A DNA stretch of 64,000 nucleotides, from the NCBI RefSeq assembly GCF_014274685.1, contig NZ_CP060393.1:3283501-3347500 (forward strand), in the 5' to 3' direction. A program made the translations under genes and the position numbers. Source of the stretch: Edaphobacter sp. 4G125 (lineage in GTDB: Bacteria > Acidobacteriota > Terriglobia > Terriglobales > Acidobacteriaceae). The first letter of the stretch is position 1, and the number at the start of each line of letters is the position of its first letter. Under the pieces are notes generated by a model, which was given only the letters and a program-made list of their open reading frames with translations, did not search any database and was not told the origin of the DNA. Positions 1-64,000 of this stretch are shown piece after piece.

Positions 1-1910
1 ACTTCTGCAGCTCGTGCTAATGCTGGGGTAGTCCGAGGTGAAATCTGATCTTCGGGATATAGGGCGATGAGGTGACTCGTATGACGATGATTTGGTTCCG
101 CATCCTCAAAGTCTTCGAGCCATTCCTGCACTTGCCCGTGCCTCCCTATTTGAAACGGAGGCAGCTTGGAACGCGCCGCTTCGAGTTCGGAGCGAAACTC
201 CTTATCAATGTCAAGAACCAACGATGATTCAATACACTTGCTGAACAATGCATACACAAGAACGCGATCGCAGGTGTTTCCCATCGACTCTGCACAGCGC
301 TGGCCATCTGGGGTGAGATACCAGTTTTCAGGAGAGTCCGAGGGCCCTGTCACAAGCCATCCATGCCTCGGCTCAGGGACCATATATGCAAGAAAAAACT
401 GCGCCGCCTCGCGAAATACCGGATAAGCTCTCGTTCTCAGAAATTCTATGTCTCTCGTGAAAGCATAGTGCTCCCACATCTGAAGCGCGATCCATACACC
501 TCCGGTTACAAATAATCCCCAACCCAACCCTGCGCCTGGAGCTGTATATTGCCATGCATTTGTAACCGTATGACAGACCCATCCGGGGGCTCCATACATC
601 TCTTGCGCCGTGCGGCGGCCCGATTGGCGCAAACCATCGATCAGGCTCCAGAGCGGCGTTTGACATTCTGAGAGGTTACACACCTCAGCTGCCCAGTAAT
701 TTTGCTCCGTGTTGATATCTAGGTGAAAATCATCGGTCCATCCCATCGAACTCGCTAGACCGTCATTCCATATCCCTTGCAAAGCCAAGGGGAGAGGAGA
801 ATTTGTACGTGAGCCCGCAATCGTGAGATAGCGGCCATATTGAAAGAAAAGAGCCAGAAGCTCCGGATCCGCAGTCCCTCCTTCGAGGTTTTTCCGGCGT
901 ACATCCGTCGACTGGGTTCTCACCTCATGGCTACTTGTTCCGAGGTCCAACGAGACTCGTCGAAACAGCCTTTGATGGTCCGCGATGTGGTCCCTTTTCA
1001 GTTCTAAATAACTTTTTTTTGCGACCAGTTCTAGAGTCCGCTTCGATTCCACCTCGGGATCTTCTCCCATAAAACTGGTCGCAACTGCAACCAGAATTGT
1101 GACGGCATTGGCATCCGTAATCTTAAGGCCTTGATCGAGCGCAGTAGAGTCTCCCCCGTCAAGGAGGACCTTGAGCCGAATTTGAAAGGTCACCCCGTCG
1201 TGGCCGCTACTATGCAGTCGCTCATAGGCGTGGCCACGCATAAGAAGAAGGTCCTTTCCTTCGGAAAGAACCTCAATAGGCAAATTAGATTTTCCGAACC
1301 CGAGATCAAAAGAGATCTTGCCGGATCGATTGGCTGTCAATCGAATCGCGATCACAGAGTCCGGATGCGATGCAAGAACCTCGCGTTGAAACTGCACGCC
1401 CGCTTGCTGAAATTCTACGCGTGCCACCGCTTCATCTAGATTGAGAGAACGCCTGTAACCCTTATGGCCCTTCTTACCTTGGAAGTTCAGATGCAATTCA
1501 GGAAGTGGCAAATTCGTACCGAAGGAAGAAGCCTTGACCAGCAGATATTTCTGACATAGCTCTCTAGCTTCAACATATTTGCCGTCAAATAGCAGTTGTC
1601 GAACCCGCGGGATATGTTCACGTGCTTCTGGATTCATGTCGGTCGAGCTAAAAGAACCTGACCATGCAGTCGATTCTGAGAGCGCAAGGCGCTCTTGATC
1701 CACTCCTCCAAAGATCATTCCTCCGAGTCGCCCATTCCCGACAGGAAGTGCTTCAAGCCAACGACTCGCTGGCAATGTATACCACAGCTCATGGGTCACA
1801 CTCGTGTCTTTAGGCGACAACTTCATCATTCCCGACGGAAGAACCGTCATAGCGATTCCGGCTTGTAAAAATTCGCGCCTTGTTGTCGACAATGAATGCT
1901 TCCCTTTCAT
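1..1910 (-). CDS. GH95 family alpha-L-fucosidase/galactosidase, C-terminus cut by window start
   Basis: The frame is open from the ATG at 1910 to base 1 (636 codons seen; the end lies outside). The N-terminus carries a Tat-like signal, TTRREFLQAG followed by a hydrophobic stretch, so export in folded form is likely. Next comes the GH95 N-terminal beta-domain hallmark LPVGNGRLGGMIFGG and an 'ALSESTAWSG' block. Further on is the (alpha/alpha)6 catalytic segment 'LALQGIWNDGL..DFHLDINTEQNYW', where the Asp/Asn residues are the usual catalytic set, and then 'VTGPSDSPENWY'. GH95 enzymes are inverting exo-glycosidases that remove terminal alpha-L-fucose or alpha-L-galactose. It is the last gene of the run receptor-GH97-GH36-GH95. 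The family call is firm; fucose versus galactose specificity cannot be decided here. Confidence 0.9.
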   Translation of the reverse strand, partial: MKGKHSLSTTRREFLQAGIAMTVLPSGMMKLSPKDTSVTHELWYTLPASRWLEALPVGNGRLGGMIFGGVDQERLALSESTAWSGSFSSTDMNPEAREHIPRVRQLLFDGKYVEARELCQKYLLVKASSFGTNLPLPELHLNFQGKKGHKGYRRSLNLDEAVARVEFQQAGVQFQREVLASHPDSVIAIRLTANRSGKISFDLGFGKSNLPIEVLSEGKDLLLMRGHAYERLHSSGHDGVTFQIRLKVLLDGGDSTALDQGLKITDANAVTILVAVATSFMGEDPEVESKRTLELVAKKSYLELKRDHIADHQRLFRRVSLDLGTSSHEVRTQSTDVRRKNLEGGTADPELLALFFQYGRYLTIAGSRTNSPLPLALQGIWNDGLASSMGWTDDFHLDINTEQNYWAAEVCNLSECQTPLWSLIDGLRQSGRRTAQEMYGAPGWVCHTVTNAWQYTAPGAGLGWGLFVTGGVWIALQMWEHYAFTRDIEFLRTRAYPVFREAAQFFLAYMVPEPRHGWLVTGPSDSPENWYLTPDGQRCAESMGNTCDRVLVYALFSKCIESSLVLDIDKEFRSELEAARSKLPPFQIGRHGQVQEWLEDFEDAEPNHRHTSHLIALYPEDQISPRTTPALARAAE

Positions 1911-1981
1911 CCCTCACCACTAGGATCGGATTATGATTCTCGCCGGGTCTCTGAAGGGCCGTGGTCGTTATCTCTTCATTT

Positions 1982-4189
1982 TTACTGCCGATCGAGAATA
2001 AACATGGCCGCCTTAAAGTCACCTCTCAAGTCGACATCAGCACCGTGATGCATCCAATAAGCTCCTGTCGCTTGTTGAGGTGTATCTTCATGCATCTTCC
2101 CGTCGACGATATTTAGCTTGTAGGTTGCATCCTCATCAAGACCGCGCAGATAAATACGCGGAAAAGGATACAGTTGAGAACTCGAATGAAGAAATGCAAA
2201 GGTTACGACCTGTTTACCGTCGCGCGAGACACTCTCGGTCACTGATTGCTCGCCCTCGCGAGGAGACATCAAGCGGTAGAGATCGCCTCGCTGCACAGTC
2301 TCTCGAATACTCTTGTAGGTAGCAATCATCTTCTTCGCGATGGCAAAATCTTCTGCAGTCCATTTGTTCAGATCTGCACCGATGCCAAGTGAGCCCTGCA
2401 TTGCCGAGAGAAAACGATAATCCAGAGAAAGCGTACGGTGGTTAACCCATGTTGGCGATTCGGTTACCCAGGCCATCATAACGGCTGGAGTATAGGCATA
2501 CGTGAAACCTTCCTGAAGGAAAAGCCGATCGTAGGCATCTGTGTTATCCGACGGCCAAACCTCGTCTGTGAGATGTAAAACGCCGAGGTCCACGCGGCTG
2601 CCACCGCCGGAGCAGCTTTCAATCTCAAGATTTGGATGTTTCTCGCGGAGTTTCCGAAGAATGTCGTAGTAATTGCGGGTGAAGTCGACATACACATTCT
2701 TCTGTTCTTCGATGGGAACCGCAGGCCATCCTGGCTCAGACCAGTTGCGATTGTAGTCCCATTTTAGAAAGGCAATATCGTTTTCATTTAGCAGTTTATC
2801 CAGAACCTGGAACACGTAATCGTGCACGTCTTTCCGAGCCAAGTTCAACACAAGCTGATTTCGGCCTTCAGTACGAGGCCGGCCTTTGAAATTCAAAACC
2901 CAGTCAGGATGCTTACGATAAAGATCGCTGTTTGGATTGACCATCTCCGGTTCGACCCAGAGCCCGAAATCCATATTCAACGAATGCACCTTATCGATCA
3001 GTGGCTTCAATCCATGAGGAAACTTCGCAGTGTTGACAGTCCAATCACCAAGTCCAGCATGGTCGTCATTACGCTGGCCAAACCATCCATCATCCATAAC
3101 GAAACGCTCAACGCCGATGCTGGCTGCTTTTTCAGCGAGCGCCATCTGGCCGGCCTCGTTAACGTTGAAGGTTGTCGCTTCCCAGGAGTTGTACAGTACT
3201 GGCCGCAGCTTAGGATGTGGGGCGTGAGGCAGCAAAGAATCAACCTCGAAACGATGAAGCAAGCGCGAAGCGCCTCCTACACCATGGTCGGAAAAGCCTC
3301 CATAGAAGTAAGGCGTCTGGAAGGTTTCACCGCTCTTAAGGTAATAGGAGAAATCGAACGTATTGGGTCCACCTGTAATCCGTACTCCCTTCACTGCGTC
3401 CTGCTCGATAGCGATCTGCCACGAACCGCTCCAACCGAGTGTGGCGAACCAAACGTCTCCCTGATCCTGATCATGATCAGTCGTGTGATCAATCATGACC
3501 CAAGGATTGTTTTGTGAACCCGTTGTTCCTCGGCGGCTCTCGAGAACAGTCTTCCCTCCATGAATAGGTTGCGCTTGTAAGTCCCATTCACCGGCCCAAC
3601 GTCCGGTCACATAGTGCAATTGATAATTGTTGGCGCGTGGCAAATGATATGTTCCGCTCGCAACCTGTTCGATCGCGATCGGTGCTCCCGTACGGTTTGA
3701 GACTTCCGCAGATCGACGCACAATGCCCGTCGCGGGATCCATATGGTATCGCACTTTTACATAGATCTCGCGAGAGATATCTTTCATGACGACATCCAGT
3801 TCATCCTTGCTCGCCGTATGCGATGCATATTTCAAGACAAGATCCCGGTTTCCATCGGGAAAGGTGATCTTGAGATCCGGTTCGACATAGAGACCTTCTC
3901 CCCATCCAGCAAATTCCTGAGGTGTTGTGTTCGAAGACATGTCAAATGACGAAGCACTCGGAACTGGTTTGGGAGAGGCAAATTCTTGCGTAGCAGGAAG
4001 TCGCTTCCCCCAGTAGACCATCTGCAATTGACCAGAATCATTGATCCCAACAACATAAGTCACGTCACCTCCGTCCAATCGGAAAACGCGCTGTGAGGCT
4101 TTCGCCGTCTCACCGGAGCTTTGGAGGCCCAAAGCCGTAGTCGCAATAAAAAGAATGAACCAAGTGAGATATTTCAAATCGCGCTCCAT
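1982..4189 (-). CDS. GH36 alpha-galactosidase
   Basis: A 735-aa protein with a Sec-type signal (hydrophobic residues about 8-22), so it is probably periplasmic or secreted. Layout is that of large GH36 melibiases: N-terminal beta-supersandwich (about 35-320), TIM barrel (about 325-640) and a C-terminal beta-domain. The nucleophile motif FLKWDYNR places the nucleophile at Asp478. The acid/base motif WPSDNTDAYDR places the acid/base at Asp548. CSGGGSR forms the usual galactose-recognition loop. Length is typical of the family. It hydrolyses terminal alpha-1,6-linked galactose. It follows GH97 with a 94-bp gap and precedes GH95 by 71 bp on the same strand, suggesting co-transcription. No clear Shine-Dalgarno sequence lies before the ATG, so the start is somewhat uncertain. 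Confidence 0.93.
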   Translation of the reverse strand: MERDLKYLTWFILFIATTALGLQSSGETAKASQRVFRLDGGDVTYVVGINDSGQLQMVYWGKRLPATQEFASPKPVPSASSFDMSSNTTPQEFAGWGEGLYVEPDLKITFPDGNRDLVLKYASHTASKDELDVVMKDISREIYVKVRYHMDPATGIVRRSAEVSNRTGAPIAIEQVASGTYHLPRANNYQLHYVTGRWAGEWDLQAQPIHGGKTVLESRRGTTGSQNNPWVMIDHTTDHDQDQGDVWFATLGWSGSWQIAIEQDAVKGVRITGGPNTFDFSYYLKSGETFQTPYFYGGFSDHGVGGASRLLHRFEVDSLLPHAPHPKLRPVLYNSWEATTFNVNEAGQMALAEKAASIGVERFVMDDGWFGQRNDDHAGLGDWTVNTAKFPHGLKPLIDKVHSLNMDFGLWVEPEMVNPNSDLYRKHPDWVLNFKGRPRTEGRNQLVLNLARKDVHDYVFQVLDKLLNENDIAFLKWDYNRNWSEPGWPAVPIEEQKNVYVDFTRNYYDILRKLREKHPNLEIESCSGGGSRVDLGVLHLTDEVWPSDNTDAYDRLFLQEGFTYAYTPAVMMAWVTESPTWVNHRTLSLDYRFLSAMQGSLGIGADLNKWTAEDFAIAKKMIATYKSIRETVQRGDLYRLMSPREGEQSVTESVSRDGKQVVTFAFLHSSSQLYPFPRIYLRGLDEDATYKLNIVDGKMHEDTPQQATGAYWMHHGADVDLRGDFKAAMFILDRQ

Positions 4190-4283
4190 TGTTTATTCGC
4201 CAAGTATGGCAATTGAGGTAATCCGTAATGCAAACACACTGTCGCCAGCGCATCCATATTAATTGGGGCCAATACGACAGTCG

Positions 4284-6272
4284 CTATCGATCTTTCCTTG
4301 AGAAGTGGATGGCCGCTCCACCACCTGGCGCCAGTTGCAAGGATAAATTGCTTCTACTTGATACAGATTTAGTAGAGATCCGTAGGTGTTTAGGCTGCGT
4401 TGCCGCATCCGCTGCATCCTCATACATTTCAGCCGTATAGACACCTTTGCCAAGAAAAGTGAGGGGTACGGTAAGGGTCTTGGGTTGCCAGTTCGTCATG
4501 GCACCGAGATACCAGTCATCGTTGTGGCGACGGGCAATGACGGTATCTTCCCCGGGTGTACTGGAGACGACACGGGTCTCATCCCATTCAACCGGCACAT
4601 CTTTTAAGAATTGAAAACCGGGTTGATTCTCGTAGTTTTGTGGGCTGTCAGAAAGCATCGGAAAAGGGGTTTCATAGATCACGTAAAGGGCAAGCTGTTG
4701 TGCTCGGGTCCCCATCGCCATGGGTGCTTCATTCCGCGCAACGAAAGCGTCCTCCGTCGCATTGTCAAATGCACCAGGAGTGAAATCCATCGGGCCGGCC
4801 AACAGACGTGTCGATGCAAAAATTGTACGATCAACGGGGCTATCCCTTCGTCCAACTTTATTGTTCTCCAATCCTAGGACAGCCTCATAACTCAGAACAT
4901 TCGGATAAGTACGAAGCAGGCCCCACGGGGTCCGGCAGCCGTGGAAATCGACCATGAGATGGTGCTCTGCGGCTAGTTTGGCAACATCGTAGTAGAACTG
5001 AATTCCTTCCTGGTCATCGCGATTGACGAAATCAATCTTCAACCCCGCGACACCCCATTTTTCGTAAAGTGGAAACGCTTCTCGCATCTGTTTCATGACG
5101 GAACCGGAGTAGAGCCATATCCAGACCTTAACGCCTTTGGCTGTTCCATAACGAACCAACTCCGGGATATCGATCTTACCGTTGAGTTGGGTGATGTCAT
5201 CCGACTTCGACCATCCGGCATCCAACATGAAATACGGCAACCCGTTTGCAGCTGAGAAGTCAATGTATTCCTTCATGACCTCCGTCGTGAACTCAGATCG
5301 TCCCGTCTTGCTGACGTTATCCACCCACCAGTTCCAACTGGCCTTCCCGCCCTGGATCCAACTCGTATCGGAAATGCGCGACGGTGGATTAAGGTTTGTC
5401 AGGAGATTCGATTCGATCAGTTTTCCCGGAGTATCGGCGATGCCAAGAACCCTCCATGCTGAATAATGTGGGAGGCTTCCAATAACGGCGAACGTTGGAT
5501 CATCCCATCGCGGAGAGAGTTTCACGGTTAACAAATGGCCCTCCCAGTTCCCCGAAGGGTTAGTGAGGTACATCGAACTATTCGTCTCCAGGTTAGATTC
5601 CATGAGTGATATCCAAGCCACACCGGGTTGATGCAGTAAGACTGGAGTTCCGATCAGGAAATGGCTGGAGACGCCTCCTTGATTGCTTAAAGAGGATAGG
5701 TTGAGACGCACATACTCACTCTCATAGCTGCTGCGATAGTTCGGTAGGGCCAGTACCCAGGCTGTGTCGTCTTCCGCAAAGCGAAACTCCGTTTCCTCTG
5801 TCTTTAGCTTGAAATCGGAGATATTGTTCTGTTCGGGAACAAGGTAGCGAAAGGCAATACCGTCGTTATACGCCCGGGCTTCGATATCCAGTTTTCGATT
5901 CGCGCCCACGGATTCCACCGTGCGAATACGGATGGTGTTATATGCATCATGCACCTTACTCGTCTTCGTATTGCGCAAGGGGTAATCGTCTATCCCAGAC
6001 GATGAGGTAGCCCCCTCGATTCGTACGTCGGATCCAAGTGGTGGCCCACCTTCAAGATTGAGGCCAAGCGCAGATTTATTGATGACGCTCTTTCCGTTAA
6101 AAAGGACAGAGTACTCGAGAGAACCTGAGTTCTTCGTTGCATCCTTCACATCAAATTCCATCTTGATGCGACCATCCGGTGACATGACCGAGAGGGTTTC
6201 CTGTGAGACTAGTGGCATTACAGGTAAGAGAAAGAGGACAGTGGAAAGAATGACAACAGGCCGCAATTGCAT
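4284..6272 (-). CDS. GH97 glycosidase, retaining alpha-galactosidase type
   Basis: A 662-aa protein with a signal peptide (LSTVLFLLPVMPLVSQ) and the three-part GH97 layout: N-terminal beta-sandwich (about 25-290), (beta/alpha)8 barrel (about 300-560) and C-terminal beta-sandwich. The barrel contains 'GGKASWNWWV', 'FMLDAGWS' and GLKIDF. Asp414 in GLKIDF lies where the retaining alpha-galactosidase branch of GH97 has its nucleophile; the inverting SusB-like alpha-glucosidases use glutamates elsewhere. Glu463 in SYEAVLGLE is a candidate acid/base. Specificity is inferred from these residues only. The ATG has GGAG about ten bases upstream. The gene follows the receptor at 6381-9899 across a strong hairpin, so some transcription probably passes that terminator or a local promoter exists. 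Confidence 0.9.
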   Translation of the reverse strand: MQLRPVVILSTVLFLLPVMPLVSQETLSVMSPDGRIKMEFDVKDATKNSGSLEYSVLFNGKSVINKSALGLNLEGGPPLGSDVRIEGATSSSGIDDYPLRNTKTSKVHDAYNTIRIRTVESVGANRKLDIEARAYNDGIAFRYLVPEQNNISDFKLKTEETEFRFAEDDTAWVLALPNYRSSYESEYVRLNLSSLSNQGGVSSHFLIGTPVLLHQPGVAWISLMESNLETNSSMYLTNPSGNWEGHLLTVKLSPRWDDPTFAVIGSLPHYSAWRVLGIADTPGKLIESNLLTNLNPPSRISDTSWIQGGKASWNWWVDNVSKTGRSEFTTEVMKEYIDFSAANGLPYFMLDAGWSKSDDITQLNGKIDIPELVRYGTAKGVKVWIWLYSGSVMKQMREAFPLYEKWGVAGLKIDFVNRDDQEGIQFYYDVAKLAAEHHLMVDFHGCRTPWGLLRTYPNVLSYEAVLGLENNKVGRRDSPVDRTIFASTRLLAGPMDFTPGAFDNATEDAFVARNEAPMAMGTRAQQLALYVIYETPFPMLSDSPQNYENQPGFQFLKDVPVEWDETRVVSSTPGEDTVIARRHNDDWYLGAMTNWQPKTLTVPLTFLGKGVYTAEMYEDAADAATQPKHLRISTKSVSSRSNLSLQLAPGGGAAIHFSRKDR

Positions 6273-6332
6273 CTTTGGAAAGCTCCATGAAACAACTCTA
6301 AATTCAAGTCAATCTTCGACCTATCGTAGAAA

Positions 6333-6365
6333 ATTGGGCAGAGTGCCTAACTTCCTCTGCCCAAT
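6333..6365 (-). terminator. Hairpin after receptor gene, before GH97
   Basis: A perfect 11-bp inverted repeat, ATTGGGCAGAG / CTCTGCCCAAT, with an 11-nt loop. Read on the minus strand it is followed by a short T run (TTTTC). It lies 16 bp after the receptor stop codon, fitting an intrinsic terminator or an attenuator that lowers expression of the glycosidases relative to the receptor. Confidence 0.72.
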
Positions 6366-6380
6366 AAAGATTCGATCTTT

Positions 6381-9300
6381 CTAGAAAACGTATTTCAATG
6401 AAAGTTGTAGGAATCGAGCATCAGGGGCGTTCGCCTGCAGATTCTTGGGGCCCGTAATCTGACCGCCATTGCTTCCGTTACTCGTATTCGACGGATTGTT
6501 CAATGTTGGATGGTTGAAGACGTTGAACGCATCAGCACGGAACTGAAGGTATTGCTCGCGGAAGGTAGCGAAATTCTTGAATAGCGATGTGTCGGCGCGC
6601 CAATACCCAGGTCCGTAGATCAGATTCTGTTTGTCACCCAGATAGGCGAGCGCCTGAGTAGGATCAGTGATCAATGTCTTTGCCGAAATGGCATTTCCAG
6701 GCAACGGATTCGCGAACGCACACGGGTTATACCAATTATCCTTGGTTCGCACCTTCGTTGGACAGGAACTAGCTCCGCCAGTCGGGGCCGTCCCTCCAGC
6801 ACGGAATGGATCACTAACCTTCACAGCACGTGCCGATCCGCCTGCAGCCGTTGAGCCGATTGGCGAGATACCGCCCAAAGGAATCCCCGTCTGTCCCGTG
6901 AAGGTAGCGCTGATCTGCCATCCTCCCACAGCGACGTCCATGAGACGTGACTTGTTAAGGTAGTCGCGGCCAAGACCAAATGGAAGCTGATAACTGCCAT
7001 TGAATGTGAACCGGTTACGAATATCGTAGGACGAATTCGTATACTCTGACGGAATTCCAAGCAGGTAATACGAACGTACGCCAATACCGTTCGAAAGACC
7101 GCCTGCGGAGCTTGAATCATCGAGTGCGTGTGCCCAGGTATACGTCGCCAAGAACGAAAGTCCACGCGAAAATCTCTTCTCCAGTTTGGCCTGAAGAGAG
7201 TTGTAGTTGCTGACACCACTGTACTGAATCTGCCCGGTCCATCCAAGCGTAGGAAATGGGTTGAAATTATTGGTGTTGGTACCCGCGGTCGCCAGCGCGA
7301 GAGAGGAGTTCGGGGCCCAATACGTTGAAAGATGACGGCTGACATTACCGACATAGGCGATCGAGGCAACAAGATCTGGAGTCACCGCATACTGAAACGA
7401 AAGGCTGTAGTTTTGAGTATATGGGGTTTTGATTCGCGGATCGGTTGCGTGAAAACCTGGCTGTGTCGGAACAGCACTCGCGCTCAGGACGGGCAGGCCG
7501 GACTGCAACGTATAGGGAAGCGGGCTGCAGGTTGTGGCATTGCAAGTAGGCTGGTTATAGCTGGCGTTCAATGTGAAAGGATAGTTTGCTCCGAGATTTC
7601 CGTTCCCATGACTCTGAAGACCTCCATAGAACAGTCCGTAGCCGCCCCGAACCACAGATTTCGAGTTGATTTGATAAGCAAAACCAAAACGCGGCGCGAA
7701 ATTGATCTTCTGCGCTTCGAGCAAACGTGCGTTGTCGACATATTGAATTGCGACGTGATTGGCCGCGAGCAATGAGACAAATGCGGGGTTGAGCGTGTAA
7801 CGCTCCGCGCCCTTCGGCAATTGATAAGCTGCCGTTCCCGTACCTACTCCGTTGCTACCGAGTCCGACAGGACCGGTAAGAACAAAATTCGCTTGTTGAT
7901 CACGAGATTCCGCATAAGGTTGATACCAGTCCCAGCGAAGTCCAAGATTTAGCGTCAACTTCGAACTTGCGCGCCAATCATCCTGGAAGTACACCGAGTC
8001 ATACCACTGTTGGTCATGGACCGCTGGGACATTTGAAATGTATGCGCTGGACATTTGATTGGCAAGGAAGTCGGCGATACCGCTAGTCGCGCTCGAACCC
8101 GGCATGCTGGTGTAGCTACCGTTGAAGTTGTATTGTCCCCTAGGAGCCTCCGCGTAGGTGTAATAGAAGCGAACATTCTGAAAGGCAACCCCAAATTTCA
8201 TCGAATGATTGCCGATGATTTTCGTCATATTATCGAGAATTTGATAGACATTCTGAGATTCATTCGAAGTTCCTACAGATCCCCAATAGCTGGCTCCCAC
8301 TGTGCCCTGCAGTTGGCCTTGGGGTAGGCCACACTGAAATGGACTACACGGGACATTGCCCAAGCCGAGACTCGACGCGAGTGTAGAGTTGTTTGCATTG
8401 GGTTGCAGGAAGCGGAAGACGCCCCAGTTGTAACCAAAACGGAACTCGTTGGTTAGCGATGGACTAAATGCATGGGTTTCGCTGAACATCCCGTTCTGCG
8501 CTAGGTTAGTGTCCCGCTCACCACCATAACCGCTCCCATCCAGAATTGGGCCAAAAGGGAGACCGTTGTTGATGATTTCGTGGAAATAGCTGTAGCGCCC
8601 GTAGAGTTGATCTTTGGAGCTGATATTCCAGTCCAGACGCTGATCCCACTGAACCGTGTTATCGCGCTTACCGACGTTGGTGTTGTAGTTGTTGTAAGTT
8701 CGACCATTGTTAACGTTCGGCAATGGATACAAATTCAGAATATTCTGCGCTGTCGGATTGATATCTGAAGAGCAAAAGACATTCTGTGCACGTCCACAAG
8801 ACTGACCCAGCGGAACCGTTCCACGGGAACCAGGTTGGTACAAATTGATCGGACCGCTATAGCCTGTCAGCGAAGGATTGAGCAGTTCGGTGAAATCGCC
8901 TGTACGCATCTTTGCTGTTGGAACTGTATAAACCTGCGGGCTGCCAAACGAAACACGATTCGCTTCAATGTCCCCGAAATAAAAGAGCTTGTCCTTCAGG
9001 ATAGGAAATCCGAGTGTTGCACCGAATTGGTTTTGATGAAATGCGGGAACCGTCAGCGCGTTCCAATTGCGCGCATTCATCTTGTCGCTTCGGTAATACT
9101 CCCACAGACTGCCATGGATAGAATTCGTCCCTGATTTGATGCTGGCGTTCAGTACGGCACCGGCTGAATGTCCAAACTCGGCGCTATAGTTGCTGGTCTG
9201 CAGATTGAATTCAGCAAGAGCATCGGGTGGAGGTCGCATTACAAATGTCGATCCGTTCAAGAAGTCAACGAGGTTGGTGTTGTTATCGACTCCATCCAGG

Positions 9301-9899
9301 ATGAAATTGTTTTGTTCGGCTCGCTGCCCATTCGCCACAAAGTCGCCTTTGCCAGAACCTCGTGTCTGCCCCTGCGGGGGAGCCACTCCGGCAGCAAGCT
9401 GTGCAATGAAAACCCAGTTACGACCATTAAGGGGGGTCTCATTGATCGTCTTCGAATCGACGACCTGTCCGACCGCGCCCGTTTGGGTATCAAGCAGCGG
9501 CGGCGCTGTGTTCACCGTGATGCTATCTGTTACGGACCCCGGCTTGAGATCAAAATTGACTCCAAGACGAGCTTGCACATTGAGGACGAGATTTTCCCGC
9601 TTGGAGGTCTGGAATCCATCGGCAGAGACCGTAATGGAATACCGCCCAATTTTCACCGGAGAGAACACATAGATTCCGCTGGCATTCGTCGGGCGTTCGA
9701 AGGAGAGACCGGTATCCATTGACATGAGGGTTACTTTTGCGCTTGGAATCAATGCACCACTCTGATCCGTCACCACTCCGGTAATGGTTCCCTGATCCAT
9801 CTGAGCCTGCATCTGGGGAAGAACAAATAAACTCATGATGAATGCGATCACAGCAAAGAGTGCTTGGAGCTTAGGGATTCGAGACGTAAAGCTGGACAT
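6381..9899 (-). CDS. TonB-dependent receptor, Oar-like (receptor 1)
   Basis: A 1172-aa outer-membrane receptor. A signal peptide (about 1-32, ending QAQ) is followed by a carboxypeptidase-regulatory-like beta-sandwich (GTITGVVTDQSGALIPSAKV, about 36-120), a plug region with ETPLNGRNW, and a long beta-barrel ending LKYVF, where the terminal Phe is the BAM recognition residue. The size, the PLNGR plug motif and the absence of a SusD gene are typical of acidobacterial receptors. By context it imports an oligosaccharide acted on by the GH97, GH36 and GH95 enzymes downstream; the ligand is inferred. The promoter region shared with the divergent DUF5107 gene contains several palindromes. No separate TonB box was recognised. 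Confidence 0.93.
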   Translation of the reverse strand: MSSFTSRIPKLQALFAVIAFIMSLFVLPQMQAQMDQGTITGVVTDQSGALIPSAKVTLMSMDTGLSFERPTNASGIYVFSPVKIGRYSITVSADGFQTSKRENLVLNVQARLGVNFDLKPGSVTDSITVNTAPPLLDTQTGAVGQVVDSKTINETPLNGRNWVFIAQLAAGVAPPQGQTRGSGKGDFVANGQRAEQNNFILDGVDNNTNLVDFLNGSTFVMRPPPDALAEFNLQTSNYSAEFGHSAGAVLNASIKSGTNSIHGSLWEYYRSDKMNARNWNALTVPAFHQNQFGATLGFPILKDKLFYFGDIEANRVSFGSPQVYTVPTAKMRTGDFTELLNPSLTGYSGPINLYQPGSRGTVPLGQSCGRAQNVFCSSDINPTAQNILNLYPLPNVNNGRTYNNYNTNVGKRDNTVQWDQRLDWNISSKDQLYGRYSYFHEIINNGLPFGPILDGSGYGGERDTNLAQNGMFSETHAFSPSLTNEFRFGYNWGVFRFLQPNANNSTLASSLGLGNVPCSPFQCGLPQGQLQGTVGASYWGSVGTSNESQNVYQILDNMTKIIGNHSMKFGVAFQNVRFYYTYAEAPRGQYNFNGSYTSMPGSSATSGIADFLANQMSSAYISNVPAVHDQQWYDSVYFQDDWRASSKLTLNLGLRWDWYQPYAESRDQQANFVLTGPVGLGSNGVGTGTAAYQLPKGAERYTLNPAFVSLLAANHVAIQYVDNARLLEAQKINFAPRFGFAYQINSKSVVRGGYGLFYGGLQSHGNGNLGANYPFTLNASYNQPTCNATTCSPLPYTLQSGLPVLSASAVPTQPGFHATDPRIKTPYTQNYSLSFQYAVTPDLVASIAYVGNVSRHLSTYWAPNSSLALATAGTNTNNFNPFPTLGWTGQIQYSGVSNYNSLQAKLEKRFSRGLSFLATYTWAHALDDSSSAGGLSNGIGVRSYYLLGIPSEYTNSSYDIRNRFTFNGSYQLPFGLGRDYLNKSRLMDVAVGGWQISATFTGQTGIPLGGISPIGSTAAGGSARAVKVSDPFRAGGTAPTGGASSCPTKVRTKDNWYNPCAFANPLPGNAISAKTLITDPTQALAYLGDKQNLIYGPGYWRADTSLFKNFATFREQYLQFRADAFNVFNHPTLNNPSNTSNGSNGGQITGPKNLQANAPDARFLQLSLKYVF

Positions 9900-9938
9900 A
9901 GCGGCCTTCCTTTACTGAACACGCTTTGGGAACGAAAA

Positions 9939-9954
9939 ACGTGTTCGTTCACGT
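9939..9954. promoter_or_regulatory. Inverted repeat ACGTG-N6-CACGT, candidate operator
   Basis: A 5-bp inverted repeat with a 6-nt spacer, 40-55 bp upstream of the receptor-1 ATG. That is a position where a repressor would cover the promoter or the leader. Its relation to the ACGGTAACGTA sites nearby is unknown. Confidence 0.4.
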
Positions 9955-9995
9955 AAACAATCTAGAAAACAAAGTGCTAGCGAAGCTAATACGGA

Positions 9996-10006
9996 ACGGT
10001 AACGTA
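9996..10006. promoter_or_regulatory. ACGGTAACGTA, candidate LacI-type operator, copy 1
   Basis: This imperfect palindrome (ACGG-TA-ACGT) occurs twice in the 343-bp divergent region between receptor 1 and the DUF5107 gene, here and at 10182-10192. Near-palindromes of this size are typical of LacI-family operators, and a LacI gene (15273) ends the divergent operon. The link to that regulator is inferred. Confidence 0.5.
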
Positions 10007-10181
10007 TGTCAATAGTGTCTTTAATTTTAGATAATTTCTGCCGAAATGAGAGAAAGTGCCCCTAATAGAGCGGGCTCGGCATCGATGGCAAATGATGTAC
10101 TGAAATGGCGATATCGGCTTTGACTGGAATTTAAACACAGACAAGTCAACACGACCTTATCATTGAGTGGTCACTCATGAT

Positions 10182-10192
10182 ACGGTAACGTA
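10182..10192. promoter_or_regulatory. ACGGTAACGTA, candidate LacI-type operator, copy 2
   Basis: Exact second copy of the 11-bp motif at 9996-10006. It lies 50 bp upstream of the DUF5107-TPR start, so the two copies flank the two divergent promoters. The rest of the 9900-10242 stretch shows nothing else recognisable. Confidence 0.5.
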
Positions 10193-10242
10193 CACGAATT
10201 CGATTGAGGGATACAGTGTGCATTCCTCAGTGAGGTATCTAC

Positions 10243-13200
10243 ATGGTTCATGATGCAACCGTCGACGGTCAAAAATCCGAACCCCGCAGTCAGCAACCAT
10301 CCCCGTTGATTCTTCCCCTGGCTCCAAAATCGGAGACAGGCCCTGTGAAAGCCTGGAGCCAATGTGTCAGCATGATGACGTACGAGCCAGCTCCTCCGGA
10401 TAAGAATCCAATGTTTCTCGAAAAACGTGTCTATCAGGGAAGCAGCGGCCGTGTCTACCCGCTCCCTGTCATCGATCTGATTGGAACGACGCCGAAGCCT
10501 AAAGCGTGGGAGGCCATCCATCTCGAAAATGAGTATCTGCGGCTGATGGTGATGCCAGAGATTGGCGGACGAATTCACGTTGGGATGGACAAAAGGACGG
10601 GATACGACTTCTTCTACCGTCAGAACGTCATCAAACCGGCTCTTGTAGGACTCGCGGGACCGTGGATTTCGGGAGGAGTTGAATTTAATTGGCCACAGCA
10701 CCATCGACCTGCAACCTTTATGCCCGTAGAAGTGAGCATCGAGCGAGCGAGCGACGGAAGTGTAACCGTGTGGTGTTCCGATCATGATCCAATGTCCCAT
10801 CTAAAAGGTATGCATGGGATCTGCCTGCGCCCCGGATCCGCTGTCGTGGAAGTCCGTGTCCGCCTATATAACCGGACACAGGATACGCAGACCTTCCTTT
10901 GGTGGGCAAACGTCGCCACACATGTTCACGAGCAATATCAGTCCTTTTTCCCAGGTGACGTCCGATATGTTGCCGATCATGCGAAGCGGGCGATTACTGA
11001 ATTCCCTCTCAGTCAAGGGACCTACTATGGTGTGGACTATAAACGTCGTTCGATCGAAGGTATTCCGGCAGAGGAAATGCCCTCTTGCTTTGTCCCGGAT
11101 GGCTCCTATCCGCCAAATGACCTCGGATGGTATGCCAACATCCCAGTGCCGACAAGCTACATGATTGTGGATTCGAAAGGTGATTTCTTTGGCGGTTATG
11201 ATCACAAACGCGAGGTTGGAACCGTCGCGATTTCCAACCATCATGTGGCTCCCGGGAAGAAGCAATGGACCTGGGGAAATCATGAGTTCGGCTACGCTTG
11301 GGACCGCAGTTTGACCGACGGAGACGGTCCCTATGTCGAACTCATGTCCGGCGTATACACCGATAATCAACCCGATTTCTCATACCTCGCGCCGGGGGAG
11401 ACGAAAACCTTTAGTCAGTTCTGGTATCCCATCGGTAATATCGGCGTTCCCAATCTAGCGACCGTCGACGGATCTCTCCGTGTCGAGGTTGGGGCTAGCG
11501 ACATCGCCGTGCGCGTTCAAGTGACAACTCCTCGACGAAAGAGCACGGTCATCGTTCGAGCAGCAGGAAAGGAGGCCGGACGCTGGGTGGGTGATCTTAT
11601 GCCTGAAGCAACATGGTCAGAACGATTCCGGTATGACGGCATGTCCACTGATCTAGAAGTGACCGTGCAATCTGAAGACGCGATGTTTCTTCGGTACGCT
11701 CCTGATGAAGTCACCCCGGTTGAAACACCCAATGTTGCGACCGAGCCGCCCTTGCCAAACGATATCAACAGCGTAGACGAACTCTTTCTCACCGGGATCC
11801 ATCTCGAACAATACCGCCATCCTACCCGTAGCCCAGAAACCTATTGGAAAGAGGCGTTGTCTCGCGATCCCGATGACAGCCGCAGCAATCATATGTTAGG
11901 TCGCTGGCACCTCCGACGTGGTGAGTTCAAGCAGGCAGAACACTTGTTGCGCGTCGCGATTGCACGTCTGACCCGGAGAAATCCAAACCCTTACGATGGT
12001 GAACCGTACTATAACCTGGGACTAACACTACGCTATCAGGAGCGCATTGCAGAGGCATACGACGTGTTCTATAAGAGCACGTGGAATGCCGCCTGGCGTG
12101 CCGCGGGATATCATCGTCTCGCAGAGATCGATTGCCTTCGTGGTGAATGGCGAAAGGCACTCGACCATCTGGATCGTTCACTCATCTCCGACACCGACAA
12201 TCTCTCTGCAAGAAATCTGAAAACTGTGGCGTTGGAACGACTGGGACGTAGAGAAGAAGCTCAGCGTTTGCTCCAGCAAACTCGATCGCTCGACCCGCTC
12301 GATCTATTCAGTCGTTTCCTGATGGAACACGAAATACCAGCGAATCCTCAAATGCGGCTCGATCTAGGGTTCGATCTGATTCGTTCTGGTCTTCTCGAAG
12401 AAGCTCTCGACGTCTTGGAAGCACACAACAAAATTCCATCCACCATGGTGCGGTACGCACGTGCTGATGTGCTACGACGTCTGAAGAGAGAAAATGAGAG
12501 CAACGAAGCATATCGTGAAGCTTCTCAGGAACATTGTGATCACCTTTTTCCCGACCGCTTAGAAGAACTTTGTGTCCTCGAAAAGGCTCTCGAAATCAAT
12601 CCTAAGGATGCTCGTGCCGCCTACGCGTTCGGCAATCTTCTCTATGATCGTCGGCGACACAACGAGGCCATTGCATATTGGGAACTGAGTGTCTCCTCGG
12701 AGCCGAATTTTTCGATCGCATGGCGCAATCTAGGAATTGCTTATTTCAACATCCTCTCCGACAGTCGAAAGGCCCTCAATGCTTTTGAACATGCTCGCAG
12801 CTGTGCTCCAGCAGACGCTCGGCTCTTGTACGAGCAGGATCAGCTTCGGAAGCGCACGGGATTCACTCTTCAAGATCGCCTGGAAGCTCTAGAAAAGAAT
12901 CGCCCCCTAGTCGATAGCCGCGACGATCTTTCGGTGGAACTCGCTTCCCTTCTCAACAGCCTCGGCAAGCCGGAAGAAGCTCTGCTCATTCTGCGTCAGC
13001 GACATTTTCAACCCTGGGAAGGTGGCGAAGGATTGGTACTCTCCGAGTACGTACGCGCAAATGTGCTCTTGGCACAAAGCAATCTCCCAAATCACCCTCA
13101 AAAGTCTCTCGAATTCCTGGATGCTGCCAATTCTCCACCTCGTAATCTCAACGAGGCAAAACATCTGTTGATGAATCTCAGCATGGTCGATTACTGGTAC

Positions 13201-13653
13201 GGTGTTGCCTATACAACTACCCATCGCCATGAAGATGCCCAGCGCCATTGGTTACGGGCGGCAAGCCGCAAAGAGGATTTTCAGCAGATGCAGGTGCAAC
13301 CCATTTCTGAGATGACCTATTGGAGTGCCATGGCTCTTCGCGAACTTGGTCGAGAACAAGAGGCAATTGGTCTGTTTCAACAGATTGAGTCATACGCGTT
13401 CCAGTTAGAACGTCAAACACCAAAGATTGACTACTTCGCAACGTCACTACCTGCGATGCTTCTGTTTGAAATGGACCTCAAGGAACGTCAAATGGTCACG
13501 GCGCGTTTCCTAGAGGCCCAAGCAGCACTGGGACTCGGTCAACGTGAACGGTCCATCAAATTGCTTGAACAAGTCGAGTTAATGGACCACAGTCACATAG
13601 GCATAATCGATATGCGCAGGCTGATAGCAGGTGGAACGTGCAAGGGCCAATAG
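10243..13653 (+). CDS. DUF5107 domain protein with C-terminal TPR repeats
   Basis: A 1136-aa protein without a signal peptide, so probably cytoplasmic. Residues about 50-500 form a DUF5107 region, a galactose-mutarotase-like beta-sandwich fold (MPEIGGRIHVGMDKRTGYDF, then SGGVEFNWPQHHRP). Residues about 535-1130 are tetratricopeptide repeats, for example 'RSNHMLGRWHLRRGEFKQAE'. DUF5107-TPR proteins recur in sugar-utilisation loci of several phyla; the biochemical role is not something I can assign, but binding or hydrolysis of a sugar is plausible from the fold. The ATG has GAGG eight bases upstream. It overlaps the downstream sugar permease by 16 bp, indicating translational coupling. Confidence 0.85.
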   Translation: MVHDATVDGQKSEPRSQQPSPLILPLAPKSETGPVKAWSQCVSMMTYEPAPPDKNPMFLEKRVYQGSSGRVYPLPVIDLIGTTPKPKAWEAIHLENEYLRLMVMPEIGGRIHVGMDKRTGYDFFYRQNVIKPALVGLAGPWISGGVEFNWPQHHRPATFMPVEVSIERASDGSVTVWCSDHDPMSHLKGMHGICLRPGSAVVEVRVRLYNRTQDTQTFLWWANVATHVHEQYQSFFPGDVRYVADHAKRAITEFPLSQGTYYGVDYKRRSIEGIPAEEMPSCFVPDGSYPPNDLGWYANIPVPTSYMIVDSKGDFFGGYDHKREVGTVAISNHHVAPGKKQWTWGNHEFGYAWDRSLTDGDGPYVELMSGVYTDNQPDFSYLAPGETKTFSQFWYPIGNIGVPNLATVDGSLRVEVGASDIAVRVQVTTPRRKSTVIVRAAGKEAGRWVGDLMPEATWSERFRYDGMSTDLEVTVQSEDAMFLRYAPDEVTPVETPNVATEPPLPNDINSVDELFLTGIHLEQYRHPTRSPETYWKEALSRDPDDSRSNHMLGRWHLRRGEFKQAEHLLRVAIARLTRRNPNPYDGEPYYNLGLTLRYQERIAEAYDVFYKSTWNAAWRAAGYHRLAEIDCLRGEWRKALDHLDRSLISDTDNLSARNLKTVALERLGRREEAQRLLQQTRSLDPLDLFSRFLMEHEIPANPQMRLDLGFDLIRSGLLEEALDVLEAHNKIPSTMVRYARADVLRRLKRENESNEAYREASQEHCDHLFPDRLEELCVLEKALEINPKDARAAYAFGNLLYDRRRHNEAIAYWELSVSSEPNFSIAWRNLGIAYFNILSDSRKALNAFEHARSCAPADARLLYEQDQLRKRTGFTLQDRLEALEKNRPLVDSRDDLSVELASLLNSLGKPEEALLILRQRHFQPWEGGEGLVLSEYVRANVLLAQSNLPNHPQKSLEFLDAANSPPRNLNEAKHLLMNLSMVDYWYGVAYTTTHRHEDAQRHWLRAASRKEDFQQMQVQPISEMTYWSAMALRELGREQEAIGLFQQIESYAFQLERQTPKIDYFATSLPAMLLFEMDLKERQMVTARFLEAQAALGLGQRERSIKLLEQVELMDHSHIGIIDMRRLIAGGTCKGQ

Positions 13654-15068
13654 GCGCGATATCGAATACCGCTTCGGTCGCGGTAGAACGCAAAGGATAC
13701 GTGTGGGGGATTGCTTTAGTAGCCGCGTTGGGAGGCCTGCTCTTCGGCTACGATTGGGTGGTCATCGGTGGCGCGCGAGAGTTCTACGAGATCTACTTTC
13801 ATCTGACCTCCGCTAACCTCGTAGGCTGGGCAAATAGTTGTGCTCTGGTTGGTTGCCTCGTAGGCTCCCTCATGGCAGGCTCGTTGGCCGATCGGCTTGG
13901 CAGGAAACCCGTGCTCCTGGTATCCGCGGTTTTGTTTGCCATCTCTTCCCTTCTCACAGGATGGGCCTCCGCATTTTCAAGTTTCATCCTATGGAGGATC
14001 GTTGGAGGAATCGCGATCGGGCTCAGCTCGAATGTGTCCCCCCTCTATATCGCAGAACTCAGCCCTTCATATCTTCGCGGACGGCTCGTTAGCCTGAATC
14101 AATTCGCAATCGTGGTCGGAATTCTGTTGGCTCAGATTGTGAATTGGGTTTTGGCCCGACCCGTGCCGGAGCATGCCACGCCAGAAGTTTTGCTGCAATC
14201 TTGGAATGTTCAGAACGGTTGGCGTTGGATGTTCAGCGCGCTCGTCGTTCCGGCAGTTATCTTTACATTCGCTTCTTTGTGGATCCCTGAGAGCCCTCGT
14301 TGGCTAGTGAATCGTCGACGTTTCAACGAGGCTCAGACAACACTCGAAAGAGTGGGAGGAAAAGAGTACGCCAAAGTAGAACTAGCCGGTATCGAGTGCT
14401 CGTCGGCGATGGAACAGAAGACGACCAGTCTCGCATGGCGTGAACTCATGCGCCCTCCTGTGAGACGTGTGGTCTTAGTCGGGATGGCGCTGGCCGTGTT
14501 ACAGCAATGGACTGGAATCAACATTTTGTTCAATTACGCGGCCGAGGTATATCGGAACGCCGGATATGGAGCGAATGACATCTTTCTAAATATCGTCATC
14601 ACCGGCACCATCAATCTGATCTTCACACTGATGTCTATGCTCATGATTGACAAAGTTGGGCGACGAAAACTGATGATTTTCGGATGTATTGGCATTGCCG
14701 CGTCTCATTTTCTCTGCGCATTTGCCTACCATGCCAGAATGGGCGGAATCGCTATACTTGCGCTCACGCTCAGCGCAATCGCTTGCTACGCATTGACGCT
14801 GGCACCCGTAACTTGGGTACTGATCGCGGAGATCTTTCCGCAGCGCGTTCGGGCACAAGGTATCTCGATCGCAATCAGCAGCTTGTGGATCGCCTCTTTC
14901 GCCCTAACTTACAGCTTTCCCATTCTGGACCGACGCTTGGGCACAGCCTCAGTATTTGCCGCTTACGGAATAATCTGTATGCTCGGATGTGCTCTTGTTG
15001 CGACTTCGGTTCGCGAAACCAAAGGCCAGAGCCTCGAAGAGATCGAGACTAGTGTATTGGGTAGATAG
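13638..15068 (+). CDS. MFS sugar-porter family permease
   Basis: A 476-aa inner-membrane protein with about 12 hydrophobic segments. Sugar-porter hallmarks are visible: GGLLFGYDWVVIGG in TM1, ADRLGRKP between TM2 and TM3, PESPRWL after TM6, QQWTGINILFNY in TM7 and the second-half GRR repeat. Members (XylE/GalP type) are monosaccharide:proton symporters. The GTG start lies inside the end of the DUF5107 gene and is preceded by AGGTGG, so translation is probably coupled. In this locus it would take up galactose, fucose or a similar monomer released by the glycosidases; the substrate is inferred. Confidence 0.92.
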   Translation: MQGPIGAISNTASVAVERKGYVWGIALVAALGGLLFGYDWVVIGGAREFYEIYFHLTSANLVGWANSCALVGCLVGSLMAGSLADRLGRKPVLLVSAVLFAISSLLTGWASAFSSFILWRIVGGIAIGLSSNVSPLYIAELSPSYLRGRLVSLNQFAIVVGILLAQIVNWVLARPVPEHATPEVLLQSWNVQNGWRWMFSALVVPAVIFTFASLWIPESPRWLVNRRRFNEAQTTLERVGGKEYAKVELAGIECSSAMEQKTTSLAWRELMRPPVRRVVLVGMALAVLQQWTGINILFNYAAEVYRNAGYGANDIFLNIVITGTINLIFTLMSMLMIDKVGRRKLMIFGCIGIAASHFLCAFAYHARMGGIAILALTLSAIACYALTLAPVTWVLIAEIFPQRVRAQGISIAISSLWIASFALTYSFPILDRRLGTASVFAAYGIICMLGCALVATSVRETKGQSLEEIETSVLGR

Positions 15069-15131
15069 AAACTGAGGCGGATCTAACCATCTCTTCTCGC
15101 GGACCAATATCAGTTTCGCTTATGGCTTTTG

Positions 15132-15146
15132 ACGATCGAAGATCGT
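15132..15146. repeat. Small inverted repeat ACGATC-GAA-GATCGT
   Basis: A 6-bp inverted repeat with a 3-nt loop, in the 204-bp gap between the permease and the LacI gene. It has no T run, so it could be a weak stem or a protein site. Low confidence. Confidence 0.25.
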
Positions 15147-15272
15147 AATTGTGCAATAAACTGGAAATCTGAAATCCGCATATCAATATCATTTGAGACA
15201 AAGCTGTAGCAGAATGCAAAAATTGGATGAGAAAAGAACTCGGGAAAATTATTTCGTTGGTCAAGGCTCTAT

Positions 15273-16370
15273 ATGAAAGACGAGTCAAATAGCGTTGGCA
15301 TCAAAAATATTGCCAAAGCACTCAATATTTCGATTGGGACGGTCGATCGGGCACTCCATGGACGAAAGGGAGTGAGTGAGAAGACAAAGACTCGTGTATT
15401 ACACGTGGCCGAACAGCTAGGATACAAACCCAATCTTGCGGCGCAGGCCCTAAAGCGAAATCGTCGTATTTCCATTGGCGTGGTCTTGCCACGGCATATC
15501 TCTTACTTCTTCGATCCCTTGCGGTCGGGGATTCGTGCTGCAGCAGCAGCCGCAATCGGTTCACAGGTCTCACTCGAGTTCCACGAGTATCCGCGAATCG
15601 GCATTGGAGACACGGACTCGCTGGAAGCTGCTCATGCCCGCAAATATGATGGAATAATCTTTCTTCCAGGTGATATTCAGAGATTCAGCCCTCTCATTCG
15701 AAAGATCTCGCGCAGTGGTACGGCGATGATGTGTGTCGGTAGCGATGCTCCCGATACAGGACGTGTTGGTTCCGTGTCGACTCATGCCTACGTTAGCGGT
15801 GCCATTGCGGCTGAATTATTAGCCCATAAGCTGACGCGGAGAGCCAATGTCGCCATCCTGACAGGTGAACTCTCTACCCTCGATCATGCTGAGAAATTGA
15901 GCGGATTTGCTGCAACGGTGGCCGTACAGGCACCTCATCTTACTCTCTTACCGACACTAGAAGGTCATGAGAAACCCAAAGAAGCATACCGCCAGGCATT
16001 GGCATTGATGCGCCGGAAGGATCGCCCCGAAGGACTCTACCTGAGTACCGCCAATAGTATGGCTGTACTTGAAGCGTTGGAAGAATTGGACCTCCTCGGT
16101 AAAGTACAGGTAATTGCGACCGACTTATTTCAGGATCTGACCACACTCATTAAGTCGGATAAGGTTCTAGCAACCCTTTACCAACGCCCCTTCACCCAGG
16201 GAAAACTTGCCTTTGAACATCTCATGGCTTATCTCATGAAGAGCGAACCATCTCCTCCTGTGATACGCTTGGCTCCCCATATCGTGTTGAAAAGCAATCT
16301 ACAACTCTTTGCCAGTCGAGTTTCGGGAATTGATGAAGAAACCGATACTGAATTCGATACTCTCGCATAG
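15273..16370 (+). CDS. LacI family transcriptional regulator (regulator 1)
   Basis: A 365-aa repressor-type protein. The N-terminal LacI helix-turn-helix (IKNIAKALNISIGTVDRAL, about 9-27) and hinge helix (NLAAQALKRN) precede a periplasmic-binding-protein-like sugar sensor (about 65-340). Length is slightly above the family's usual 330-350. The ATG has AAGG seven bases upstream. It follows the DUF5107-permease pair on the same strand after 204 bp. By position it is the best candidate to bind the ACGGTAACGTA sites upstream of that pair; the effector would be a sugar derived from the imported glycan. The target assignment is inferred. Confidence 0.92.
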   Translation: MKDESNSVGIKNIAKALNISIGTVDRALHGRKGVSEKTKTRVLHVAEQLGYKPNLAAQALKRNRRISIGVVLPRHISYFFDPLRSGIRAAAAAAIGSQVSLEFHEYPRIGIGDTDSLEAAHARKYDGIIFLPGDIQRFSPLIRKISRSGTAMMCVGSDAPDTGRVGSVSTHAYVSGAIAAELLAHKLTRRANVAILTGELSTLDHAEKLSGFAATVAVQAPHLTLLPTLEGHEKPKEAYRQALALMRRKDRPEGLYLSTANSMAVLEALEELDLLGKVQVIATDLFQDLTTLIKSDKVLATLYQRPFTQGKLAFEHLMAYLMKSEPSPPVIRLAPHIVLKSNLQLFASRVSGIDEETDTEFDTLA

Positions 16371-16409
16371 AACATCCATCGCGAAGATTGAAGCGGCCGC
16401 AAGATTAGC

Positions 16410-17453
16410 CTAATGAGCTTCTCCTTCAACGAGGTTTTGGAATTTTTGCCATGAAATTCCAGCGGAAGTTGGTTGAAAAATCAGCTCCCAGTCTAGGTGA
16501 TCGCCTGGCAACAGCAGACACGCCAATCGTCGATCCAATGCTTCTTTGAGCGTATTGCATGGAGCCGCGGTCGGCTCCATTGCAATCGCGTACTGCTGAG
16601 GAGATTGGCCTCCGGGCCATCCTCCGTAGCAAAGCCACAGGCCAAGATAGGGCAGGACTCTAGGCGGATAGGAGAGGATTAAACCTTGTCTGTGGCGCGT
16701 ACGATATAGGCCGCAACGCCCCTTCATTGTCTGACGAGAGTAAAACATCTCCGCTTCGTCAGCATCTTTAGACAACACCGTATCAAGCTCTTCGCCCGGC
16801 CAAGAGAGGAAATCGCCCGTTTGCCCAAAGCGTCCTGTCTTTGAATATGTTAGCTGGAGAGTATCGATATCCGAGGGGAGCACAATGCGATCGCCCGCCT
16901 CAATTGCAAACAATGGGTGGCAAGCATACAGAAATGATGTATCGATCTCTGCGATATTTTGCACACTGTAGCGAATGGCGAGACCGCCCCCACGTAATAT
17001 TACTGTTTTTCGAAATAAAAGCGGACGGCTGAATCCTGTCGCCGAAAGGGAGACGCGGCCTTCAGATTGTTCAGTCACTCGCCAGGAGAGTTGCCAAAAA
17101 TCACCGTGATCAGGAACAGGGCCGCCTGCAGTTCGATCATCGCATGCTCCGACTGTTGGTAGACATTCCTCAATCCCAGCGCAAGGTCCGTGTTGGAATT
17201 GAGCATCGTAGCCGGGCTTGAGGTGGATGTGTTGATTGGTAGATTGGGTAAGGAATTCTATCCCCGTTGCTAAAGATTGCAAGGAGGTAATCCTACCGCC
17301 TTCTTCCGGCATAATCTGCACTATGAGATGCTCATTGGACAGCACCAAAGCTTTGTAGATAATACCGCTCACGCTATCGAGTATGAAGCATGCTGGACAG
17401 CGGAACAAGTAACAGGCTGCCTGTGGACGAATACAGCAATTGGAGAGGCTCAT
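16410..17453 (-). CDS. Aldose 1-epimerase-like (galactose mutarotase fold) protein
   Basis: About 348 aa. The body looks like the galactose-mutarotase superfamily: 'LVLSNEHLIVQIMPEEGGRI' near the start, followed by beta-rich sequence, GPCAGIEECLPTV, 'PDHGDFWQLSW' and a 'YACHPLFAIEAGD' block whose His is in the usual sugar-binding position. It could interconvert sugar anomers or act on another sugar. The Cys-rich first 28 residues look unlike the family and no ribosome-binding site precedes the ATG at 17453, so a start near the GTG at 17372 is possible. It stands alone on the minus strand between LacI regulator 1 and the GH38 gene. Confidence 0.75.
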   Translation of the reverse strand: MSLSNCCIRPQAACYLFRCPACFILDSVSGIIYKALVLSNEHLIVQIMPEEGGRITSLQSLATGIEFLTQSTNQHIHLKPGYDAQFQHGPCAGIEECLPTVGACDDRTAGGPVPDHGDFWQLSWRVTEQSEGRVSLSATGFSRPLLFRKTVILRGGGLAIRYSVQNIAEIDTSFLYACHPLFAIEAGDRIVLPSDIDTLQLTYSKTGRFGQTGDFLSWPGEELDTVLSKDADEAEMFYSRQTMKGRCGLYRTRHRQGLILSYPPRVLPYLGLWLCYGGWPGGQSPQQYAIAMEPTAAPCNTLKEALDRRLACLLLPGDHLDWELIFQPTSAGISWQKFQNLVEGEAH

Positions 17454-17689
17454 ACGCAATGACCAGACAAATACTCATGCGCTGGTACAAACTACAACGA
17501 AGGCAAACCACGGTTCTCTCTCTGGACTGACAGAGCTCGTCCGAAATCTGCTTTATTTAATTGTTCCAACACACTGGACGACAAGTGTGATTCGCGTTGA
17601 AATTGATCTTCTAACAGGTATTCGCGGGAAACCATGGGCTAAACCCAAGTCTCCTCTATTTGTTTATGGCAGCCGAATGAGGTTAAGAG

Positions 17690-20578
17690 ATGAAACGTAG
17701 AGATCTTTTGAAGAGCCTGTCGATGACTGCGGGAGGAGTTTTATATTCCCGTGATTTTTTGGGACAGAGCGCAAACCAGACCCAAACTACAGATAAAACA
17801 AAATTGGCAACACCGATTCGAGCACTGATACGTAGAAACGGAGTTATCAGTCAGCCAGTACAGATTCATCTCGAGAATACAGGCGCAACAAGCTTGGCGG
17901 TTACGAAGTTGGATGGAGTTGAAATCGATCGGCGCGACCTGGCCACGGGGTCAACAATCTATGAACTCTATCTCAAGCCGGTTTCTGCGGTTCAACGCTC
18001 TACGATATCCGTCGAGATCAATAGCAAAATTACCATCGAAGAGATCGAACGAAAACCAGTGCGGCAAATGTTGATTTACGTCCTGCCACATTCACATCAT
18101 GATCTCGGCTATACCGATTTGCAAGCAAATGTCGAAGAGAAGCAGATTCGGAATATCACACGAGGGATCGAACTGGCGCGCAAGACGGCGAGCTATCCGG
18201 ATGGCGCAAAATTTGTGTGGAATCTTGAAGTGCTGTGGGGAGCCGATCTCTACATGCGACGAGGTACCGAATCAGCGCGCCGCGATCTGATCGATGCCGT
18301 CCGAAAGGGCTGGATCGGCGTGAACGGCTCCTATGCCAACGAGCTTACCGGGCTTTGTCGCCCCGAAGAATTGTTACAGCTCTTTCGTTATTCGGGCCAA
18401 TTTGGTCAGATGTGCGGTGTGGAGGTCAACTCTGCCATGATGAGTGACGTTCCGGGCTTCTCGTGGGGAATGGTAACAGCGATGTCGCAGGCCGGTATTC
18501 GATACTTTTCCGCAGCACCAAACTACTTCGATCGAATCGGTACATTCATGGTGACGTGGCAAGACAAGCCGTTCTGGTGGATTTCGCCGTCCGGAAATGA
18601 GAAGGTTCTGTTCTGGATACCATGGACTGGCTACGCGTTATCTCACGTGATGAAGCTGGGGAATGACTTGGTTTCTAAGTATCAGGATCGGATGGACGAG
18701 ATCCACTACCCCTATGATATCTCCTACATCCGCTGGTCTGGCCATGGTGACAACGCCGAGCCGGATGTTGAGTTAAGCGATTGGATTCGTGATTGGAATC
18801 AGAAATATGAGTGGCCACGCTTCTCGATCGCCTCAACAACAACTGCTTTTTCCGATTTTGAGAAGCGTTATGGAACTCAACTACCACACTTCCGCGGTGA
18901 TTTGACACCCTATTGGGAAGATGGAGCTGGTTCTTCAGCGCTTGAGACAGCAATAAACCGCAATGCGGCGGACCGAATCAGCGAAGCAGCAGCTTTGGCC
19001 GCGATCAAAAACTTTAATACCTACAATCCTGCCGCCTATGCGGATGCATGGCGCGATGTACTCCTTTATTCCGAACACACATGGGGAGCGTGGAATAGCG
19101 TCTCTGATTCCGAGAAGCCCTTTGTAAAGCAGCAATGGGATGTAAAACGAGCCTTTGCCATCGATGCCGAAAAACAATCAAATGCACTCCTCGAAAAAGC
19201 TGCGAGCGAATCGATCCATTCGGCGCCGTCCAACATGATCGAGATACAGAATGCAAGCTCGTGGCGCCGTACTGAGATGGTCTATCTTTCCCATAACATT
19301 TCCGAAGTCGGAGACCATGTTACAGACAGTCACGGCAACCCAATCGCATCCCAACGGATGAGCACGGGGGAACTTGCTCTTCTCACAACGGATGTACCCG
19401 CATTTGGTACATCCCATTACACACTCTCTGCTCACAAGGAACACATCCCAGCCAACCCGGTGTCGTATAAGAACTATCGCCTATCGAATGGCATCGTGGA
19501 TGTATTGATCGATCCATCCAACGGCGATATTGCAGCAATGCATCTTCATAGCGAAGAACAGAACCTTGTAGATACAAAAAAACACAGGCTAAACCAGTTC
19601 TTGTTTCTTGAGGGTAGTAATAAAGATCATCTGAGATCCAGTGGACCATCAAACATCGTGGTCGAAGATCCGGGACCACTTGTTGTATCGGTTCGTATCG
19701 AATCCTCTGCACCAGGTTGTAAAAGCCTCACCCGGCGCATTCGACTGGGTGCAGGAATGGATTACGTTGAAATATCCAATACCGTCGATAAACTACAGGC
19801 TCCATTAAATCCGCATCCAGGCATAGGTGGACCTGGTGACGAATTCGCACAACGCGGCTCAAAGGAGAGCCTTCAGTTCGCCTTTCCCCTCTCCATTCCC
19901 AATGGCGAGATGACGATAGACATTGCTTTAGGCAATATGCGGCCGGAGGCCGATCAACTTCCCGGATCTTGTAAAAACTGGATTCCCATTGGGCGTTGGC
20001 TTGATATCTCCAATAAAAATATCGGCGTCACCTGGATTACGCTCGACGCGCCGCTGATAGAGATTGGCGAGATCAGTGCGACGATGCTTGGCTCTCAGAG
20101 AGATCCAACCGTGTGGCGGAAACACATTGATAAGACCCAGACCTTCTACTCCTGGGTAATGAATAATCATTGGGGAACCAATTACCGTGCCTACCAGGAA
20201 GGGGCCGTAACATTTCGCTATGCGCTGCGACCTCATCGGGGATATGACGCCGCGGCTGCAAGCCGTCTTGCGATGGGTCTTTCGGAGCCACTTCTGGTGC
20301 AAAAGTCGAGTTCGAGTCCCGCGTCCCCCCTGCTGCTGGTTGAACCCTCCGACGTGATAGTAGTTACACTCAAACCTAGCGAGGACCGCAAGGCATGGAT
20401 CATTCGATTGTTCGGTGCCTCCGGTGAAGACCGAACTGTAAAACTGGTCTGGGCCTCTTCGCGCACCGGCAACTCTTGGCGAAGCAATCTTGCCGAAGAG
20501 CAGCTTGAGCCCGTAGGCAACGAGATCCACGTTTCTGGATGGGAGCTTGTAACATTACGTGTAGAAAAGAAAATGTGA
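17690..20578 (+). CDS. GH38-type alpha-mannosidase, Tat-like signal
   Basis: A 962-aa protein. The N-terminus MKRRDLLKSLSM followed by a weakly hydrophobic stretch resembles a Tat signal. A short beta-domain (about 40-120) precedes the GH38 catalytic (beta/alpha)7 domain (about 128-430). The zinc-site motif HSHHDLGYTD supplies His136 and Asp138, and MMSDVPGFSWG supplies Asp253 at the nucleophile/zinc-ligand position. A central helical domain and C-terminal beta-sandwiches (about 560-950) follow, as in GH38. The family hydrolyses alpha-mannosides, and some bacterial members act on other alpha-linked sugars. GAGG lies seven bases before the ATG. It is divergent from the mutarotase-like gene. 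Family call is strong; linkage specificity is unknown. Confidence 0.88.
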   Translation: MKRRDLLKSLSMTAGGVLYSRDFLGQSANQTQTTDKTKLATPIRALIRRNGVISQPVQIHLENTGATSLAVTKLDGVEIDRRDLATGSTIYELYLKPVSAVQRSTISVEINSKITIEEIERKPVRQMLIYVLPHSHHDLGYTDLQANVEEKQIRNITRGIELARKTASYPDGAKFVWNLEVLWGADLYMRRGTESARRDLIDAVRKGWIGVNGSYANELTGLCRPEELLQLFRYSGQFGQMCGVEVNSAMMSDVPGFSWGMVTAMSQAGIRYFSAAPNYFDRIGTFMVTWQDKPFWWISPSGNEKVLFWIPWTGYALSHVMKLGNDLVSKYQDRMDEIHYPYDISYIRWSGHGDNAEPDVELSDWIRDWNQKYEWPRFSIASTTTAFSDFEKRYGTQLPHFRGDLTPYWEDGAGSSALETAINRNAADRISEAAALAAIKNFNTYNPAAYADAWRDVLLYSEHTWGAWNSVSDSEKPFVKQQWDVKRAFAIDAEKQSNALLEKAASESIHSAPSNMIEIQNASSWRRTEMVYLSHNISEVGDHVTDSHGNPIASQRMSTGELALLTTDVPAFGTSHYTLSAHKEHIPANPVSYKNYRLSNGIVDVLIDPSNGDIAAMHLHSEEQNLVDTKKHRLNQFLFLEGSNKDHLRSSGPSNIVVEDPGPLVVSVRIESSAPGCKSLTRRIRLGAGMDYVEISNTVDKLQAPLNPHPGIGGPGDEFAQRGSKESLQFAFPLSIPNGEMTIDIALGNMRPEADQLPGSCKNWIPIGRWLDISNKNIGVTWITLDAPLIEIGEISATMLGSQRDPTVWRKHIDKTQTFYSWVMNNHWGTNYRAYQEGAVTFRYALRPHRGYDAAAASRLAMGLSEPLLVQKSSSSPASPLLLVEPSDVIVVTLKPSEDRKAWIIRLFGASGEDRTVKLVWASSRTGNSWRSNLAEEQLEPVGNEIHVSGWELVTLRVEKKM

Positions 20579-20893
20579 AGAAACAGGTTCTTATTCCATA
20601 CAAACCATAATGAGTGAGAATTCATCTATCGCTTCAGCGAAACTTTGAATCGACATTAGATGAATAGAACGCGACTTCTTACACACTTTGTCTGCAGACC
20701 AACAGTGCGGCCAAGCCCGAAACTAACGGTATTGACCATTAGCGAAGCTCAGTGACCATATGGTCTGATCTGCTCCGTCTATGGCGAGAGCTATATTGAC
20801 GGTCTGGATTTGATCGACCCCACGGGGGTTATTGGATATTGTAAAACTGATCGGAATCGAGCATCATCCATGTCATGGTCTACTCTATCTGCT
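20579..20893. other. Convergent intergenic stretch, no clear gene
   Basis: This 315-bp gap lies between the ends of GH38 (+) and the GH95-like gene (-). It contains a perfect palindrome GACCATATGGTC (20754-20765), a small stem ACCCC-ACG-GGGGT (20818-20830) and the 11-mer GCTTCAGCGAA near both ends. A plus-strand frame downstream of an in-frame stop around 20753 is open for about 60 codons without a ribosome-binding site; I do not recognise it. It could be a gene remnant or non-coding. Confidence 0.35.
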
Positions 20894-23323
20894 TCAGCGA
20901 ATGAGTCCTATTGAACGCGATCCAAGCTTTTTCGGTACGACAGCAGGTTGGCCCGTGACTGGAGAAAATCCAATCAGCTCTTTCCTTTCCTGACTGGGAC
21001 TAATGCGATAGGAGCCTCCCGCCTTTAACTCCATTGAGAGTATCCCCGTCGAATCCATTGGTAATCTGGCACGACTCCCATCCCTTGAAACGATATCAAC
21101 GGTTTCACCTGGCCATGGGTTACGCATCTTTATTTCACTCGCTGTCTCCGCCTCGACGCCTAGGGTTACTATCTTCCCTGCCCGAATCTGTAAATGAATC
21201 CTGTTATTGTGTTGTATCTCGACAGTACCATCCGCATCCCAATTGTCAGGCCAGGCTGGTTTAACGCGAACGAGACCATCGTAATCCTGCACTAAGCCAC
21301 TCTGAAGCGCATCGCTCACCACCCCGATCTGCTCTACATAAAACTCCGGAAATGCTGTAAGTTGAGCCATCCCTGAAGGATAGAACTGATAGCGTTCCGT
21401 AATTGTTTTTAAAGTAGACCTCATCTCTTCCCCTAGGCCAAGCCGCGCCGCTTGTACCGGGTCCGCGCTCCAATCGGCGCTGGCTTTGTTGGGTCGTTGC
21501 ATGAATGTTCTAACCGCGAGTTCATGAAGAGGCCCGTCGTCGCCAATGAGGGAGTAAGGCCATACCGGCTCCAAACCGATATTCTCCTCATTGTGGACGA
21601 TCGCATCCGGGTTATATGAACTCGCTATGATTGCCCGAGAGTTATTAAGCTCGGTTTCGGGAATCAATCCTGCCTTGTCAACAGTCCTCAACGGAAGAGC
21701 AGGAAGAGATGGGAGCGCCGCCTTCGCCGCTTGAACAACCTCGTCGTCGACTTTCAATGTTGCAGCCGCAATAATTAGCGCGGGGAACAAGGCTCGCATC
21801 GCCGCAACGTCAGTTGTAGGATTGCGAACATCCCAATTTGATTCGTGGGCGTTCGACGGATAAGTGTATAAAACCCCATTCGAATCTTTCCGTGCATATG
21901 CCAACAGAAACTCCGCCGCATTTCGCATAAGCGGATAGTGAGATTCAAGGAAGCCCAGATCGTCCGTATAGAGATACTGTTGCCAAACCCATAGCGCAAC
22001 CTCGGCACCGGTCGAGATTGTACGTGCGTTGTAGTATGGACGGCCATCTTCGGTGCAGTTTATTCCAGGACTCTTTAGCCACGTCTCATTTTCATAACCA
22101 ACGCCATTGAAACGCATTGTCTCGGGGATACAGATTCCCCGCCGACCCCGCATATGATTTTGGGTCCACTGCGCGATGGCGTCCATATTGTCGTTATAGA
22201 GATTGAAGTAAGGCTCATTAAAACGAGCCATTCCGGCGCCCAGGTTGGCAGAAACCTGCATCCGAAGATTCCAGTGCCAATACGCAGACGGCCCCCACCG
22301 ATGATCATCGCGAAAAGAGGAGAACAGATCTCCAATTCCAGCCTGCGAACCTGGAAACCGGTCTCTGCTCTCAGCCGCAGTTGTGAATAGGTTGATCGCT
22401 CGAAGATTTTCGAAATACTCAGCTGAAAGATCGGAAGACGACAGCTTTAGCATCGCAACCGAGTTCCAGAAAGAATGCCACCACTTGCGGTGGTCGTCGC
22501 TCGTTAGTGCCATAGCTTTATCAAGAATCGACGAGCCAGTTCCTACAGCATCTCCCCCGTGCCACTCTGGAGCTGCAACTAATATTCTGAACGTCCCATC
22601 GACCTTCGGCCGAAATGTGACCTTAATACTCAAGGGGCTGTCACAAGATACCTGAGAGTCTCTACCATCAACCCGGATTGCACTCAATGAGCCGAACGTT
22701 AGGCCACTCGCACCCAACTCGTTAGTATCTCGCCAAGTCTCGAATAGAACTCCAACCCGGTTCTCCACCATTGCCTGCGGAGTCCTCCCGGGCCATAGTC
22801 TGAGTTCCACAACTTGAACAGCATCGGGAACCGCGCCTCGAACCTCAACAACCATCGCATCGACGCTCTCGTCTACGTAAGTGGTAGCCGTAAGCCCTGC
22901 GCCCTGTTCGACAAACTCTCCATCGTAGAGGTTTAGCCGGGCACTGTAATCAGAGGCCCGCGCAAGTTCTGCCAGTCCCGGGATGACCACTTGGCCAAGA
23001 GAGAGCCTAGATGGCCAGGTATCCCCGCGATTCAATTGCGCGGTGTAACCATCCTGAGACCATACACCCAGCCCAAGCCGTCCGTTGCCAAGAGGCATTG
23101 CTTCGGTTCGATCCGCATTCGCCCGTTGAAGAATAATGTCTGAGCGACCGACTATTCCAGGAACATCGATATGGAAGGTCCCGTCTTTCCATGCCGATGT
23201 CACCTCAGAAGTAACGGCGCCCTTGTGCTGAGCAACCATCGATAACGATGCAAACATAATCGTTACTGAACTGATGACCTGTAACTTACTCGAACGAGAG
23301 TGATACGCGTGTAAAGTCCTCAT
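20894..23323 (-). CDS. GH95-like (DUF5703-type) glycosidase
   Basis: An 809-aa protein with a signal-like N-terminus (hydrophobic about 14-31). It resembles GH95 at the start (AMPLGNGRLGLGVW, then QLNRGDTWPSR) and matches the DUF5703-type N-terminal domain seen in related proteins (LGQVVIPGLAELARASDY, then LNLYDGEF). An (alpha/alpha)6-barrel region spans about 290-680. The typical GH95 'NxQxNYW' block is replaced by HWNLRMQVSANLG, so catalytic residues differ or are moved. Activity is therefore uncertain although a secreted exo-glycosidase is likely. It lies 51 bp behind receptor 2 on the same strand, almost certainly in the same operon. Confidence 0.78.
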   Translation of the reverse strand: MRTLHAYHSRSSKLQVISSVTIMFASLSMVAQHKGAVTSEVTSAWKDGTFHIDVPGIVGRSDIILQRANADRTEAMPLGNGRLGLGVWSQDGYTAQLNRGDTWPSRLSLGQVVIPGLAELARASDYSARLNLYDGEFVEQGAGLTATTYVDESVDAMVVEVRGAVPDAVQVVELRLWPGRTPQAMVENRVGVLFETWRDTNELGASGLTFGSLSAIRVDGRDSQVSCDSPLSIKVTFRPKVDGTFRILVAAPEWHGGDAVGTGSSILDKAMALTSDDHRKWWHSFWNSVAMLKLSSSDLSAEYFENLRAINLFTTAAESRDRFPGSQAGIGDLFSSFRDDHRWGPSAYWHWNLRMQVSANLGAGMARFNEPYFNLYNDNMDAIAQWTQNHMRGRRGICIPETMRFNGVGYENETWLKSPGINCTEDGRPYYNARTISTGAEVALWVWQQYLYTDDLGFLESHYPLMRNAAEFLLAYARKDSNGVLYTYPSNAHESNWDVRNPTTDVAAMRALFPALIIAAATLKVDDEVVQAAKAALPSLPALPLRTVDKAGLIPETELNNSRAIIASSYNPDAIVHNEENIGLEPVWPYSLIGDDGPLHELAVRTFMQRPNKASADWSADPVQAARLGLGEEMRSTLKTITERYQFYPSGMAQLTAFPEFYVEQIGVVSDALQSGLVQDYDGLVRVKPAWPDNWDADGTVEIQHNNRIHLQIRAGKIVTLGVEAETASEIKMRNPWPGETVDIVSRDGSRARLPMDSTGILSMELKAGGSYRISPSQERKELIGFSPVTGQPAVVPKKLGSRSIGLIR

Positions 23324-23374
23324 CTATTCGTGGTAACTCTCCTCGCATGGCATCAATGTTGCTCGTTCTCTTTA

Positions 23375-26300
23375 TCAAAAGGCCAGCTTAATTCCCAGCC
23401 TCAGATATCGTTCATCAGTAAGCCTATTGCCTGGATTCGTCGAGGTGATCTGTCCAAATCCATTAAGGTTCACAATATTTGCATAATTGGGATTTCCATT
23501 GGCATCCGTCTGGTACTCGACGGACGAGACATTATTATTGTTTGGATTCGAGAAATGCGGAGTATTCGTAAAATTCAATGCATCCGCTCTTAGCTGCAGC
23601 GTCCATGCATCATGGAGCTGAAACGAACGAAATAGGCTCAGATCTAGATTCGCCGCTCCAGGTCCATAGATACTATTGAAATTTGCCGTTCCAAAACGCG
23701 CCTGAGAACTAGGCACAGGCTGGAATGCGGTCGGATCGAAATAAGGATTGGTTCGGTTGAATCCGAGTACCCTTACAGACTTGACTTGATCGGCTCGCTG
23801 TTGACTCCCGGGCGCATTCAAACCGGAACCGTCTGCGCTGATTGAGAATGGCGTTCCGGAATGAATAGAAAGAATGCCGTTCAATTGCCATCCACCCGCC
23901 AGAAAAGCCGCTACACCGTGAGTCAGCATGGCCTTGTTCTTGCCAAAAGGCAGCTCAGCCACACCACTCAGGTTGAAAATATGACGCATATCCTTCGGAC
24001 TCGCCACTCGATTCAAGCGGAAATATTGTGGGATCGGAATTGCCGGAGTGCTGTCTCCACGTGTATCGCAGCATATTGCGATCCATTTGGACCATGTATA
24101 GCCGACATTCAGTTGGAATCCTGAGGTAAATTTATGCCCCAGATTGAGCTGCATTGAGTTATAGTTCATCGATTCAAGCGGTAGGACATTCACCTCAGAA
24201 GCGGTGATTCCATACAGCTTGTAAAACGGCTGGCTTGCCACGCCTCCACCAACCTGCCCATAGTTGAAGTTGTACCGTGTATGTTGATGGACCGTATGGG
24301 TCCCCACATAGGCTATCTGTCCCGTCCAGTTGCGAGCGAACTGTTGTTCGACGGTGAGGTTGTAAGACTCGATGTAGCCGCGGACGAAATGTTTTGGAGT
24401 CGTTGCGATCGAAACTCCCGGCACAAGCGGAATACTGCCAGCACTCAGATCCGGAGCCTGCACTACAGGGATTCCGTCACTAAGGGGTGCCACCGCAATG
24501 AAGGGATTGATAGCGTTATCCGAATATCCAATATTCGCAGGATAGTTATAGAGGCCATCGCGGAACATGTTCAACTGTTCCGGCGTTAGTGCAAATCCCG
24601 CACGAACAACGGTGTTTTCAATCGGCCGATATGCGATACCAGCCCTCGGCGCGAAGAGCGTTTTCTGAACGTTAATACCGCAATCACGCGGAGTCGACCC
24701 TTTGCCACAAATCAGATATGTGTTTGTGTCGAAGTCGTACCGTTCGATTCCCCGGTCGGCGCGTGTGGGAACAGGGAAGTACTCCCATCCCGTTCCATAG
24801 GTGATAGTAAGCTTTGGAGATATTCTCCACTGATCGCGAGCATAAAAGCTGTACTCCCAGGTCCGCAGTGTCAGAGGTACAGGGTTCTGGCTGTTGGATC
24901 GACTATTTTCAAGTCCAAGCAGGAAGTCGGCATAACTATTGAATTGATTGGTGCTTGCTCCTCCGTTGAGAGAAGTCGAGCCTCCGCTAAAGTAAAACTG
25001 CGTCGGCGTTGTCTCGCGATGGTTCATATGTTGTTGGCTAATATTCACCCCGAACTTGAGATTATGGCTCCCTCGCGTCCAAGTCAGATTTGCGGAGTAT
25101 TGGAACACCGGGTCGTTGTATTCCAGATAGGGATACGAATAGCCATATCCTGAATACCCATTGAAATTGAACTGCGGGAGTCCTCCAGCTGCGGGTAGGG
25201 AGCCCAAATTCGTTCCCGGAATTCCCAACGTGTCAGAACCTGCCTTGACGTTATCTTGGATAGGGATCAACAGCTGATGTGCACGCGTGAAGCCCCACGA
25301 TCCGTCAAGCAGAAGGTTCGGGGACAATAGATAAGATGCTCCCACTGTACTTGCATAGGTATTGCCATGCTGGCTGGGTGTGTTCGATCCCCCCAATTGT
25401 TCACCGAATACCGGAACCTGTGTGCTGTTATACGGATAGCTACTGTATCTGCCAATAACCCGCAACCTTGAACTTGGGTTCCAGTTGAATTTTGTATCAA
25501 TCTTGTGCAGCCGGTACGTCGTAGGCGTGTTCACAAAGTAGTTGTTTGTATAAGGGCCAAACTGTGTCGTGTTTGGTTGAGGTACAAGGGCAATCAGCTT
25601 CTGAGTTATTGGGCTAAGACGCGCAGTCGGAATTCTGTTCCCCACGAACGACGTCCTACCTGCTCCATTGGCTTGATTGCCAGTCTGCGGGTCATAGATA
25701 GCCGTCGATACCCCCGAAAAGTCACCAGTTCTCATGGCCTGCGTGGGAACCGTTGTAAACGTGCTGCTTCCCTGCACCAGGAAATCCCCCTCGTAGCTTC
25801 CGAAGAAGAAAAGTTTATCTTTCAGGATTGGACCGCCAATTGTTCCACCAAAATCATTGTCGATGAGCTTCGGCAGACGAGTTCCAACAGGCTGGAAATA
25901 TGGACGGGCTTTCAGCGCATTGTCCTGATGTAGTTCATAGAGCGACCCATGAAACTTATTTGTTCCACTCTTGAGCTGTACGTTTATCTGCGCTCCACCC
26001 GCAAGCCCCTGCTCCGCCTCAGGGCTGCTCGTCACAACGTTCACAGACTCTATCGCTTCTGTAGATGGAACTGCGGTTGAATAGAACTGCACCCAGGGAT
26101 TTACCGCGCTCACACCATCGATACGAACATCAGTGCTGCTATCGCCAGTTCCGTTTGCTTCGATCACGAACGAGCGACCGGGATTATTCGTGCCTCCTCC
26201 TCCGGCAAAATCGGGGCTGGGAGGGGCGACGCCGGTAGCCAGGCCCACAAGCCCCTGATAAGTACGAGTAGGTTGTGGGAGGTCCTGAAGTTGCTTAGCG

Positions 26301-26746
26301 TCAATGTTCGTATGGACATCCGCCTGGTCGGTTTGTAACTGTGCATCACCCGCCGAAACCGTGATTGTATCGGCTATAGACCCAATCTTCAGGGTTGCGT
26401 CGACGCGCACCGCAACGTTGGAACCTACCACCACATTCTGTGTCTTGTAAGTTGAAAAGCCATCTTTCGAAATTGTGATCTCGAACTTGCCGGGCGGGAC
26501 ATTCCCTAGCAGATATCGCCCCGCTCCATCCGTCGTTCCTACTATCGCAGTGCCCGTATCCACGTTGCGTGCCTGAACCTTCGCATCAGGAATCACCGCC
26601 TTAGAGTCGTCCGTCACGTTTCCAACGATATTCGAGTAGAGAATCTGACTGTAAGCGGATGGCCCAAAAGTCATAACGACAAGGAAAAGCAAAATCGAAA
26701 GCCGAAGCAATTTTCCGTAAAACCCATTAGATGTTGATGTCGCCAT
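23375..26746 (-). CDS. TonB-dependent receptor, Oar-like (receptor 2)
   Basis: A 1123-aa outer-membrane receptor: signal peptide (hydrophobic about 13-34), carboxypeptidase-regulatory-like domain (GNVTDDSKAVIPDAKV, about 40-125), plug with LPQPTRTYQGLVGLATGV, and a beta-barrel ending GIKLAF. A strong AGGAGG lies six bases before the ATG. It is the first gene of a two-gene minus-strand operon with the GH95-like enzyme and is divergent from a sodium symporter. The shared promoter region contains one copy of the 14-bp palindrome TGTATACCTATACA. By context it imports the substrate of that enzyme; the ligand is unknown. Confidence 0.92.
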   Translation of the reverse strand: MATSTSNGFYGKLLRLSILLFLVVMTFGPSAYSQILYSNIVGNVTDDSKAVIPDAKVQARNVDTGTAIVGTTDGAGRYLLGNVPPGKFEITISKDGFSTYKTQNVVVGSNVAVRVDATLKIGSIADTITVSAGDAQLQTDQADVHTNIDAKQLQDLPQPTRTYQGLVGLATGVAPPSPDFAGGGGTNNPGRSFVIEANGTGDSSTDVRIDGVSAVNPWVQFYSTAVPSTEAIESVNVVTSSPEAEQGLAGGAQINVQLKSGTNKFHGSLYELHQDNALKARPYFQPVGTRLPKLIDNDFGGTIGGPILKDKLFFFGSYEGDFLVQGSSTFTTVPTQAMRTGDFSGVSTAIYDPQTGNQANGAGRTSFVGNRIPTARLSPITQKLIALVPQPNTTQFGPYTNNYFVNTPTTYRLHKIDTKFNWNPSSRLRVIGRYSSYPYNSTQVPVFGEQLGGSNTPSQHGNTYASTVGASYLLSPNLLLDGSWGFTRAHQLLIPIQDNVKAGSDTLGIPGTNLGSLPAAGGLPQFNFNGYSGYGYSYPYLEYNDPVFQYSANLTWTRGSHNLKFGVNISQQHMNHRETTPTQFYFSGGSTSLNGGASTNQFNSYADFLLGLENSRSNSQNPVPLTLRTWEYSFYARDQWRISPKLTITYGTGWEYFPVPTRADRGIERYDFDTNTYLICGKGSTPRDCGINVQKTLFAPRAGIAYRPIENTVVRAGFALTPEQLNMFRDGLYNYPANIGYSDNAINPFIAVAPLSDGIPVVQAPDLSAGSIPLVPGVSIATTPKHFVRGYIESYNLTVEQQFARNWTGQIAYVGTHTVHQHTRYNFNYGQVGGGVASQPFYKLYGITASEVNVLPLESMNYNSMQLNLGHKFTSGFQLNVGYTWSKWIAICCDTRGDSTPAIPIPQYFRLNRVASPKDMRHIFNLSGVAELPFGKNKAMLTHGVAAFLAGGWQLNGILSIHSGTPFSISADGSGLNAPGSQQRADQVKSVRVLGFNRTNPYFDPTAFQPVPSSQARFGTANFNSIYGPGAANLDLSLFRSFQLHDAWTLQLRADALNFTNTPHFSNPNNNNVSSVEYQTDANGNPNYANIVNLNGFGQITSTNPGNRLTDERYLRLGIKLAF

Positions 26747-26858
26747 TGTTCCTCCTAGTTGCCAGCTCGCCCTCTCTACATTGGGTGTCCCTGCGGCGGT
26801 TATCCGAAAATCCCTAGCCGGCGCGGGTTATCAGGCAGCGTGCTTGAAAGTTTGCATA

Positions 26859-26872
26859 TGTATACCTATACA
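26859..26872. promoter_or_regulatory. TGTATACCTATACA operator, copy 1
   Basis: A 14-bp palindrome, TGTATA-CC-TATACA, in the divergent region between receptor 2 and the symporter, 113 bp from the receptor ATG. An exact copy lies upstream of LacI regulator 2 at 28661. Two identical palindromes in one regulated locus strongly suggest the operator of that regulator. Confidence 0.75.
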
Positions 26873-27032
26873 TTTAATCGGCATCAGCATCTATATTGGA
26901 ATTCAAAGCACATTGTCAACCAAAATTTATTGGCCAAAAAAACGTCCACCTATCGACCGCTTTCTTCGACACCGCGCAGCTCGCTTCTAATAGATCCCTG
27001 CTTGAAGCGAAAACAGGTATTGTTTCAGAGTG

Positions 27033-28619
27033 ATGCATCTCAATCTCATCGACTACGGGATCATCGGTACGTATTTCGCGATCAGCCTTCTTGTAGGTTG
27101 GCTCGTCCGGCGGAAAGCGACCTCAGCAACCATATTTCTCCACGCATCACGATCTCTGCCCACGGCAGTGACAACGATTGCGTTTGTTGCAGCTAACTGC
27201 GGAGCACTCGAAATCGTGGGCATCGCGTCCGCCAGCGCAAAGTATGGCGCAAAGACACTCCATTTTTATTGGATCGGCGCTATACCAGCAATGCTTTTCC
27301 TCGCTTTGTTCATGATGCCGACCTACATAAGCAGTTCAGCCTTAACCGTGCCTGAATTTCTGAAACTCCGCTATAACGAAGCGACGCGACAACTTAGCGT
27401 TTTTTGCTCTGGAATCGTAATGATTCTAGTATCGGGAATCAGCTTATACGCCATGTCTGAAGTTTTGGGCTCATCCTTTGGATGGAGTTTTACCCAAACA
27501 GCTTTTCCAGTTGCTGCGGTGGTATTTCTCTACGTTATGATGGGCGGCCTTACAGCCACGATATACAACGAGTTGCTGCAGTTCTTGCTGATCCTGGTCG
27601 GCCTGTTGCCACTGACCTGTTTCATCCTCCGAGACTTTCAAGGTCTGTCCTCGTTGCTTGATCAGCTTAGTCCCACTATGCGGCACACTTGGACTGGAGT
27701 GCCATTGTTCTCTCCGGCATCACCATTAGATGTGATCGGTATCGTAATGGGATTAGGATTCGTCTTGAGCTTCGGGTATTGGTGTACCGACTTTCTTCTG
27801 ATCCAGCGCGCTCTCGCCGCGCGCAGCGTATCCGGAGCTCGATCTACACCTCTATGGGCTTCTCTCGTCAAGATCTTCTTCCCTGCATTAGTGGTCTTGC
27901 CCGGATTGGCAGCCGCAGTCGTCTTTCGCGGTCAAAAGATGAATGGCTATGACCAGACATTGCCTCGAATGATGATGCATTACTATCAACATGGTCTTCT
28001 TGGACTAGGCTTCACCGCCATCTTGGCAAGCCTCATGTCAGGATTAGCTGGAAACATCAGCGCGGTAACGACGATATGGACTCACGATATTTACCGCGCC
28101 TCATTCGCGCCGAACAAAAACGACATGCACTACGTTTCCGTAGGACGGCTCTTTACATTGCTTGCGGTGCTATTGAGTATCGCAACGGCATATCTGGCGC
28201 TCACTTATGGGAACATCATGGATTATCTACAATTCCTCTTTTCTCTCTTCAACGCGCCTCTTCTCGCCACATTTCTCCTGGGCATGTTTACAACCTGGGT
28301 GACTCCGCAGGGAGGCTTCTGGGGCTTACTCATCGGCATCTTCTCTTCCATAGCGCACGGGGTTGGTGTACGCTTGCGGTGGATTGGCTATGGAAGTGAC
28401 ATGAGCGCAAACTTTTATGGCGCGATCATCGCGTTTGTCTGTTGCATGACCGTTACTTTGCTCGTTTCCTGCGTTACGCCAGTAAAGCCACCTGAACTAT
28501 TAGCAAATCTAACAGCGGAGAATTTGACAGATCAGTCGATCCGAACGCCACGAATGATGATCGTACTGGCCATGTGCGCTGCCCTTATTTGTATCGCGAT
28601 GAGTATCCTATTTCGATAA
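27033..28619 (+). CDS. Sodium:solute symporter (SSS family)
   Basis: A 528-aa inner-membrane protein with about 13 hydrophobic segments. SSS-family features are the N-terminal 'LIDYGIIGTYFAISLLVGW', the following 'VAANCGALEIVGIASASAKYG' region and the later SGLAGNISAVTTIWTHDIYR, which corresponds to the family's sodium-site signature helix. Members couple sodium influx to uptake of sugars, amino acids or organic anions; here a monosaccharide is likely from context. A GTG one codon upstream (27030) is an alternative start; only a weak ACAGG precedes. It is divergent from receptor 2 and is followed by LacI regulator 2 after 161 bp. Confidence 0.92.
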   Translation: MHLNLIDYGIIGTYFAISLLVGWLVRRKATSATIFLHASRSLPTAVTTIAFVAANCGALEIVGIASASAKYGAKTLHFYWIGAIPAMLFLALFMMPTYISSSALTVPEFLKLRYNEATRQLSVFCSGIVMILVSGISLYAMSEVLGSSFGWSFTQTAFPVAAVVFLYVMMGGLTATIYNELLQFLLILVGLLPLTCFILRDFQGLSSLLDQLSPTMRHTWTGVPLFSPASPLDVIGIVMGLGFVLSFGYWCTDFLLIQRALAARSVSGARSTPLWASLVKIFFPALVVLPGLAAAVVFRGQKMNGYDQTLPRMMMHYYQHGLLGLGFTAILASLMSGLAGNISAVTTIWTHDIYRASFAPNKNDMHYVSVGRLFTLLAVLLSIATAYLALTYGNIMDYLQFLFSLFNAPLLATFLLGMFTTWVTPQGGFWGLLIGIFSSIAHGVGVRLRWIGYGSDMSANFYGAIIAFVCCMTVTLLVSCVTPVKPPELLANLTAENLTDQSIRTPRMMIVLAMCAALICIAMSILFR

Positions 28620-28660
28620 TGGTGGAGACGAACCTTTAGTTGCTGAATTCGAACCTCCAA

Positions 28661-28674
28661 TGTATACCTATACA
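28661..28674. promoter_or_regulatory. TGTATACCTATACA operator, copy 2
   Basis: Exact second copy of the 14-bp palindrome at 26859. It lies 107 bp upstream of the LacI regulator 2 start, just after the symporter gene, which implies autoregulation and shared control of receptor 2, the GH95-like enzyme and the symporter. Confidence 0.75.
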
Positions 28675-28764
28675 ACGACGTTGGTTATGATCCTGTTCCA
28701 TTATGCTTTAGATTACCCGTGAGGCTATCTCTGTAAAAGCAACCCGACAGAACAAAAGGCAGAA

Positions 28765-28776
28765 GGAGGTACCTCC
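28765..28776 (+). promoter_or_regulatory. Palindrome GGAGGTACCTCC covering the ribosome-binding site
   Basis: The Shine-Dalgarno core AAGGAGGT of LacI regulator 2 is part of a perfect 12-bp palindrome ending four bases before the ATG. In RNA it could fold as a 4-bp GGAG/CTCC stem with a GTAC loop and hide the ribosome-binding site, or it may be a DNA site. Functional meaning is inferred. Confidence 0.45.
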
Positions 28777-28780
28777 GAAG

Positions 28781-29809
28781 ATGGATATGCGGGATATCGC
28801 CAAGCTCGCTGGAGTTTCCAGTGCGACGGTGTCGCGGGTCATCAATGGATCGAATCTGGTACGGCCAGAAACCGTAGAACGTGTCCGTAAGGTAATTGAG
28901 GAAGTAAAGTTTTTCCCGAATACCTCGGCGACGACACTGAAATATGGCCGTAGTGGCACCTACGGACTCATCATCCCTGACATTACCAATCCCTTCTTTC
29001 CGGAGTTTCTCAAATGTTTTGAGAGCATCGTTGTCGAAAACGACCATGAGATGCTTATGGCGACAACGGATCTTCATTCCGGCCACATGCAACAGACGAT
29101 CCGTCGCATGCTCGTGCGTAGAGTAGACGGCGTCGCTCTCTTGGCCTCCGAGATCGAGACGGAACCCTTTGAAAGCCTCGTTCACAATCGGGTCCCTCTA
29201 GTGACAATGGACCGCGGTCACATTGCCAACGGCCTAAGCGATGTAGCCATTAACAACAAGAGCGGCATGGACCAGGCTATGCTTCATCTCAAGGAGTTGG
29301 GACATAAAAAGATCGGATATATCGGAGGGTCAGCCGGTCTGACTATCTCTGAACATCGGGTCGAAGCATTTGTTCGTGCCTTAAAACGCGTCGACCTGGT
29401 CCCACATCCTGAATTCATGAGACATGGAAACTATCGGGTCACCGGTGGAATGGCTGCGATGACTGAGCTGCTGTCACTGAAAGACCGCCCCACGGCTGTA
29501 CTTACCGCAAACGATGTCACTGCCGTTGGAGCCATGCGGGTGATTCTTAAGATGGGATTAACCATCCCTCGCGACATCTCGATCATAGGTTTTGACGATA
29601 TCGAATTGAGCGATATCGTTCACCCACCGCTCACGACGCTACGGCTAAATCGTTACGATTTGGCAAAGACCTTTTATGATGCCTTACAGCATTTCAAGGC
29701 TGACTCACGCACATATGGCAAACGACACGTAGTGAAGACAAATCTTGTCATTAGAGAATCAACTGGCCCGGCACGGAAGCGGACTGCTACGGGTTCCTCT
29801 GCGATCTAA
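28781..29809 (+). CDS. LacI family transcriptional regulator (regulator 2)
   Basis: A 342-aa regulator of normal LacI length. The helix-turn-helix MRDIAKLAGVSSATVSRVIN (about 3-22) starts almost at the N-terminus, with the hinge NTSATTLKYGRSG near residue 50. The sugar-binding core runs about 62-330 (for example 'GLIIPDITNPFFPEF' and IGFDDIELSDIVHPPLTT). The ATG has a full AAGGAGGT Shine-Dalgarno ten bases upstream, embedded in a palindrome. A TGTATACCTATACA palindrome in its promoter and another upstream of the symporter and receptor 2 suggest it controls all four genes and itself. The inducing sugar is unknown. Confidence 0.94.
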   Translation: MDMRDIAKLAGVSSATVSRVINGSNLVRPETVERVRKVIEEVKFFPNTSATTLKYGRSGTYGLIIPDITNPFFPEFLKCFESIVVENDHEMLMATTDLHSGHMQQTIRRMLVRRVDGVALLASEIETEPFESLVHNRVPLVTMDRGHIANGLSDVAINNKSGMDQAMLHLKELGHKKIGYIGGSAGLTISEHRVEAFVRALKRVDLVPHPEFMRHGNYRVTGGMAAMTELLSLKDRPTAVLTANDVTAVGAMRVILKMGLTIPRDISIIGFDDIELSDIVHPPLTTLRLNRYDLAKTFYDALQHFKADSRTYGKRHVVKTNLVIRESTGPARKRTATGSSAI

Positions 29810-29853
29810 AATCAGACCGTTAATCTTTCAAGATTGCTTGCCGAAGGATCTCT

Positions 29854-29886
29854 TGAGGAGACAGGATATCTTACCCTGTCTCCTCA
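29854..29886. terminator. 12-bp hairpin between convergent LacI and receptor 3 genes
   Basis: A perfect inverted repeat TGAGGAGACAGG / CCTGTCTCCTCA with a 9-nt loop lies between two convergent genes, 23 bp from the receptor stop codon. It can act for both strands, although neither flank has a long T run. Confidence 0.6.
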
Positions 29887-29909
29887 TAGAGGAATGCCCC
29901 CGCAAGCTA

Positions 29910-32900
29910 TTAGAACAGCACCTTCACTGCAAGCTGGATGCTGCGATTATCCATCGACGTCGAGGTGATCTTGCCAACGGCCGATGGCGTTCCGAGCGCG
30001 CCTGACGGGTTGGAGAAGATGCCGTGGTTAATGATGTTGTAGGCCTCGGCTCGGAACTGCGTTGTGAAACGTTCGCGGATTTTAATGCTCTTGATCGCCG
30101 AAAGATCGAACGACGCGGTACCAGGACCACGGCCTACGTTACGCGTCACCCAACCCTGTAGGTTCGGTTGAGGACGAGCCGTCGAGGCATACGCCCCCTG
30201 CGCACCAGTAAAAGTTGCCACGGAGGGATCCTGCGAAAAGGCCGTGGGATCAAACCAATTGGAGATGGATCGATCGCTCCTGCTCTTGAAAGAGCTTGCC
30301 AATGTACGGCCGGGGGCTAAGAAGACGCGGCAGCCGTTGTAGGAAGCGAAGGTGCAGCCAGATCCCGAGATATTGAACGGATAGCCTGTACGCAACTGGA
30401 CGGCCGGTTGGAAACTCCAACCACCTAGAATCGCTGTACTGACTGGACCTTGCAGAAACGCCTTACCCTTGCCGAATGGCAGCTCATATCCGCCTGAGAT
30501 AACGGCGCGGTTACGAGTATCAAAGTTGGAGTAAGAACGATCGAACGCCATTGTGGTGGCGTAGGATGAGTCGTTGGCCGCTGCCTCACCGGAGAAGTTA
30601 TCCAGGTTCTTCGACCACTGGTAGCTGGCCAGATAATAGAAGCCATTCTGGGCACGTTTCTCCAGCTTGACGGAGCCGCCGTTGAAGCTGGCCGATCCGA
30701 ACGTGCTGCTCGTCAGCACACCGTTGCCAAACTGTGAATATGGGCGGACATATGTTGTTGGAATTTGGAATGGATACTGGATGAACATGTTCTGGTCATA
30801 GCGCTTCCAAGAGTGATGCGTATTGCTGCCCGTGTATGCGATTTCGAGAACAAGACCTTTACCAAGATCCTGCTGCAGACTCATATTCCATTCCTGAGTA
30901 ATTGGGCGGCTGTTGTCCGGTCGAATCGAGAAGGGCGACGGAATCTGCGTATTGGTCGTTGGATCGGGGAAGAGCCCGTTAGTGAATACGTTGGTGAATG
31001 ATTGTTGAAAGTATAGGGGGGCCGCATAACGCGTGAACTGCAACTCGTTAGTATTCAGGTTGTCGAGGTAGATGCCGTAGCCTGCTCGGATTACTGTGCC
31101 AGGATGCGCTTCGTACGCCAGTCCAATTCGCGGCATAAAGCCAAGCTTCTTTGGCTGCACAATACCGGGTTGGTAGGTACGACTGAAGTCGATGTACTTT
31201 CTGTACGCTGCTGGAATCACGCTTGGGATCTTGGTAAAGGTGATCAGTCCCGTGCCCGGGTCAAGCGTTCCTTCTAGTCCATTCTGTTCTATCCATGGAG
31301 AGTTGTACTCCCAACGCATGCCGGCATTGACGGTCAGGCCATGACCGACCTGCCAGATGTCGTTGATGAAGGCGCCATAGGTGTTGTCGCGATAATGGCC
31401 GAGCGAATTACCTGCGTTGCCGTTGCATGCGGAAGTGCACATGCCGCGGGCATAGTTCTGAAATTTATTGTAGAAGTAGTAGGTTCCATTGAGCTGGTAG
31501 CCCTTCTGGCCGATGGGGCAGTTGCCTACAGAGGTTACGTTGTTTGGATCATCCGGACTCGTCGGCTTGTAACCCGCAGCATAGGTCGCCGAAGTACAGT
31601 TGTCGAATGTAGCAGCCCCGCGAGCGTTGTTGTCAGCGATCTGCCACAGACGACGATTCTGGAATTGGAATCCACCTTTCAATGTGTGCTTGCTGAACAC
31701 GTAGGAGACCGAGTCACCGACGCTGATGACGTTTTCATGGTCGCCCTGATCACCGGCGGAATTCCCGCCAAAGTCTGCCGCGCTGGTGAAGTTCTGGATC
31801 GTGAAAGCAGCGCGACCGTTCTGACTAGGACTTGTCACAGCGGAAATATTGTTCAGCCCTTCGGCCGACGCCCAGTTCTTCCCTGGAAAGGCCAGTTGAC
31901 CAAGTCCGATGTTATAAAACTCGTTCCAGCCGATGCGCGCCTCATTCACAAGCCTCGAACTAAACAGGTAGGTATGACCGAGCACCGCGTTACGTCCCAG
32001 CAGAGGATTGTTTTGGACGGCGCCGCTGACCTGCGGGCTCGCCTGGAGAGAATCGAAGTTGATATAGCGACCGAAGAGCATGCTCTTTGGGCTCATTGTC
32101 CAGTCGCCACGGATGGTGTATTGATCGTAGTTGTCCTGGAATGGCTTGGTTAATATGTAATTGGACGTGCCCAACACAGTCGTTGCATCTGACGTGAGGA
32201 CAGGATATGTGGGGTTCAGTGCCAGAGCGGCCTGACTGGTTACGGCGAATCCCGCGGGATTTGTTTTGCTATATCCAAATCCTCCAGGACCGCTAGGGCC
32301 AGGGAGAGCCTGGCTGCTGGTTGCATCCCAGATACCGTTCAACTCGTTTTGCGTCGGGAACAATGCCGTCAGAACCGTTCCTTTTGAGGAACGTTGCCCT
32401 TCATAGCCGCCGAACATAAACAGGCGGTCCTTGATGATAGGGAAGCCCAGCGTGCCGCCAAACTGATGACGGCGGAAGTCTGGCTTTGGATTGAAGACCT
32501 GCTGGCCGTTGATGATGCTGTAGGTTCGAGCAAAGTAGTTGCGCGCGTCGAAGATCGCATTACGCGCGAACTCGTAGCCCGTTCCATGAATCTGATTCGT
32601 GCCCGACTTGGTCACCATGGAGACAACAGCCTGGCCCTGACCGTACTCCGTCGAGTAAGTCGAACGCAGAAGATTGAACTCCTGCAAGGTGTCCGTGTTC
32701 GGCTGCAGCGACATGACATTGAAGCGCACCGAACGGACGTAGGTACCGTCGAGCACGTAGTTGGTTGAAGATCCACGTCCGCCATCGACTGTGATGTAGA
32801 GCGAGCGCGTACCGAACTGGCCGGGGGTACCCGTTTGACCACCCTGCGCTGGTGAAACGCCAGGAGCTAGTGTTGCAAGCTGAAGAACGTTGCGGCCATT

Positions 32901-33473
32901 CAATGGCAGATCAGTAATCTGCTTTTGGTCAATAACCTGGCCAACCGTCGCCTCGGTTGTCTGCAGTTGCGGAGGGAGCGTACTCACCTCAACCGTCTCG
33001 GTTCTCTCTCCAACGCTCAACGTAACGGAACCATTGGCAGTCTTTCCGATCTCCACGTTCAACGAGGGAATCGTGCTGGTCTTGAATCCTTCTTTCTCAA
33101 TACGCAAACGGTAATTCGCCGGTGGAAGGTTTGGGATCGACCAGTCGCCGTTATCATTCGTAGTCGCTGTACGCTCGGCACCGGTCGCATTGTTGGTCAA
33201 GTGCACAATCGCTCTCGGCACAGTCGCTCCACTGGAATCTGTAACTCGACCTACCGCATCAGAGCTGGAGCTTGCCTGTCCGTACGCATGAGAGACCAAC
33301 AAATTACCAGGAATGACAAAACATCCTGCCATCGCGAAGACAACAAATACGGGCCGCAGAATAGCAAACGCTGCACTGAGCGCCTCTTTTTTATTGGGAG
33401 TCAATCCCCTCTTCACTGTCAATAAATTACTTTGCACATCTCTGCTCCGAACGGTAGTGTCGAATCCCTTCAT
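29910..33473 (-). CDS. TonB-dependent receptor, Oar-like (receptor 3)
   Basis: A 1187-aa receptor. The ATG at 33473 is chosen because GGAGG lies nine bases upstream and a long charged-then-hydrophobic signal region (VFVVFAMAGCFVIPGNLLV, ending HAYGQ) follows; the frame extends 41 codons further upstream but that part looks non-coding. Then come the carboxypeptidase-regulatory-like domain (GRVTDSSGATVPRAIVHL), plug motif LPLNGRNVLQLATLAPGV and a barrel ending QLAVKVLF. It lies downstream of the rhamnose genes on the same strand, with a 161-bp promoter-sized gap and a palindromic operator. It is the likely outer-membrane entry for rhamnose-containing glycans; the ligand is inferred. Confidence 0.92.
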   Translation of the reverse strand: MKGFDTTVRSRDVQSNLLTVKRGLTPNKKEALSAAFAILRPVFVVFAMAGCFVIPGNLLVSHAYGQASSSSDAVGRVTDSSGATVPRAIVHLTNNATGAERTATTNDNGDWSIPNLPPANYRLRIEKEGFKTSTIPSLNVEIGKTANGSVTLSVGERTETVEVSTLPPQLQTTEATVGQVIDQKQITDLPLNGRNVLQLATLAPGVSPAQGGQTGTPGQFGTRSLYITVDGGRGSSTNYVLDGTYVRSVRFNVMSLQPNTDTLQEFNLLRSTYSTEYGQGQAVVSMVTKSGTNQIHGTGYEFARNAIFDARNYFARTYSIINGQQVFNPKPDFRRHQFGGTLGFPIIKDRLFMFGGYEGQRSSKGTVLTALFPTQNELNGIWDATSSQALPGPSGPGGFGYSKTNPAGFAVTSQAALALNPTYPVLTSDATTVLGTSNYILTKPFQDNYDQYTIRGDWTMSPKSMLFGRYINFDSLQASPQVSGAVQNNPLLGRNAVLGHTYLFSSRLVNEARIGWNEFYNIGLGQLAFPGKNWASAEGLNNISAVTSPSQNGRAAFTIQNFTSAADFGGNSAGDQGDHENVISVGDSVSYVFSKHTLKGGFQFQNRRLWQIADNNARGAATFDNCTSATYAAGYKPTSPDDPNNVTSVGNCPIGQKGYQLNGTYYFYNKFQNYARGMCTSACNGNAGNSLGHYRDNTYGAFINDIWQVGHGLTVNAGMRWEYNSPWIEQNGLEGTLDPGTGLITFTKIPSVIPAAYRKYIDFSRTYQPGIVQPKKLGFMPRIGLAYEAHPGTVIRAGYGIYLDNLNTNELQFTRYAAPLYFQQSFTNVFTNGLFPDPTTNTQIPSPFSIRPDNSRPITQEWNMSLQQDLGKGLVLEIAYTGSNTHHSWKRYDQNMFIQYPFQIPTTYVRPYSQFGNGVLTSSTFGSASFNGGSVKLEKRAQNGFYYLASYQWSKNLDNFSGEAAANDSSYATTMAFDRSYSNFDTRNRAVISGGYELPFGKGKAFLQGPVSTAILGGWSFQPAVQLRTGYPFNISGSGCTFASYNGCRVFLAPGRTLASSFKSRSDRSISNWFDPTAFSQDPSVATFTGAQGAYASTARPQPNLQGWVTRNVGRGPGTASFDLSAIKSIKIRERFTTQFRAEAYNIINHGIFSNPSGALGTPSAVGKITSTSMDNRSIQLAVKVLF

Positions 33474-33570
33474 CTGGTAAAGCCTCCGAAGTTTCAGTCT
33501 CGAGGTGATCCTGGGTCCATAAAATTTGCTGATCAAATGCTTCGCAGTAAAAGTTTGAATGAGTGAATTT

Positions 33571-33582
33571 TGAGACGTCTCA
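33571..33582. promoter_or_regulatory. Palindrome TGAGACGTCTCA, candidate operator of receptor 3
   Basis: A perfect 12-bp palindrome with the central CG common in LacI-family operators, 98 bp upstream of the chosen receptor-3 start and within the gap after the Nudix gene. Which regulator binds is unknown; the neighbouring LacI (28781) seems to use a different palindrome. Confidence 0.5.
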
Positions 33583-33634
33583 TTTCGAAACGGCATACTA
33601 CTTATCGCGTTTTAGCACTGTCAAGGAAATTGTT

Positions 33635-34339
33635 TCACTCTTGAATATCGGCGATCGTGACCTCGCAGAGCTCGATGGCCAGCCTCTTGTCCTGCAACGC
33701 TTTAGTTAGGATTGGCCCACCTCCCGTGGAGGGTGTGACGAAAGAATCGGAGACGCCTTCCGGAACCTCAACCTCTTGAGGGGTCGACCGTTTATTGATC
33801 GCCAGCACCTCTCCTGTCTCTGCTCTTCTGGAATGCCTGAACGACCAGATCGCGATTTTTTTGTGTCGTCTCAACAAGACGACCTCTGCAATAGCTGCAA
33901 TAAAACGATCAAGAAACGGCAACTGACTCTTCAGAATTTTTAGGTTCGCTTCTTCCAGAGAAAACCATCCCCCTCGATCCGCTTCCGCAATCTCCATCAT
34001 CCGTTTCGATCGCGGGGGCCATTCGATCATGCATGTATTACTGTGCAGATCATCAGGATTGCAATCTCCTTCAAAGGCCCATGCTGAAACATTTTTCCCA
34101 CCAGTCTGTTTCAACGTGCCCAGTTCCAGCAACGCTTTCCCCACAGAAAATCCAGTTTCCTCTTGAAATTCACGACGAGCAGCTTCCTGAGGATCTTCTC
34201 CATCTTCATACTCTCCTTTCGGAATGGACCATGCTCCCAGATCTTTCTTTGCCCAAAAAGGCCCTCCTGGGTGCACAAGAAAAACCTCAAGAGAAGGCTT
34301 CTGGCGATACATCAAAATACCCGCACTTCTTTTAGCCAT
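33635..34339 (-). CDS. Nudix hydrolase with C-terminal extension
   Basis: A 234-aa protein. The N-terminal 155 residues form a Nudix fold of the MutT/Ap4A type (AGILMYRQKPSLEVFLVHPG). The complete Nudix box GEYEDGEDPQEAARREF followed by QEETGF (about 42-64) supplies the metal-binding glutamates. Members hydrolyse nucleoside diphosphates linked to another moiety. About 75 residues after the fold (RRHKKIAIWSF onward) are not typical and I do not recognise them. It is placed 30 bp behind the GH106 gene, at the end of the rhamnose operon. No pathway reason for its presence is evident, so it could be an accidental operon passenger or act on NDP-sugars. Confidence 0.87.
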   Translation of the reverse strand: MAKRSAGILMYRQKPSLEVFLVHPGGPFWAKKDLGAWSIPKGEYEDGEDPQEAARREFQEETGFSVGKALLELGTLKQTGGKNVSAWAFEGDCNPDDLHSNTCMIEWPPRSKRMMEIAEADRGGWFSLEEANLKILKSQLPFLDRFIAAIAEVVLLRRHKKIAIWSFRHSRRAETGEVLAINKRSTPQEVEVPEGVSDSFVTPSTGGGPILTKALQDKRLAIELCEVTIADIQE

Positions 34340-34369
34340 TGCGTCACCCCTCCGATTGACAGCAACAGC

Positions 34370-37081
34370 CTAGTGGCTTTCCACCTCACGAACAACCCTG
34401 ACAGGACCAAAGACCCCAGACGGGACAGGCTGCAAATTATCCATGTCCTGCATTTGAAAGCGATCGCCGTACTTCGCCTTCAAAGCCGTGTAATCGCGGG
34501 GAGTCTGTCCGGCCAGTTCATTAATCGCCGTGTTGTAGACATAAATCTCTATGCGATTCTCACCTGCTATAACAAATTGCGTAACGTCTAGTTCATAAGG
34601 CGGGTGCCACAGAGATCCGACACGCTCTCCGTTGATAAACACTATCGCCGCCTCACGAATCGGAGCGTCATACCAGGCCCGCATCCCGTTCTTTCCTCGT
34701 GTCTGCGTATTCGGCAGCGCTTGTCCATCTGCAAATCGTAGAACAATATGTTCCCCTGCTTTTGAGGAAATAAGACGAAAGCTCGTCTCATATCGAACCT
34801 CACCTGAGTAAAACTTCGTAGACGAATTCTCTGTCCATATTGTGCTGGCATTCTTTTGCGAAGGTAGAGGCGGAGAACCGGCACTCCCAGGAAATTCTTC
34901 CACCCACTGGCTTAATACAATCGGCGCGCCATCCTCTTTCAGAGAAACTGCCCTTGAAATAACGGGAGCAGCTTCTTTATGGAGAACCAATACTCTCGAC
35001 CCATACGGTTCTAATGCAACTGGCTCATCCCTCGCCGCCAATGTGACTGAGCCGCTTTCCGGATTCCACCATTCTGCGGTGGAATATCCGCTGCTGGAAC
35101 GTAGCGGGAATGTCTTCGTCTCTGCGGAGGTATTTGCGATGAAGTAAATCTCTGCACCTGGTAAGTGACGGCGAATAAAGCCTACGGCACCATTCGCCGA
35201 GCGAACATCCAAGTCCGGACGTATCAGACGTTCAATCGCTGCTGATAATTCTTCTTCACCTTCCACATGAACAGTGCCTGCTTGAAGCTCCGTCATCAAT
35301 GCATGGATCTTTGGCGTATCGTTTGCATCTGTCAGCCCAGGAGCCATCGAAGGCACTGCTCCAATAAAAATTACCTTTCCTCCACCCCGAACGTACGCAT
35401 GAATCTGCTGCAAATCCTGCAAACGAATGCGGCGTGCTGGAGGGACGATAAGAAGTGAATGGCCCGCAAGGCCTTTCAACGCTGGACCATCAACATAATC
35501 CAAATTATGCCCTGAACTGAGAATCGCATGCATCAGCGTCGGCGTGATCTTCACTTTCATCTCGTCAGTGACGGAAACATGACCAGGCCTAAAATCTGCC
35601 TGTGCATCATCCTCAGGCAACAGAACCGCTACATCATTTGCAGGTTGCCCTTGGCGCAATATCCAACTCACACGTTGAAGATAGCGTGTTACATCAGGCA
35701 TCACAGGCCACCAGGGATTGTGTGCATTAAATACTGCTGCCGCATACAACGAGTATCCTGGCTCCGTCGCATAAGGAGGAGAATACGGCCACCCATGCCC
35801 GATGATCTGATTCACACCTTCCAGAAACATCCGGTCGGCTTCTGCCTTCATGTCCAGAGGCGTGGCGCGGAAGACAGGAGAATGCAGCCAAGTCCATGTC
35901 TCTGCCGATGTAACGTTATTCCCAAACAGGTGATTCGCCGAAGATGCCCATCGCGTAAACGAGAAGCTGTCCCACTGTGGGCCTTCGCCTTCTGGCAGCT
36001 GTGGAATGCGTTCATCACTGAGCGTGACTGCAGGGGTTCCATAAGTTTGCGATCGAAAACGCGTGCCATGGGCAGCAGCAAAATCCGCCATAGGCTTTAG
36101 ATAATTTTCTCGAACTAAATCAGAGAGAGTTACAGCCCAATCATGACGCACAGCCTCAGCCTGTTCGGTTCCCCCTTCTGCGAGCTCGGGAAGATGCGGA
36201 ATCAGATCGTACCCACGCCGCTTCTTGAACTCTTCAGGAAGATCTCGCGTCCAATCGCTGCCATAGACCTCAAGGGAATCCGAAAAGATCGCATACGGAG
36301 GCGCATCCGAGAATCCTCGAAGCAACGATTCTCCAACTGTAAGCAGATGCGTATCGATCGCCGCGCGTGACATGTGGTCCAGCACAAAGCCCTCGCCGCC
36401 CACCGCAGCGCGCTTCACCATCTGACGCGTATGACTGCTGATAAAAAATAGGGCAACTTGAGGCTCGGTCGACTTCTTTTGAGAAAGGAGCCTTCCATCC
36501 TTCGGGAAAGGAATCTGTCTCGCAGTCGCAGCATCGTAGTGCTCACGTGTGCCGTTAGCAACAAACGCAGCCACCGGGACATCCCCTTCCTGCAACTCCG
36601 GTAGTTTGTTAATCGGCAGTTCTGCGACAACAATCTTCAACTTTCCCGCAGCCTGATCAATCGAGATGTGTGGGCCGCCGAAAGGCCACCCGCTGCCTAG
36701 CGTCAAATCCGCTCGCATTCCCAGCGCCCGGCCTTGCTGCTGGGCATATTGCAGCATCTCCACCATCTCCGGTGATCCATACGGAAGATTCCGAACCCCT
36801 TTTTGCGGGTCATCTAGTGCCAACGGATACACTGACGCGAGCTCAAAACCGCCAAACCCTCCCTCATGCATCTGCTGAATCTCGCGGGCAATCTCTTCTT
36901 TCGTAACTGCAGGACCAAACCACCACCATCGAACCATCGGCTTAGCATCATTCGGAGGAGCTACAAATTCATGTCGCACTTGGTCAATCGACTGGGCACA
37001 CAGAGAGCTCGCTCCCAAGGTTCCCAACGCGACAGCAAATACCATTCTTGAAAGATAGCTTCGTTGCGCAGCGCGCTTCAT
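34370..37081 (-). CDS. GH106 family alpha-L-rhamnosidase
   Basis: A 903-aa protein with a signal peptide ending LCAQ, so periplasmic or secreted. The N-terminal GH106 block is clear: PMVRWWWFGPAVTKEEI, GGFGGFELASVYPL and 'LTLGSGWPFGGPHIS' in the TIM barrel (about 40-480). 'FSDSLEVYGSDW' gives a conserved acidic stretch. The C-terminus (about 750-890) is a galactose-binding-like beta-sandwich with 'ETSFRLISSKAGEHIVLRF'. GH106 enzymes release alpha-L-rhamnose by inversion. The gene sits 20 bp after rhamnulokinase, so hydrolysis and catabolism of rhamnose are co-ordinated. Confidence 0.9.
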   Translation of the reverse strand: MKRAAQRSYLSRMVFAVALGTLGASSLCAQSIDQVRHEFVAPPNDAKPMVRWWWFGPAVTKEEIAREIQQMHEGGFGGFELASVYPLALDDPQKGVRNLPYGSPEMVEMLQYAQQQGRALGMRADLTLGSGWPFGGPHISIDQAAGKLKIVVAELPINKLPELQEGDVPVAAFVANGTREHYDAATARQIPFPKDGRLLSQKKSTEPQVALFFISSHTRQMVKRAAVGGEGFVLDHMSRAAIDTHLLTVGESLLRGFSDAPPYAIFSDSLEVYGSDWTRDLPEEFKKRRGYDLIPHLPELAEGGTEQAEAVRHDWAVTLSDLVRENYLKPMADFAAAHGTRFRSQTYGTPAVTLSDERIPQLPEGEGPQWDSFSFTRWASSANHLFGNNVTSAETWTWLHSPVFRATPLDMKAEADRMFLEGVNQIIGHGWPYSPPYATEPGYSLYAAAVFNAHNPWWPVMPDVTRYLQRVSWILRQGQPANDVAVLLPEDDAQADFRPGHVSVTDEMKVKITPTLMHAILSSGHNLDYVDGPALKGLAGHSLLIVPPARRIRLQDLQQIHAYVRGGGKVIFIGAVPSMAPGLTDANDTPKIHALMTELQAGTVHVEGEEELSAAIERLIRPDLDVRSANGAVGFIRRHLPGAEIYFIANTSAETKTFPLRSSSGYSTAEWWNPESGSVTLAARDEPVALEPYGSRVLVLHKEAAPVISRAVSLKEDGAPIVLSQWVEEFPGSAGSPPLPSQKNASTIWTENSSTKFYSGEVRYETSFRLISSKAGEHIVLRFADGQALPNTQTRGKNGMRAWYDAPIREAAIVFINGERVGSLWHPPYELDVTQFVIAGENRIEIYVYNTAINELAGQTPRDYTALKAKYGDRFQMQDMDNLQPVPSGVFGPVRVVREVESH

Positions 37082-37101
37082 CGAGAACTCCCAGTTACGA
37101 A

Positions 37102-38553
37102 TTACGAGGAAAGCCTGTTCACCCAGTCATAGATCTCTGCGGCAAAATCCTTTGACTCCGGAGAACAAGTCGTTTCGAGTGCCGCAATCTGTATTGCAAA
37201 GTTGCCCAGCGTCGAACTTTCCATCGAGCCACAACAGACCTCGAGCCCCGTAGCTTCTGCTGTCAGTCGATTCAACAGGGTATTCTGTGAACCACCACCT
37301 ACGATGAACAAGCGACGCAGGTTTTTTCCTGTATGTTTCCTTACGCGTGAGAGAACCTCTGCATATCGTGCAGCCAGGCTATGCAAGATCAGTGAAACCA
37401 TCTCCGGAGCCCCCGCGGGCGATTCGTCCAGTGGCTTCGCATCCTTCGCTAACAACTGGCGATTGATACGCTGCGGCATCTCTCCGAACAAAAGAAGGTC
37501 AGGATCATCCACATCCAGAAGTGTCGCAGGAGCAGCTATACCTTCACACGCACGAAGCAATTCAGCAATCCCTGGTTCAAACCCTTGTGCAGCCCAAGAG
37601 CTCTCGCATTGTTTCAGGAGCCACATGCCATTCACATTTTTATGAAAGCAGTTCGCACTACCTGCGGCTCCCAGGTTAGTAAAGTTGTCCGCCCGAACCT
37701 CAGAACTATTAATAGGCCGTGATGTAAGCGCGCCAACTAATGACCATGTGCCTGAGCTGATATAGGCCCAATCATCCCCCAGAGCAGGAATTCCAGCAAT
37801 TGCCGAAGCCGTGTCATGGCACGCCGGTGCAATTAATTCCGTGTTCTGAAAGGCGGCAAGCTGCTGCAAAGGCCCACATAGCTTCCCTAACTTTGTCCCG
37901 GGAGGAACAATCCGCGAAGCCATCTTGATATTCAACCCTGCTTCGCGGAAGATCTCCTCGCTCCATTTGCGGGTCCGAAGATCAATCAGCTGCGTATGAG
38001 TGGCATTCGTAAATTCGGCGACGAGTTCAGCTCCCCATCGAGCAAGCATGTACTCCGGAAGATTGACCCAGCGCGCAGGAACATATCCGGCCTCCCGGTC
38101 TGCATAAAGCTGATAGAGCGTGTTGATAGTGAGCTGCTGAATTCCTGTGATCTCGCGCATCCGGTCCGGAGAAATCTTCTTGTGCAATTCCTCCGCAGCA
38201 CGAACATTCCGTTCATCCCGATAACAAAAGGGTTCGGCAATTGGAGTGCCGTCTTCATTCAGGCGAACGTAGTCCACCGCCCAACCATCAACAGCAATCG
38301 ATCGAACGCCTTCTGGGGCAAGCTCTGCGCACCGCCGCAGTCCTTCTTCAACACCTTCAACAATCTGATCCAGAGGCCAATGTAACCCATCCTCGCGGCG
38401 TACTGGGCCATTGCTGCAACGATGAACCAGTTGAACTTTCGGCCCTTCGTCCGTCCAACGCAACAGACTTACGCGGCAACTCTCCGCGCCCAGATCGACC
38501 GCAATTGAGGCTCGTCTATCTTTCGGAAAACGCAGCCCCACCGCTCTGCTCAT
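37102..38553 (-). CDS. rhaB: Rhamnulokinase
   Basis: A 483-aa FGGY-family sugar kinase, the usual length for RhaB. The first phosphate-binding motif ASIAVDLGAESCRVSL, the substrate region 'SIAVDGWAVDYVRL' and the ATP-domain motif ISSGTWSLVG are visible, followed by 'LFIVGGGSQNTLLNRL', the adenosine-binding segment. It phosphorylates L-rhamnulose to L-rhamnulose 1-phosphate in the cytoplasm. Its ATG overlaps the stop of the upstream aldolase gene by 4 bp (ATGA), so the two are translationally coupled. Confidence 0.93.
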   Translation of the reverse strand: MSRAVGLRFPKDRRASIAVDLGAESCRVSLLRWTDEGPKVQLVHRCSNGPVRREDGLHWPLDQIVEGVEEGLRRCAELAPEGVRSIAVDGWAVDYVRLNEDGTPIAEPFCYRDERNVRAAEELHKKISPDRMREITGIQQLTINTLYQLYADREAGYVPARWVNLPEYMLARWGAELVAEFTNATHTQLIDLRTRKWSEEIFREAGLNIKMASRIVPPGTKLGKLCGPLQQLAAFQNTELIAPACHDTASAIAGIPALGDDWAYISSGTWSLVGALTSRPINSSEVRADNFTNLGAAGSANCFHKNVNGMWLLKQCESSWAAQGFEPGIAELLRACEGIAAPATLLDVDDPDLLLFGEMPQRINRQLLAKDAKPLDESPAGAPEMVSLILHSLAARYAEVLSRVRKHTGKNLRRLFIVGGGSQNTLLNRLTAEATGLEVCCGSMESSTLGNFAIQIAALETTCSPESKDFAAEIYDWVNRLSS

Positions 38554-40751
38554 CGCAGATAGGCCTCCACCAAGCCGCCGTCAACTGGAATGATGTGTCC
38601 CGTCGTGCAGCGGGTAAGCGGTCCAGCCAGGAACATAATGGCTTCGGCACAATCCTTTGGATCAATCGGCGTATGTGTCAGCGTACGCTCTGCATAGAAC
38701 TGCGCCAGTGCATTGCGCAGTTCATCATCGCCACTCGAATCGTTAAACGGAATCTTGTACTTCGTCAGCGAAGCCTTCACACGATCGCGCGGAAACATCG
38801 TCGATCCCTTCACCACCGTAGCTGGGCTGATACCATTCACCCGCACCTTCGGAGCAAGGCTGACCGCAAGCTCCCTGACAAGATGGCTCAACGCTGCTTT
38901 GCTTACGTCGTAAGCCTCACTTCCTCGCTTTGCAACCACCGCATTGGCCGAACTCGTTAGAACGACGCTCCCATCCAGTCCCTGCGACTTCAGCACCTTC
39001 TGTGCCTCATCCGCCAGCAGATAGTTCGCCGTGACATTGACCTCGAGAGTAAGCGCCCATTGAGCATCGCTGATGATGCCATCTGGAGACGAAGGAAACA
39101 TTGCAGCTGTATTGATCAGAATATCGAGGCCACCAAACTGCTGAATGGTCGCTTCAAGTGCGGCTTGAATAGCTTTGCGGTCGCGGATATCGATCGCAGT
39201 AAAACCAACTGCTTCTTTTCCGGCAATTGCTTTGCATTCCACCGCAACCTTCTCCGCTGCTGCGGCATCACGGTCGGCGACTACAACGTGTGCTCCCCGT
39301 TCAGCAGCAATCAAAGCAACCTGGTGTCCAATGCCGCTTCCTCCACCCACGATCAGCGCCACCTGACGGCTCAGCTGTTTCTCCGGCGGCTGACGGCGAA
39401 TCTTTGCCTCTTCCAGAGCCCAGTATTCAATACGGAAGGCTTCACTCGGTGGCAGAGCAACATAGTTGTCATAGACCGTAAACTGATCGGCTGAGGCTGC
39501 GGGACCAGCCTGAGGAATGTCCTTGCACTCTACACCTCCACCAAGTGCCCCGGCTCCCTGCATCACGCCAATCGCGTTGATGTAGAACTCGCCTGTCAAC
39601 CGAGCCTCTGTCTTGCTCTTGCCAAATGTAAACATCCCTACACCAGGCAATAGAACGACGGTCGGGCTCGCATCCCGTTGCTTTGGCGAATCAGGCAACG
39701 CATGCTTTGTGTAGTACTCCGAATATTCCGCGCGATACGTCTCAAGCGCCTTCTCAATGATCGCGGGAATCTCCTTCGGATCACCCGCTGGATCCCACTT
39801 CAAAAACATCGGGCGAATCTTGGTACGGATAAAGTGGTCCGGGCAACTCGTCCCCAGATGCGCTAGTTTCTCCGCATTCTCCGAGTTCACGAAGCCAAGC
39901 ACTTGATCGGCATCCGTAAAGCTGCCAATCCAACGCTGCTTACGCGAAACCGCGCCACGAAGATAGGGCATGATCTCAGTGGCAATCTTCTTGCGATCAG
40001 AATGCGACTGCACCCTGCTGCCGCCAAAGCTCTTATATCCAGGTTTCGATGCATGACGCTCGATAAATTGGCCCAATTGATCGATGATCGTAATCGTATT
40101 TAGATATGCTTCGCGTTGAGTATCTCCCCACGTGAACAACCCATGTCCACCCAGCACCACTCCATCGCATCCCGGAGTCTCCTGAACAATCCGGCGCAAC
40201 ATCATGCCAAGCTCAAATCCTGGACGCTGCCAAGGAAGCCACGCCAGCCTATGCCCGAACTCCTTATTGAACTCCTCCATCTTCTGCTTACCATTGGCAG
40301 AGGCCGCCAGCGCAATTCCCCAATCGGGATGAAGGTGATCAACATGAGCAAACGGAAGGAATCCATGCAGAGGCGTATCGATCGAAGCCGCCGTCGGATT
40401 GTTATTAAAGGTAACCAGAGGATAGAGCGCCACCATCGCATCCTCTTCGGCCACGCCTTTGTATTGTTTCTCCAGCGCTAGTAGACGGTCCAGATACAAC
40501 GTGGCAAACCCCGAACGCTTGATGCTACCCAGGTCCCCACCCGAACCCTTCACCCACAGTACCTGAACCTTCTCACTGGTTACAGGATCGATCTCCTCCA
40601 ACTTGGAGCTGGTGTTTCCTCCACCAAAGTTCGTAATGCGAAGGTCCGATCCCAGTAGATTGCTGCGATAACGCAACAGTTCAGGCCCGTCCAGCTTCGC
40701 TGCCACCGCATCATCCCACTTGTCTTCCAGAAACTTCAACCTTCCAGCCAT
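38550..40751 (-). CDS. rhaD: Bifunctional rhamnulose-1-phosphate aldolase/short-chain dehydrogenase
   Basis: A 733-aa fusion. The N-terminal half (about 1-440) is a class II aldolase/adducin domain, with a His-rich metal site in PLHGFLPFAHVDHLHPD and a second in VVLGGHGLFTWGDT. From about residue 465 an SDR dehydrogenase follows, with the nucleotide-binding VALIVGGGSGIG and the catalytic YDVSK. Such fusions split L-rhamnulose 1-phosphate into DHAP and L-lactaldehyde, and the second half is thought to oxidise or reduce the lactaldehyde. This is the type found in many soil bacteria, different from the single-domain E. coli RhaD. It lies downstream of the hybrid regulator and upstream of rhaB. 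Confidence 0.93.
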   Translation of the reverse strand: MAGRLKFLEDKWDDAVAAKLDGPELLRYRSNLLGSDLRITNFGGGNTSSKLEEIDPVTSEKVQVLWVKGSGGDLGSIKRSGFATLYLDRLLALEKQYKGVAEEDAMVALYPLVTFNNNPTAASIDTPLHGFLPFAHVDHLHPDWGIALAASANGKQKMEEFNKEFGHRLAWLPWQRPGFELGMMLRRIVQETPGCDGVVLGGHGLFTWGDTQREAYLNTITIIDQLGQFIERHASKPGYKSFGGSRVQSHSDRKKIATEIMPYLRGAVSRKQRWIGSFTDADQVLGFVNSENAEKLAHLGTSCPDHFIRTKIRPMFLKWDPAGDPKEIPAIIEKALETYRAEYSEYYTKHALPDSPKQRDASPTVVLLPGVGMFTFGKSKTEARLTGEFYINAIGVMQGAGALGGGVECKDIPQAGPAASADQFTVYDNYVALPPSEAFRIEYWALEEAKIRRQPPEKQLSRQVALIVGGGSGIGHQVALIAAERGAHVVVADRDAAAAEKVAVECKAIAGKEAVGFTAIDIRDRKAIQAALEATIQQFGGLDILINTAAMFPSSPDGIISDAQWALTLEVNVTANYLLADEAQKVLKSQGLDGSVVLTSSANAVVAKRGSEAYDVSKAALSHLVRELAVSLAPKVRVNGISPATVVKGSTMFPRDRVKASLTKYKIPFNDSSGDDELRNALAQFYAERTLTHTPIDPKDCAEAIMFLAGPLTRCTTGHIIPVDGGLVEAYLR

Positions 40752-40870
40752 TCCGCTCTCCCCTTCGAAATTCCGTCACCATCATTCCATATCGATGGTC
40801 AATACAGCAAATGTTTCTCATACGGAATCAACGGATCAAACCTCTCCCCGGGAAGAAATCCCACGATTCG

Positions 40871-41953
40871 CTACGACAGGGATTCGCGCGTCACCAGCTT
40901 GTGCGAGACGTAGTTGTAGGGCGGCACAATCTGGCCCTTCAACAGCGCTAGTCCCAGCTGCATCAGGTTTGGCCCATAGGTGCTCGTCTCATGCGAGATC
41001 GATGCAACCAGCGGCGAAGCCGGAGACTTCATCTCCTCCAGCGCCTCCGCGATACAGTCCTGGCCCACGACGGCAATGTGCTTCTGCCGTTTCAGCCGCC
41101 GCGCCGCATCCACCGCTCCTAGCGCGCTGGTATCGGTCGCAGCCGCAATCAGAATATGGCGGTCCTTGGGATGCTTCTCCAGAAAATTCGTGACCAGCTT
41201 TGCGCTGACGTCCCGCATCCCTCGCCCATCCAGCCGCACAAAGGTCTCCGGCGACAGGTCCGGAAAGACCGACCGCACGGCCTCAAAAGCTCCCGAGATG
41301 CGTCCCTGGACCAGCAGTCCTGCCTCAGGCAGATCGAGACCGACCACCCAATCGACCTTCCCGTTCCACTCCGACTGTGCATGGCGCGCCAGAATCTCAC
41401 CGGCATCCACACCCACGCGATAGTTATCCACTCCAAAATAAGTGGCATTCGGATGTGGGATATCAATCGCAATCAAGGGGATACTCGCTGACGCCACCTT
41501 ATCCCCAATAATCGCTGCGACCGACTGTTCCACGTTAAACTCAATCATCAAGTCCACCCGGCTGCGGATAAACTCCTCCGCGTTCTGCACGGCTGTCGCC
41601 GCGTCGTAGCGATTATCCAGCTCAACCAGGTCGACTCCGGAAGCCGCCGCCGCCTCGCGCAAACTTCGCGTCACCTCTTCCGAGAACGGCATGTCGGCAC
41701 TCTGGCCACCGAACCCAAACCGCAGCTTCTTTGGACGCATCACGTGCCGATACATGCCGTCAGGCGATTGCGCCAGATAACCCCGATGGACCAGCGTCTT
41801 CAATACGCGATAAACCGTTGTCTTCGAGATGCGCGTACGCCGATGGATCGCCTCCAGCGACATCGGCTTATTTTCCGCTTGCAACAGTTCCAGAATGTCC
41901 AGCGACTTCGAGAGAACAGGGATCAGGTAAAGACGCTTCGATGTCTTGGCCAA
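40871..41953 (-). CDS. Hybrid regulator: IclR-type HTH plus periplasmic-binding-protein sensor
   Basis: A 360-aa protein. Residues about 10-70 form an IclR-type winged helix (VLSKSLDILELLQAENKPMS, then RTRISKTTVYRVLKTLVHRG). Residues about 75-345 are a ribose-binding-protein/LacI-like sugar sensor (for example 'AIIGDKVASASIPLIAIDIP' and 'HILIAAATDTSALGAVDAAR') instead of the normal IclR GAF-like ligand domain. There is no signal peptide, so it is cytoplasmic. The start is TTG at 41953, with AAGGAG nine bases upstream and no better ATG. Being the second gene of the rhamnose operon, between rhaI and rhaD, it is the probable rhamnose-responsive regulator; this role is inferred. Confidence 0.88.
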   Translation of the reverse strand: MAKTSKRLYLIPVLSKSLDILELLQAENKPMSLEAIHRRTRISKTTVYRVLKTLVHRGYLAQSPDGMYRHVMRPKKLRFGFGGQSADMPFSEEVTRSLREAAAASGVDLVELDNRYDAATAVQNAEEFIRSRVDLMIEFNVEQSVAAIIGDKVASASIPLIAIDIPHPNATYFGVDNYRVGVDAGEILARHAQSEWNGKVDWVVGLDLPEAGLLVQGRISGAFEAVRSVFPDLSPETFVRLDGRGMRDVSAKLVTNFLEKHPKDRHILIAAATDTSALGAVDAARRLKRQKHIAVVGQDCIAEALEEMKSPASPLVASISHETSTYGPNLMQLGLALLKGQIVPPYNYVSHKLVTRESLS

Positions 41954-42011
41954 CGCGTGCCGCTCCTTTTTGGGCTCGGATTATTATCACCCAGACTGCG
42001 GCTCCCGAAAG

Positions 42012-43211
42012 TCAGGCGTAGCTCGAAACCGCGCCCTTGTTCCGCTGCGCTCGACCTTTCGCAATCTGCTCGACATAGCCGCTCTTCTGTAGTTCTTGCA
42101 ATGGATCCACTGGAAGCCCTCTAGCCTCACGCCAGGCACGCACAACTGGACGAACGTCGCTCCAGAAGCTATCGCGAAACAGTTCCTCGGCCTCCACCAA
42201 TCGGCACTCGTCCTGCAACTTCGCCAGAGTATCCCGGTCGATCAATGCCGCCCGCGCAAACAACTCCTGCGCTGTCACCACGCTCTGGACCATCGCCTCC
42301 ATCTTGCCCTTCAGGTTATGACTCTGGTCAATCATGTAGGCAATCCCATCCGTCTTTGCCGCAGGAGCACTCAGAATCTCATGGAAGATACGGAAGAGCT
42401 GATATGGATCAATCGATCCTAAAGTCAGATCGTCATCAGCATACTTCCGGTCATTAAAGTGGAATCCTCCCAGCGCATCGACATACAGGAGCCAGGCAAC
42501 GATCTGCTCGATGTTGGCCCCAGGCGCATGGTGCCCCGTATCCACCAGGACCTTTGCCCGAGGCCCTGCCTTCTGCGCTAGGTGCAGCGCCATCCCCCAG
42601 TCCGCAATGTCCGTGTGATAAAAGGCCGGCTCAAACGGCTTGTACTCGATCAGCAGCCGTTGCCCTTCGCTCGTCGCCGCATGCATCGCGCCAAGCACCT
42701 CTTCCATCCAACCGATCCGCCGGCTAATCGACTGTGTCCCCGGGTAGTTCGATCCATCCGAAACCCAGATCGAAATATCTTTGCTGCCCAAACTCCGGCC
42801 AATCTCCACCGACTCCAGTAGATGATCGAGAGCTACCTTCCTGACTGCTGCATTCGGGTTCGCAATCGAGCCAAACTTATACTCCTGCGACTGAAACAGG
42901 TTCGGATTGATCGAGCCTGCTTTGACGCCATGCTCCTTCTCCAGCGCACGAATCTTCTCTACATCTGCCGTTCCATTCGGGAGATCCCAGAGAACATGCA
43001 GTGCCACCGTAGGGCTCGCTCCCGTCAGCCGGTTCACCTCTCCGGCATCGGCAAACTTCTCTTCAATCGTTGTGGCGGCTGCGTCCTGCACAAATTTGCC
43101 AAATCGCGTCCCGGTATTGGCAAAACCCCACGAAGGAACCTCAATCCGGAAGCGATCCAGTACGGACCAGACTTGCTCTTGTTTTGACTGTACCGCTTCG
43201 TTCTTTGGCAT
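42012..43211 (-). CDS. rhaI: L-rhamnose isomerase, RhaI type
   Basis: A 399-aa TIM-barrel sugar isomerase of the Pseudomonas/Bacillus RhaI type rather than the E. coli RhaA type. Metal- and substrate-binding stretches are 'LLIEYKPFEPAFYHTDIADW', VLVDTGHHAPGANIEQIVAW and GGFHFNDRKYADDDL, which supply the Glu, Asp, His and Asp ligands. It converts L-rhamnose to L-rhamnulose in the cytoplasm. It is the first gene of the minus-strand rhamnose operon, and the hybrid regulator follows after 58 bp. No rhamnose permease or RhaM mutarotase was found nearby. Confidence 0.93.
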   Translation of the reverse strand: MPKNEAVQSKQEQVWSVLDRFRIEVPSWGFANTGTRFGKFVQDAAATTIEEKFADAGEVNRLTGASPTVALHVLWDLPNGTADVEKIRALEKEHGVKAGSINPNLFQSQEYKFGSIANPNAAVRKVALDHLLESVEIGRSLGSKDISIWVSDGSNYPGTQSISRRIGWMEEVLGAMHAATSEGQRLLIEYKPFEPAFYHTDIADWGMALHLAQKAGPRAKVLVDTGHHAPGANIEQIVAWLLYVDALGGFHFNDRKYADDDLTLGSIDPYQLFRIFHEILSAPAAKTDGIAYMIDQSHNLKGKMEAMVQSVVTAQELFARAALIDRDTLAKLQDECRLVEAEELFRDSFWSDVRPVVRAWREARGLPVDPLQELQKSGYVEQIAKGRAQRNKGAVSSYA

Positions 43212-43261
43212 GAGGCATCATTCCCTTTCGAAAATAAGTCTCTATTGAAATGATTTAAAAC

Positions 43262-43271
43262 GCAAGCTTGC
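43262..43271. promoter_or_regulatory. Palindrome GCAAGCTTGC in the rhaI-trehalase divergent region
   Basis: A perfect 10-bp palindrome 51 bp upstream of rhaI and 121 bp upstream of trehalase. A further inverted repeat, ATGGTT...AACCAT (43283-43307), lies next to it in the trehalase leader. Either could be a regulator site or a leader hairpin; support is positional only. Confidence 0.3.
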
Positions 43272-43391
43272 TCGGTCTAATGATGGTTGCTCACCTTCAA
43301 GAACCATTCTTCAAAAACCTCAGGCACGAAGCGCAAAGCCTACAATAAATACAGATACGACCAAACCATTCGTATCCGGAGAGCCTTTTTG

Positions 43392-45164
43392 ATGAAACTC
43401 CTCTTTCGCTCCCTTTTTCTGCTGCTCTTCTTCTGCCCCGTTCTGGATTCATCCGTCTCGGCGCAGGCTGCTGGCCCTTCAGCAACAGATAAGGCAAAGA
43501 TCCTCTCCTATATCCATTCCAGTTGGAACACCCTCTCTCGATCCATGTCCAACTGCACTTCAGTAGTCGACCCCAAGGTTACGTCCATCCCCGTCCTTTA
43601 TCTCCCTGACGGGATGGCCGTACCACCACCGGTTTCGGCCATGCAGAAAAACTGCCAGGTCGAGGTCCGCAATCTTCCGCGAAAAATCGCTCACATGGGC
43701 GATGTCAGTCCCTCCGATCTCCAGGAAGAAGGACTGCTTTATCTTCCCCATCCTTATGTAGTTCCTGGAGGCCGTTTCAACGAAATGTACGGCTGGGACA
43801 GTTACTTCATCGTCCTTGGCCTGATCGCTGATCACCGCGCTGACTTGGCGCGCAACATGATCGAAAACTTCTTCTTCGAAATCGAGAACTACGGCTCCAT
43901 CCTCAACGCGAATCGAACCTATTACCTCACCCGCTCACAGCCGCCCTTCCTCACTTCCATGATTCGCGAACTCTACGAGCACCCGGGGAAACAAATCCTG
44001 GGCAAAGCATGGCTGACCCGCGCTTACGACTACGCCCAGCGCGACTACAGCGTCTGGACCACCGCACCCCACCTTGCTGGAGACACCGGCCTCGCCCGTT
44101 ACTTCGACGTTGGCACTGGACCTGTTCCTGAAATGGCCGATGACAGCACCTACTATCCCGATATCATCCGTTGGCTGCTCTTCCACCCTGGCGTCTCAAC
44201 GGATTATCTGATCGAAGCGCCTGACTTCCCCTCTCCCGACCAGGCCACGGAACTCGCAAAGACAAGCTGCAACGTTAGCAAATCTAAAGTCTGTGCCAAC
44301 GCATATGTCGATGGACATCGCCTGTCCGCCGCCTTTTATCGCGGAGATCGCGCCATGCGGGAATCTGGCTTCGACCCCAGCTTCCGCTTTGGGCCGTTCA
44401 GTGGGTCCACCGATCACTACGCTCCCATCTGTCTCAACAGCCTGCTCTACAAGTACGAGCGCGACATGGCCCACTTCGCCACGCTTCTCAATCGCCCCGG
44501 CGAAGCCGCCGAGTGGAACCACCGCGCCGCCGCCCGCAAAGCCGCCATCAACAAATATCTGTGGAACCAGAAGACCGGCATGTTTTACGACTACGACTTC
44601 GTGACCAACCGTCTCTCCTCTTACAACTACATCACGACCTTTTATCCTCTCTGGGCCGGGCTCGCCTCTCCCGCACAAGCCGCCGCGCTCCGTCTTCATC
44701 TCCCTCTCTTTGAGCGTGCTGGCGGAATCGCCATGAGCGACTTCGACTCCGGCACACAGTGGGACCTCCCCTTCGGCTGGGCTCCCACCACCTGGCTTAC
44801 CGCTAAAGGGCTGGCGCAGTATGGATTCACCAGCGACGCCCGCCGTATCTCCACCAAGTTCTCCGGAACCATCCTCGATAACTTCCTGCGCGATGGCACC
44901 ATCCGCGAAAAGTACGACGTGGTCAGCGGAACCGCGAACGTCGAAGTCTCCACGGGTTATAAGAGCAACGTCGTCGGCTTCGGCTGGACCAATGGCGTCT
45001 ATCTCCAGATGAACCGTCTTCTCGCCCAGTCTGCCCGTAAACAGGCCGCCTCATCGTCCTCGCGTGATCGCGACGATGATCCCGAGCCTGTCGTCTATCA
45101 GCTCAGAATCCGCGCCTTTCAAAGAAATCCGGCTCGAACCACAACCCTCCTTCGTACTCCATAG
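43392..45164 (+). CDS. treA: Secreted trehalase (GH37)
   Basis: A 590-aa protein from the ATG at 43392, chosen because a clear signal peptide (MKLLFRSLFLLLFFCPV, cleavage near VSAQA) begins there and GGAG precedes it; the frame runs 35 codons further upstream only from a TTG. Both trehalase signatures are present: PGGRFNEMYGWDSYF and QWDLPFGWAPTTW. The catalytic Asp and Glu regions of GH37 follow the (alpha/alpha)6 barrel order. It hydrolyses trehalose to two glucose in the periplasm. The C-terminal about 40 residues (from SARKQAASSSSRDRDDD) are a low-complexity tail beyond the usual family end. It is divergent from rhaI with no obvious functional link. Confidence 0.92.
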   Translation: MKLLFRSLFLLLFFCPVLDSSVSAQAAGPSATDKAKILSYIHSSWNTLSRSMSNCTSVVDPKVTSIPVLYLPDGMAVPPPVSAMQKNCQVEVRNLPRKIAHMGDVSPSDLQEEGLLYLPHPYVVPGGRFNEMYGWDSYFIVLGLIADHRADLARNMIENFFFEIENYGSILNANRTYYLTRSQPPFLTSMIRELYEHPGKQILGKAWLTRAYDYAQRDYSVWTTAPHLAGDTGLARYFDVGTGPVPEMADDSTYYPDIIRWLLFHPGVSTDYLIEAPDFPSPDQATELAKTSCNVSKSKVCANAYVDGHRLSAAFYRGDRAMRESGFDPSFRFGPFSGSTDHYAPICLNSLLYKYERDMAHFATLLNRPGEAAEWNHRAAARKAAINKYLWNQKTGMFYDYDFVTNRLSSYNYITTFYPLWAGLASPAQAAALRLHLPLFERAGGIAMSDFDSGTQWDLPFGWAPTTWLTAKGLAQYGFTSDARRISTKFSGTILDNFLRDGTIREKYDVVSGTANVEVSTGYKSNVVGFGWTNGVYLQMNRLLAQSARKQAASSSSRDRDDDPEPVVYQLRIRAFQRNPARTTTLLRTP

Positions 45165-45386
45165 AGCTTCGTTCATCTCGTTCCGACCGAACGCGAAAGT
45201 TTCGTAGGCGGATTGTCAGGGCTGATATCTAGGCCCGTCACATACAGGCAGCAAAAGCTGTATGCTTTCATCTATTTCTGTGCAAATCCGTAATACAATT
45301 TTTCCAGCTTCAACCTAAACCTTTCGGGTTCTGAATCATACGTGTGTCTGGCGTGAGTTCTGTCTCGCGCCCAAAGGAGAACGACC

Positions 45387-45680
45387 GTGGCAACGAAAAA
45401 AGCAGCACCGAAGAAGGCAGCAAAGAAAGCACCTGCCAAAAAGGCAGCGGCAAAGAAACCAGTCGTCAAGGCGAAGAAGAAGTCCGCGCCCAAGTCGACC
45501 AACATTGAACGTCTCACCGCCGCTGGCGTAATTCCAACCGAGAACGTCGCGGATCACGATCACAAGGTCATCAACAAACTCAGCGCCGCAGAAGTCAACA
45601 CCCTTATCAAGCTGCGGAAAAAAATGGGAGCGGCTCCTCTCGCTACCATGGCTTCAAGCCGCCCGAACTTCCCCGTCTAA
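45387..45680 (+). CDS. Small Lys/Ala-rich protein with conserved-looking C-terminal module
   Basis: A 97-aa protein starting at GTG, with AAAGGAG eight bases upstream. Residues 1-37 are a histone H1-like Lys/Ala/Pro repeat (MATKKAAPKKAAKKAPAKK), very basic and able to bind nucleic acid. The rest (about 39-97) is a different module, with IERLTAAGVIPTENV, then NKLSAAEVNTLIKLRKKMG and a Pro-ending tail RPNFPV. I do not recognise a named family. It could be a nucleoid-associated protein; alternatively the helical C-terminal part resembles leader-like modules of small modified peptides. A GC-rich hairpin 30 bp downstream separates it from the heme-oxygenase-like gene. Confidence 0.75.
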   Translation: MATKKAAPKKAAKKAPAKKAAAKKPVVKAKKKSAPKSTNIERLTAAGVIPTENVADHDHKVINKLSAAEVNTLIKLRKKMGAAPLATMASSRPNFPV

Positions 45681-45709
45681 ACCAGCACGGTCTAGCCAGA
45701 CTTCCACAA

Positions 45710-45739
45710 GCGGGTCTGCCGCCTTCGCAGCAGACCCGC
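45710..45739 (+). terminator. GC-rich hairpin after the Lys/Ala-rich gene
   Basis: A perfect 10-bp stem GCGGGTCTGC / GCAGACCCGC with a 10-nt loop, 30 bp after the stop codon and 31 bp before the next start. There is no T run, so it may be a partial terminator or an mRNA stability element between co-transcribed genes. Confidence 0.5.
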
Positions 45740-45769
45740 AGCAGCTTTCCACTCTGCAGGAACCACTCT

Positions 45770-46477
45770 ATGTCCGCATCTCACAGCGATCTCCTCTGGG
45801 CTAAAATCCGTCTCGCCGAAGCCAGAATGAACTCCGCCAGCAACCAGTTCTGGAACCATCCGGATCTTCGCGAGCTACTTCCTTCCTTCCTCATCCAGCT
45901 CCATCGCGTGATGCAGGGAGGTATTGGTCTGATGCGTATCGCTCGCGACCGCGCAGCTTCGCTCTCCGGCGACCCTGTTGCGTCAATCGTCGTTCCTTAC
46001 CTGGACCAGCACATCATCGAAGAGCAGGATCACGACGCATGGCTGCTCGACGATATCGGGACTCTCGGCATCTCTCCCGCGGAAGTCGCAGCCACCACCC
46101 CACTCCCTTCCGTTGTCTCTCTCCTGGGGGCCCAGTACTTCTGGGCACTCAATATCCATCCAGTTGCCGTCTTTGGCTATCTGATCGTTCTCGAGGGCAA
46201 CCCTCCTCTTACAGAGCAGCTTGAGGCCATCCGCAAGCGCACCCGCCTGCCTGCGACTGCCTTCCGTTGCCTCATCGCCCACGCCGACAACGATCCCCAC
46301 CATATCGCCGATCTCAACCGAACCCTCGACGCCATGCCGCTCTCCACCGAGCACGAGAAGTACATCGCGCTCAGCGCCTTCCACACCATCGACGCGGTAG
46401 CCTCTGTCTTTGAAGAACTCCTTGCAGCTCACGTTTCATCGTCCAGGAGTACACTCAGAACCCTCAGGGCCTCCTAA
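45770..46477 (+). CDS. Heme-oxygenase-like iron-containing redox enzyme family protein
   Basis: A 235-aa all-helical protein. The acidic/His clusters HIIEEQDHDAWLLDD (about 81-95), LEG with Glu142, and HADNDPHHIADL (about 171-182) match the ligand pattern of the heme-oxygenase-like diiron fold, in which Glu/His/Asp from three helices bind two metals. Members include oxidases that make alkenes, N-oxides or modified peptides, so the reaction cannot be named. It has no signal peptide. AGGA lies nine bases before the ATG. The kinase gene begins 20 bp after it, implying an operon, and the Lys/Ala-rich protein precedes it. Confidence 0.78.
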   Translation: MSASHSDLLWAKIRLAEARMNSASNQFWNHPDLRELLPSFLIQLHRVMQGGIGLMRIARDRAASLSGDPVASIVVPYLDQHIIEEQDHDAWLLDDIGTLGISPAEVAATTPLPSVVSLLGAQYFWALNIHPVAVFGYLIVLEGNPPLTEQLEAIRKRTRLPATAFRCLIAHADNDPHHIADLNRTLDAMPLSTEHEKYIALSAFHTIDAVASVFEELLAAHVSSSRSTLRTLRAS

Positions 46478-46497
46478 ACCATCTGGATGAGCTTGCA

Positions 46498-48798
46498 ATG
46501 ATCGAAGGACAGACCATCTCGCACTATAGAGTCCTCAAACACCTCGGCTCCGGAGCCATGGGAGTTGTTTGCAAAGCAGAGGACCTCTTGCTTCATCGCA
46601 CCGTTGCCCTGAAGACCCTCTCCTCCTCTGTTCTCGCAGACTCTTCGCATAAGCGTGGCCTGCTCGACGAAGCCCGTGCCGCCTGCATCCTCGATCATCC
46701 CAACATCTGCCGCGTTCATCACGTCGAAGAGCTCTCCGACGGCCAGGTCATTCTTGTCATGTCCTTCTATGAAGGAGAGACTGTCGCCGAAAAGATCTCC
46801 CGTAGCGCGCTCGACCTCCCTACTGCAATCAACATCGCCCTCCAGCTTCTCTCAGGGCTCCACCACGCGCACGGCAAGGGCATCATCCATCGCGACATCA
46901 AGCCCTCCAATCTCATCGTCAATCCGGATGGCGAGGTCAAAATCGTCGACTTCGGCCTGGCCCGCCGCTCCAATATTGCCCGGGCCCTTACCGAAACCGG
47001 AGTCATCGTTGGAACCATCGCCTACATGGCGCCCGAGCAGGTCCTCTCCCGTCCCGTCGATCACCGCGCCGATCTCTGGGCCGCCGGAGTCGTTCTCTAC
47101 GAGATGCTTGCCGCTACTTCTCCTTTTCCAGGCACGACCCCATACGCCGTCTTCGATTCCATCTTGCACGTCGCTCCGCGCCCTGTCACTGATTTCCGTG
47201 CCGATCTTCCCGAGACGCTCCCCTCGATCCTCGAGCGCTCTCTCGCCAAGGACCCCAACCAGCGCTTTCAGGATGCGGCTGAGTTCATCACCGCGCTCGA
47301 GCCTCTCGCTCAAGCACGCTCCAGTTCCCGCTACACCATCGCACTTCCCACGATGCTGATGGATTATCGGCGCAACTCCGATGAACCCTCGATTGTCGTT
47401 CTTCCTTTTATCACGACCCCCGAAGACAATACCGCCGATTACTTCTGCGATGGCCTCACCGACGAGATCATCACCGATCTTTCCAGTGTCCATGCTCTCC
47501 GCATCATCTGCCGCGCCTCGGCCATGCAACTCAAAGGCACCCGCGAATCTCCCCGCAAAATCGCTCGCGACCTCAACGTCCGCTATGTCCTCGAGGGTTC
47601 TGTCCGCCTCAACAAAGCAGCCCAGAATGGCATGGCCAACATTCGCGTTACCACGCAGCTCATCGATCCCGAAAGCCAGTCTCTCGTCTGGGCCGACAAA
47701 TATACGGGAACGCTCGATGATGTTTTCAGCATTCAGGAGAACATCTCGCGCCAGATCGTCTCTGCGCTCAAGATCAAACTCAGCCCGGCTGAAGACCGGC
47801 AGATGCATGAGCGACCGCTTCCCGATGCAGAGGCCTACCGCTACTACCTGATGGCGAAACACGAGATCCTCAACTACTCCGAAGATGCTCTCTCCCGAGC
47901 GCTCGAGTATCTCGAAGCCGGCGAAAACATCGTCGGCCCAAACGCTCTCCTCCTTGCCACCAAGGGCCAGGTCTACTGGCAGTACATTAACGCTGGTATC
48001 TCCTCCGACACAGAGTATCTCGGCAAAGCTCGAGACTGCGCCATCCAGGCCCTGGCCCTCGATCCTCAATCCGCCGCCGCCCATCGCCTGCTTGGGCTCA
48101 TTAGCGTGCAGGAAGGAGACAGCCAGCGCGCCATTCATCTGCTCAAGCGCGCCATCGAGTCCGACCCCAACGACTCCGACACCCTCAGCTGGTACTCTGC
48201 CGTCTGCGGTCTCAGCGGAAAGGCCCACGCCGCCATGCCGCTCGCCCGCCGTATCCTCGAAATCGACCCCCTCACACCGGTTTACCGTTTCATCCCCGGC
48301 CTCCTCTCGCTTATGGGAGGCGAATTTGCCGACGCGCTCCCCTCTTTCGAGGACGCTATCCGTCTGGATCCCAGCAATACGATGCTCCTCTGGTGCCGCG
48401 GCCAGATTCTCGCCTTGCTTCGCCGTGACCAGGAAGCCATCTCGCAGTTCCAGGCGATCCAACTACTGGACGCAACTCACTTCTTCTCTCAGATCGGAGC
48501 CGTCATGATCGCAGCCCTTAAAAGCGATCGCGAAGCCCTCGACCGCGCAGCCACACCCGAACTCTGCGAGATCGTCCAGTGCGATCCGCACTATGCCTGG
48601 AACTTCGCTCAGTGTTATGCACTGACCGGCGATGCCAAGGCATCGCTCCATTGGATTGAAAAAGCAATGAGCAAAGGGTTTATCAACTACCCCATGATCA
48701 GTCGCTGGGACCCTCTGCTTGCCCCCATTCGCCAAACAGCTCACTTCGACAGCCTCCTCGATCGCCTCCGTCCGCGCTGGGAGAACTTCGAGGTCTAG
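46498..48798 (+). CDS. Serine/threonine protein kinase with TolB-like and TPR modules
   Basis: A 766-aa cytoplasmic protein with no transmembrane segment. The kinase domain (about 9-275) is complete: glycine loop GSGAMG (17-22), Lys39 in VALK, catalytic HRDIKPSN (131-138), DFG at 151-153 and APE at 178-180; it is an RD-type kinase. A FlgO/TolB-like N-terminal-type domain follows (SIVVLPFITTPEDNTADYF, about 298-420, with LEGSVR), then TPR repeats to the end (for example RAIHLLKRAIESDPNDSDTL). This architecture is frequent in Acidobacteriota. It probably phosphorylates partners recruited by the TPR part; targets are unknown. It begins 20 bp after the heme-oxygenase-like gene. Confidence 0.93.
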   Translation: MIEGQTISHYRVLKHLGSGAMGVVCKAEDLLLHRTVALKTLSSSVLADSSHKRGLLDEARAACILDHPNICRVHHVEELSDGQVILVMSFYEGETVAEKISRSALDLPTAINIALQLLSGLHHAHGKGIIHRDIKPSNLIVNPDGEVKIVDFGLARRSNIARALTETGVIVGTIAYMAPEQVLSRPVDHRADLWAAGVVLYEMLAATSPFPGTTPYAVFDSILHVAPRPVTDFRADLPETLPSILERSLAKDPNQRFQDAAEFITALEPLAQARSSSRYTIALPTMLMDYRRNSDEPSIVVLPFITTPEDNTADYFCDGLTDEIITDLSSVHALRIICRASAMQLKGTRESPRKIARDLNVRYVLEGSVRLNKAAQNGMANIRVTTQLIDPESQSLVWADKYTGTLDDVFSIQENISRQIVSALKIKLSPAEDRQMHERPLPDAEAYRYYLMAKHEILNYSEDALSRALEYLEAGENIVGPNALLLATKGQVYWQYINAGISSDTEYLGKARDCAIQALALDPQSAAAHRLLGLISVQEGDSQRAIHLLKRAIESDPNDSDTLSWYSAVCGLSGKAHAAMPLARRILEIDPLTPVYRFIPGLLSLMGGEFADALPSFEDAIRLDPSNTMLLWCRGQILALLRRDQEAISQFQAIQLLDATHFFSQIGAVMIAALKSDREALDRAATPELCEIVQCDPHYAWNFAQCYALTGDAKASLHWIEKAMSKGFINYPMISRWDPLLAPIRQTAHFDSLLDRLRPRWENFEV

Positions 48799-48872
48799 CG
48801 TTGTTTCAGAGTTGCTGTATCTACAAAGCGAAGCAGCGGATACCGTTTTACTCGAGAAGTAGAGAAAATTGA

Positions 48873-50276
<1,404 letters not shown>

Positions 50277-50306
50277 TTTCTGAGAAGTTAGCTCATTTCA
50301 ACCGAA

Positions 50307-50332
50307 GCAGCGGGCGTTCCATCGTCCGCTGC
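50307..50332 (+). terminator. argG hairpin terminator
   Basis: A 10-bp stem GCAGCGGGCG / CGTCCGCTGC (one G-T wobble) with the loop TTCCAT, 30 bp after argG. It is followed by a moderately T-rich stretch (ATCTATTTTGTC). Confidence 0.6.
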
Positions 50333-50579
50333 AAAGAAATCTATTTTGTCTCCCTTAGGCCCCAGGGTTCACGATGGCTCGCATGAAATTGCTGTCAACC
50401 CCCTTTCATCCCCAAAAGCGCCGTCATCTATAGCAAAATCAATTATTTACATACGAAAATAAAGCCTGCGAAAAGTGCAGTTTTACCCTGTCTGATCCTT
50501 CATACTGAAAATAAGTGGGAAGAGGGTGCGGAAAAGACCGTCGCTTGAGCCTAAAACCTTTATTTTCTATATTTTGATA

Positions 50580-50650
50580 GCTAAACCATTTAGATGGAAT
50601 ATTTTGCACTAATAGTACCGAGCTAAACCATTTAAATGGAATACTTTGCG
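50580..50650. repeat. Two 29-bp direct repeats with a CCATTTAAATGG core
   Basis: The units GCTAAACCATTTAGATGG... (50580-50608) and GCTAAACCATTTAAATGG... (50622-50650) differ at only a few positions and start 42 bp apart. Each has a palindromic core, perfect in the second (CCATTTAAATGG). They lie in the 573-bp gap between argG and the OmpA gene. The remainder of that gap shows only the argG and ompA hairpins. They may be part of a dispersed repeat family or paired protein-binding sites. Confidence 0.6.
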
Positions 50651-50724
50651 TAAAAACACAGGGGGGCATCCCCAAGGCGGGTTCTTCATTAAGGGAGGAC
50701 AAAATTAGAGGAAGGAGGGTGGTC

Positions 50725-50753
50725 GGCAGGATCTTTCTTTATGCTGTCCTGCC
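50725..50753. terminator. Second hairpin downstream of OmpA-family gene
   Basis: A 7-bp stem GGCAGGA / TCCTGCC with a 15-nt loop, lying beyond the first hairpin at 50772. The two together make a tandem transcription end for the minus-strand OmpA gene. Confidence 0.4.
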
Positions 50754-50771
50754 GCCGCTGAGAGAGGAAAG

Positions 50772-50810
50772 AAGACGCCGAGTCCGCAGCATATCGATCG
50801 TCGGCGTCTT
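50772..50810 (-). terminator. Hairpin terminator of OmpA-family gene
   Basis: A perfect 10-bp stem AAGACGCCGA / TCGGCGTCTT, 40 bp after the OmpA stop codon on the minus strand. It is followed in that direction by a pyrimidine-rich stretch (CTTTCCTCTCTC). Confidence 0.6.
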
Positions 50811-50849
50811 GCGGTGTGCTGGTCGTGCAGATTGTGGTGCGGAATTCCC

Positions 50850-51608
50850 TTATCGGACGGAACCGCTGGCATTCGAAGCCTGCTGATCCATATTCGTCAT
50901 CAGCTTCACTTCAACGCGGCGATTTTTGGCTCGACCGGCAGCTGTACTATCGCTGGCTACCTGCTGGTCCTTACCGATACCTATGAGATAGAACTTATGA
51001 GGTGCAATGTTGTATTTGCTGGCAAGATAATTCACCACCGCATCGGCACGACGCTGGCTCAGTCCATAGTTGTAGTTCGCATCACCGGTCGAATCCGTGC
51101 CGCCGGTAACCGCGAGAATATAGCTGCGTTTATCCGTAAGCGATGCCGCAAAATCGTCCAGAGTCTGCTTGTCCTTCGCCGTCAGAACCGATTTGTCGAA
51201 ACCAAAAGTCACGGTGGTATCGGCAATCGACTTGTAGTTATCGAGGTTGGCAATGACTCCGTTCAAAGTATCGACACGGTTGTACGCTTCCTGCGCGGAC
51301 TGTCCAGCAGCATCCGCGGACTGCCCTGCAGCAGTCGCATGCTGGTTGGCAGTATCCGCAGCGCCCTGCGCCTTCGCGATTCCCGCCGTGGCGCGTTCAT
51401 CGGTATCGACGATAGTGCGGTGGTCATTCGCCGTCTTCGCATCCAGCTGGTTCGTCTGATTGATCACAGGAGCCGTCTGCGACCGAACATAATTCTTGCT
51501 CGAACAACCTACCGTTAGACCTACGATCAACGCGCTGGCAAATACCGCAGTTGCCACAGGAGCAATCTTCTTTTCGTTACCAAGGTGAATTCGTGTCATG
51601 GAGCTCAT
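50850..51608 (-). CDS. OmpA-family peptidoglycan-associated lipoprotein
   Basis: A 252-aa protein. A hydrophobic N-terminal segment ends in GLTVGCSS, a plausible but non-ideal lipobox with Cys35, so it is probably an outer-membrane lipoprotein. Residues about 55-115 are Ala/Gln-rich with regular spacing (TANQHATAAGQSADAAGQS), consistent with a coiled coil like that of Lpp. Residues about 130-240 are an OmpA C-terminal domain (TVTFGFDKSVLTAKDKQ, then YNYGLSQRRADAVVNYL and NRRVEV), which binds diaminopimelate in peptidoglycan. It tethers the outer membrane to the wall. AAGGAG lies about eleven bases before the ATG. It is divergent from uvrC. Confidence 0.9.
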   Translation of the reverse strand: MSSMTRIHLGNEKKIAPVATAVFASALIVGLTVGCSSKNYVRSQTAPVINQTNQLDAKTANDHRTIVDTDERATAGIAKAQGAADTANQHATAAGQSADAAGQSAQEAYNRVDTLNGVIANLDNYKSIADTTVTFGFDKSVLTAKDKQTLDDFAASLTDKRSYILAVTGGTDSTGDANYNYGLSQRRADAVVNYLASKYNIAPHKFYLIGIGKDQQVASDSTAAGRAKNRRVEVKLMTNMDQQASNASGSVR

Positions 51609-51883
51609 TTTGAGTTCATCTCCTTTATGCAGCGAGGCTGCAACGTTACACAGAGAACAACAGCAATCCCTATGCCAAATAAAAAACTCTCACAAACAAC
51701 AGAAAAATAACGCTTTACCCATCATCTCCGTAGCCGCCTCAACTCACTTTGCGGAGTATCTTCTGGAACTTTTGTTGTGAATTTGCGTCAAATCTACCCG
51801 GACAACCTTTCAGACGAAACGCGACTAAACTGGAGCTAAGCCCTCCGTTCGCCTGCATTTGCGTCACGGCTCGTTTTATCGGC

Positions 51884-53815
51884 ATGGACCTCTACCAGAA
51901 AATCCGGACTCTTCCCACCTCACCCGGCTGTTATCTCTACAAAAACGCCGAAGGAGAGGTGATCTACGTCGGAAAGGCGAAGAATCTCCGTGCGCGCGTA
52001 CGGTCGTACTTCCTTGCAGCTTCGCAGGCGAATGCCAAAACCGGCACCCTGATGCGCGAAGCCGTCGACCTCGACTACATCACCGTCGCCAATGAGCATG
52101 AAGCGCTTGCGCTCGAAAATAATCTCATCAAACAACGGAAGCCGCGCTTCAACATCCTGCTCCGCGATGACAAGACCTATCCGTACATCAAGCTCACGCT
52201 CTCCGACCGCTTCCCGAAGGTCTTCGTCACCCGCCGCCTGCGCAAAGACGGAAGCGCTTACTTTGGCCCATACTTCCCCGGAAATCTCGCATATCGACTG
52301 GTGGATCTGATTCATCGCAGCTTCCTGATTCCCTCCTGCAAGGTCGATCTCTCCCGCTACCATCCGCGGGCCTGTTTGCAGTACTACATCAAGCGCTGCC
52401 TCGGCCCCTGCGTTGAGGGGCTCACCACACCCGAGGAATATAAGCAGGCCATCCACGATGTGCAGCTCTTTCTCGAAGGCAAGCCCGGTGAACTTGAGCA
52501 GCGGCTTACTGCACGTATGCAGCAGGCCGCCGAGGCTGAGCAATACGAACTCGCCGCCCGCCTGCGCGACCAGGTCTCCACCGTGCACCAGATGCTCGAC
52601 AAGCAGCGCATGGCCACGACGGACAATGAAGACGCCGATGTCTTCGGCTTCCACTACGAGAACGATATGCTGGCCGTGAATCTCTTCCACATGCGTTCCG
52701 GCAAGATCGTCGATCGCCGCGACTTCTTCTGGGAAGATCTTCCGGAGTTTATGGAAGCATCAATTGGAGAAGAAGAGGAACTCAACGAAGAATCCTCCGC
52801 AGTGGCCTCCTCTACCGCTTTGGAGTCTGAATCCTTCAACCCAGGAAGCTTCTTCTCTGCTCTGCTGAAGCAGCTCTATCTCGATCAGGGATATGTCCCG
52901 CGATCGATCCTTGTGCCGATCGATTTTCCCGATCGCGCCCTACTCTCGGAGATGTTGTCGGAACGAACCGGCCATCGCATCGAGATCCTCGTGCCGCAGC
53001 GTGGCGAGAAGCGATCGCTGGTCGATCTCGTCTGTCAGAACGCGAAGCAATCGTTCGATCAGCGCTTCCGCGTCCTTCAGCCCTCTCAAAAGGCCATCGC
53101 CGAAGCTCTGCAGGATGCGTTGATGCTTGAAGATGTGCCACGCCGCATCGAGTGCTTCGACATCTCCCACATTCAAGGGGCCGAGACCGTCGCCTCCATG
53201 GTGGTCTGGGAAGACGGCACGATGAAGAAATCGGACTACCGCAAATTCCAGGTTCGCACAGTTACAGGCGTCGATGATTTTGCCTCCATGCGCGAGATTG
53301 TCCAACGCCGATATAAACGGTTGCTGGATGAAGATAAGCCATTCCCTTCGCTCATCCTCATCGACGGTGGTCTCGGCCAGCTCCATGCCGCCGCCGAGGC
53401 GCTCAACGAGATCGGCGTCACGCTTCAGCCACTGGCTTCGATTGCGAAGCGCGAGGAGATCATCTACGTCTACGGCCAGGAGAATGATCCCGTTGTTCTC
53501 GATCGTCGCTCTCCTGTGCTGCACCTCATCCAGAAAATTCGTGACGAATCACATCGCTTCGCGATCACGTACCATCGCAAACGCCGCGAGATACGTGACC
53601 GGAAATCCGAGCTACTGGAAATTCCCGGAGTGGGACCACGCACGCGACAACGCCTGCTCGAGCACTTCGGCTCAGTCCGCGCAATTCGCCAGACCGCGGA
53701 GAAAACACCAGATGCACTGACCGCAGTCGTGAACAGGGCAACAGCGGAGAAGATTCAGCGTTATTTCGCAACTGAATCAGCTTCCGACAACCCAGTTCTC
53801 AATGTGCTGCCTTAG
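51884..53815 (+). CDS. uvrC: UvrABC excinuclease subunit C
   Basis: A 643-aa nuclease for nucleotide-excision repair. The start at 51884 (MDLYQKIRTLPTSPGCYLY) fits the UvrC family and normal length; the frame runs 45 codons further upstream but that part does not look like UvrC. Domains in order: GIY-YIG nuclease (about 10-95, with VIYVGKAKNLRARV), a Cys-containing region and UVR motif (about 200-240), the RNase H-like 5'-side nuclease (about 385-540, FDISHIQGAETVASMVV) and C-terminal HhH motifs (LEIPGVGPRTRQRLLEHFGS). The Shine-Dalgarno is weak. Its end overlaps the convergent SGNH gene by 17 bp. Confidence 0.95.
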   Translation: MDLYQKIRTLPTSPGCYLYKNAEGEVIYVGKAKNLRARVRSYFLAASQANAKTGTLMREAVDLDYITVANEHEALALENNLIKQRKPRFNILLRDDKTYPYIKLTLSDRFPKVFVTRRLRKDGSAYFGPYFPGNLAYRLVDLIHRSFLIPSCKVDLSRYHPRACLQYYIKRCLGPCVEGLTTPEEYKQAIHDVQLFLEGKPGELEQRLTARMQQAAEAEQYELAARLRDQVSTVHQMLDKQRMATTDNEDADVFGFHYENDMLAVNLFHMRSGKIVDRRDFFWEDLPEFMEASIGEEEELNEESSAVASSTALESESFNPGSFFSALLKQLYLDQGYVPRSILVPIDFPDRALLSEMLSERTGHRIEILVPQRGEKRSLVDLVCQNAKQSFDQRFRVLQPSQKAIAEALQDALMLEDVPRRIECFDISHIQGAETVASMVVWEDGTMKKSDYRKFQVRTVTGVDDFASMREIVQRRYKRLLDEDKPFPSLILIDGGLGQLHAAAEALNEIGVTLQPLASIAKREEIIYVYGQENDPVVLDRRSPVLHLIQKIRDESHRFAITYHRKRREIRDRKSELLEIPGVGPRTRQRLLEHFGSVRAIRQTAEKTPDALTAVVNRATAEKIQRYFATESASDNPVLNVLP

Positions 53816-54716
53816 AAGCAGGGACCTGCTCTGACAGCTTACTATCGCTTACATTCTTTACATTCTGCACCGACTTTACAATCGCGGGCTGAGCAGACTT
53901 CGCTCCGCTAATCTCGGCATACAGCATATTTCCTACAACCTTGTGGACCGCCGTCGAAGGATGTCCTTTGTGATAGTAGAAATGGCTCGCCGGGGAAGCA
54001 CAGGGCGTAGCATCTTCGTCAAAAATCTCGCGTCCTGCGCATGGGTTTGTGATGTCGGTAATGCCATACTTCTCCGGATGCTCCATCACCTCATCGAAGA
54101 AGGCTCCCCAATGGCTAAGCCTTACTCCCGCATCCTTCAATTTAGGCCGCATCTCTTCAGGAATCTTTTCTATTGCAGGATTGAGACGCGTTCCAACCTC
54201 ACTAAAATCAGGGATCTTTTCCGGAAGAATTGCAATGCGGAATCTTCGCGCACCAACTGCATAGAGCGCTTCCATCTCGCTCTCAAGATTGGCGACGGTC
54301 TGTTCTGTCGGAATCCGCTTGTCGTTCAATCCTCCAGCGAGAAAAAAGACCGTGGTCTGTGGATCGAACATGATGGAGCCATCCCCCACCATAGCCACAA
54401 ACTTGGCCACCTGGTTCTTCATCCCGATTCCGAGCCATCCCTTATGGACAGCCCGTCCGGCACTTTCTCCGGTTGATGCCCCGCTAACCGCAAAGTTAAG
54501 GCTCTTCTCCGCTGCGTCCGGTGTATTGGATGGAACCAGCATGAGTCCGAGGTGATTGGCAAGGTAAGCCACCGCAGTCGGGCCATCGCTATCGACCCAT
54601 CCGCGTCCGATGTCGGAGTAGCTGTCTCCGAACACATACATTCGCTCAATAGGAGCCTCAGCTCTTCCAATTCCACAAAGGCAAATCATTGTCAGTAAAA
54701 AAAGGACCCGTCGCAT
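53799..54716 (-). CDS. Secreted SGNH/GDSL-family hydrolase
   Basis: A 305-aa protein with a signal peptide (about 1-20). SGNH blocks are visible: I is VFGDSYSD with the nucleophile Ser32, II is NFAVSGAS, III is FFLAGGLND with the oxyanion Asn, and V is GHPSTAVH, which carries the catalytic His. It is thus an esterase, lipase or carbohydrate deacetylase; the substrate is unknown. The last about 30 residues are a low-complexity tail. The gene is monocistronic on the minus strand and overlaps the uvrC 3' end by 17 bp, so the two mRNAs are antisense at their ends. Confidence 0.87.
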   Translation of the reverse strand: MRRVLFLLTMICLCGIGRAEAPIERMYVFGDSYSDIGRGWVDSDGPTAVAYLANHLGLMLVPSNTPDAAEKSLNFAVSGASTGESAGRAVHKGWLGIGMKNQVAKFVAMVGDGSIMFDPQTTVFFLAGGLNDKRIPTEQTVANLESEMEALYAVGARRFRIAILPEKIPDFSEVGTRLNPAIEKIPEEMRPKLKDAGVRLSHWGAFFDEVMEHPEKYGITDITNPCAGREIFDEDATPCASPASHFYYHKGHPSTAVHKVVGNMLYAEISGAKSAQPAIVKSVQNVKNVSDSKLSEQVPASKAAH

Positions 54717-54789
54717 TCAGAACATCCTACCGTGTAAAACCCGTTACACCAATCTTTGTTTCCTCTGAAATGTCCCGCTTAAAATCAAA

Positions 54790-54814
54790 GCGCTCCGCAT
54801 ATCATGCGGAACGC
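54790..54814 (-). terminator. Hairpin terminator of receptor 4
   Basis: A stem TCCGCAT-ATC-ATGCGGA extended by GCG/CGC across a mismatch, 27 bp after the receptor-4 stop. On the minus strand it is followed by CTTTGATTTTAA, a T-rich tail. Confidence 0.68.
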
Positions 54815-54840
54815 CTTGAAAATATAGGATGATCTGCAGG

Positions 54841-57800
54841 TTAGAAGATAATCTTTCCCGCCAGTTGCAACTGCCGCGACGACCCAAGGTCGCTCACAGC
54901 AAATCTCGTCGCGGAGATCTGTCCAAAGCTGGCTGAAGTATCTGCCAATGTCGGCTGCCCAAAGCTGGGATGATTCAGCACGTCGAATGCGTCCGCTCGC
55001 AATTGCAGCGTAAACCGCTCTGTGAGTTTTGTGTTCTTCTCCAGCGAGACATCGACATCGGCAAAACCCGGCCCTGTTGCCGCATTACGGCGCAGGTTCC
55101 CGAAGCCGTTGACATTGGCAAACGAACATCCTGCGACTGGCCCCGAGGCTGGACATAACGTCGACGAGATCCAGCCGACATTTCCATTCGTCAGCTTTGT
55201 CTTGGAGATCGTAATCGGCGCCACCAGATTGGGTCGCACTGTGCCACCTGTTCCAGTCAGGCCATTCACGGTCGCAGCAACGGCGCTATTAATAATGTTC
55301 ATCGGATTGCCCGTCTGCCACTGCGCAATTCCTGAGAGGCGAAATCCTTCAACCAGGCGATTCCCTTTGAAAGGAAGATCATAGATTGCATTCGCTGAGA
55401 TTCGGTGCCGCACATCGAAGTCAGAGAGCCCGAAATTCGACTTGGGATTGTAGCTGTCCTGGAAGACATATACTCCCTGAGAACCTAACGAGTTCAAATC
55501 GGTGGACTTCGACCAGTTATAAGTCATATTGAACTGCACATCGTGCGCCAGGTTCTTCCGCGCTGTTACCCAGAGCGCGTTATACATCGATGATCCTGCG
55601 CTGGTCACCTCGTTGAAGTTCGAGGCCACGGATGCACCGGGAGCAATCGGGCTGCTGCCCGACAATTTCAGATAAGGACGTACACCGTTGATCGGCTGGT
55701 TCTGATTTACTCGTGCTCGAAGCTGTCGCCCCACAGACCCGAAGTATCCAATCTGCATCGCTACGCCACCAGAAAACTCTTGTTGCAGATTCAGGTTGTA
55801 GCTCTGCGTATAGGCGTTCTTGAAGTTGTGGTTGACGGTGTTGACGGTCAATCCCGCTGCGGCAGCCGACGTGTAGAGGCTCGACAAAGGGATGGCTGTA
55901 CTGCTGTTGTAGTTCACAGGGGCTGCAAACGGCGTATTCGATGCGAGTCCGGTTACAGCATTGGTTGCAGGCTGATCGGCCATGTAGCCGTAGCCGCCAC
56001 GAAGCACCGTCTTCCCCGTGCCGAAGACATCGTAGGCAAAACCAACACGCGGCTCCCAGTTGTAATTCTGCTTATAGACGCTTCCCAGGCCATTGGCGCC
56101 AACCCGGATCAGCGATGCGGTTGCTGGATCAAAGACAACAAGCCGGTTCGCTCCTTCGCTTGGAGTTCCATTCCACTCAAATCTCAAACCAAGTTCCAGG
56201 GTCAGATTCTGAGTGAGCTTATAGTTGTCCTGAATAAATCCGCCCAGGGCATTCACATAGATTCTGCTGGAGACTGTACTCGGCGTAATCGTAAAAACGT
56301 TCGCCACGCCATTGATAAAGTTTGCAGTTGTATTGAAACCCACTGTACCGGTATCGCTGGCGAAGTTCGCGTTCAGGAAACGACGATATTCACCACCGAA
56401 CTTCAGCGTGTGCTTCCCGACAAGATAGGTTGCTGTATCCGAGAAGACACCCAGCGTATCAGTGCGCCCCTGGGGGAAGAGGGCGGGACCACCGAAGTTC
56501 AGTGAGATATCGGTGATCGTCATCTGCGGCAATCCCAATGCCGTATTGATCCCATCATTGATGTGGTAGTCACCGGGATTGGCCCTAAAACTCGGGTTAA
56601 AAGCAATGTAGATCCGGTTGAATCCAAGCCTCGCCTCATTCACGAGTTTGGGGTTAAAAACGTGCGTCTCATTCAGGGTCAAGACCTGCCGATGTGCCTC
56701 ACGGCTATCTCCGAATCCCGGTATCGTATTCCCTTGCAAGTTCGGCTCTGTCCGCACATCCGACTGAAATGCATAGAAGCCATGGAGCGTATCTTTCGTA
56801 CTGAACTGATGCAAAATGTCTGCCGTCCCCTGATGCACAGTCACCGGCCCCGGGGCTGATCCAATAAAGCGGGTTCCGGTGGAATCGTTCGGCAGAGGGA
56901 TTAGCGGCAGCAGAGCGACGGCCGCAGGATTTCCAACGGACACAATCTGTGCCCGCTGTGCTGCGGTTAATACGCCACTATTCAACGTCAATGACTGGCG
57001 CTGAATCAGTCCTTCATAGCTCAAAAAGAAGAAAGTCTTATTCCGCCAGATTGGACCACCGAGGGCAGCTCCAAAGTTATTCCGCTTCAGAGAAGCCTGT
57101 TTAGCAGGGCTCCGGTTGAAGTAGTTGCGTGCATCCAGCGCCTCATTCCGAAGATAGTCGAAGACCTCGCCATGGAAATCATTCGTGCCCGAACGTGTGC
57201 TGACATTCACGATCGAACCGGAGCTGCGTCCGTACTCTGCACTATAGGTAGAGTTGTTGATCTTGAACTCAGACGTGGTGTTGATTGACGGCTGGAAGGT
57301 GATCTGGTTCTGTACCATGTCATTCAGATTGATGCCGTTGATCTGAAAGTTCACCGTGTCTTCGCGATTTCCCGCCGTAATAAAAGAATTCGCTCCCAGT
57401 CCGCGGCTTGGCGAGGTGAGGTTTCCATTCTGCGGAGCTGTAACTCCACCAGGCGTCAACACCGTCAGGTCAAGAAAATGCCGGCCATTCAAAGGGATCT
57501 CCTGCACAGTCACGCGATCGATGACCTGCCCCACGGTAATCGTGCTGGCATCAATAACCGGAGCCGCTCCAGTGACTTCAACCGTCTGGCCTGTCGAAGC
57601 AACGTTAAGCCTTACGTTGATCGTGGCCCTCTGGTCGACCTGTAACTGAACCCTGGAAACGGTGTAGGGCCCGAACCCAGAGGCGTCCACCTGCAAGCTG
57701 TAGTTCCCTGGCTGCAAGGACGGAACGACATACGTTCCCACGCTATCGGTCGTCGTATCGCGATCGGCATTCGTATCCAGCGAATGTACTTTCACCGCTG

Positions 57801-57933
57801 CGCCAGCAACGACAGCGCCGGAAGCATCTGTTACCGTGCCGGATAAGGTTGCGGTGGTTTGTGCAGATCCTGATGCGCACGCCACGGCCAAAACAAATAC
57901 AATTCCATACTTCAACCATCTCGCAGCTTTCAT
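54841..57933 (-). CDS. TonB-dependent receptor, Oar-like (receptor 4)
   Basis: A 1030-aa receptor. The ATG at 57933 is preferred because GGAGG lies six bases upstream and the signal peptide MKAARWLKYGIVFVLAVACA (cleavage near GSAQ) starts there; the frame extends 15 codons upstream. Then follow the carboxypeptidase-regulatory-like domain (LSGTVTDASGAVVAGAAV), plug motif EIPLNGRHFLDLTVLTPGGV and the barrel ending LQLAGKIIF. It is divergent from a LacI regulator and an MFS permease, with two palindromic candidate operators between them. This suggests uptake of a sugar whose release is sensed by that LacI. No glycosidase is linked here, so the ligand is unknown. Confidence 0.93.
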   Translation of the reverse strand: MKAARWLKYGIVFVLAVACASGSAQTTATLSGTVTDASGAVVAGAAVKVHSLDTNADRDTTTDSVGTYVVPSLQPGNYSLQVDASGFGPYTVSRVQLQVDQRATINVRLNVASTGQTVEVTGAAPVIDASTITVGQVIDRVTVQEIPLNGRHFLDLTVLTPGGVTAPQNGNLTSPSRGLGANSFITAGNREDTVNFQINGINLNDMVQNQITFQPSINTTSEFKINNSTYSAEYGRSSGSIVNVSTRSGTNDFHGEVFDYLRNEALDARNYFNRSPAKQASLKRNNFGAALGGPIWRNKTFFFLSYEGLIQRQSLTLNSGVLTAAQRAQIVSVGNPAAVALLPLIPLPNDSTGTRFIGSAPGPVTVHQGTADILHQFSTKDTLHGFYAFQSDVRTEPNLQGNTIPGFGDSREAHRQVLTLNETHVFNPKLVNEARLGFNRIYIAFNPSFRANPGDYHINDGINTALGLPQMTITDISLNFGGPALFPQGRTDTLGVFSDTATYLVGKHTLKFGGEYRRFLNANFASDTGTVGFNTTANFINGVANVFTITPSTVSSRIYVNALGGFIQDNYKLTQNLTLELGLRFEWNGTPSEGANRLVVFDPATASLIRVGANGLGSVYKQNYNWEPRVGFAYDVFGTGKTVLRGGYGYMADQPATNAVTGLASNTPFAAPVNYNSSTAIPLSSLYTSAAAAGLTVNTVNHNFKNAYTQSYNLNLQQEFSGGVAMQIGYFGSVGRQLRARVNQNQPINGVRPYLKLSGSSPIAPGASVASNFNEVTSAGSSMYNALWVTARKNLAHDVQFNMTYNWSKSTDLNSLGSQGVYVFQDSYNPKSNFGLSDFDVRHRISANAIYDLPFKGNRLVEGFRLSGIAQWQTGNPMNIINSAVAATVNGLTGTGGTVRPNLVAPITISKTKLTNGNVGWISSTLCPASGPVAGCSFANVNGFGNLRRNAATGPGFADVDVSLEKNTKLTERFTLQLRADAFDVLNHPSFGQPTLADTSASFGQISATRFAVSDLGSSRQLQLAGKIIF

Positions 57934-57983
57934 AAGCCGCCTCCACAAAGAAGAAATATGCTCCCCTTTCGGGGACACTCTCT

Positions 57984-57995
57984 TTCAACGTTGAA
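57984..57995. promoter_or_regulatory. Palindrome TTCAACGTTGAA, candidate LacI operator
   Basis: A perfect 12-bp palindrome with a central CG, typical of LacI-family operators, 51 bp upstream of the receptor-4 start. The adjacent divergent LacI gene (58318) is the natural candidate to bind it. Confidence 0.6.
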
Positions 57996-58026
57996 CTGGT
58001 GAAGCTCTAATTCGTGTGCCCGTCGC

Positions 58027-58042
58027 GAACTTTTGAAAGTTC
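58027..58042. promoter_or_regulatory. Near-palindrome GAACTTTTGAAAGTTC
   Basis: A 16-bp palindrome with only the central pair mismatched, 31 bp beyond the TTCAACGTTGAA site and in the same divergent region. It could be a second operator or part of the promoter. The other bases from 57934 to 58317 show nothing else recognisable. Confidence 0.45.
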
Positions 58043-58317
58043 CGTCTCTATCGTGAAGTGGTCCCGGTGCACACCTAAAAAGAAGAAGTAACTGTTAAGC
58101 ATAATCCGAATCCGCTTTTCACGTTGTCAATGTGATCGATCCCAAATCGAAGTTCTTTCGTCGACCCACAAGACTCGATCGCCCAGGCCGATTGCGGCGA
58201 CGCAACTGGTCAGGAAATCCATGCAGGTCAGTATTTCTAGGACATAAAGGCGATACCATTCGTTTGTCCTGACGGTGTAAAACTGATTGCACCCTCGAAG
58301 ATGCGGACCGGAGCCTC

Positions 58318-59373
58318 ATGGCAACCAGAAAAAAACGTATTCCCGACACCAGCAAACCCGTAACCCTGAAGATTCTTGCCGAATATCTCGATCTCTCTCC
58401 CGCCACTGTTTCCATCGTCCTGAACAACTCGCCGGTGGCGAAGTCGATCTCGCCGGAGACTCGCGAGCGTGTTCTGGATGCTGCAAAGAAATTTGAGTAT
58501 CGCCCGAATCTCCATGCCCGGATGCTTCGCACGCGGCTCACCAACACGGTCGGGGTCGTCGTTCCCGAACTCAGCGAAGGTTACTTCACCCGGCTAATGC
58601 TTGGCGTGGAAGAGTATCTGATGCAGGCTGGCTATCTCTATTTCACGGTCAGCCATCTTGGGCGCCCGGATCTGATGGAAGAGTACCCGGACCTCTTGAT
58701 CAGTCGCGCCGTAGATGGCTTCCTCCTCGTCAATACAGAGCTTCGCAAGAAAGTGCCTCTACCTGCCGTTGGGATCTCCTCGCACATCCAGGTCCCTGGC
58801 GTCACCAATGTTGTTCTCGATCACAAGCACGCTACATTCCTTGCTCTCCGTCATCTTTACGAACTCGGTCACCGCCGCATCGCCTTTATGAAGGGACAGC
58901 GTTTTTCGCTCGACTCCGAGGCAAGATGGCAGTCCATCCACGCTGTCGCGCAGGAGATTGGAATCACCATCCAGTCCGACCTTTGTATTTATCTTGAAGA
59001 GAACCTCTGGTCTCCAGATCTCGGCTATCTTCCTGTCCGCGAGATGCTCTCGAAGACCCGCGACTTCACTGCCCTGTTCTGCTTCAACGACACTGCGGCC
59101 ATTGGGGCGATCCGCGCAATTCAGGACGCTGGCCTCTCTTGCCCCGGCGATATCTCTGTCATCGGCTTCGACGACATCATCGTCTCCGGATTCGTCAATC
59201 CTCGTCTCACGACCGTTCGTCAGCCCTTGCACAAGATGGGCGTCGCCGCAGCAGAGCTTTTGATCAAACGTATCCAGGCACCGAACCAGCCCTATCCTGA
59301 AAACCTATGGTTCGATCCTGAACTTGTCGTGCGAGAGTCCACAGCCGCTGCACCGTTGGATCGTTCATCATAG
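58318..59373 (+). CDS. LacI family transcriptional regulator (regulator 3)
   Basis: A 351-aa LacI-type protein. The helix-turn-helix TLKILAEYLDLSPATVSIVL (about 15-35) is followed by the hinge NLHARMLRTRLTNTVGVVVP and the sugar-binding core, ending with IGFDDIIVSGFVNPRLTTV. A short basic N-terminal extension (MATRKKRIPDTSKP) precedes the HTH. GGAG lies about four bases before the ATG. The MFS gene begins 26 bp downstream, so the two are co-transcribed. It is the probable regulator of the divergent receptor 4 through the palindromes at 57984 and 58027. Confidence 0.94.
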   Translation: MATRKKRIPDTSKPVTLKILAEYLDLSPATVSIVLNNSPVAKSISPETRERVLDAAKKFEYRPNLHARMLRTRLTNTVGVVVPELSEGYFTRLMLGVEEYLMQAGYLYFTVSHLGRPDLMEEYPDLLISRAVDGFLLVNTELRKKVPLPAVGISSHIQVPGVTNVVLDHKHATFLALRHLYELGHRRIAFMKGQRFSLDSEARWQSIHAVAQEIGITIQSDLCIYLEENLWSPDLGYLPVREMLSKTRDFTALFCFNDTAAIGAIRAIQDAGLSCPGDISVIGFDDIIVSGFVNPRLTTVRQPLHKMGVAAAELLIKRIQAPNQPYPENLWFDPELVVRESTAAAPLDRSS

Positions 59374-59399
59374 TGACCTGACGACCACCCTCTTGCCGA

Positions 59400-60557
59400 A
59401 TGACCTCAACACAACATTTTTCCGTCCGTTTCATATGGTTGCGCTTAGCGCCTCTCTTCGCCTGCACAGCCTGCCTCGGACTGCTTACGGTGATGCTGGG
59501 TCCATTGCTTCCCGCTCTGATTCTGCATTGGCACATCCAGGATGCGCAGGCAGGGACGCTCTTCACGGCGTTTTTTCTCGGACAACTTCTCGGTGCCTGG
59601 TTCGCGACACGCAATCTGCGATTCAGTCTTCTTGGCGGCACTCTCCTCGGCGCAATCGGAACAGGGACTATGGCCTGGACCGGTTATGCGACAGCGCACC
59701 TCGCATTATTTGTCGCAGGCATCGGAATCTCCGCCGGGCTCACAGCAGGCAATGTTATTGCAGGGACAGCAACCGAACATCCAGCACGTGCCCTCGCGCT
59801 CTTCAATGCCAGCTGGGGTATTGGAGCCATTGCATGTCCTGTACTTGTCTGGCTTTGCGGAGCCTCCCGTCCGCGAATCTTTTTCCTCGCCGCGGCTGCC
59901 CTTACCCTTGGTGGAGGAATCTACTCGAATACATTACCGCGCACGCTCACGAACAATGCTTCGCCGGTGCCGAAGACCTCCGCGCAAAGCAAACTTCCTC
60001 TTTCCGCATCCGTGCTTCTGTTCTTCGGAGCCTCAATGCTGATCTACATCGGCAACGAAAACTCGCTTGGCGGCTGGCTCCCCAGCTTTGCCTTGCGTAA
60101 TGGCTCGGTCATAACCGCTTCGGCGGTCTCTCTTCTATATTGGGCCTCTGAACTTGCAGGGCGCCTTCTTTTGGCCGGCCTTCGAGTTAAAGAATCTACC
60201 CTCTATCGCGCTTCTCTTTCACTGCTTCTCGTCACCTTGACGGCGCTTCTTATCACTCGCCATCCATCTCCAGGGCACGTCCTGCTGTGCATCGTCGTCG
60301 CGGGAATCTCTATGGGGCCTCTCTATCCATTGATCGTGACCTTTCTGCTGAAACGGACCGGGAATCATCCCCGCCTGGGACATATTTTCGCCTCCTGCTC
60401 CCTCGGAGGAGCTATGCTTCCCCTGCTGACCGGAATTCTATCCACCCACTTCGGTAGCCTCCGGGCAGGACTTTTCGTTCCGCTTGCAGGCGTCCTGCTG
60501 ATGCTGCTTTTCTCTTCCCATATTCTTCCGCTCTGCCCTACCGAGCAGGAGGGTTAA
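59400..60557 (+). CDS. MFS permease, FucP/YbjJ-like
   Basis: A 385-aa inner-membrane protein with about 12 hydrophobic segments, somewhat short for the superfamily. It resembles the fucose-permease-like group (LGPLLPALILHWHIQDAQAG, LFTAFFLGQLLGAW, LALFNASWGIGAIACP), different from the sugar-porter at 13638. A monosaccharide or a related compound is the likely cargo. It lies 26 bp after LacI regulator 3 and is convergent with a small minus-strand gene whose terminator lies just beyond its stop codon. Confidence 0.88.
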   Translation: MTSTQHFSVRFIWLRLAPLFACTACLGLLTVMLGPLLPALILHWHIQDAQAGTLFTAFFLGQLLGAWFATRNLRFSLLGGTLLGAIGTGTMAWTGYATAHLALFVAGIGISAGLTAGNVIAGTATEHPARALALFNASWGIGAIACPVLVWLCGASRPRIFFLAAAALTLGGGIYSNTLPRTLTNNASPVPKTSAQSKLPLSASVLLFFGASMLIYIGNENSLGGWLPSFALRNGSVITASAVSLLYWASELAGRLLLAGLRVKESTLYRASLSLLLVTLTALLITRHPSPGHVLLCIVVAGISMGPLYPLIVTFLLKRTGNHPRLGHIFASCSLGGAMLPLLTGILSTHFGSLRAGLFVPLAGVLLMLLFSSHILPLCPTEQEG

Positions 60558-60563
60558 AAAAGA

Positions 60564-60585
60564 ATGCCAGGCCGAAGCCTGGCAT
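60564..60585 (-). terminator. Intrinsic terminator of the 30-codon gene
   Basis: A perfect 9-bp stem ATGCCAGGC / GCCTGGCAT with, on the minus strand, the stable TTCG tetraloop and a T tail (TTCTTTTTT). It is a textbook intrinsic terminator for minus-strand transcription and lies 17 bp after the small gene at 60603-60695. On the plus strand it has no T tail. Confidence 0.85.
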
Positions 60586-60602
60586 CTCACAAAAACTGAA
60601 CA

Positions 60603-60695
60603 CTACGATTTCGTCGAGAACTGAAACTGGTCCCGAAGAGTAATGTAACCAATCACCACAAGAGCAACCAAGGATGGAAGAAAGAACAGATACAT
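60603..60695 (-). CDS. Candidate 30-aa single-span membrane peptide
   Basis: A 31-codon frame (stop included) starting ATG at 60695. A strong AAGGAGG lies four bases upstream, and an intrinsic terminator follows the stop by 17 bp, so it has its own transcript. The peptide is hydrophobic in its first 19 residues (MYLFFLPSLVALVVIGYIT) and ends in a polar tail with LRDQFQF, the pattern of small single-span inner-membrane proteins. I do not recognise a family; it is not a clear KdpF or CydX. A 7-bp hairpin (60746-60767) lies in its leader, and the ABC gene upstream ends at a separate terminator. Confidence 0.65.
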   Translation of the reverse strand: MYLFFLPSLVALVVIGYITLRDQFQFSTKS

Positions 60696-60745
60696 AAAGC
60701 CTCCTTCGGAGAAGTTCGAACAATGGCCCAATACAGACTTTTGCA

Positions 60746-60767
60746 ACCTCGGGTTCTAAACCGAGGT
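60746..60767 (-). promoter_or_regulatory. Leader hairpin upstream of the 30-codon gene
   Basis: The inverted repeat ACCTCGG / CCGAGGT with an 8-nt loop lies 51 bp before the small gene's start codon. It may be a leader stem in the mRNA. No ligand-binding RNA family was recognised. Confidence 0.4.
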
Positions 60768-60902
60768 CGTTCTGACTTACGCCGAAGCGCGAGAAATATC
60801 TTGCGCCGCACCGCAAACACAACGAATCTGACAAAGCAAAGTTTGTTGATGCAACCTGTTTAATGCAAACGAATTGCCATCTTGAAAATCCAGAAAATTT
60901 GG

Positions 60903-60944
60903 CAAAAAAAGGCGAAATCCCGCCAAAGATAGCGAGATTCGCCT
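60903..60944 (-). terminator. Intrinsic terminator downstream of the ABC exporter
   Basis: On the minus strand AGGCGAATCTCGC pairs with GCGGGATTTCGCCT (about 13 bp, one bulge and one wobble) around an 8-nt loop, followed by seven T residues. It lies about 113 bp after the ABC stop codon and separates that gene from the small gene. Confidence 0.8.
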
Positions 60945-61056
60945 GAAACCCTTCTCCGAAAGGAAAAACATTCCTCTCAGGAAGAGCAAATCATTTCACA
61001 ATGCCACAAGAATCTGGCCCACTGCCATTTGCATGCTCCCAGGACTCCTACAAACC

Positions 61057-62868
61057 TTACACAACCGTAAGGTCTCCGGAGTAGCCGTCCGTCTCGACCA
61101 ACAGTCCCAGGGCCTGCCGGTCGAACAGACGTTTGTAGGTTCCCCCTGAACGGCCAACCAGCGCGTCATGGGTTCCCTCTTCCACAATCTGCCCATGATC
61201 GAACACCAGGATGCGGTCGAGCATGCGAACCGTGGACAGCCGGTGCGCAATCACGATCGCCGTCCGCCCAACCATTAGCCGTTCTGTCGCCTCCTGAATC
61301 AATGCTTCCGACTCAGAGTCCAGACTCGAGGTCGCCTCATCCAGAATGAGAATCGGGGTATCCGCAAGGAACGCTCGCGCCAATGCGATACGCTGACGTT
61401 CGCCTCCTGAGAGCTTGACCCCGCGTTCGCCCACCAGAGTGGCATATTCCTTGGGCTGACGAAGGATGAACTCCTCCGCATGAGCCAAACGAGCGGCTTC
61501 CTCGATCTGACGCCGGCTGGCCGACGGGCGTCCATAGGCAATGTTCTCCGCAAGCGAACGATGGAAGAGGATCGGTTCCTGCGGAACCAATGCCATCTGG
61601 GCGCGCAGCGAATCCTGCGTAACCTTGGAGATATCCTGGCCGTCGACAAGGATACGACCGTCTCCGATGTCATAGAGACGATGCAGCATCTTTACAAACG
61701 TAGTCTTCCCCGAACCCGAATGCCCTACTAGGCCGACACGCTGACCTCCAGGAATATGCAGCGAAAAATCCTGGAAGAGCGGCGTCGTATGTCTGCCATA
61801 TTGAAAGGTCACATGATCGAACCGAATCTCTCCCGCAGTGATGCGAATCGGCTTTGCATTCGGTCTATCCTCAATCCCCAACGGCAAGGACTCCAACGCC
61901 ACCATCTCTTCCATGTCATTGACGCTGCGCTGAAGGTTCGCAACATGCTGACCGATATCGCGCAAATAGCCATGAATGATAAAGTAGCTCGTCAACACGA
62001 AGGCGATGTCTCCCGGAGTCGCGCGATGTTGCCACCACAGCAATAACGCGTAAAGAATCACAGCAGTGCGCAGCACCAGCAGCACCACAAGCTGCATGGT
62101 TCCGCTGCGCGTACCACGCGTCCAGTGCCGAAACGTTCGGCCGTTCCACTTGGAAAGAATGTGAGCCAGCCTCGCGTCCTCGCGAGATTCCGCGCCAAAG
62201 GCCTTTACCACCGGATTGCAGGTAATCGCATCGGCCATAGCTCCGCCGATGCGCGTATCCTGCGAATTCGAGAGCCGTGCAGCCGGAGCCACATAATTCA
62301 ACGAAAGCGCGATCGACAGCGCAATGTACAGGATTGCTCCTGAAGCAATGATCATCCCCATCTGCGGCCAATGGAATCCGAGCAACAACGAAGATCCCAC
62401 AAGAACCAACACCGCCGGCAGCAGAGCCAGCAACAAGGTGTCATTCATCAGGTCCGTCGCCCACATGCCGCGTGTTACTCGGCGAACGATAGAACCGGAA
62501 AAGTTGTTAGCATGCCAATCGGTAGAAAACCGCTGTACACGCCAGAAAGCATCGCTCGCAAACCGCGACATCAACCGCAGCGTTAGCCGAATGATTGCGG
62601 AGATCGCAATATGCCTCCCTGCAACCAGCAGTGCGCCCAGGATGACCATCAGCAGAACAGCGTGCAGCGCCGAGTGGATCGCCTGTGTCCGAACCGAAAT
62701 CGTCAACGCGTCAATGAGGCGTCCGGAATAGACCGGCAGCCAAAGATCAGCGCAGGTCGCAATCGCCATAGAAATAGCGGTTAAAGCAACAACAGCCTTC
62801 TCTCGTCGCCAGTGGCGAAATAAAAATGCGAGGACATCCCGCATCACAGAATTTTTAGAACCAGTCAT
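61057..62868 (-). CDS. ABC exporter, fused permease and ATPase
   Basis: A 603-aa half-transporter of the lipid/multidrug exporter type. The transmembrane domain (about 20-320) has six hydrophobic spans. The ATPase domain (about 345-585) has Walker A GLVGHSGSGKTTF, Q-loop ALVPQEPILF, signature KLSGGERQRIALARAF, Walker B ILILDEATSSLDS and the switch His in VIAHRLSTV. Two copies make the working exporter in the inner membrane; the substrate is unknown. No peptidase domain is present, so bacteriocin export of the C39 type is unlikely. A promoter-like region and a 26-codon frame lie upstream. Confidence 0.93.
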   Translation of the reverse strand: MTGSKNSVMRDVLAFLFRHWRREKAVVALTAISMAIATCADLWLPVYSGRLIDALTISVRTQAIHSALHAVLLMVILGALLVAGRHIAISAIIRLTLRLMSRFASDAFWRVQRFSTDWHANNFSGSIVRRVTRGMWATDLMNDTLLLALLPAVLVLVGSSLLLGFHWPQMGMIIASGAILYIALSIALSLNYVAPAARLSNSQDTRIGGAMADAITCNPVVKAFGAESREDARLAHILSKWNGRTFRHWTRGTRSGTMQLVVLLVLRTAVILYALLLWWQHRATPGDIAFVLTSYFIIHGYLRDIGQHVANLQRSVNDMEEMVALESLPLGIEDRPNAKPIRITAGEIRFDHVTFQYGRHTTPLFQDFSLHIPGGQRVGLVGHSGSGKTTFVKMLHRLYDIGDGRILVDGQDISKVTQDSLRAQMALVPQEPILFHRSLAENIAYGRPSASRRQIEEAARLAHAEEFILRQPKEYATLVGERGVKLSGGERQRIALARAFLADTPILILDEATSSLDSESEALIQEATERLMVGRTAIVIAHRLSTVRMLDRILVFDHGQIVEEGTHDALVGRSGGTYKRLFDRQALGLLVETDGYSGDLTVV

Positions 62869-63010
62869 GGAAATCTCTCAATACAAAAAACGTCGGGAGT
62901 TGTACCTGCAAAGTCCGGCAACAGGCACCAGAACGCGCAAATGTCCCAAAGGGGCCAAAAGCACAGAAACACTTACATGCTTCGAAAAAGGAATCTGTTT
63001 GTGGAGTGAG

Positions 63011-63091
63011 TTACGCGGTAAACACGCCAGGAATAGGAAGATGGATCGCGGCGCGAACGAAGCGGTTACGCATATAACGCTGGATCGACAT
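63011..63091 (-). CDS. Candidate 26-aa basic peptide upstream of the ABC exporter
   Basis: A 27-codon frame (stop included) from the ATG at 63091, with AAAGGAAG about eight bases upstream and a -10-like TACAAT (63131-63126) 35 bp before the start. The peptide starts MSIQRYMRNRFVRAAIHLP and is strongly basic. Its stop lies 142 bp before the ABC start on the same strand, so it could be a leader peptide or a small protein in its own right. I do not recognise it. Confidence is limited by the short length. Confidence 0.45.
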   Translation of the reverse strand: MSIQRYMRNRFVRAAIHLPIPGVFTA

Positions 63092-63125
63092 TTTGTGTTC
63101 TTCCTTTCGGCGAAATGGTTTGTCT

Positions 63126-63153
63126 ATTGTACCAGTGTCTGCAAGTCGCAGAC
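63126..63153 (-). promoter_or_regulatory. Probable promoter with inverted repeat GTCTGC-N5-GCAGAC
   Basis: On the minus strand TACAAT (63131-63126) resembles a -10 box. Just upstream a perfect 6-bp inverted repeat (63137-63153) fills the -35/spacer zone, where a regulator would block or realign the polymerase. It would drive the 26-codon frame and perhaps the ABC gene. The rest of the 62869-63247 gap shows nothing else recognisable. Confidence 0.45.
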
Positions 63154-63247
63154 CCTCGTCCTTTAGGTAGATGCGACAAGTCCGTTCTGTGATTCAGAAA
63201 AAATCTAAACGCAGTCTTCTGGGAAACGGAGTTTGTCCGTGAAATGA

Positions 63248-64000
63248 CTACGACCTGCCCTCAGCGGCTCTTCGCGCCGCGAACTCCGCTGGCGTCGGAA
63301 TCGGATCCAGTTCTCTCCCTGCAAACATCTCCGTAAAGATATGGACAACCTCATCTTTGACTAATCCGTTCGTCGCAAGAACTTCGCGACTGTCGAGCGT
63401 AAACCGTCCGCCATTAAAGTGAGATAGCGTCCCTCCCGCCTCCGTCACCAGCAAAGCACCAGCCGACGTATCCCACGGATTCAGGTTGAACTCCCAGAAC
63501 CCGTCCAGCCTCCCGCATGCAACATAGGCTAGGTCTAGAGCAGCCGAACCCACTCGCCGCACTCCATGCGAGCGCAACGTAATCTGGTAATAGAAATATG
63601 CATTTGGATTCAGGTGCCGCTTATGGCTGGGAAATCCTGTCGCAGTCAACGATTCCTGCAAAGTCTTCGTCTTCGATACGTGAATCTGCTTTCCGTTCAG
63701 CCACGCACCTTTACCGCGCTCGGCTACGAAGACTTCATCCCGCAGAGGATCGTAAACTACGCCCGCCTTCAGCGTGCCATCTTCGTCCTGTTTTAAACCT
63801 GCCGGCCGATGCTCCAGACCCAGCACCACTGCGAACGCAGGAAAACCATGCGCGAAATTTGTTGTTCCATCCAGTGGATCCACATACCAGCGATACTCGC
63901 TGTCCAAAGCATCGCGCGTGCCCTCTTCCCCATAGATCCCATGCGAAGGAAATGTTTCTTGTAACCTTTGACGAATCAGCTTCTCGCTGGCCTTATCGGC
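63248..64000 (-). CDS. Inositol monophosphatase family protein, N-terminus cut by window end
   Basis: 251 codons are visible; the frame stays open to base 64000 and the start lies outside. The metal-binding motifs of the family are present: GEEG (with preceding GIY), WYVDPLDGTTNFAHGFP, and WDTSAGALLVTEAGG near the end. Members hydrolyse myo-inositol phosphates or related sugar and nucleotide phosphates with Mg2+. The substrate here is not deducible. The C-terminal tail (PIPTPAEFAARRAAEGRS) is a little longer than usual. Transcription runs toward the ABC exporter, from which it is separated by 379 bp. Confidence 0.93.
   Translation of the reverse strand, partial: ADKASEKLIRQRLQETFPSHGIYGEEGTRDALDSEYRWYVDPLDGTTNFAHGFPAFAVVLGLEHRPAGLKQDEDGTLKAGVVYDPLRDEVFVAERGKGAWLNGKQIHVSKTKTLQESLTATGFPSHKRHLNPNAYFYYQITLRSHGVRRVGSAALDLAYVACGRLDGFWEFNLNPWDTSAGALLVTEAGGTLSHFNGGRFTLDSREVLATNGLVKDEVVHIFTEMFAGRELDPIPTPAEFAARRAAEGRS

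Follow-up and report, generated by a model that had tools for sequence, protein, structure and literature searches.

A gene for a 30-residue, probably single-pass membrane protein, conserved in Edaphobacter, whose product may dock on a larger membrane protein

The gene described here lies on the minus strand of a 64,000-nucleotide stretch of the Edaphobacter sp. 4G125 genome (hereafter the window), between an upstream ABC transporter gene and a downstream, convergent MFS transporter gene that is itself preceded by a gene for a LacI-type regulator (Table 1). The initial annotation had described a Shine-Dalgarno sequence, an ATG, 30 codons with a hydrophobic segment, a stop codon and a near-ideal intrinsic terminator, and all of these are indeed present on the minus strand. 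The terminator, 16 bases 3' of the stop codon, is a 10-pair hairpin with a TTCG loop followed by CTTTTTT, and in the window the T run of this hairpin is confined to the strand of the small gene. The upstream gene had been said to end at a terminator of its own, and terminator-like hairpins were found after the ABC gene. Because of these hairpins, its own terminator and the convergent orientation of the MFS gene, the small gene is most likely transcribed as a unit by itself, as far as the arrangement of signals can tell. Elsewhere in the neighbourhood, a perfect 12-bp palindrome, TTCAACGTTGAA (57984-57995), is found just before the start of a divergent large gene (54841-57978, minus strand) whose product looks by eye like a TonB-dependent receptor; this palindrome is a possible operator of the LacI regulator.

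Table 1. Features of the small gene and its neighbours in the window.
Feature	Position	Strand	Basis
LacI-type regulator gene, 5' of MFS gene	58318..59373	+	Pfam LacI and Peripla_BP_3
Convergent MFS transporter gene, candidate partner, downstream of small gene	59400..60557	+	Pfam MFS_1, E 2.5e-19; orthologue in 30/62 genus genomes
Intrinsic terminator of small gene, with T run past the lower coordinate	60563..60586 (read 60586-60563)	-	counterparts in 24/40 members
Small gene, 30 codons plus stop, product MYLFFLPSLVALVVIGYITLRDQFQFSTKS	60603..60695	-	frame, single-sequence and profile matches in relatives, codon analysis
Stop codon of small gene	60605-60603	-	sequence
Juxtamembrane motif LRDQF, residues 20-24	60624..60638	-	[LMI][RK][DE][QH]F in 35 core peptides
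Hydrophobic segment, residues 2-20	60636..60692	-	hydropathy 2.21; AlphaFold2 helix 5-29, mean pLDDT 88
Start codon ATG of small gene	60695-60693	-	sequence
Shine-Dalgarno AAGGAGG, 4 bases 5' of ATG	60700..60706	-	sequence; GGAG(G) in 37/38 distinct start regions
Terminator-like hairpins after upstream ABC gene	60911..60940 (60940-60915 and 60924-60911)	-	hairpin search
ABC transporter gene, upstream of small gene	61057..62868	-	Pfam ABC_tran and ABC_membrane

Nine frames of 20-60 amino acids in the window start 3-9 nt after a GGAGG, and two of them reach a best 19-residue hydropathy of at least 2.0, namely the small gene (2.21) and a frame that opens at an internal, in-frame start of the MFS gene. 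When the sequence was shuffled 30 times with dinucleotides preserved, about seven such frames arose per shuffle and none reached 2.0. Given that the small gene is conserved in relatives, a chance origin is untenable on this comparative evidence.

That the frame encodes a real small protein, as had been proposed, was borne out by the relatives, in which the frame is conserved and selected at the codon level and the Shine-Dalgarno sequence and terminators recur. We compared 40 aligned cores of 24 codons, a set that also contains near-identical genomes. None carried an in-frame stop, and the five other frames had stops in 9 to 40 of the 40. Mean entropies at codon positions 1, 2 and 3 were 0.66, 0.36 and 1.41, the third position being the most variable, and mean pS was 0.70 versus a pN of 0.21 over 778 pairs (pooled pS 0.48 versus pN 0.17 in the 157 closer pairs). 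Two tandem pairs differ over the core only by synonymous changes, L068 with a dS of 1.15 and L064 with a dS of 0.33, dN being 0 in both. Values of dN/dS above 0.6 were found in 7 of the 157 closer pairs, three of them with L067 and two with the odd copy L088 (one at 1.14). The pattern of substitution indicates that the protein is under purifying selection.

The signals around the frame were followed in the same relatives. The single one of the 38 distinct start regions without GGAG or GGAGG 5' of the ATG has AGGGGG instead, and it was omitted from both comparisons of Shine-Dalgarno accessibility given below. Conservation of the start is partly by construction, since members were picked by an ATG-MY start; the profile matches, which were not so picked, mostly start from the first position of the profile. 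A terminator in the direction of the gene was found within 220 nt in 24 of the 40 members, against 1.7 expected from mononucleotide shuffles, with one in the reverse direction in 6 and none in 16, so that the terminator does not merely serve another transcript. In 11 close relatives, few bases other than those of the frame, the Shine-Dalgarno sequence and the terminator are invariant. The copy L088, which has a different tail, was kept in the 40 cores and omitted from the conservation profile of 35 peptides; the members from G431, G433 and G035 are in the alignment (A2) and absent from the codon, conservation, Shine-Dalgarno and accessibility analyses.

In the 35 core peptides, M1, Y2, P7, I15 and F24 are invariant and F5, A11 and I18 nearly so, and the family as a whole ranges from 28 to 37 residues. 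AlphaFold2, run without an alignment, gave one helix, so that a single-pass protein with one hydrophobic helix is predicted. Conservation within residues 3-19 follows the periodicity of a helix (permutation p 0.003 at 100 degrees and 0.006 over 95-105), which indicates that one face of the helix is kept. From the positive-inside rule, the peptide would insert in the inner membrane with its charged LRDQF tail inside.

A single-sequence search (E<=1) detected the small gene in 19 of 61 genomes, and with a profile, members were detected in 36 of the 62 genus genomes (29 of the 47 of good quality). G035 counts among these through two divergent copies alone, reading MY[IV]LFAPSALAFVLIA.... The gene occurs, among others, in records of Edaphobacter modestus, E. 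aggregans and E. lichenicola and in some labelled Granulicella (19 loci). We also searched 398 genomes of the family (79 genera, E<=0.1) and 399 of the class (135 genera, E<=0.005), and outside the genus only partial matches were seen, the best with an E of 3.6e-4; because at most 20 candidates per genome were scored, distant members may be missed. No model in Pfam or NCBIfam matched the peptide of the window and no NCBIfam model matched the family, whose sole Pfam match is that of one of 23 members to the YldA-like family PF23689, with an E of 0.022 that is near the chance level. A phage origin was rejected, as no viral contig matched the one pattern used and the PHROGs matches were weak (best E 0.0081, each to one or two of 40 members). 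Our literature search found no paper on small proteins in Edaphobacter. By these searches, the small protein represents a new family of small single-pass membrane proteins, seen here in one genus only. G387 contains a relative of 68 residues whose polar tail is longer (L089, about 5860-6066, minus strand), some 1.2 kb from an ECF-sigma-like gene cluster.

Two or three copies are present in 7 of the 36 positive genomes, in five of them as close tandem copies. On a tree of MqnE, which covers 57 of the 62 genomes, the distribution of the small gene needs at least nine gains or losses, and the gene appears clustered by descent, with repeated loss or transfer. The commonest order in the homology map is MqnE, often a PEP-CTERM-like gene, the small gene, and then the convergent MFS and LacI genes. 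The genome of the window has MqnE about 147 kb away, and there the small gene has nonetheless stayed next to the MFS gene. The upstream neighbour varies by lineage (MqnE, the PEP-CTERM-like protein, the ABC gene and others), and an operon with the upstream gene was rejected on this ground. A second site, beside a radical-SAM gene, is occupied in L067, L072 and L073, with L092 and L089 further off. Three consecutive PEP-CTERM-like genes lie between the small-gene copies of L068 (6648-9745), and similar genes are found 5' of the small gene in many relatives. Between the small-gene stop and a GH42 gene there is a 45-nt element with inverted-repeat ends (CTTACTTACCG...CGGTAAGTAG; L063, 6123-6167, and also L065, L082 and L087), identical in three genomes, similar in a fourth and more conserved than the small gene itself; Rfam gave no match around it.

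What might such a protein do? Passages of a published account (PMC11539335) describe small membrane proteins as often working by docking on larger ones, with KdpF, AcrZ and MgtS as known examples. One conserved helix face, a charged surface motif and a nearly fixed length are what would be expected of a docking peptide, and docking is for this reason the most likely role; we hold with moderate confidence that the small gene stands alone and encodes a microprotein that crosses the membrane once and docks on a larger membrane protein. Once inserted, the peptide would use the conserved face and the LRDQF motif to bind its partner, and binding would change the assembly, stability or activity of that protein, as KdpF, AcrZ and MgtS do. 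The small protein resembles these three in being short and hydrophobic and in its inferred docking on a larger membrane protein. It differs from them in matching no Pfam or NCBIfam model and in being encoded outside any operon with a transporter, and the genus has a KdpF of its own. However, the conserved face would also fit self-association, for example in a pore-forming peptide, and the repeated gain and loss on the MqnE tree also weighs against docking to the extent that a partner essential across the whole genus is unlikely.

The best candidate for the partner, judged from gene content, is the convergent MFS transporter. Its orthologue (E<=1e-60) occurs in 30 of the 62 genomes of the genus, all 30 of which have the small gene, and the 26 genomes lacking the small gene lack the transporter as well. 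The two genes adjoin in 22 of the 30, even in the genome of the window where the block has moved away from MqnE, and are within about 10 kb in six; in G412 (4.1 Mb, about 50 contigs), where MFS follows MqnE, and in the fragmented G433 they are on separate contigs. Moreover, G384 keeps the GH42 and LacI genes at the MqnE site and has neither the small gene nor the transporter. One could therefore picture a narrower case of docking, in which the peptide is a dedicated accessory of the LacI-linked transporter, as AcrZ is with AcrB. Yet neighbouring genes are gained and lost together, and the plain Fisher p of 4e-12 for co-occurrence is not matched by the phylogenetically independent pairs, of which two go the same way, none the opposite way and three show no difference, which is not significant. 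Linkage and descent thus appear sufficient to explain the co-occurrence. Six of the 36 carriers have no MFS orthologue (G007, G010, G013, G015, G024 and G035), G010 and G024 among them keeping the small gene near the old site, in two copies in G024, and this survival argues against an obligate tie. Nor do the two genes share an operon, being convergent, and a search 5' of the small gene gave no LacI-type palindrome. We consider a dedicated accessory rather unlikely; the same low standing goes to its fuller form, a regulatory subunit of the transporter that is convergent rather than co-operonic and was duplicated or re-used for other carriers where MFS was lost.

Type I toxins such as Ldr, Fst and TisB are small, have a hydrophobic helix and occur in tandem copies. 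The small protein is like them in these three respects, and its patchy presence and short transcription unit of its own would also suit a type I toxin, or another membrane-active stress peptide, silenced by a putative antisense RNA. It is unlike them in that its Shine-Dalgarno sequence is not hidden by comparison with shuffled upstream DNA: at the 5% level, 0 of 37 start regions were less accessible than their shuffled controls (mean z +0.5). A set of 58 unmatched control genes was more accessible (median 0.34 versus 0.19 for the family), but the idea of a hidden Shine-Dalgarno sequence was dropped. The promoter scan of the window returned no site near the small gene on either strand, inspection of the alignments by eye revealed no conserved antisense promoter, and no toxin family was matched in Pfam or NCBIfam; an antisense RNA would be compatible with all of these results. 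Our literature search found no paper on type I toxin-antitoxin systems in Acidobacteria. We regard a toxin as an improbable reading of the gene.

It is very improbable that the peptide is a known small subunit, either of cytochrome bd (CydS-like) or of the Kdp pump (KdpF). By eye it is similar to CydS of the Geobacillus cytochrome bd (5doq_C), with about 30 residues, one helix, an early proline in the N-terminal part and LKD in CydS or LRD in the small protein after the helix, and KdpF is of the same size. However, a profile search of PDB chains with the family (E<=10) matched one chain, which was neither CydS nor KdpF, and presence does not follow cydA in the 62 genomes (it is present in 19 of the 36 genomes with the small gene and in 9 of the 26 without). 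The kdpA gene is in 59 of the 62 genomes and absent from G028, which carries the small gene, and a separate, canonical KdpF ends just 5' of kdpA in five of the six loci read, a similar frame being cut off in the sixth; both roles were rejected. In all six of these loci (L162, L164, L165, L167, L168 and L171) a second short hydrophobic frame, of about 31-42 residues and often starting MWD, precedes kdpF, and by eye this is possibly another small membrane protein. A small RNA with an incidental reading frame, which the compact unit with its own terminator might suggest, is refuted for practical purposes by codon-level selection, and against it stand also the sparse conservation outside the frame and its signals and the lack of an Rfam match in the window.

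Length filters readily overlook proteins of some 30 residues, and the one encoded by the small gene is backed by codon-level selection in one genus of soil bacteria. Residues for mutation can be chosen from the alignment, from the conserved face of the helix and from the LRDQF motif, and the MFS transporter, through its co-occurrence with the small gene, is a first candidate partner.
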